Positions 1-33,524 of a DNA stretch of 33,524 bases are shown here, piece by piece. This DNA is from Cellvibrionales bacterium. GTDB lineage: Bacteria; Pseudomonadota; Gammaproteobacteria; Pseudomonadales; GM7GCV1. The translations under genes and the position numbers were made by a program. Every line of letters starts with the position of its first letter. Position 1 is the stretch's first letter. A model generated the notes under the pieces. That model did no database searches and was not told the DNA's origin. It saw only the letters and a list, made by a program, of their open reading frames with translations. The stretch is taken from NCBI GenBank assembly GCA_014323765.1, contig JACONM010000005.1:2858-36381 (forward strand), written 5' to 3'.

Positions 1-140
1 GCAATTTCTCCCGCCAAGCCCTCCACGCCACCCACCTAGCCCTAAAACACCCCAAAACCACCCAACCCATGCACTGGCAATCCCCCCCACCCCAAGACAT
101 CCACCAACTACTAACCACCCTAAGATCAAAACCCCCCTGA
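1..140 (+). CDS. rluD: RluD-family 23S rRNA pseudouridine synthase, C-terminal fragment
   Basis: Only the last 45 codons lie in the window, read from position 3 to the TGA at 138-140. The peptide contains RQALHA, then LALKHP, and ends in a PPPQDIHQLL-like segment. This is the pattern of the C-terminus of RluA/RluD-type synthases, which convert specific uridines of 23S rRNA to pseudouridine. The catalytic aspartate region lies upstream of the window. In many gammaproteobacteria rluD is followed by yfiH and clpB; here clpB follows directly and no yfiH is seen. The stop codon is inside the first copy of a palindromic repeat, so the last residues (SKPP) may have been altered by that repeat. RluD is preferred over RluA/RluC because of the clpB neighbour, but the fragment cannot settle it. 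Confidence 0.72.
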   Translation, partial: NFSRQALHATHLALKHPKTTQPMHWQSPPPQDIHQLLTTLRSKPP

Positions 141-236
141 CAAGGGGGGGGAAAGGGGGGTTGGTCTGGAAGGGAGGTTGCTCTTGAAGCCCCCTGACAA
201 GGGGGGACCAAATCGAAGCCCCCCTGACAAGGGGGG
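132..236. repeat. cluster of three GC-rich palindromes with core CTGACAAG
   Basis: Three near-identical palindromes sit at 132-151, 190-206 and 219-236. Each has a run of 5-6 C, then TGACAA, then 6-8 G. The second and third share the left flank GAAGC. Each could fold into a short hairpin with C/G arms. None is followed by a run of T, so they are not classical terminators. The first supplies the stop codon of the rluD-like gene. The same core, in reverse orientation, forms the stem of the hairpin ahead of rpsJ (9774-9790, 17 identical bases compared with copy 2). They look like a REP-like dispersed palindrome family, but one window cannot show how common they are. Confidence 0.8.
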
Positions 237-441
237 TTTGGGGGGTTGGTTTGGGGGAGGGGGGAGTTGACCCGAAAGACTAAAAAGCATCCAAACATAA
301 CCCCACCCAACCAAGATATCGAAGCAAACACCAAGACCGCCCACAAGAGACACCTGCCACCCAAAGCATCAGTCCCCATTGACATCCCCCCACAAGCCCC
401 CAACTAATCGAAACTCCAACCACCAAAACAGGAACCCCCCC
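141..441 (+). other. rluD-clpB intergenic region
   Basis: About 300 bases without a gene. The first 100 hold the second and third palindromes and G-rich runs. The rest is C- and A-rich. TTGACC at 267-272 resembles a -35 box but has no convincing -10 box at the right distance. CCCCATT at 374-380 resembles a sigma32 -10 element, which would suit a heat-shock gene, but no matching -35 is visible. AGGA at 430-433 is the likely clpB ribosome binding site. No RNA gene is recognised. Confidence 0.5.
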
Positions 442-3015
<2,574 letters not shown>

Positions 3016-3065
3016 AACCCCCTCAGGCGATCATATTCCTCGACCTACCCAGCAAAATAAAATCC

Positions 3066-3110
3066 ATTGCACCCCAGCACCCGTTGCGCTACATTGCCCA
3101 CATTGACTGA
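3066..3110 (+). promoter_or_regulatory. 45-bp duplicated promoter-like element, copy A
   Basis: This block matches 4005-4049 at 41 of 45 bases. It holds a candidate sigma70 promoter: -35 TTGCAC at 3067-3072, a 17-base spacer and -10 TACATT at 3090-3095. All four differences between the copies fall in the spacer. Both copies lie just before a start codon, here 16 bases upstream of the ATG at 3127. Read as codons, both copies give IAPQ(H/Y)(P/S)LRYIAHID and a stop, so an alternative origin is the 3' end of a lost gene. The promoter hexamers are only moderate matches to consensus. Confidence 0.55.
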
Positions 3111-3126
3111 CATGGAAAAACATACG

Positions 3127-3765
3127 ATGCTAAACCAGTACGCAACCACGCTACGCGAGTTTCATGCTTGCCTCAAACGCAAGCATGCCCCCGCCTTTGT
3201 CCCCGAATTTGAGCCAAAAAATGGCGATGAAAGCGCAACCATTCTCTTTCTCTTTGAGAAACCAGGACCCATGACAGATCCCAATAAGAAAAAAGGCAAG
3301 AAAGGCTCAGGCAAAATCAGCCAATACAATGACGATCCAACAGCCAGAGCAACGAAGCGTTTTCTAGAAGAGGCCGGTATCGACCAAAAGAACATTATTC
3401 TTTGGAATTACATCTCCAGCTGGAACGGCACTAGAAAGATTACAACTGAAGATAAAAAACACGCCAAAGATGAAACTGAACAGCTATTGGCGATTTTGCA
3501 AAACCTTAAAACTGTTGTGCTAGTGGGACGCGAAGCGCAAAAACTCGCAAAGCAATTAGATCTAAGCAGATACAAGGTTATCCGCTCGCTACATCCCTCC
3601 CCACTAGTTAGAGCGAGTTATCCAGATAAGTGGAAAAAAATACCCGATGAATGGAAAATGGCATCTCCGCGAGCTGCGGGGTTCAAGGCACTCATTGCCT
3701 CCGCCCCGCTAGAAGGGATTGAACTCAACCGCTATCGAGACTTTGGGCGCAACATCGCCCTATGA
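3127..3765 (+). CDS. uracil-DNA glycosylase superfamily protein
   Basis: A 212-residue protein resembling the uracil-DNA glycosylase (UDG) superfamily, which removes uracil or other damaged bases from DNA. Visible signs are an N-terminal strand ending in FLFEKPGP, a segment YNDDPTARATKRFLEEAGI followed by ILWNYISSW, a late strand TVVLVGREAQ, and the C-terminal HPSP motif at residues 156-159, the usual UDG DNA-binding loop. The subfamily, and whether it is catalytic, is not clear. The ATG at 3127 is chosen because GGA lies about 10 bases upstream; ATG 3112 or TTG 3067 would lengthen it. Base composition is AT-richer than in clpB, suggesting acquisition. It overlaps the truncated vapC by ATGA, so the two are probably translationally coupled. 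Confidence 0.7.
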   Translation: MLNQYATTLREFHACLKRKHAPAFVPEFEPKNGDESATILFLFEKPGPMTDPNKKKGKKGSGKISQYNDDPTARATKRFLEEAGIDQKNIILWNYISSWNGTRKITTEDKKHAKDETEQLLAILQNLKTVVLVGREAQKLAKQLDLSRYKVIRSLHPSPLVRASYPDKWKKIPDEWKMASPRAAGFKALIASAPLEGIELNRYRDFGRNIAL

Positions 3766-4049
3766 GCTTCCTGATAGACACCAACGTTATATCGGAGGTA
3801 CGCAAGGGCGCCCGATGCAATCCGACCGTTGCAGCATGGTGGGACACTGTCGCCGAGAATGATCTTTGGCTCAGCTCGCTAGTGTTGGGCGAGCTTCGCA
3901 ATAGCAGGGCTCGGTGTTACCGCGCTGAACCCATTCAAACCCGGACAGTAAGCCATCACCCCGCATTACCACCAAGAGCGATATCTAAGGCAGCCCCAAA
4001 ATTAATTGCACCCCAGTATTCGTTGCGGTACATTGCCCACATTGACTGA
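3762..4049 (+). pseudogene. truncated VapC-like PIN-domain toxin
   Basis: The first roughly 45 residues are a typical VapC start. MSFLIDTNVISEVRKG carries the first catalytic aspartate (D6) and the conserved N8, and the segment ending LSSLVLGELR carries a second acidic residue. VapC proteins are ribonuclease toxins of about 130 residues, normally paired with a VapB antitoxin gene just upstream. After GELR the similarity ends and the frame runs through unrelated sequence into copy B of the 45-bp element, where it stops. The later PIN acidic residues are missing, so RNase activity is unlikely. No VapB is present; the upstream overlapping gene is the UDG-like one. I infer a remnant toxin gene cut by a rearrangement near 3900. 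Confidence 0.7.
4005..4049 (+). promoter_or_regulatory. 45-bp duplicated promoter-like element, copy B
   Basis: Second copy of the element at 3066-3110, with four substitutions, all between the putative -35 (TTGCAC, 4006-4011) and -10 (TACATT, 4029-4034) boxes. The 17-base spacing is kept. It lies 14 bases upstream of the ATG at 4064. It also provides the accidental end of the truncated vapC frame. Direct repeats flanking the UDG-vapC pair could have arisen by duplication of this stretch or by insertion of a module. Confidence 0.55.
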
Positions 4050-4063
4050 AGCGGAGCATGACC

Positions 4064-4252
4064 ATGCACATCTTACAGTGCCTAGCCAAAACAACTCCCC
4101 TAAACAGTAATCCCATCTCCGATGGAGCCGAGTACGACTTCGCCGCCGGCCTATGGAAGCGCGACGGGCAGATCATCGCACTCGACCCCAATAACCAAGT
4201 CACATCGAAGAAAAACGACATCGAGACCGGCGAAGACCAAAAGGGACAATGA
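4064..4252 (+). CDS. small protein of unknown function
   Basis: A 62-residue acidic protein that I do not recognise. It begins MHILQCLAKTTPLNS, has an EYDFAAGLWKRDGQIIALDP segment and ends in DIETGEDQKGQ. It has no membrane segment or signal peptide. The start at 4064 is preferred because GGAG at 4053-4056 is 7 bases upstream; the ATG at 4058 is too close to it. It follows copy B of the promoter-like element, as the UDG-like gene follows copy A, so the two may share a control signal. Its compositional coherence and Shine-Dalgarno site support a real gene. Confidence 0.5.
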   Translation: MHILQCLAKTTPLNSNPISDGAEYDFAAGLWKRDGQIIALDPNNQVTSKKNDIETGEDQKGQ

Positions 4253-4341
4253 GAACCGCCATCGAGGTTTTTATCCTCAGCTAAGTGAAAGCAAATACCC
4301 AACGAATGAAAAAAGGCGATTTCCTAACTAAAAACCGCACT

Positions 4342-5163
4342 CTAAGAATCGATATGGACACAATGCGGATCAGCAATCCAGCCTTCATTGCCACAATGTT
4401 TGGGCATCCCATGCCCGTTTTCTTTATTTTTCCACGCCCAAGCAGCCTGAATTGCACATAAAAGCGCATCCAGATGATCCCCACCCGGATCCTCGCAAAG
4501 ACAGTCCGGCGCATCCAGATCAAATTCATAATGCTCGCGAGCCGCACCGTTGCGCAAAGCATTGAGAATACCCAGTCGCGCTTGATGCTGTTCGCCGGTC
4601 TGTTTCTTTTTCGTGTCATGTTTGTAGCTCTTCTTTCCGATTACTGAGCGGGCGAGCACCCCCGGATAAGCCTCAACAACCACCCGCTTAGGGTTGCCTC
4701 GTAGCAGCCCCGGAACGCTAACTCTAGCATCCAAGAGATGCGGCGCACCTGCAAAGAACATTTGACCGACCGGAACAAAATACAATTTTTGCGGGCTAAC
4801 TGACCCGGCAGGCTTGTCTGTACGACGCAAATGCTCCTTGTCTCTCTTCGGTCGAGATTTTCGATATTCATTTAAAGCATTGCAAAACCCTTCCTTTCCC
4901 AACCCACGAGCATGCCGCACATACCCCGCCCAATCTTGTGGCCAGCCAATATTTTTGATAAAACGGTCGGCTTGACCAAAGGGAAAATCGATACCAGCAA
5001 TCCACGGCCCCGGTCGCCGCAACGCATTCTCAAATCCCTCAAATTCCGACCATTCTTCCATTTTAGAAAATCGTAGAGTACCGCCATCAAGAAGACAATG
5101 CGCGCAGGTAATTGGCTTTCTCTTCTTAGAACTACTAGTAAAATCAATACCAAGTATTTTCAT
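4342..5163 (-). CDS. DUF429 domain protein (predicted RNase H-fold)
   Basis: A 273-residue protein opening with KILGIDFTSS and a following KRKPIT segment, typical of DUF429 proteins, which are predicted to have an RNase H-like fold. Further acidic positions are in AGIDFPFG (near residue 57) and GDHLDALLCAIQ near the C-terminus. Together with D7 these could form a metal site. The biochemical role is not established. The start lies 11 bases after the pepF stop codon on the same strand, so it may be the last gene of the minus-strand cluster. Its base composition is AT-richer than its neighbours and resembles the accessory genes at 3.1-4.2 kb. Confidence 0.75.
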   Translation of the reverse strand: MKILGIDFTSSSKKRKPITCAHCLLDGGTLRFSKMEEWSEFEGFENALRRPGPWIAGIDFPFGQADRFIKNIGWPQDWAGYVRHARGLGKEGFCNALNEYRKSRPKRDKEHLRRTDKPAGSVSPQKLYFVPVGQMFFAGAPHLLDARVSVPGLLRGNPKRVVVEAYPGVLARSVIGKKSYKHDTKKKQTGEQHQARLGILNALRNGAAREHYEFDLDAPDCLCEDPGGDHLDALLCAIQAAWAWKNKENGHGMPKHCGNEGWIADPHCVHIDS

Positions 5164-5174
5164 CGTAGACTGTT

Positions 5175-7064
5175 TTATCCCTCATCCCCCAACAACCCCT
5201 CAATCCGATCCATAATATCATTCATCCGCCGCACCGTCGCCCGATAAGGCTCCGGGCTCGCCATATCCAATCCAGCCTCCAATAAAATACGGTAAGCGTA
5301 ATCCGACCCGCCCGCCTTCAGCGCATCGATAAAAGCCCGCCGCACACCCTCATCCCCGGCCAATAACTTCTCCGCAAACCAGATCGCCCCCGCCATCGAA
5401 GTCGAGTATTGAAAGACATAAAAATCGTAATAAAAATGCGGGATATAAGCCCATTCCATACTGTACAGATCATCGATACGCACAGTGCCGCCCGCATGAT
5501 CATGATAACGGCGCAGCAACTCCCCATAGATTTCCGACAGCCGCGCCCCGGTCAGCGGCTCCCCCGCCTCCACCGCCTCATGAATTTTCAACTCAAATTC
5601 AGCAAACATAGTTTGACGATAAAAAGTCCCCCGCACCGCCTCCAATGCCTGCCCCAAATAAAACAGCTTTTCTTCTTTGGTCTCGGCATTGGCGATCATA
5701 TACTCTTCTAACAAAATCTCATTGATTATCGACGCAATTTCCGCCACAAAAGTAGAATATCGCGCTTTGGTAAAAGGCTGCGCCGCATTGGCCAGCAGGG
5801 AATGCACCGCATGCCCCCATTCGTGAACATAGGTCGACAGCGCATTGTAATCATCGTTATGGTTCAACAAAACATAGGGGTGAACATCATAGGCCGCCCC
5901 ACTCATATAAGCCCCCGACCGCTTGCCCGGCTGCGGATAAACATGCGCCCAATCACCCGCCAAAGCCGTCCGCAGGTGCCGCATATATTCCTCACCCAAC
6001 GGCTCCAGAACATCCAGCGTAATACGCTTCGATTCCGCAATGCCAAAATCAGTTTTCATTTGCACCAACGGCGGATAAATATCGTAATAGCGCATTTCAT
6101 CAATCCCTAAAATCCGCCCGCGCAAACGAAAATAGCGATGCAACGCCGGCAAGCCATTATTCACCTCAGCCACCAGCGTTTCATAAACCGCCGCCGGTAG
6201 ACCCTCTTGCGCCAGCTGCTGTTCTAGCACCGATTCATAATTTCGCGCCTTAGCCGCAAACACATTGGCATGCACTTCCGTCGCCAGCACCTCCCCCAAG
6301 CTATTCTGATAATTCTGCCAGGTACCCCAGAAGCGATCAAACACCATTTTCCGATCAGCCCGATTCACCGCCGCTCGATGCCGAACATACCCCGCCTGAT
6401 TCAGCAACGCCCGCTCCCCATTAGAAAGATCCACCTCCGGCCATGGCACATCCGCATTGACCAATAATTCATAAATTTTATTTGGCGACCCCAACAGATT
6501 GCTGGCCGCCGCCAACACTGTCTCTCCCTTCTCATCCAACCGATGCGGGATATTTCGAATCAGATCCTGCAAATAAAAATCAAAGGGGGCCAATGCCTCT
6601 TTTTCTTTCTTTAAATATTTTCGTATTTTCTTTTCACCCAGCTCAATTAACTCGGGTTCCAGCCAAGCAATGGCTTCGCCAAACTCAGTTTCCATCGCCC
6701 GCACTTTAGCCAGTCGCTCCTGCCCTGCGGCGATGCGCTGATCTTCATCGTGCAGCAAATTGGCATAGACCGCCAACCGATAAAAATCCTTGCGCACATC
6801 GGCAATCTGTTGCAACCCACGCGCCAGCGACTCGGCATTCCGACTCACTTTGCCGCGCAATTCCGGCAGGGCCTGAATACGCCCCTGCACCGCCGCAAAC
6901 GCACTGCGCCAATCCGCCTCGCTCGCATACAGGTCCGTCAGGTCCCAGCGAATCTGCACCGGCGGCTCAACACCATCCCGCCCAGAATCCTGCGCCGCCA
7001 GACCGGGCGCAAAAATCAGAAAAAAGGAAAGAGAAATTCGTAACAACGAAGACTTAAAAGACAT
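5175..7064 (-). CDS. M3-family oligoendopeptidase (PepF-like), predicted exported
   Basis: A 629-residue zinc metallopeptidase of family M3, subfamily PepF, which cleaves short peptides. The zinc motif HEWGH is at residues 414-418, and a downstream helix ASIINEILLEEYM supplies the third ligand glutamate. Length and domain order (long helical N-terminal half, peptidase M3 domain in the C-terminal half) fit the family. Unlike the well-known cytoplasmic PepF enzymes it begins with a clear signal peptide, a basic start then LLRISLSFFLIFAPGLAAQ with likely cleavage after LAA near residue 24. It is therefore probably periplasmic. The small membrane protein gene lies 6 bases upstream, so the two are probably co-transcribed. 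Confidence 0.92.
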   Translation of the reverse strand: MSFKSSLLRISLSFFLIFAPGLAAQDSGRDGVEPPVQIRWDLTDLYASEADWRSAFAAVQGRIQALPELRGKVSRNAESLARGLQQIADVRKDFYRLAVYANLLHDEDQRIAAGQERLAKVRAMETEFGEAIAWLEPELIELGEKKIRKYLKKEKEALAPFDFYLQDLIRNIPHRLDEKGETVLAAASNLLGSPNKIYELLVNADVPWPEVDLSNGERALLNQAGYVRHRAAVNRADRKMVFDRFWGTWQNYQNSLGEVLATEVHANVFAAKARNYESVLEQQLAQEGLPAAVYETLVAEVNNGLPALHRYFRLRGRILGIDEMRYYDIYPPLVQMKTDFGIAESKRITLDVLEPLGEEYMRHLRTALAGDWAHVYPQPGKRSGAYMSGAAYDVHPYVLLNHNDDYNALSTYVHEWGHAVHSLLANAAQPFTKARYSTFVAEIASIINEILLEEYMIANAETKEEKLFYLGQALEAVRGTFYRQTMFAEFELKIHEAVEAGEPLTGARLSEIYGELLRRYHDHAGGTVRIDDLYSMEWAYIPHFYYDFYVFQYSTSMAGAIWFAEKLLAGDEGVRRAFIDALKAGGSDYAYRILLEAGLDMASPEPYRATVRRMNDIMDRIEGLLGDEG

Positions 7065-7070
7065 AGCGAT

Positions 7071-7382
7071 TTACTCCCGCAGCGTCCAATCGACAATCAA
7101 CCGTTCACACACCTTCCAGCCGCTAAAAAAAGCAGCACTGGCAAAGGCATTGAAAATAATTTCCAACAGCTGCCGCGCCGCCCCATCCATCAAGGCCATC
7201 AGCCCAAAATCATGGATAACGCGGATATTTTCTTGCAGCAACACAAAGATATTGAACGAAAAGTAACCAAACATTAAAAAGCAAAAAGCCATAAGCACCA
7301 AAGTAACCAGCGGTGCCCGCGCCAAATAGCGAACAATAGGTCGCCGCAAAGCGGGCAGCCTGATACGCTTAAATAATTTCAT
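7071..7382 (-). CDS. small inner-membrane protein of unknown function
   Basis: A 103-residue protein starting MKLFKRIRLP. The basic N-terminal tail is followed by a strong hydrophobic segment (LVTLVLMAFCFLMFGYFSFN, about residues 28-47). A weaker hydrophobic stretch lies near IIFNAFASAAFF (about 75-86). I do not recognise the family. ATG 7382 is chosen because GGAG lies 8 bases upstream; a TTG at 7442 would start inside a possible terminator. It is followed after 6 bases by the exported M3 peptidase, so the two probably form a unit. Confidence 0.65.
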   Translation of the reverse strand: MKLFKRIRLPALRRPIVRYLARAPLVTLVLMAFCFLMFGYFSFNIFVLLQENIRVIHDFGLMALMDGAARQLLEIIFNAFASAAFFSGWKVCERLIVDWTLRE

Positions 7383-7416
7383 GGGAGAGGCTCCATCTGT
7401 CACTATTTCGAAGCAT

Positions 7417-7440
7417 AAAAAATTAGAGCCGCCCGCCGGC
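7417..7440 (-). terminator. weak terminator-like hairpin after the EF-G gene
   Basis: On the minus strand, just after the EF-G stop codon, a 4-bp GCCG/CGGC stem with a 5-base loop is followed within a few bases by TTTTTT. The stem is short and the T run is offset, so partial read-through into the membrane protein and peptidase genes is likely. Confidence 0.3.
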
Positions 7441-7449
7441 AACCGCAGC

Positions 7450-9537
7450 TTATTTTTTAGCCGCCCGTCGCTCGCGGGTCTCCTCGATCACCTTCTCCGC
7501 CACCTGTTGCGGGCAGGGCAGATAATGCGAAAACTCCATAGAAAACTGCCCGCGACCCGAAGTCATGGTGCGCAAATGGCCGATGTACCCGAACATCTCC
7601 GCCAGCGGCACCTCGGCCTTGACGCGCACCCCAGTGGTGCCCGGCTCCTGATCGCGAATCATTCCGCGCCGCCGGTTTAGGTCACCGATAACATCGCCCA
7701 CGTGCTCATCCGGGGTGAACACATCCACCTTCATGATCGGTTCAATCAGCTGCGGCCCGGCCTTCGGCATGCTCTGCCGATAGGCCCCCTTAGCCGCCAA
7801 TTCAAAGGCGACCGCCGAGGAGTCCACCGCATGATAGGCCCCATCGAAAAGCTCAATGTCCACATCCAGCATAGGGAAGCCCGCCAGCGGCCCTTCCTCC
7901 ATCATCACGGCAAAGCCCTTTTCAATGGCCGGAAAAAACTCCTTAGGCACATTGCCGCCTGCCACCGTCGACTTAAAAGTGAATCCCGTGCCCGGCTCGT
8001 TCGGTTTAATGCGGTAATCGATCTTGCCAAACTGCCCAGCCCCACCCGTCTGCTTTTTATGCAAATAGGTGTCTTCAATCGTTCGGGTAATGGTCTCGCG
8101 ATAAGCCACCTGCGGCTCACCCACCTGCAAATCCACCCCATAGGTGCGTTTCAAGATATCCACCTTGATATCCAAATGCAGCTCGCCCATGCCCTTCAGA
8201 ATGGTCTCGCCCGAATCCTCATCGGTCTCCACCCGAAAGGAAGGGTCCTCGGCAATCATCTTGCCAATCGCGATGCCCATTTTCTCCGAGCCGCTTTTAT
8301 CTTTAGGTGCCACCGCGATGGAAATCACCGGGTCAGGAAACACCATCGCCTCCAGAGTGCAGGGGTTATCGGGCGCGCACAGCGTGTGGCCAGTTTGCAC
8401 ATTTTTCATGCCGACCACGGCCACGATATCCCCCGCCTGCGCCCGCGCAATTTCATTACGGTCATCGGCATGCATTTCCACCATCCGCCCAATGCGCTCG
8501 GTTTTACCGGTGGCGGAATTGAGCACGGTCATGCCCTTTTCCAACACCCCAGAATAAATACGGATAAACGTCAGCGCACCAAAGCGGTCATCCATAATTT
8601 TGAACGCCAAAGCCCGCAGCGGCTCGGCGGGGTCTACAGTCGCCACCGCCCCGGTCGGCTCCCCCGCTTCATCGGTTAGCGGCTGCGGCTCGACTTCAGT
8701 CGGGCTCGGCAAATAATCGACCACCGCATCCAGAACCAGCTGCACCCCCTTATTCTTAAACGCCGAGCCACACAAGGTCGGAAAGAAATCCAGATTGCGC
8801 GTCCCCTTGCGAATGCAGCGTTTAATTTCTTCAACGGCAGGCTCCTCGCCCTCCATATAAGCCATCAGCAGATCATCATCCTGCTCCACCGCCGTCTCGA
8901 TCAGCTGCTCGTGATACTGCTCGACCAGCTCGATCATATCGGCCGGCACCGCCTCGATCTGAAAATTTTCCGGCAGCCCCGAATCGTCCCAGATATAGGC
9001 TTTCTTAGTCAGCACATCCACCACCCCGCAAAACTCATCCTCGCGCCCAATCGGCAGCGTCAGCACCAACGGACGGGCCCCCAGCACCTTCTTAATCTGC
9101 GCCACCACCCGCAAAAAGTCCGCCCCGATGCGGTCCAGCTTGTTGACGAAAATAATGCGCGCCACCTCGGAGTCATTGGCATACCGCCAGTTGGTCTCCG
9201 ACTGCGGCTCCACCCCACCCGAGCCACAGAACACCCCCACGCCGCCATCCAGCACCTTCAGGGATCGATACACCTCCACAGTAAAGTCCACATGCCCCGG
9301 CGTATCGATGATGTTCAGCCGATGCTCCTGCCAAAAACAAGTGGTCGCCGCCGACTGAATAGTGATGCCGCGCTCCTGCTCCTGCTCCATAAAGTCCGTG
9401 GTCGCCGCACCATCATGCACCTCGCCCGTTTTGTGAATCTTGCCCGTGAGCTTCAGAATGCGCTCAGTGGTCGTCGTCTTGCCCGCATCCACATGGGCAA
9501 AGATACCAATATTGCGGTAAGCAGCGAGGTCAGTCAT
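7450..9537 (-). CDS. fusA: elongation factor G, FusB/EF-G2 type
   Basis: A 695-residue translational GTPase that drives tRNA-mRNA translocation and, with RRF, ribosome recycling. G1 AHVDAGKT is at 14-21, DTPGH at 78-82 and NKLD at 132-135, followed by domains II-V to the C-terminus. The start [13 protein letters not shown] (ATG 9537) fits the family; the upstream TTG adds 29 unrelated residues. The segment [29 protein letters not shown], and the short loop before DTPGH, are characteristic of the second EF-G type of pseudomonads and vibrios (FusB, FusA2) rather than the str-operon FusA. That explains its position away from rpsL-rpsG-tuf. Whether a canonical fusA exists elsewhere cannot be seen here. 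Confidence 0.95.
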
Positions 9538-9725
9538 AGCAGTACTCGAAATAAAGTAGAGAAGGTGGAAAGAGAGGGTGAAGGAAGGGGAAAGGGCACA
9601 ACCCGCCCACCCCGAAACCAACACCCGATTCTACCCCATTTGCGCCGCAAAACCGGGGCACCAGTGATGAGAAATTTTCCCCGCCTCCGCCGCCCAACCA
9701 CGCTGCAAAAAAACCGCTCAATCTG

Positions 9726-9754
9726 TTGACCTAAGCCGGGGCGGTCTATAAAAT
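9726..9754 (+). promoter_or_regulatory. candidate sigma70 promoter of the S10 operon
   Basis: TTGACC at 9726-9731 and TAAAAT at 9749-9754 are separated by 17 bases and match the consensus at 5 of 6 positions each. TATAAA at 9747-9752 is an alternative -10 with a 15-base spacer. Transcription would start near 9761, about 135 bases before rpsJ. No other comparable promoter is seen in the gap on this strand. Confidence 0.62.
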
Positions 9755-9767
9755 GCGCCCCTCTTTG

Positions 9768-9800
9768 ACGCTGGCCCCTTGTCAGGGGGCTGGCGTTTTT
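9768..9800 (+). terminator. terminator-like hairpin in the S10 leader (possible attenuator)
   Basis: A stem of 10 pairs (9769-9778 with 9786-9795, two of them G-U, extended by A9768-T9796) encloses a 7-base loop and is followed directly by TTTTT at 9796-9800. It lies downstream of the candidate promoter and upstream of rpsJ, so full-length operon transcripts must read through it. In E. coli the S10 leader is the site of L4-controlled attenuation. A similar role is inferred here, but the hairpin starts unusually close to the predicted start of transcription. Its core is the same palindrome as at 132-236. Confidence 0.6.
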
Positions 9801-9896
9801 GTGAGAAGCACCCGCAAAACAGCCAGTTAGCTCCTTTGTGGCCTGTAACTGTGCGCTGTTGAGCCTTGCTAAATCTGAAGTTGGCCGGAACACCCC

Positions 9897-10205
9897 ATGC
9901 CGAACCAAGACATCCGGATTCGTCTGAAAGCCTTCGATCATCGCCTGATCGATCGGGCGGCACGCGAGATCGTCGACACCGCCAAGCGCACGGGCGCGAC
10001 AGTGCGCGGGCCCATCCCGCTACCGACCCGCAAGGAACGCTACACCCTGCTGATTTCCCCGCATGTCAACAAGGATGCCCGCGACCAGTACGAGATTCGC
10101 ACCCACAAGCGGCTGCTCGACATCATCCAGCCCAGCGAGAAGACAGTAAATGCCATGATGACCCTAGACCTAGCGGCGGGCATCGAGGTACAGATCAAAA
10201 CTTAA
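9897..10205 (+). CDS. rpsJ: 30S ribosomal protein S10 / NusE
   Basis: 102 residues, against 103 in E. coli. S10 sits in the 30S head and also acts as NusE in antitermination complexes with NusB. The conserved ribosome-binding loop [11 protein letters not shown] is at residues 56-66, and the N-terminal [15 protein letters not shown] strand-helix unit is intact. GGAA 6 bases before the ATG is a modest ribosome binding site. First gene of the operon; an 88-base spacer separates it from rplC. Confidence 0.97.
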
Positions 10206-10293
10206 TTTGGAGCAGAACCCGGAGCAGATTTAGGCGGCAGCGGCCACCGCGGAAGCCCGCCGAGACCAGCAACGGAAAACGGAACAAGCGCAG

Positions 10294-10938
10294 ATGAACA
10301 TTGGACTAGTCGGTCGCAAGAGCGGCATGACCCGCATCTTTACCGATGACGGCACCTCCATCCCGGTCACCGTGGTGGAAGCCGCCCCCAATCGCATCAC
10401 CCAAATAAAGACCGCACAAAAAGACGGCTACACCGCAGTGCAAGTAACCGTTGGCACCCGCAAAGCATCGCGCATCAAAAAGCCACAAGCCGGCCACTTC
10501 GCCAAAGCCGCGGTCGAGGCCGGACGCAAACTCTGTGAACTACGCTGCACCGAATCCGCCATCGAAGGTATCGAAGTTGGCGGCCAGGTCACCGTCGAAG
10601 GTTTCAGCGAAGGCCAAAAAGTCGATGTCACCGGTCGCTCCCGCGGCAAAGGCTTCCAAGGCGGGGTCAAACGCTGGAACTTCAAAACCCAAGATGCCAC
10701 GCACGGCAACTCCGTCTCCCACCGCGCCCCCGGCTCCACCGGCCAATGCCAAACCCCAGGCAAAGTATTCAAAGGCAAGAAAATGGCCGGTCGCATGGGC
10801 GGCGCACAGGTCACCGCCCAAAATCTGGAAATCGTGCGCATCGATGCCGAGCGCGGCCTGCTCCTGATCAAAGGTGCCGTACCGGGCGCACCAGGCGGCG
10901 ATCTGCTCGTCCATCCGACAGTCAAGGCGCGCAGCTAG
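10294..10938 (+). CDS. rplC: 50S ribosomal protein L3
   Basis: 214 residues, an early-assembly protein whose extended loop reaches the peptidyl transferase centre. The loop sequence around [20 protein letters not shown] is intact, and Q151 corresponds to the glutamine methylated by PrmB in E. coli (Q150). The N-terminal [15 protein letters not shown] is typical. GGAA lies 9 bases before the ATG. The following rplD start is 10 bases beyond the stop. Confidence 0.97.
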
Positions 10939-10948
10939 GGCCATCGCT

Positions 10949-11638
10949 ATGGAACTCGCCATCGCCACCCACCAAAGCACTGAAGCAGCGGCCAAGACAG
11001 CCGCCACCGTGCAACTATCCGACCACACTTTCGACCGCGTCTTCAACGAAGCCCTAGTCCATCAGGTGGTGGTCGGCTTCCTCGCCAACGCCCGCCAAGG
11101 CACCCGCAAACACAAAAACCGCGCCGAGGTCTCCGGCGGCGGCAAAAAACCATGGCGGCAAAAAGGCACCGGACGCGCCCGCGCCGGCACCATCCGCAGC
11201 CCGATCTGGCGCGGTGGCGGGGTCACCTTCGCCGCCCGCACCACGCAAAACCACAGTGCCAAGATCGGTCGCAAAATGTACCGCGCCGCCATGCGCTCGA
11301 TCCTGTCAGAGCTAGTCCGCCAGCAACGCCTACTGGCGGTGGAATCCTTCGAACTAGACACCCCCAAAACCCGCGCCCTACTCGCCAAACTCAAGGAATA
11401 CCAACTAGATCTAAGCACCCCCCCAATCCTAATCGTGCCCGAACAGGTCAGCGAAAACCTCTACCTAGCCGCCCGCAACCTGCACCAAATCCGCCTGTGC
11501 GACCCAGCCAGCATCGACCCAGTCAGCCTAGTGGGGGCCGCCAAAGTGCTCATCACTGTCCCCGCCCTCAAGCAGCTAGACCAGCAACTAAGCAAGCAAC
11601 CAGAACAACCAGAACAGCCAGAAGAGAACCCCGCATGA
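10949..11638 (+). CDS. rplD: 50S ribosomal protein L4, with C-terminal extension
   Basis: 229 residues, about 28 more than E. coli L4. L4 binds 23S rRNA domain I, and its loop lines the exit tunnel; that loop is visible as [18 protein letters not shown]. In E. coli L4 also represses the S10 operon through the leader. The extra length is largely a C-terminal tail rich in Q, P and E (three QPE units, then ENPA), encoded by short repeats and probably disordered. The ATG at 10949 (MELAIATH) is preferred to an upstream in-frame start at 10874, which overlaps rplC. The stop overlaps the rplW start by ATGA. Confidence 0.95.
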
Positions 11639-11964
11639 CCGCTTCCAGCCCGGCACTCACGCCAAACACCGCCCGCCGCGAGCGGCTGTTCAATATCATC
11701 CGCAAACCCCATATTTCGGAGAAATCCGCATTGGCCGAACAAGCCAACCAGCATATATTGCGCGTCGCCACCGATGCCACCAAGTCGGAAATCAAAGCGG
11801 CGGTAGAATCGATATTCAACGTCAGCGTACGCCGGGTGCAAGTGCTCAACCAAAAAGGCAAAATACGCCGCAACCGCACTGGCATAGGGCGGCAAAACGG
11901 CTGGAAGAAAGCCTACGTCAGCCTAGCCCCCGGCCAGCAAATCGACTTCACGGCGGGAATTTGA
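11635..11964 (+). CDS. rplW: 50S ribosomal protein L23
   Basis: 109 residues, with a roughly 15-residue N-terminal extension compared with E. coli. L23 sits at the tunnel exit and is the docking site for trigger factor and SRP. The core is clear: [15 protein letters not shown], then [18 protein letters not shown], and the glycine-basic loop [22 protein letters not shown]. The start overlaps the rplD stop by 4 bases, which implies translational coupling. Confidence 0.95.
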
Positions 11965-11969
11965 AAGCA

Positions 11970-12794
11970 ATGGCCATCGTCAAACGCAAACCCACCTCCC
12001 CCGGTCGCCGCCATGTGCTCAGCGTGGTCCACAGCGGCCTGCACAAAGGTGGCCCGCACGCACCGCTCACACTAGGGCAAAGCAAAACCGGCGGGCGCAA
12101 CAGTGCCGGCCGCATCACCACCCGCCACCGCGGCGGCGGCCACAAACAACGCTATCGGCAGATCGATTTCCGCCGCAACAAAGACGGCATCCCAGCGCGC
12201 ATTGAACGCCTAGAATACGACCCCAACCGCAGTGCCCTAATCGCGTTAGTGCTTTACGCCGATGGCGAACGCCGCTACATCATCGCCCCCAAAGGCGCCG
12301 CACCGGGGCAACAGATTCAGTCTGGTTCCGACGCCCCCATTGCCCCCGGCAACTGCCTGCCACTACGCAACATCCCAGTCGGCAGCCTAGTGCATTGCGT
12401 CGAACTAAAAGCCGGCAAAGGGGCCCAGTTGGCCCGCAGTGCCGGCGTCAGCGTCCAGCTGGTAGCGCGCGAAGGCACCCACGCCACCCTGCGGCTACGC
12501 AGCGGTGAGACCCGCAAAGTGCTGGCCGACTGCCGCGCCACCCTCGGCGAGGTCTCCAACAGCGAACACAGCCTGCGCTCACTCGGCAAAGCCGGGGCCA
12601 AACGTTGGCGCGGGGTGCGCCCCACGGTGCGCGGCGTGGCTATGAACCCGGTCGACCACCCGCACGGCGGCGGCGAAGGCCGCAGCTCCGGCGGTCGCCA
12701 CCCGGTCTCCCCCTGGGGCACGCCGACCAAAGGCTACAAAACCCGCAAAAACAAGCGCACTAACAAAATGATTGTGCGCCGCCGCAACAAATAA
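11970..12794 (+). CDS. rplB: 50S ribosomal protein L2
   Basis: 274 residues, against 273 in E. coli. L2 is needed for subunit joining and peptidyl transfer. The C-terminal signature [13 protein letters not shown] is present, with H230 at the position of the functionally important E. coli H229. The basic tail [11 protein letters not shown] is also present. The start [15 protein letters not shown] at 11970 is chosen over the TTG at 11961, which would add only three residues and overlap rplW. Confidence 0.97.
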
Positions 12795-12808
12795 CCGAGC
12801 CAAATACC

Positions 12809-13081
12809 ATGACCCGCTCCCTCTACAAAGGCCCCTTCATCGATGCCCACCTGCTGAAAAAGGTGGAAGCCGCCGTGGCCAAAAACGATCGCCGCCCGAT
12901 CAAAACCTGGTCCCGCCGCTCCACCATCTTCCCGGAAATGGTGGGCCTAACCATCGCCATCCACAACGGCCGCCAACATGTGCCGGTCCTGATCAACGAA
13001 GACATGGTCGGCCACAAGCTCGGCGAGTTCGCCATCACCCGCACCTACAAAGGCCACGTGGCCGATAAAAAGGCGCGCTAG
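12809..13081 (+). CDS. rpsS: 30S ribosomal protein S19
   Basis: 90 residues (92 in E. coli). S19 pairs with S13 at the top of the 30S head. The conserved pieces [30 protein letters not shown], and the [16 protein letters not shown]-terminal signature are all present. It sits 14 bases after rplB and 10 bases before rplV. Confidence 0.97.
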
Positions 13082-13091
13082 GAGCAAGACG

Positions 13092-13448
13092 ATGGAAGTT
13101 TCAGCAATCCTACGCGGTGCCCGCCTGTCCCCCCAGAAGGCCCGCTTAGTGGTCGACCAAATTCGCGGCAAACGCGCCGAAGAAGCCCTCGACCTGCTCG
13201 CTTTCAGCCCCAAGAAAGGTGCTCACCTAGTCAAAAAAGTGCTGGAATCAGCCATCGCCAATGCCGAACACAACCACGGGGCCGATGTCGACGAGCTCCG
13301 CATCTCCAGCACCTTCGTCGACCAAGGCGTGACCCTAAAACGCATCAAACCCCGCGCCAAAGGCCGCGCCGACCGCATCCTCAAGCGCGGCTGCCACATC
13401 ACAATCAAAGTCGCCGACCCGACCGATCCGGCGGACGAGGAAAACTAA
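13092..13448 (+). CDS. rplV: 50S ribosomal protein L22
   Basis: 118 residues (110 in E. coli), with a short C-terminal extension ending [11 protein letters not shown]22 contributes a beta hairpin to the exit tunnel; the tip region [20 protein letters not shown] is conserved. The helix region [14 protein letters not shown] is also typical. The rpsC start follows after 2 bases. Confidence 0.97.
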
Positions 13449-13450
13449 AA

Positions 13451-14125
13451 ATGGGTCAGAAAGTCCACCCCACCGGCATGCGCCTAGGCATCACCAAGCC
13501 GCACCAATCCATCTGGTACGCCGAAAAACGCGATTACGCCGACAAGCTCCACGCCGATTTGCAGGTGCGCGCCCACCTAGCCAAGCAGTTGGCTAAATCT
13601 GACTTCGCATTCAGCCGGGTCGACATTGAACGCCCGGCCAAAAGTGCCAAGATCACCATCCACACCGCCCGCCCGGGCGTAGTTATCGGCAAAAAAGGCG
13701 AGGGCATCGATCGCCTGCGTATCGAGATCAGCCTCATCATGGGGGTGCCGGTGCATATCGATGTCGAAGAAGTGCGCCAGCCCGACCTCGATTCCTCGCT
13801 GGTCGCCCAGAACGTGGCCCAGCAGCTGGAACGGCGCATCATGTTCCGCCGCGCCATGAAACGCGCCGTGCAAAACGCCATGCGTGGCGGGGCGCAGGGC
13901 ATTCGCATCCAAGTCAGCGGACGCCTAGGCGGTGCCGAAATTGCCCGCACCGAGTGGTACCGCGAAGGCCGCGTCCCCCTGCACACCCTGCGCGCCGATG
14001 TCGATTACGCCACCGCCGAGGCCCTCACCACCTACGGCATCATCGGGGTCAAAGTGTGGATCTTTAAGGGCGAGTTAATCGGCGATGAGGCCGACACCAG
14101 CCCCCGCCGCAGCCCCCAAACCTAG
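13451..14125 (+). CDS. rpsC: 30S ribosomal protein S3
   Basis: 224 residues (233 in E. coli). S3 lines the mRNA entry tunnel and contributes to helicase activity. The N-terminal [14 protein letters not shown], the type 2 KH domain with its GKKG loop at residues 80-83, and the C-terminal domain with [21 protein letters not shown] are present. The C-terminal tail is slightly shorter than in E. coli. Confidence 0.97.
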
Positions 14126-14137
14126 CGCAGCATCCAG

Positions 14138-14551
14138 ATGTTACAGCCAAAACGCAGCAAATACCGCAAAGTGCAAAAAGGCCGCAACCGCGGCCTAGCG
14201 CAGCGCGGCAACCGTGTCAGCTTCGGCGAATTTGCCCTCAAATCGACCAGCCGCGGGCGCATCAGTGCCCGGCAGATCGAAGCCGCCCGCCGCGCCATGA
14301 CTCGCCACGTCAAACGCGGCGGCAAAATTTGGATTCGCATCTTCCCCGACAAACCGATCACCGAAAAACCGCTAGAAGTGCGCATGGGCAAGGGCAAAGG
14401 TGGCGTAGAATACTGGGTCGCCCAGATCAAGCCCGGCAAGGTGCTCTACGAGATGGGCGGGGTGCCGGAACCCTTGGCGCGTGAGGCCCTAGACCTCGCG
14501 GCGCGCAAGCTGCCGGTCAAAACCACTTTTGTCAAACGCACGGTGCTCTGA
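14138..14551 (+). CDS. rplP: 50S ribosomal protein L16
   Basis: 137 residues (136 in E. coli). L16 organises the tRNA binding sites of the large subunit. [19 protein letters not shown] at the N-terminus and [19 protein letters not shown] in the middle are diagnostic. The arginine of EVRMGKGK corresponds to the residue hydroxylated by RoxA/YcfD in E. coli. The last base of its stop codon is the first base of the rpmC start codon. Confidence 0.97.
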
Positions 14552-14766
14552 TGCAAGCCAGCGAACTGCGCGCCAAATCGGCGACCGAACTGCAAGACCA
14601 GCTGCTCGAGCTCCGCAAAGAGCAGCTGGCCATGCGCCTGCAACAAGCCGCCGGGCAGCTCGGTCAGACTCACCAAGTGCGCGAGGTACGCCGCGATCTA
14701 GCGCGGATAAAAACCGTACTGGCAGAAAAAGCCGCCCAATCGACCAAAACAGCAGGCACCAACTAA
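14551..14766 (+). CDS. rpmC: 50S ribosomal protein L29
   Basis: 71 residues (63 in E. coli), two long helices at the tunnel exit next to L23. The pattern [25 protein letters not shown], then an arginine-rich second helix [13 protein letters not shown], is typical. The extra residues are a C-terminal [11 protein letters not shown] tail. It shares single bases with rplP at its start and with rpsQ at its stop. Confidence 0.95.
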
Positions 14767-15053
14767 TGTCAGACCCAACCAAAAAACCGGAAAACCCCAC
14801 CAAAAAACCACGCACCCTCAGCGGTCGCGTGGTCAGCGACCGCATGGACAAAACCATCTCAGTGGAGATCACCCGCCGAGTCAAACACCCGATTTACGGC
14901 AAATACGTCCTGAAAACCACCCGAGTCCACGCGCACGATGAACACAACCACTGCAAATCGGGCGACCGCGTCACAGTGGCCGAACACCGCCCGCTGTCAA
15001 AAACCAAATCATGGATGCTGCTCAGCATCGATGAACGCGCTACACAGGCATAG
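14766..15053 (+). CDS. rpsQ: 30S ribosomal protein S17
   Basis: 95 residues (84 in E. coli). S17 is an early 16S rRNA-binding OB-fold protein. The core [19 protein letters not shown] and the later [14 protein letters not shown] are clear. An extra N-terminal segment rich in K, P and T (repeat [11 protein letters not shown]) is probably disordered. The ATG at 14766 overlaps the rpmC stop codon by one base, which supports this start. Only 15 bases separate it from rplN, so there is little room for the separate spc promoter known in E. coli. Confidence 0.95.
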
Positions 15054-15068
15054 CAGGAAGCACGAAAA

Positions 15069-15437
15069 ATGATCCAAGCAGAAAGCTACCTCGATGTGGC
15101 CGACAACTCCGGAGCCCGGCGGATAATGTGCATCAAAGTGCTCGGCGGCTCCAAACGCCGCTACGCAAGAGTGGGCGACATCATCAAAGTCGCCATCAAA
15201 GAAGCCATCCCCCGCGGCAAAGTGAAAAAGGGGCAGGTCGCCAACGCCCTAGTGGTGCGCACCAAAAAAGGCGTGCGCCGCCAAGACGGGTCGATCATCC
15301 GCTTCGACGACAACGCCGCCGTATTGCTTAACGCCCAAAACGCGCCGATCGGCACCCGCATATTCGGCCCCGTCACCCGCGAGCTGCGCAGCGAGAATTT
15401 CATGCGCATCATTTCCCTAGCCCCCGAAGTGCTCTAG
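15069..15437 (+). CDS. rplN: 50S ribosomal protein L14
   Basis: 122 residues (123 in E. coli). L14 forms an intersubunit bridge with 16S rRNA. The sequence [27 protein letters not shown] and the C-terminal [20 protein letters not shown] are diagnostic. First gene of the E. coli-type spc segment, here apparently continuous with the S10 segment. Confidence 0.97.
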
Positions 15438-15482
15438 CAGGCACCCATCAATACAGTGATAGCAAACCGAGAGACGACAACC

Positions 15483-15824
15483 ATGGCCAGCAAGATAAGG
15501 CGGGATGACGAGGTCATCGTCATCGCCGGGCGCGACAAAGGCAAACGCGGCACAGTGCAGCGGGTGCTCGCCAATGGTCGCCTGCTCGTCAGCGGGGTAC
15601 ATCGGGTGAAAAAACACCAAAAGCCCAACCCGCAAATGCAGATTCCCGGCGGCATCATCGAAAAGGAGGCCCCCATCCACGTCTCCAACGTCGCCATCTG
15701 GAACGCCACCACCAGCAAGCCCGACCGAGTCGGCTTCAAGCTGATCGAAGGCGATGCCAAAGCCAAAAAACCCACCAAAAAGCAGCGCATCTACAAATCC
15801 AGCGGCGAGCCGATCAACCCCTAA
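15483..15824 (+). CDS. rplX: 50S ribosomal protein L24
   Basis: 113 residues (104 in E. coli). L24 is one of the assembly initiator proteins of the large subunit. The KOW motif region [20 protein letters not shown] and the [30 protein letters not shown] segment are typical. The ATG at 15483 is chosen over an upstream GTG at 15456 because [11 protein letters not shown] aligns with the family start. The product is about 9 residues longer than usual at its basic C-terminus. Confidence 0.95.
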
Positions 15825-15834
15825 AGAACATCCC

Positions 15835-16374
15835 ATGACACACCTCAAAGACCTCTACAAAAACGAGCTGGCCCCCAAGCTTAAAAAGCAGCTGGGCCTC
15901 ACCAACCTCATGGCCGTACCGCGCATCACCAAGATCACCCTAAACATGGGTGCGGGCGATGTCGGCGACAAAAAAACCCTAGAAAACGCCGTGCGCGACC
16001 TGCAAACCATCGCCGGGCAAAAACCGCAAATCACCCGCGCCCGCAAATCCGTCGCCGCCTTCAAAATCCGTGAAGGCTGGCCGATCGGCTGCAAGGTCAC
16101 CCTGCGCGATGCCCGCATGTACGACTTTTTACACCGCCTAGTCGCCATCGCCATCCCGCGCATCCACGACTTCCGCGGCATCAGCCCCAAGCAATTCGAT
16201 GGCCGCGGCAACTTCTCCATGGGGGTGAGCGAGCAGATCATCTTCCCGGAAATCGACTACGACAAAGTAGATCGACTCCGTGGCCTCGACATCTGCATCA
16301 CCACCACCGCCCGCACCGATGACGAAGGCCGCGCCCTGCTCCGCGCCTTTAACTTCCCCCTGAAAAACGCTTAA
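15835..16374 (+). CDS. rplE: 50S ribosomal protein L5
   Basis: 179 residues, identical in length to E. coli. L5 binds 5S rRNA in the central protuberance and contacts S13. [35 protein letters not shown] and the late [19 protein letters not shown]-like segment are present. In E. coli the rplE region carries the S8 repression target; I cannot confirm that fold by eye. The start is 10 bases after the rplX stop. Confidence 0.97.
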
Positions 16375-16386
16375 CGGTCCAAAACG

Positions 16387-16692
16387 ATGGCAAAAGCAAG
16401 CATGGTCGAGCGCGAGAAAAAGCGCGCCAAACTGGTCCAAAAGTACGCCGCCAAACGCGCCGCACTCAAGGCCCTAATCAAAAACCCGGCAACCAGCGAT
16501 GATGCCCGTTGGGAGGCGCAAATGAAGCTGCAAAGCCTACCGCGCAACGCCAACCCGGTGCGCCAACAACGCCGCTGCCGCCTCACCGGTCGCCCGCATG
16601 CGGTCTACCGCAAGTTCGGCCTGTGCCGCAACAAGCTGCGCGAGCAAGCCATGTGCGGCAACATCCCCGGCGTGGTCAAGGCCAGCTGGTAA
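16387..16692 (+). CDS. rpsN: 30S ribosomal protein S14 (zinc-free long form)
   Basis: 101 residues, the long form without the CxxC pairs of zinc-binding S14. [20 protein letters not shown] at the start, and [22 protein letters not shown] near the C-terminus, match the gammaproteobacterial type. S14 sits in the 30S head. The following gap to rpsH is 45 bases. Confidence 0.97.
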
Positions 16693-16737
16693 CCGACTCC
16701 CGCCCTCCGCCAGATAACCGCTCAAGAGTTTCATCCC

Positions 16738-17136
16738 ATGAGTATGCAAGACCCAATCGCCGATATGCTCACCCGCATTCGCAACGCCCAAGCCCGCGGC
16801 GGCGAACATGTCGCCATGCCCGCCTCCAAACTCAAGCAGGCCATCGCCAAAGTCCTCCAAGAAGAGGGCTACATCGAAGGCTTCACGACCCAAGACACAG
16901 GCGGCGGCAAAAAAGAGCTCCGCATTCAGCTGAAATACTTCGAAGGCAAACCCGTAATCGAAGAGATCAACCGTTACAGCCGCCCGGGCCTACGCGCCTA
17001 CGCCTCCGCCAGCCAAATGCCCCGAGTGCGCGGCGGCCTCGGCGTGGCGATCGTCTCGACCAACCTCGGGGTCATCACCGACCGCGCCGCCCGCGCCAAA
17101 GGGGTTGGCGGCGAAGTGCTTTGCACCCTATTTTGA
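16738..17136 (+). CDS. rpsH: 30S ribosomal protein S8
   Basis: 132 residues (130 in E. coli). S8 nucleates assembly of the 16S central domain and is the translational repressor of the spc genes in E. coli. [18 protein letters not shown] fixes the start. The C-terminal [20 protein letters not shown] (with sequence variation from the usual VSTSKGVMTDR) carries the rRNA-binding STN element. Confidence 0.97.
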
Positions 17137-17150
17137 TCGGTATAGAATTC

Positions 17151-17684
17151 ATGTCCCGCGTCGCCAAAAACCCGATTCATCTCCCCGCCGGTGTCAGCCT
17201 AGCGGCCACCGCCGAACAGGCCACCATCAAAGGCCCCAAGGGCGAGCAAACCGTACGCTTGCACCCCGCGGTCACCATCGAACAAGCCGCGGGCGAGATC
17301 CGCATCGCCCCCGCCGACCCCGCGCAACCAAACATGGCCATGGCCGGCACCATGCGCGCCCTGCTCAATAACGCCGTCATCGGCGTGTCCACCGGTTTCA
17401 GCAAAACCTTGCAGCTAAGCGGTGTCGGCTATCGCGCCAAGGTCAGCGGCCAAAAGCTCGATCTAACTCTAGGCTTCTCCCACCCGGTGGTCCACCAACT
17501 ACCCAAAGAGGTAACCGCCGAGACCCCAAGCCAGACCGAAATCGTCCTACGCAGCGCCGACAAACAGCTGCTCGGCCAGGTAGCGGCGGAAGTGCGCGCC
17601 TATCGCCCGCCGGAACCCTACAAGGGCAAAGGGGTGCGCTACGCCGATGAGCAAATCCGCCTGAAAGAAGCCAAGAAAAAATAA
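17151..17684 (+). CDS. rplF: 50S ribosomal protein L6
   Basis: 177 residues, as in E. coli. L6 lies near the sarcin-ricin loop and the EF-G site. [15 protein letters not shown] at the N-terminus, [19 protein letters not shown] in the middle and [27 protein letters not shown] at the C-terminus are all standard. The ATG at 17151 is the first good start after the rpsH stop; the longer in-frame extension upstream lies inside rpsN and rpsH. Confidence 0.97.
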
Positions 17685-17736
17685 CCGCCAGCAGCAGAGC
17701 AACCGCAGGGAAACCACAGAGAACAGGAATCGCAGG

Positions 17737-18084
17737 ATGGCCGACAAAAAAACCGCCCGTATGCGCCGCGCCCGCCGCACCCGCGCCAAGATCAACGCCC
17801 TGCGGGCGCATCGCCTGTGCGTCCACCGCACCCCGCGGCACATCTACGCCCAAGTAATCGACCCCGCCGGCAAAGTGGTCGCCGCCGCTTCCACCGTCGA
17901 AAAGGCCCTGCGCACCCAGCCGACCGGCAATGTGCAGGCCGCCAGCCAAGTGGGCAAACTGATCGCCGAACGCGCCACCGCCGCCGGCCTCAAGGCCCTA
18001 GCCTTCGACCGCAGCGGTTTCCAATACCACGGCCGGGTCAAGGCGTTGGCCGAGGCGGCCCGCGAATCCGGCCTACAATTCTAG
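17737..18084 (+). CDS. rplR: 50S ribosomal protein L18
   Basis: 115 residues (117 in E. coli). L18 binds 5S rRNA with L5. The basic N-terminus [12 protein letters not shown], the [13 protein letters not shown] strand, and the C-terminal [26 protein letters not shown] are typical. It is 52 bases after rplF and 12 bases before rpsE. Confidence 0.97.
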
Positions 18085-18096
18085 AGCGAGAACCCC

Positions 18097-18624
18097 ATGG
18101 CACTGCAAAAGAAAGAACGCGACCAGAGCCCCTCCGAAGGGCTGCTGGAAAAGCTAGTCCAAGTCAACCGCGTCGCCAAAACGGTCAAAGGCGGGCGCAT
18201 TTTCAGCTTCACCGCCCTGACCGTGGTCGGCGACGGCAACGGGCGCGTCGGCTTCGGTCGCGGCAAATCGCGCGAGGTGCCCATCGCCATCCAAAAGGCA
18301 ATGGAAGCCGCCCGCCGCAACATGATCGATGTCGAGCTCAAAGGCAACACCCTGCACTACGCCACCACCTCGGTGCACGGCGCATCCAAGGTCTACATGC
18401 AGCCCGCCTCCGAAGGCACCGGGGTCATCGCCGGCGGTGCTATGCGCGCCGTGTTGGAACTGGCCGGGGTGCAAAATGTCTTAGCCAAATGCTACGGCTC
18501 CACCACCCCGGTCAACGTGGTACAAGCCACCTTCAAAGCCTTGAAAAACATGCAGTCCCCGGAAGCGGTCGCCGCCAAGCGCGGTCTAAACATCGAAGAC
18601 ATCACCGAACAGGCCGGAGCCTAA
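18097..18624 (+). CDS. rpsE: 30S ribosomal protein S5
   Basis: 175 residues (167 in E. coli). S5 acts in decoding accuracy and mRNA unwinding. The dsRBD-like N-terminal part has [19 protein letters not shown], followed by [20 protein letters not shown]. The C-terminal domain contains [23 protein letters not shown] slightly longer N-terminus than E. coli is seen. The rpmD ATG begins 2 bases after the stop. Confidence 0.97.
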
Positions 18625-18626
18625 AC

Positions 18627-18818
18627 ATGCCCGCCAAAAAACCAAAAACCCTCCGCGTCCGGCTGATAAAAAGCCCCCATGGCCGCCTGCAAAGCCACCG
18701 CGCCTGCGTCGCCGGCCTAGGGTTGCGGCGCATCGGCCACGCGGTAGAAGTGCTCGACACCCCCGCCAACCGCGGCATGATCAACAAAGCAGCCTACATG
18801 CTGCAAGTGGAAAACTAG
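18627..18818 (+). CDS. rpmD: 50S ribosomal protein L30
   Basis: 63 residues (59 in E. coli). The sequence [14 protein letters not shown], then [23 protein letters not shown] and the C-terminal [12 protein letters not shown], fits L30. A few extra basic residues precede the core. The ATG at 18627 follows the rpsE stop immediately; the longer upstream frame is only antisense-free overlap with rplR and rpsE. Confidence 0.95.
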
Positions 18819-18838
18819 CCAGACAGCAGGAAACGAAA

Positions 18839-19288
18839 ATGCACTTAAACACCTTGCGCCCCAATCAGGCCGCCCGCAAAGCCCGCAAGCGCGTCGGGCG
18901 CGGCATCGGCTGCGGCTACGGCAAAACCTGCGGTCGCGGGCACAAGGGCCTGAAATCACGTTCCGGCGGCAAGGTCGCCCCCGGCTTCGAGGGCGGCCAA
19001 ATGCCGCTACGCAAACGCCTACCCAAATACGGCTTCACCTCAAGGGTCAGTGCCACCACCGCGCAAGTCCGCCTCGGCGAATTAAACGCCCTCACCGCCG
19101 CGACCATCGACCTAGATGCCCTAAAGAAAGCCGACCTAGTCACCCGCAAAACCACCCGCGCCCGGGTCTTCGCCAGCGGCACCTTAAACCGCCCGGTTCA
19201 CCTAGTGGGCCTAGCGGTCACCAAAGGCGCACGCGAGGCCATCGAAGCGGCAGGCGGCTCAGTGCGCACCGCGGCGGATGCCGGCTAA
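18839..19288 (+). CDS. rplO: 50S ribosomal protein L15
   Basis: 149 residues (144 in E. coli). The glycine- and basic-rich N-terminal extension ([21 protein letters not shown]) threads into 23S r[21 protein letters not shown] is the family signature. The C-terminal domain with [21 protein letters not shown] is complete. secY follows after 36 bases. Confidence 0.97.
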
Positions 19289-19324
19289 ACCCGCGGCCCC
19301 ATCCGGATAATTCAGGCGCACCCC

Positions 19325-20653
19325 ATGGCCACCCCACCGCTCCCCGGGCTCAGCAACATGAAAGGCATGGGCGAGCTCTGGGCGCGCCTGCGCTTTCTAT
19401 TCCTCGCCATAGTCGTCTACCGCATCGGCACCCACATCCCCCTGCCCGGCATCGACCCCGACCGCCTAGCCGACCTGTTCAACCAAAATCAAGACACCAT
19501 CCTCGGGCTGTTCAACATGTTCTCCGGCGGCGCCTTAGAGCGCATGTCCATCCTCGCCCTAGGGATAATGCCCTACATCTCCGCCTCCATCATCATGCAG
19601 CTGATGACCGCGGTCACCCCATCGCTTGAACAACTAAAAAAGGAAGGCGAACAAGGCCGCCGCCAACTCCAGCAATACACCCGCTACGGCACCGTCCTCT
19701 TAGCATTAGTCCAAGCCCTCGGCATGTCCGTCGGCCTCAGCGGCCAAGGTCTGGTCTACGCCGGCAACACCCACTTCCTACTAATCGCCGTGCCCACCCT
19801 AGTGGCCGGTGCCGTCTTCATGATGTGGCTAGGCGAACAGATCAACGAGCGCGGCATCGGCAACGGCATCTCCATGCTGATTTTTGCCGGCATAGTGGCC
19901 GGCCTCCCCGCCGCCGTCGGCCAATCCATCGAACAAGCCCGCACCGGCGAACTCAACGCCCTAATCCTAGCGGTCATCGCCACCATGGCGGTCGCCGTGG
20001 TCTACTTCGTGGTCTTCTGCGAACGCGCCCAGCGCCGCATTCCCATCAACTACGCCCGCAAACAAATGGGGCGCGGGCAAACGAGTGCCGCCCAGAGCAG
20101 CTTTCTCCCCCTCAAACTCAACCAAGCCGGCGTCATCCCCGCCATTTTCGCCAGCAGCCTCCTGCTATTCCCCGCCTCCCTCGCCACTTGGTTCGGCCAG
20201 GGGGCCGAAGGCGAATCCAGCTGGGTAAAAACCGCCTTGCAAGAAGTCTCCCTCGCCATCGGCCCAGGCCAACCGCTCTACATGCTGCTGTTCGCCGCCC
20301 TGATCATCTTTTTCTGCTTTTTCTACACCGCCCTCATTTTCAACCCCAAAGACATGGCCGACAACCTCAAACGCGGCGGTGCCTACATCCCCGGCCTGCG
20401 CCCCGGCGAACAAACCGCCAAACACATCGATGATGTCATGACTCGCCTAACCATGACCGGCTCCCTCTACATCGCCGCCGTCTGCCTGCTACCGCTATTC
20501 CTCACCGCTTTCTGGAACATCCCCTTCTACCTCGGCGGCACTTCGCTATTGATCGCGGTGGTGGTCAGCATGGACTTTATGCAGCAGGTGCAAACCCACC
20601 TAATGAGCCATCAGTACGAATCACTGATGAAAAAAGCCAACTTCAAAGGCTAA
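19325..20653 (+). CDS. secY: protein translocase subunit SecY
   Basis: 442 residues, the channel-forming subunit of the SecYEG inner-membrane translocon. The first transmembrane region ([21 protein letters not shown]) precedes the plug segment [23 protein letters not shown]. Ten hydrophobic segments can be traced. The cytoplasmic loop [19 protein letters not shown], which binds SecA and the ribosome, is conserved. The C-terminus [15 protein letters not shown] fits the family. The start MATPPLPGL is slightly longer than the minimal core. In E. coli rpmJ follows; here it does not. Confidence 0.97.
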
Positions 20654-20733
20654 CCCCACTGGCACCCATCATGAACTCATCCCTTAAACCGCTCAGAAAC
20701 CCCGGCAAAAGCCACCGGAAAGCCAACAGAAAG

Positions 20734-20762
20734 TTGCTTTTACCCGCAGCCATCAGTATCCT
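20734..20762 (+). promoter_or_regulatory. candidate promoter of the alpha segment
   Basis: TTGCTT at 20734-20739 and TATCCT at 20757-20762 are separated by 17 bases, in the 190-base gap between secY and rpsM. Each hexamer matches the consensus at 4 of 6 positions. Transcription would begin about 20769, right at the hairpin listed next. E. coli has a comparable promoter ahead of rpsM. Confidence 0.4.
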
Positions 20763-20768
20763 ACGCCC

Positions 20769-20793
20769 CTGCCCGGCCCCCACCGCCGGGCAG
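20769..20793 (+). promoter_or_regulatory. perfect 9-bp leader hairpin before rpsM
   Basis: CTGCCCGGC (20769-20777), a 7-base loop, then GCCGGGCAG (20785-20793) form an uninterrupted stem 50 bases before rpsM. There is no following T run, so it is not an intrinsic terminator. In E. coli, S4 represses the alpha operon by binding a pseudoknot in the rpsM leader. This stem is a candidate counterpart, but a pseudoknot has not been shown. Confidence 0.45.
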
Positions 20794-20843
20794 CAACCAA
20801 TTCCTATCTCAACCGCCGACTGACCCACGCGGAGAACAACGGC

Positions 20844-21200
20844 ATGGCGCGCATCGCTGGCATCAACATCCCCGACCACAAACATGCGGTCATCTCGCTG
20901 ACGCACGTCTACGGCATCGGCCGGCCCACCGCCCGCCGCATCTGCGCCACCGCCGGCATCGCCGAATCCACCAAAATGGGCGATCTAGACGACACCGCGC
21001 TGGACAAAATCCGCACCGCCATGGCCCCCTTCACCGTCGAAGGCGACCTGCGCCGCGAGATGTCGATGAACATCAAACGCCTGATGGACCTCGGCACCTA
21101 CCGCGGCATCCGCCACCGCCGCGGCCTACCCCTGCGCGGCCAGCGCACCAAAACCAACGCCCGCACCCGCAAGGGCCCGCGCAAACCCATCAAACGCTAA
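20844..21200 (+). CDS. rpsM: 30S ribosomal protein S13
   Basis: 118 residues, as in E. coli. S13 forms head bridges to the 50S subunit. [20 protein letters not shown], the helix-hairpin segment [12 protein letters not shown], and the basic C-terminal [22 protein letters not shown] are diagnostic. GGAG lies 9 bases before the ATG. First gene after the 190-base gap that replaces rpmJ. Confidence 0.97.
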
Positions 21201-21237
21201 GCCCTCAAGCAACTCGCAGGAATAGGAAACCGCACTC

Positions 21238-21630
21238 ATGGCAAAAGCCGACAGCAAAGGCACCCGCAAAAAGGCCAAAAAACAGGTGCAAGACGGGGTG
21301 GCCCACATCCAAGCCTCCTTCAACAACACCATCATCACCATCAGCGACCGCCAAGGCAACACCCTCTGCTGGGCGACTGCCGGCGGTTCCGGCTTTCGCG
21401 GCTCACGCAAAAGCACCCCCTTCGCCGCCCAAGTCGCCGCCGAGCGCGCCGGCAACGCCGCCCTAGAATTCGGCATCCAAAACCTCGATGTGCGGGTGCG
21501 CGGCCCCGGCCCCGGGCGCGAATCCGCCATCCGCGCCCTAAACGCCTGCGGGTTCAAGATAAGCCACATCATGGACGTCACCCCAATCCCCCACAACGGC
21601 TGCCGCCCGCCGAAAAAACGCCGCGTTTAG
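21238..21630 (+). CDS. rpsK: 30S ribosomal protein S11
   Basis: 130 residues (129 in E. coli). S11 lies on the 30S platform near the mRNA exit. [22 protein letters not shown], the [15 protein letters not shown] segment, and [18 protein letters not shown] at the C-terminus are typical. It is 37 bases after rpsM and 11 before rpsD. Confidence 0.97.
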
Positions 21631-21641
21631 GAACCAGCAAA

Positions 21642-22265
21642 ATGGCCAGATACACCGGACCAACCTGCAAACTCGCCCGCCGCGAGGGCACCGACCTATT
21701 CCTAAAAAGCGGCATCCGCCCGCTAGAATCGAAATGCAATTTGGAACGCCCGCCCGGCATGGTGCAAAACTTCCGCCCCGGTCGCCTGTCCGACTACGGC
21801 ATCCAGCTGCGCGAAAAGCAAAAAGTCCGCCGCCTCTACGGCATCCTCGAAAAGCAATTCCGCAACTACTACAAAGCCGCCGCCCGGCGCAAAGGCAACA
21901 CCGGCGACAACCTGCTCCACCTGCTCGAATCCCGCCTCGACAATGTGGTCTACCGCATGGGCTTCGGCTCCACCCGCAGCGAATCCCGCCAGCTGGTCAA
22001 CCACAACGCCCTGCTGGTCAACGGCCAGAAAGTCAACATCCCCTCCTACCAAGTCCAGCCCGGCGACAAGCTCGCCATTCGGGAAAAAAGTAAAGGGCAG
22101 CTGCGCATCCAAGCCGCCCTAAAACTGGCCGCACAACGCAGCGATGTCGGCTGGGTGAACGTCGATACCGGCAAAATGGAGGGCACCTTCACCCGCCTGC
22201 CCGACCGCGACGAACTCCCCGCCGAGATCAATGAAAACCTCATCATCGAGCTCTACTCCAAGTAG
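21642..22265 (+). CDS. rpsD: 30S ribosomal protein S4 (zinc-free form)
   Basis: 207 residues (206 in E. coli). S4 is a primary 16S rRNA-binding protein and, in E. coli, the repressor of the alpha operon. [24 protein letters not shown] begins the N-terminal domain, which lacks the four-cysteine zinc site. The S4 RNA-binding domain is in the middle ([21 protein letters not shown] and [17 protein letters not shown]). The C-terminal [10 protein letters not shown] is standard. Confidence 0.97.
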
Positions 22266-22301
22266 CCGCCCCGCAGCCCGCCATTGCAAAACAGGTGCAA
22301 A

Positions 22302-23294
22302 ATGCAAATTGACCCCAACGAGTTTTTAACGCCTTCCACCATCGATATTACCGAGCTCGGCCCCACCCGCGCCAAAGTGGTCCTCGAACCGCTAGAGCGC
22401 GGCTTCGGCCACACCCTCGGCAACGCGCTGCGCCGCATCCTACTGTCCTCCATGCCGGGCTCGGCCATAGTGGATGTGCAGATCGACGGGGTCGAACACG
22501 AATACAGTGCCCTAGAAGGGGTCGAAGAAGACGTCATCGAGATCCTCCTCAACCTAAAAGGCGTCGCCATCGCCCTCCACGCCCGCCAAGAAGCCCACCT
22601 AACGCTCAGCAAAACCGGCGGAGTGGTCACCGCCGCCGACATTCAAAAAGACCACGATGTCGAAATCGCCAACCCAGACCACATCATCGCCCACCTCTCG
22701 GAAGATGCCAGCCTGTCCATGACGCTCAAAGTCGTCACCGGCCGCGGCTACCAGCCCGTCGACAGCCGCACCCTCGGCGAGGAAGAATCCAAACCCATAG
22801 GCGTCTTGCAGCTGGATGCCACCTACAGCCCCGTCCGCCGCGTGGCCTACAGCGTAGAAGCCGCACGGGTCAAACAGCGCACCGACCTCGACAAGCTAGT
22901 TCTGGATCTGGAAACCGACGGCACCCTCGACCCCGAAGAGGCCATCCGCCGCTCAGCCACCATCCTGCAACAGCAGCTCGTCGCCTTCGTCGACCTAGAA
23001 GCCACCGCCGCCGCCCAACCCCAAGCGCAAGAAGACCTGATCGACCCCGTCCTACTAGGCTCCGTCGATGATCTGGAGCTCACCGTCCGCTCGGCCAACT
23101 GCCTAAAAGCCGAGAGCCTCTACTACATCGGCGACCTCGTCCAGCGCACCGAAGTGGACCTGCTAAAAACCCCCAACCTCGGCAAAAAATCCCTCACCGA
23201 GATCAAAGATGTCCTAGCCTCACGCGACCTAAGCCTAGGCATGCGCCTAGAAAACTGGCCCCCGCCCAGCCTAAAACGCGAGAGCGCACTCTAA
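22302..23294 (+). CDS. rpoA: RNA polymerase alpha subunit
   Basis: 330 residues (329 in E. coli). The N-terminal domain (about 1-235) assembles the polymerase; [26 protein letters not shown] is its signature. A Q/A-rich linker leads to the C-terminal domain, which binds UP elements and activators. Its [10 protein letters not shown] segment carries residues equivalent to E. coli R265, N268 and K271. The ATG at 22302, with AGGTG just upstream, is preferred over a TTG at 22284. The linker stretch [10 protein letters not shown] is normal for the family. Confidence 0.97.
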
Positions 23295-23317
23295 CCGCCG
23301 CCCATTAGGAAACCACC

Positions 23318-23746
23318 ATGCGCCATCGCCACAGCGGCCGCAAACTCAGCCGCACCAGTGCCCACCGCAAAGCCATGTTCGCCAACATGTGCGTCTCCCT
23401 GTTCGAGCACGAGCTCATCAAAACCACCCTGATCAAAGCCAAAGAGCTACGCACCCACGCCGAGCCGCTCATCACCCTCGCCAAGGAAGACGACGTCGCC
23501 CGCCGCCGCACCGCCTTCGCCCGCCTACGCAACAAAGCCGCCGTCGGCAAACTATTCGCCGAACTCGGCCCCCGCTACCGCCAACGCCCCGGCGGCTACC
23601 TCCGCATCCTAAAATGCCCCCCCCGCCCCGGCGACCAAGCCCCCATGGCCTACATAGAACTCCTAGACCGCCCCCAAGAATCCCCCCAAGATCCCCCAGA
23701 CACGGCAACCGACCAAGCAAACCCCGCCGCCCCCACCAAAAACTAA
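23318..23746 (+). CDS. rplQ: 50S ribosomal protein L17, with C-terminal tail
   Basis: 142 residues (127 in E. coli). [24 protein letters not shown] and the [26 protein letters not shown] segment identify L17, which sits at the tunnel exit. The last roughly 25 residues are a low-complexity tail rich in P, Q, D and A, probably disordered. Last gene of the alpha segment. No terminator is visible in the 95 bases before the MFS gene. Confidence 0.96.
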
Positions 23747-23841
23747 ACCGCGGATGAACCCAAACCCGGCGACCGCCACCCAAAAACAGCACCGCCAAAC
23801 CCCCCCTCCACAGCACCCCAAGCTTCCACACCGCCAATCCC

Positions 23842-25047
23842 ATGCTGACTAGGGGGGAACAACGCGCCCTAGCCCTAATCTGGGTGCTCTACCTGCTCAG
23901 AATGCTCGGCCTCTTCATGGTGCTACCGATCCTCGGCACCCTCGGCGAAGAATTAAACGGCGCAACCCCCTTCCTGCTCGGCTTAGCACTGGGCATCTAC
24001 GGCCTCGCCCAAGCCCTACTGCAAATCCCCTTCGGCATCGCCTCCGACCGCCTCGGGCGCAAAAAAGTGCTCCTAGCCGGCTTCGCCCTCTTCATCCTCG
24101 GCAGCCTAGTCTGCGCCACCGCCGAATCCGCCCTCACCCTCATCATCGGGCGTTTCTTGCAAGGCACCGGTGCCGTCTCCGCCGTCCTACTCGCCCTAGT
24201 CGCCGACCAAGTCAGCCACCGCAACCGCACCATCGCCATGGCCATCATCGGCGCCGCCATCGGCGGTTCCTTCGGCTTAAGCATTGTCCTAGGCCCGCTA
24301 ATCGCCGCCCTCTACGGCGGACTGCAAGGAGTCTTCGCGCTAAGTGCTCTAGCCGGGCTGCTCGCCCTAGGTCTAATCATTTTCGGCATCCCGGCAAAAA
24401 CCCCCGCGCAAACACAGCAAAACAACGAAAGCCAAGAAAACCAAAAACCCCTCACCCCCGGCGACTCACCCCTATCGCCCAACCTACTGCGCCTAAACCT
24501 AGGCATCTTCAGCCTACACGCCATGCAAATGTGCCTCTGGGTGGTGGTGCCCAGCATCCTAGTGAACGAACTAGAGATCGCACTAGAGCAACACTGGCTA
24601 CTGTACCTAGCCGTAGTCGGCGGCGGTTTCCTAGCCATGCTGCCCTTTTTGCGCATGTGGGACCGCGCCGGACGCACCCACCGCGCACTCTGCGCCGGCA
24701 TCGGCAGCCTACTACTAGCCGCCCTACTAATGGCGCAACACTCCGCCGGCACCGCCCTATTCATCATCGGGCTATTCAGCTTTTTCTGGGGCTTCAACCT
24801 GCTGGAAGCCACCCTACCCAGCACCCTGACGCGCCTCGCCGCCACCGCCCGCACCGGCGCCGCCACCGGCATCTATTCCACCTGCCAATTTATGGGCGTA
24901 TTCTGCGGCGGCGCAGCAGGCGGCTGGCTATTGACACAGTTCAGCCCCGCCGCGGTGTTCCACGCCGCCGCCACCCTCGCCGGCCTCTGGCTCGCCCTAA
25001 TGCTACCCGCCCGCGGCATAGATCGCCGCCCGCTCGATACCCCATAA
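23842..25047 (+). CDS. MFS transporter
   Basis: 401 residues with about 12 hydrophobic segments in two halves, separated by a polar loop rich in Q, N and E (about residues 187-210). The major facilitator motif A appears as GIASDRLGRKKVLL after the second segment. ALALIWVLYLLRMLGLFMVLPILG opens the protein, as in the YajR-like drug efflux type, but the substrate cannot be told. In Pseudomonas an MFS gene of this kind lies between uvrA and ssb; here it directly precedes ssb on the same strand, supporting the same lineage. Confidence 0.9.
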   Translation: MLTRGEQRALALIWVLYLLRMLGLFMVLPILGTLGEELNGATPFLLGLALGIYGLAQALLQIPFGIASDRLGRKKVLLAGFALFILGSLVCATAESALTLIIGRFLQGTGAVSAVLLALVADQVSHRNRTIAMAIIGAAIGGSFGLSIVLGPLIAALYGGLQGVFALSALAGLLALGLIIFGIPAKTPAQTQQNNESQENQKPLTPGDSPLSPNLLRLNLGIFSLHAMQMCLWVVVPSILVNELEIALEQHWLLYLAVVGGGFLAMLPFLRMWDRAGRTHRALCAGIGSLLLAALLMAQHSAGTALFIIGLFSFFWGFNLLEATLPSTLTRLAATARTGAATGIYSTCQFMGVFCGGAAGGWLLTQFSPAAVFHAAATLAGLWLALMLPARGIDRRPLDTP

Positions 25048-25072
25048 CCGTTCGCATTCTGCCCTCGTATTC

Positions 25073-25081
25073 TGCTATAGT
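25073..25081 (+). promoter_or_regulatory. extended -10 promoter candidate for ssb
   Basis: TGCTATAGT is an extended -10 element (TGn plus TATAGT, 5 of 6) about 46 bases before the ssb ATG. A weak -35, TTCGCA at 25051-25056, is 19 bases away. No LexA-type CTG-N10-CAG site is seen near it. Confidence 0.45.
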
Positions 25082-25126
25082 CGCATCCCCTCAGCGAGCA
25101 CCACCAAACCCTAAACGGAGGCAACC

Positions 25127-25633
25127 ATGGCATCGCGCGGAGTCAACAAAGTAATTCTCGTCGGCAACCTAGGACGCGACCCAGAAGTCAGAAACATGCC
25201 CACTGGCGATGCAGTCGTCACCCTCAGCCTAGCGACCACATCCAGCTGGAAGGATAAACAGAGCGGCGAGCGGCGCGAGCGCACCGAGTGGCACCGCGTG
25301 GTATTTCATCGCCGTCTTGCCGAGGTAATCGGCGATTACGCCCGTAAAGGCTCCAAGCTTTACGTTGAAGGTCGCTTGCACACCCGCAAATGGCAGGACA
25401 AAGACGGCAACGACCGGCACACCACCGAAGTGGTTGGCGAGGAAATGCAGTTCCTTGACTCGCGCAACCAAGGCCAAGGTAACTATGGCGGCGGTCAGAA
25501 CGGCAACCAAAGAAGCGACTACGGCAATGGGCACGGCGGACAAAACGGCAACCAAGCCCAATCGCCCGGCCCCAACGATGCCCCCCAAGCCGACAGCAAC
25601 TTCGACGACTTCGACGACGACATCCCGTTCTAG
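25127..25633 (+). CDS. ssb: single-stranded DNA-binding protein
   Basis: 168 residues (178 in E. coli). SSB is a tetramer that coats single-stranded DNA in replication, repair and recombination. The OB fold spans about residues 4-110 ([16 protein letters not shown], then [22 protein letters not shown], then [21 protein letters not shown]). A flexible G/N/Q-rich linker follows. The last residues DFDDDIPF are the conserved acidic tip that recruits partner proteins. GGAGG lies about 6 bases before the ATG. Confidence 0.98.
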
Positions 25634-25805
25634 CCCACCACCGGCGTAGCCAGCACCACTAACCGCAACAACCACCAAGCACCGGGCCTCCCAACCCAGA
25701 TCCACCCGGCAGCCCACCGCGCCGCCAGCCATTTCTTATTATCCGGATCCGATCCAGATCCGCCCCGCCCGCGCTGTCCTTATACCGGCCCCGCCGCCCC
25801 CACCC

Positions 25806-27035
25806 CTAAACCTTCTGAAAAACCAAACAGGCATTAGTCCCGCCAAACCCAAAGCTATTCGACATCGCCCGCCGTATCTCCACCCCCTCCTGAACCTCCC
25901 GCACGATCGGCACCCCCGCCGCCCCCGGGTCCAAATTTTCAATATTGGCGGACGCCGCAACGAAGCCTTCCTGCATCATCAGCAGGGTAAAAATCGCCTC
26001 ATGCACCCCCGCTGCCCCCAGCGAATGCCCCGCCAGCGACTTAGTCGACCCAATCGCCGGCAGCCGCTCCCCCAGCACCGCCTTAATGCTGTCCAGTTCC
26101 GTAATGTCGCCCGCCGGGGTACTGGTACCGTGAGTGTTGATGTAATCCAACCCCGCCCCGCCCGCAACCTCCGCTGTCACAGAATCCAACGCCATCCGCA
26201 TACACCGCGCCGCCCCCTCGCCAGACGGGGCCACCATATCAAACCCATCCGAAGTCGCCCCGTACCCCACCAACTCGGCGTAAATCGGCGCCCCCCGCGC
26301 CCGCGCCCGCTCGTATTCCTCCAACACCACGCACCCCGCCCCCAGCGAAATAACAAACCCATCGCGGTTCGCATCATAGGGGCGCGAAGCGGTCGCCGGC
26401 GTCTGGTTATATTTAGACGACAGGGCCCCCATCGCATCAAAGGACCCCGCCATATTCCAATGCAGCTCCTCGCCCCCGCCAGCAAACACAATATCCTGCT
26501 TGCCCCACTGAATCAGCTCAAACCCATTGCCGATACAGTGCGCACTGGTGGCGCAAGCACTGGTCATGGAATAGTTATACCCCTTGATTTTGAACGGCGT
26601 CGCCAAGCAAGCCGACACCGTGCTCCCCATAATCTGCGTCACCCGATAAGGCCCCGCCCGCTTGACCCCCTTGCTACGAATAATATCCGCGCACTCCAGC
26701 TGGCTCGCACACGAAGTGCCCCCCGACCCCATAATCAGCCCCGTCCGCTCATGCGACACCTCCGCCTCGCCCAACCCAGAATCGGCAATGGCCCCCTGCA
26801 TGGCAATGTACCCATAGGCCGCCGCATCGCCCATAAACCGCAACGCCTTGCGCTCGATATGCTCGCGAGGGTCGATCTCCAGCCGCCCGCTAACCTGGCT
26901 ACGAAAGCCCATCTCGGCAAACTCATCATTAAACCGAATGCCAGACCGCCCGCGGCGCAGCGAATCCACCACGCTCGCCCGATCGTTACCGAGGCAAGAC
27001 ACCAGCCCCAAACCGGTGATAACAACTCGTCTCAT
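25806..27035 (-). CDS. fabB: beta-ketoacyl-ACP synthase I
   Basis: 409 residues (406 in E. coli). FabB condenses acyl-ACP with malonyl-ACP and is required to elongate the cis-unsaturated intermediate made by FabA. The active-site cysteine is C161 in [11 protein letters not shown], with catalytic histidines H302 ([10 protein letters not shown]) and H337 ([12 protein letters not shown]). The C-terminal [15 protein letters not shown] glycine loop is intact. It lies 116 bases downstream of fabA on the same strand, the usual fabAB arrangement. GAGGATATT before the ATG is a good ribosome binding site. It converges with ssb, and no clear terminator is visible between them. Confidence 0.97.
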
Positions 27036-27151
27036 GCCGCAATATCCTCACGCTGAATCCGAAGCAACGGGCGCATTTTACCCCCAAACGGCCCCGCCAT
27101 TCTAGCCCGCCCGCCCATCACGCACCGCCCGACTCCCGACCCAGCCCGCCC

Positions 27152-27670
27152 CTAAAACAGCCCGACCTTAAGATTCCTAGCCGAATAGATCGCCTCACCA
27201 TCGCACAGCAAAGTGCCATCGGCAATCCCCACCACCAACCCCCGCGCCACAATCCGCGACAGATCAATGCGATACTGAATCAGCCGCGCCGCCGGCATCA
27301 CCTGCCCGGTGAACTTCACCTCGCCCACCCCCAACGCCCGCCCGCGCCCCGGGTGCCCCAACCACCCCAAATAAAACCCCACCATCTGCCACATCGCATC
27401 CAGCCCCAAACACCCCGGCATCACCGCATCCCCCGGAAAATGCACCTTGAAAAACCACAGCTCCGGGTCGATGTCCATCTCCGCCACAATCTGCCCCCGC
27501 CCATGCTGCCCCCCATCGCGACTAATTTTCACAATGCGATTGATCATCAACATCTCCCGCACCGGCAACTGCGGCCGCCCCGCCCCAAACAACCCCCCAG
27601 TAACACTCCCCCGGATCTCCGCCTCACTGTACGAATCCTGCACAGCAGGCTTAAGCGGCAACTTAGACAT
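27152..27670 (-). CDS. fabA: 3-hydroxydecanoyl-ACP dehydratase/isomerase
   Basis: 172 residues, as in E. coli (172). FabA dehydrates 3-hydroxydecanoyl-ACP and isomerises trans-2 to cis-3-decenoyl-ACP, the entry to anaerobic unsaturated fatty acid synthesis. The hot-dog fold residues H77 (in [13 protein letters not shown]) and D91 (in [10 protein letters not shown]) are the catalytic pair (E. coli H70 and D84). Together with fabB it indicates the FabA-FabB pathway. Upstream on the minus strand, TACAAT (plus 27755-27760) could be a -10 box, but its -35 is poor. Confidence 0.97.
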
Positions 27671-27800
27671 CAGAAAACCTTAGAAGTAAAACAGGCAAAG
27701 AAGGCGAGAAGGTAACGAGAAGACAGTGAAGAGAGCAGGGCAGGGCACCCACAGATTGTAACCGATCACCCACCCTAACGGGCAGCCTCAAGCAGGCACC

Positions 27801-27824
27801 AAAAAGAGCCGCCAATGCAGCCCT
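27801..27824 (-). terminator. intrinsic terminator after the tandem small genes
   Basis: On the minus strand an 8-pair stem (plus 27805-27812 with 27817-27824, two of them G-U) with a 4-base loop is followed by TTTTT (plus 27801-27805). It lies 17 bases after the stop of the 91-residue gene and before fabA. It would end transcription of the tandem small genes. A short T run also follows on the plus strand. Confidence 0.6.
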
Positions 27825-27841
27825 TTTGATCCCGCCCTCGA

Positions 27842-28117
27842 TTACCGGTTGACGATTGGATAGTTCACCCAAGCTTTTTTGATAGCCGCAGCAACCGTAT
27901 ATTTTAATTCACGATAATTGGCGGCGGCCAGAGCCCGTCGCACGGTCTGAGCATTTTCTTTGTAAATATTTTTCCCCTTAATGGAATCATAAAAAACATC
28001 AAGGCTAGAAGGTTCCTCAGTGGCGAATTTGGTGCTGAAATAATGATGCACATACGGAAAGTGCTCCACTATCCCCAATTCAATCCACTTCTGTTTGATC
28101 AATTCCAGATCGCTCAT
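27842..28117 (-). CDS. small protein of unknown function, paralogue 2
   Basis: 91 residues beginning MSDLELIKQKWIELGIVEHF. It is a paralogue of the next gene (28201-28506): the first 25 residues share about 14 identities, including KxxWxELGI and FPxVHH, followed by PSSL, GKNI and a conserved RALA. Both also share the leader GAGGG/TATATTG before the ATG, so the duplication includes the translation signal. No signal peptide or membrane segment is seen, and I do not recognise the family. Base composition is AT-richer than in neighbouring genes. It is 83 bases downstream of its paralogue and ends at an intrinsic terminator. Confidence 0.6.
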   Translation of the reverse strand: MSDLELIKQKWIELGIVEHFPYVHHYFSTKFATEEPSSLDVFYDSIKGKNIYKENAQTVRRALAAANYRELKYTVAAAIKKAWVNYPIVNR

Positions 28118-28200
28118 TTCAATATCCCTCGTTGGTTAAGTAATGCGGTGGTGAATTCGCCATGTCCTAGAAATTCCCTTTATGCCGCCAATAAATAGGA

Positions 28201-28506
28201 TTATTTAGGAATCCCCGGACATTCCTTCCAAGCTTCGTTAATAGCATCCCTAATATCCCCATACTTGCTGTGCGGATTGGTCTGCCATCCCTCTTTTTTA
28301 TCCTTAAGAATTCGAATAACGGCCAGAGCACGTTCCAAGGTTATCCTATTTTGAAGGCCAATATTCTTTCCATGGGTAGCTTCATAGTGTTTATGAAGGC
28401 TAGGTGGATCGCTATTGCCGATTCTGGAAAAATGGTGGACACGCGGGAAGTATTTTTCAATTCCCAATTCCAACCATTCTTTCTTCATTCGATCCAGTTC
28501 ACTCAT
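28201..28506 (-). CDS. small protein of unknown function, paralogue 1
   Basis: 101 residues beginning MSELDRMKKEWLELGIEKYF. The shared elements with the downstream paralogue are KxxWxELGI, FPxVHH, PSL, GKNI, RALA and a C-terminal AINEAW (AIKKAW in the other). It has an insertion (about 8 residues, KKEGWQTN) before the C-terminal helix. ATG 28506 is chosen because GAGG lies 9 bases upstream and the paralogue has the same arrangement. An in-frame ATG at 28551 would add 15 residues. It is 60 bases downstream of a strong promoter. Function unknown. Confidence 0.6.
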   Translation of the reverse strand: MSELDRMKKEWLELGIEKYFPRVHHFSRIGNSDPPSLHKHYEATHGKNIGLQNRITLERALAVIRILKDKKEGWQTNPHSKYGDIRDAINEAWKECPGIPK

Positions 28507-28573
28507 TGCAATATACCTCAGTTTCTTAAAAATTACCCAGAGCACACCCATCGCACCCCGATAGAAGCCGAAC

Positions 28574-28601
28574 ATTATAGACACCCCAACCAAAATGTCA
28601 A
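28574..28601 (-). promoter_or_regulatory. consensus sigma70 promoter overlapping the uvrA stop codon
   Basis: On the minus strand TTGACA (plus 28596-28601) and TATAAT (plus 28574-28579), both perfect hexamers, are separated by 16 bases. The TGA stop codon of uvrA (28598-28600) lies inside the -35 box. The transcript would start near 28567 and run into the two tandem small genes, then stop at the terminator at 27801-27824. This is the best promoter match I found in the window. Confidence 0.8.
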
Positions 28602-31435
28602 CCACTTTTTCTCCCCCCACCCCCCAAATCCCCCCGCAAAAAAACCCCAGTATGCGACTCCCGCACCCCAGCCACCTCCTCCGGTGTCCCCACCGCCACC
28701 ACACGCCCGCCCCCAGCCCCGCCCTCCGGCCCCAAATCCACCACCCAATCCGCCGTCTTTATCACATCCAAATTATGCTCGATCACGATCAGCGTATTCC
28801 CCTCATCGCGCAACCGATGCAACACATCCAACAGCTGTTTAATATCGTGAAAATGCAACCCCGTAGTCGGCTCATCCAAAATATACAGCGTCGACCCCGT
28901 ATTCCGCCGCGCCAATTCCCGCGACAATTTCACCCGCTGCGCCTCCCCGCCAGACAAAGTCGTCGCCTGCTGCCCCAACCGAATATAACTCAACCCCACC
29001 GCCATCAACGTCTCCAATTTGCGTCTAATCGGCGGCACCGCAGCAAAAAACTCCAACGCATCCGCCACCGTCATTTCCAACACCTCATGGATATTGCGCT
29101 CTTTATATTGCACCTCCAAAGTCTCCCGGTTATACCGCCGCCCCGCACACTGCTCACACACCACATAAACATCCGGCAAAAAATGCATCTCCACTTTAAT
29201 TAACCCATCCCCCTGACACGCATCACACCGCCCGCCGCGCACATTAAAACTAAACCGCCCCGGCCGATACCCCCGCGCCCGCGCCTCCTCAGTGCCGGCA
29301 AACAATTCTCGGATATGAGTAAATAACCCGGTATAGGTCGCCGGATTAGACCGCGGAGTCCGCCCAATCGGGCTTTGATCAATATCCACGCAATTACTAA
29401 ACCGCTCCAACCCCCGCAAAGCCCCACAGGGTGCCGCAGTCAATCGCGTCGCCCGATTCAACGCCGTTGCCGCCAGCGGATAAAGCGTGTCATTCACCAA
29501 AGTCGATTTACCCGATCCCGACACCCCAGTAACGCAAGTCATCAGCCCCACCGGAATTCGCAAATCCACCTCCCGCAAATTATTCCCGCAAGCCCCATCC
29601 AATTCCAACCATTCCTCCCCCGGCTCCCGCCGCCGCGGCACGGCAATTTTTTTACGCCCCGCCAAATAATCCCCGGTCAGCGATTCTTTACACCGCGCCA
29701 CCCGCTCGGCACTGCCTTGGCAAACCACCTGCCCGCCCTGCGCCCCCGCCCCCGGGCCAATATCGATAACCTCATCGGCACTGCGAATCGCCTCCTCATC
29801 ATGCTCCACCACCAGCACCGTATTCCCCAGATCCCGCAACCGCGTCAAAGTCGCCAACAGCCGCGCATTATCGCGCTGATGCAACCCAATCGACGGCTCA
29901 TCCAACACATACATCACCCCCACCAACCCGGCCCCAATTTGACTCGCCAAGCGAATCCGCTGCGCCTCGCCGCCGGACAACGTGTCCGCACTGCGATTCA
30001 AACTCAAATACCCCAGCCCCACATCGGCCAGAAAATGCAGCCGCTCGCGAATCTCTTTCAATATCTTATCGCCAATTTCCGCCGCCGCCCCCGTCAGTTT
30101 TAACGCACTGTAATAATCCAACGCATCGCGCACCGTCGCCGCGGTAATTTCCGGCAAGGTCCGCTCATCGATATAAACGTGCCGCGCCGCCGCTCGCAGC
30201 CGACTCCCGCTGCAACTTTCACACGCCTTAGTGGTTAAAAACCGACTCAATTCATCGCGTACCGATTGCGACTCCGTATCTCTATACCGCCGCTCAAAAC
30301 TAGGCAAAATCCCTTCAAACGGATGCCGCCGCACATGCGTATCGCCGCGGTCATTAATATAAGAAAAATCCACCGCCTCCTCCCCCGACCCATGCAACAC
30401 CACCCGCCGCGCTTTATCGCTCAATGAATCAAACGGCGCATCCATATCAAACCCAAAATGCGCCGCCAAAGATCGCAACATATGATAATAATAAAAATTG
30501 CGCCGGTCCCACCCCCGAATCGCCCCCTCCGCCAAACTAGAATCCGGAAACTGCACAATTTTCGCCGCATCAAAAAACTGCCGCACCCCCAGCCCATCGC
30601 ATTCCGCACAGGCCCCCGCCGGGTTATTAAAAGAAAACATGCGCGGTTCCAATTCATTAATACTAAAATCGCACAGTGGACAAGCAAAACGCGCCGAAAA
30701 CAATTTCCCCGCCGCCGGGTCATCCAAGCAATCCAAAATCGCCAACCCATCGGTCAGCCCCAACGCCACCTCCAGCGACTCCGCCAACCGCTGCTCCACC
30801 CCATCCCGCACCTTCAGGCGGTCTACCACCACCTCAATATCGTGTTTGCAGTTTTTATCCAAACTCGGCAAATCATCCAATTCCGCCGTCACCCCATCGA
30901 CCCGCACCCGCACAAACCCATCGGCCCGCAACCGCGTAAAAAGCTGCACATGCTCGCCCTTCCGCCCACGCACCACCGGTGCCAAGATTTGCACCCGCGC
31001 CCCCGCCGGGCACCCCATCACCATATCCACCATCTGGCTCACCGTCTGCGCCGCCAACGACCGCCCATGCTCCGGGCAACGCGGGTCGCCAATCCGCGCA
31101 TACAGCAACCGCAAATAATCGTAAATCTCGGTCACCGTCCCCACCGTCGACCGCGGATTGTGCGAGGTCGACTTCTGCTCAATGGAAATCGCCGGCGACA
31201 ACCCCTCGATGCTGTCCACATCCGGTTTGTCCATCACCGACAAAAACTGCCGCGCATAAGCCGACAGCGACTCCACATACCGCCGCTGCCCCTCGGCATA
31301 AAGAGTGTCAAACGCCAACGACGACTTCCCCGACCCCGAAAGCCCGGTAATCACCACCAGCCGCCCCCGCGGAATATCCAAATCAATATCCCGCAAATTA
31401 TGCGTCCGCGCCCCCCGAACTTGAATCGCCTGCAT
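28598..31435 (-). CDS. uvrA: excinuclease ABC subunit A
   Basis: 945 residues (940 in E. coli). UvrA is the damage-recognition ATPase of nucleotide excision repair, loading UvrB on lesions. There are two ABC modules: Walker [10 protein letters not shown] at 31-39 and GVSGSGKST at 637-645, and two LSGGEAQR signatures. Zinc-finger cysteines are visible from C252/C255 (CPLC) and at C737/C740 (CDAC). The start [17 protein letters not shown] at 31435 matches the family; an upstream in-frame start at 31483 would add 16 unrelated residues. Just upstream on the minus strand is CATAAT (plus 31464-31469), a possible -10. No LexA box is seen. The C-terminus ends in a G-rich tail. Confidence 0.97.
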
Positions 31436-31500
31436 CACCAAACCCCACCCAACAAAACCCACCATTATGCCCCAAAACCCCACTGCCCCACCAAAACTCC

Positions 31501-33488
31501 CCCGCCCCGTCAGGCATTGACCGCATCCGCGCCTTCGAAGGCCCAGACCGCCTCCTCGGTGAAGGCGGCAACGACCGCCTCGAAGGCGGCGAAGGCCGCG
31601 ACCATCTCGATGGCGGCCCCGGCAACGACCGCCTCGAAGGCGGCAAGCACGATGACACCCTCCACGGTGGCAAAGGCGATGACCAACTCTACGGCGGCCA
31701 GGGCAACGACCAACTCCACGGCGGCAAAGGCAACGACCGCCTTGAAGGCGGCACTGGCCGCGACCAACTCTACGGCGGCCCCGGCCAAGACACCCTAAGG
31801 GGCTGGAAAGGCAACGACCGCCTCCACGGTGGCCGCGGTGCCGACACCCTCAGCGGCGGCAGCGGCAATGATCAACTCGACGGCAACGCCGGCCAAGACC
31901 GCCTCACCGGCGGCCCCGGCAACGACCAATTCCACCTCCTCAATCCCGCCGGCACCATCGCCAACGCCGACACCATCACCGACTTCAACCCAGCCGCCGA
32001 CACGCTAGTCGTCTCCGGCACCACCCTCTGGTACGAGACCCGCGGCAAAGACATCACCGCCGAAACTCACCTGTACGTCGACAAAGCCCGCAGCCAAGCC
32101 CTAGCCGCCATCACCGGCACCCATAACCTATCCACTGCCACCATCCAAACCCCGGCAGGAGATGCAGCCCAAGCCCAGCCCCTAGGTTTCACCCTCAAAG
32201 CCGCAGACATCTCCGGCAACCGCGTCGGCCCCCCCGTCCCCGTCTCCGTCACTCGGGACGGCGACGACAACATCACCGGCGCCACCATCACCGAAGGCAC
32301 CCCCGGCTCCGCCACCATCACCCTCCGCCTCGACCTAGCCTCCCTACCCCCCACCCCCGTCACCGCCGCCGCATTCACCGCCACCTTCTCAGGCGCCACC
32401 TTTGTGCAAGACCAAACTCCAGAAGACCGCGCCAGAAACTCGGTCTGGCGAGCCGGCGCAATCCTAGATGGCAGCGGCCCAGACCCCACCCTCACCATAG
32501 AAAACGGCATCGCCACCATCGGCTTCACCCTCGCCCCCGACACCGCCGCCGCCGCCCTAATCATCCAGCCCCCCACCGAATCCAGCGTCTTCCAAGACGC
32601 CAACGCCATCGATGAAACCATCACCCTCACCCTAGCCCCCGCCAACGCCGCCGCCCGAGCCTACGACCTCCTCCCCGCCACCTACACTTTCACCTTCGCA
32701 GACGACGACGAAGCCCCCGCCCCAGACCCCGAACCCGAAACCGAACCAGAAACACCGGCCACCCCAACCCTCCGCGCCGCCAGCATCACCGGCTCCGCCC
32801 CCACCACCATCTTCACCCCCACCCGGGATGCCAACGACTACATCACCGCCACCACAGTCACAGAAGGCACCGCCAACTCCGCCGAAGTCAACATCAACCT
32901 CGAATTCACCCCCCCAACCAGCGAGGCCAGATTCACCGCCAACTTCCTAGGCAAAAGCGTCGATTTCACGGATGACTGGAGCACAGGGGTAACGGTAACC
33001 ACCCGCGATGGGCAGACGACGGCCATGCCAACAGTAGACATCGCGCTTGTTAACTCCATCCAATTCACCCTGCCCCCCAACGCCACCGCCGCCACCCTCA
33101 CCATCACCCCACCTTCCGCATCCGGCACTTTCCAAGACGACGACATGACAAACGAGTCGGTGACCATCAACCTCTCCCCTCAAAACAGCGCAGCAATCGC
33201 CTACGGCACACACCCCGCCATTGTCATCACCTTCGCAGAAGCCGACCAACCCACCCCACCGGCAAATGGGGCGCCGGTGCCGTAACGGGCGGAACGACGG
33301 CCGATGCGCTCGGTTTCCTTAGCAGCACATCATCGATAAACTACCTCACCAACACCAGCCCCAACAACATCGACCTCGCCATCCCCGCCAACACAACCAC
33401 CTTCGCCGTCATCCTCACCGTTGGCTGTCAAAGATTCCAGACAATTAGAAAAGCACCCAGCTCAAACCACCCCCCAAAAAACCCATGA
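31501..33488 (+). pseudogene. RTX / Calx-beta-like secreted protein gene, broken
   Basis: Frame 1 is open from 31351 to the TAA at 33283-33285 but has no ATG, GTG or TTG before 32404, so a start for the RTX part is missing. The translation first shows about 14 glycine-aspartate nonapeptides (31540-31938). A segment [18 protein letters not shown] follows, typical after calcium-binding RTX repeats. Then come two similar Calx-beta-like domains of about 150 and 130 residues, each ending near FADDDE/FAEADQ. An acidic linker rich in P and E separates them. After about 33255 protein-like sequence continues in frame 0 ([17 protein letters not shown]) to a TGA at 33486-33488. RTX proteins are usually exported by type I secretion. 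The product is likely truncated or not made. Confidence 0.6.
31540..31938 (+). repeat. RTX nonapeptide repeat array
   Basis: Roughly 14-15 tandem 27-base units encode variants of G-x-G-N-D-x-L-x-G, such as [18 protein letters not shown] and GSGNDQLDG. Such repeats form calcium-binding parallel beta rolls in secreted proteins. Units differ at the x positions and a few are degenerate ([27 protein letters not shown]). The array is part of the broken gene above. Confidence 0.9.
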
Positions 33489-33524
33489 CATCCCCCACCA
33501 AACCCGCTAACATACCCACCGCCC
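33485..33524 (+). CDS. possible start of the next gene (partial)
   Basis: An ATG at 33485 overlaps the TGA of the frame-0 continuation of the RTX gene (ATGA) and stays open to the window end (MTSPTKPANIPTA). There is no clear ribosome binding site. Thirteen codons are too few to identify anything, so this is only a possibility. Confidence 0.15.
   Translation, partial: MTSPTKPANIPTA

Follow-up and report, generated by a model that had tools for sequence, protein, structure and literature searches.

A start-proximal hairpin in the S10-operon leader of a Cellvibrionales bacterium and its resemblance to a dispersed repeat

A strong hairpin lies between the promoter of the S10 operon and rpsJ in a Cellvibrionales bacterium, and part of it is identical to a palindrome dispersed through the genome. 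The original prediction was that the hairpin is built from this repeat, which may have been co-opted as an attenuator of the ribosomal operon. The locus thus raises the question of whether the element is a domesticated repeat or an inherited part of the leader. The window, i.e., the whole stretch of DNA analysed, comprises 33,524 nt of contig JACONM010000005.1 (GCA_014323765.1), contig positions 2,858–36,381 of the forward strand. The following features of the locus are relevant here:

7450–9537, minus strand: EF-G gene, divergent from rpsJ
9726–9754, plus strand: predicted sigma-70-type promoter of the S10 operon, TTGACC-17-TAAAAT (10 of 12 consensus bases, 0.2 such sites expected)
9761–9896, plus strand: predicted rpsJ leader, 136 nt, 5' end CUCUUU, placed by spacing from the -10 region
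9767–9797, plus strand: start-proximal leader hairpin, 14 pairs and a predicted 3-nt loop (folding), the outer stem common to another species of the genus (G001)
9775–9791, plus strand: CCCCTTGTCAGGGGGCT, identical to the core of the species-specific dispersed repeat
9796–9800, plus strand: T5 tract, terminator-like in character, within the family in this species only
9897–10205, plus strand: rpsJ, ribosomal protein S10, first gene of the S10 operon (NF001861, 161 bits)

The gene for EF-G was located upstream of rpsJ on the opposite strand in all four family relatives as well, and the same kind of promoter preceded rpsJ in nearly all scanned relatives. The good promoter claimed ahead of rpsJ was borne out by its match to the consensus, and the spacing from the -10 region would place the transcription start of the operon at about 9761, upstream of the rpsJ ATG at 9897.

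The hairpin, GACGCTGGCCCCTTGTCAGGGGGCTGGCGT, begins 6–8 nt past the predicted start and is followed by TTTTT. RNA folding paired positions 9767–9780 with 9784–9797, so that a terminator-like hairpin between the promoter and rpsJ is indeed present as described. The first 45 nt of the leader folded with -24.8 kcal/mol (z -4.5) and none of 200 shuffled sequences equalled that fold; the whole rpsJ leader was less exceptional (z -1.7). The T tract is followed by G and its first residues are able to pair with the stem. Only three to five of the T residues are free, because up to two can pair with G9767 and A9768.

The presence of a dispersed repeat was confirmed, as the 14-nt core CCCCTTGTCAGGGG gave 101 exact matches in the 1.88-Mb assembly and none for the reversed control; a lack of further copies, named beforehand as a refutation, thus does not apply. 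A shorter core, CCTTGTCAGG, occurred 127 times genome-wide. The typical unit reads AACCCCCCAAACC-CCCCTTGTCAGGGG-GGCTTC, often with a second core 30–60 bp further on. In the window, four matches to the core with up to two mismatches were found relative to 0.28 expected. Besides the one in the leader, three copies were mapped:

134–147, minus strand: repeat core copy
188–204, minus strand: repeat copy matching the rpsJ hairpin over 17 nt
221–234, minus strand: repeat core copy

The rpsJ hairpin carries the exact 14-nt core and is identical over 17 nt to eight repeat copies. The reported 17-base identity to the reverse complement of an upstream copy was correct, except that this copy lies at 188–204, two bases to the left of the reported 190–206. 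No exact core was present in four family relatives, in which the two-mismatch counts did not exceed the reversed control, and a single copy was detected in one other genome of 57; of the genomes compared, this species alone thus showed an expanded family. A literature search for the core sequence returned no match. The repeat resembles REP-like dispersed intergenic palindromes, being a short and often paired G/C palindrome of which the genome has about 100 copies, but its family is expanded in one species only and the copy in the rpsJ leader has neither repeat flanks nor a partner.

Among sampled repeat copies, 92 of 94 were oriented by the sign of the local GC skew, which suggests that their spread or selection is linked to the direction of replication. 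The GC skew of the window (1–33524) was very strong, from -0.11 to -0.41. The S10 operon lies here on the C-rich strand (skew -0.165), whereas values from +0.03 to +0.13 were obtained for seven relatives checked and the median for 80 named relatives was +0.04. This reversal possibly reflects an inversion or a change of origin, which would leave the operon head-on to replication. A separate stretch on the plus strand of the window (31510–31940), adjoining uvrA, consists of 27-nt tandem repeats predicted to encode Gly-Asp-rich nonapeptides, similar to RTX-like calcium-binding repeats.

The rpsJ copy was an outlier of the repeat family. It alone of the 101 had no repeat flanks and no adjacent core: both AACCCCCCAAACC and GGCTTC were absent and no second core occurred nearby. 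Its flank score, calculated leave-one-out, was -30 bits relative to a median of +30, and the other low scorers were second cores of pairs, copies with shifted flanks or copies at contig ends. The copy is placed on the plus strand despite a local skew of -0.175, against the orientation kept by the 92 of 94, and it is the only plus-strand copy on its contig.

Evidence on the origin of the hairpin came from G001. In this species, a hairpin ACGCCGGC-TCCCCTTTGGTT-GCTGGCGT (-19.9 kcal/mol) follows the same promoter at an equal distance and is preceded by the same CTCTTTGACGC as in the window. The outer stem ACGCYGG..CTGGCGT is common to both, and the alignment showed CCCCTT.T..GG..GCT in common, i.e., 12 of the 17 'repeat' bases of the window hairpin. 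The genome of G001 contained no exact core, and near-matches were no commoner than for the reversed control. The co-option of a whole repeat element into the leader is not supported, since the repeat-free relative has the hairpin and the rpsJ copy lacks the flanks, the partner and the orientation of the repeat. We lean, with some reservation, towards reading the element as an inherited hairpin near the start of the S10-operon mRNA and not as a domesticated repeat.

The identity of the inner stem to the repeat core requires its own explanation. Under a fourth-order Markov model, the chance that an exact, isolated core arises somewhere in the genome was about 0.0025; for a random CCCC-N6-GGGG hairpin, some 26 background sites in the control count gave a value of about 0.013. 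Pure coincidence is uncomfortable as an origin because both genome-wide values are low. Given that CCCCTT is already present in G001 and that pairing is selected, the chance is estimated at roughly 1 in 64 to 1 in 256. Convergence is a possible origin because the 12 of 17 identical bases also occur in the repeat-free related species, and a cheap one because only about five bases of the window (G, CA and GG) are new relative to G001, two of which, GG, complete the stem and restore pairing. The resemblance of the hairpin to the repeat is real and probably convergent.

It is possible, if tentative, that a repeat copy was instead the template from which the inner 14–17 nt entered a leader hairpin already in place, by short-tract gene conversion or template switching, and a route through the microhomologies CCCCTT and GCT, both present in G001, is to be regarded with equal reserve. 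Such an event would account for the exact identity over 14–17 nt to a 101-copy family, the low chance expectation for an isolated core and the fact that the match stops where the leader sequence common with G001 resumes. However, no repeat flank was brought along, the small number of new bases, two restoring pairing, makes convergence cheap, and no alignable outgroup polarises the change. Either origin, convergence or conversion, is compatible with the chance estimates, and conversion concerns the origin of the inner stem only, so that it is compatible with a function of the inherited hairpin at the 5' end of the mRNA.

In this species, the hairpin with its T5 tract could also attenuate the S10 operon early by intrinsic termination, releasing an RNA of about 40 nt with conditional read-through. 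A d'Aubenton-Carafa-type terminator score of +17 to +27 agrees with such a role, as does the expectation that, EF-G being divergent, transcription of the plus strand across the hairpin comes solely from the rpsJ promoter. A genome of another family of the order (G021) has a hairpin and T5 at the equivalent place; its S10 leader (L048) carries an independent hairpin with TTTTTGT directly past the S10 start. Nevertheless, the T tract consists of just five residues, in part paired with the stem, no T tract follows the hairpin of G001 (terminator score -27 to -39), and a hairpin–T tract is also missing from the sister genus. Across the order, a strong hairpin followed directly by T5 was limited to two (this species and G021) of 55 distinct S10 leaders, and both readable members of G021's own family lack it. 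No antiterminator forming before the release point was found: the best alternative pairing partner in the leader, GTTAGCTCCTT (about 9826–9836), cannot prevent termination because it is located downstream of that point. Moreover, a strong constitutive terminator ahead of the S10 operon would be costly, and the rpsL and rplK upstream regions of the same genome have no comparable element, which also dismissed a general habit of hairpin–T leaders in its ribosomal operons. A bidirectional or 3'-end terminator was discarded as well: EF-G is transcribed divergently, and on the reverse strand the stem is not followed by a T tract.

An attenuator thus seems rather unlikely, and the attenuation suggested originally is not conserved even within the genus. 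Partial premature termination at T5 is possible in this species, to which the predicted terminator potential is restricted within its family; regulated attenuation at the rpsJ hairpin is unsupported. The combined scenario, in which the palindrome of a recently expanded, replication-oriented repeat served as template for part of a pre-existing S10-leader hairpin and, together with a new T tract, made it a species-specific attenuator, is very improbable. The element shares with attenuators of the rpsL-leader intrinsic terminator type (PMC2965389) a GC-rich hairpin and a T run between the promoter and the first gene, but differs in that no alternative antiterminator was found and there is no conservation in the genus.

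The E. coli S10 leader, subject to L4/NusA attenuation, is the closest known system by operon: the operon is orthologous, the leaders are of similar length (136 versus about 172 nt) and both contain a terminator-like hairpin. However, no Rfam match was obtained at the gathering threshold (at E<5, only an irrelevant weak GlmZ match), the longest string in common with the E. coli leader was 8 nt, and the attenuator region of E. coli lies far down its leader, whereas the rpsJ hairpin is placed directly past the start. According to a review (PMC10931766), conservation of the E. coli-like L4 site does not extend to Pseudomonas. An L4-responsive leader of the E. coli type is hence scarcely credible here and was rejected, which agrees with the earlier remark that the two leaders differ in structure.

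The leader hairpin was further considered against other S10 leaders. Across the order, these share much the same promoter, in most cases begin at a short pyrimidine tract and frequently contain a hairpin in the first ~40 nt. In 55 distinct leaders, the first 42 nt folded modestly better than upstream controls (median z -1.45 versus -0.79, p 0.03). In the start-proximal hairpin of Pseudomonas, double changes keep 3 of 11 pairs, and two pairs are broken in one or two sequences. The window hairpin corresponds in position, not in sequence, to the hairpins of Pseudomonas and the sister genus. A comparison of S10 leaders from relatives, as had been proposed, recovered the hairpin in G001 at the same place, without the T tract.

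A boxA-like GYTCTTTA was present in 8 of the 55 leaders (e.g., L048, L054, L061 and L096) relative to 0.2 expected, often about 30 nt before rpsJ. As boxA upstream of rpsJ (NusE) was reported earlier in three genera (PMC5725501), these sites may widen that report. The rpsJ leader of the window has no good boxA, and boxA antitermination was rejected there, as the best match (6 of 8) lies downstream of the hairpin.

Stem-loops that stabilise mRNA from its 5' end are established (PMC7509114), and the position of the rpsJ hairpin, 6 nt from the predicted start, fits such a role. The likeness is that, in a highly expressed mRNA, a stable hairpin stands a few nucleotides from the predicted 5' end; the rpsJ stem differs in being unusually strong, with T5 behind it. 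Judged by position, strength and these precedents, the hairpin probably guards the 5' end of the mRNA. Transcription would start at about 9761, leaving the first 6 nt of the leader mostly single-stranded, and the next ~31 nt are computed to form the very stable hairpin. By structuring the 5' end of this very abundant mRNA, it may slow 5'-end-dependent decay, as its position and the known cases suggest. In this species, the inner stem is predicted to be fully paired and has come to match exactly the core of a repeat spread in the genome, which would have occurred by convergence or short-tract templated repair from a repeat copy, and T5 may add partial early termination.

If the attenuator reading were true, sequence of a selfish repeat would have rewired how the most highly expressed protein operon is controlled. 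On the present evidence, the locus illustrates how a repeat match can mislead, since the leader hairpin is present without the repeat, and the comparison suggests that S10 mRNAs of the order often start with a start-proximal hairpin.
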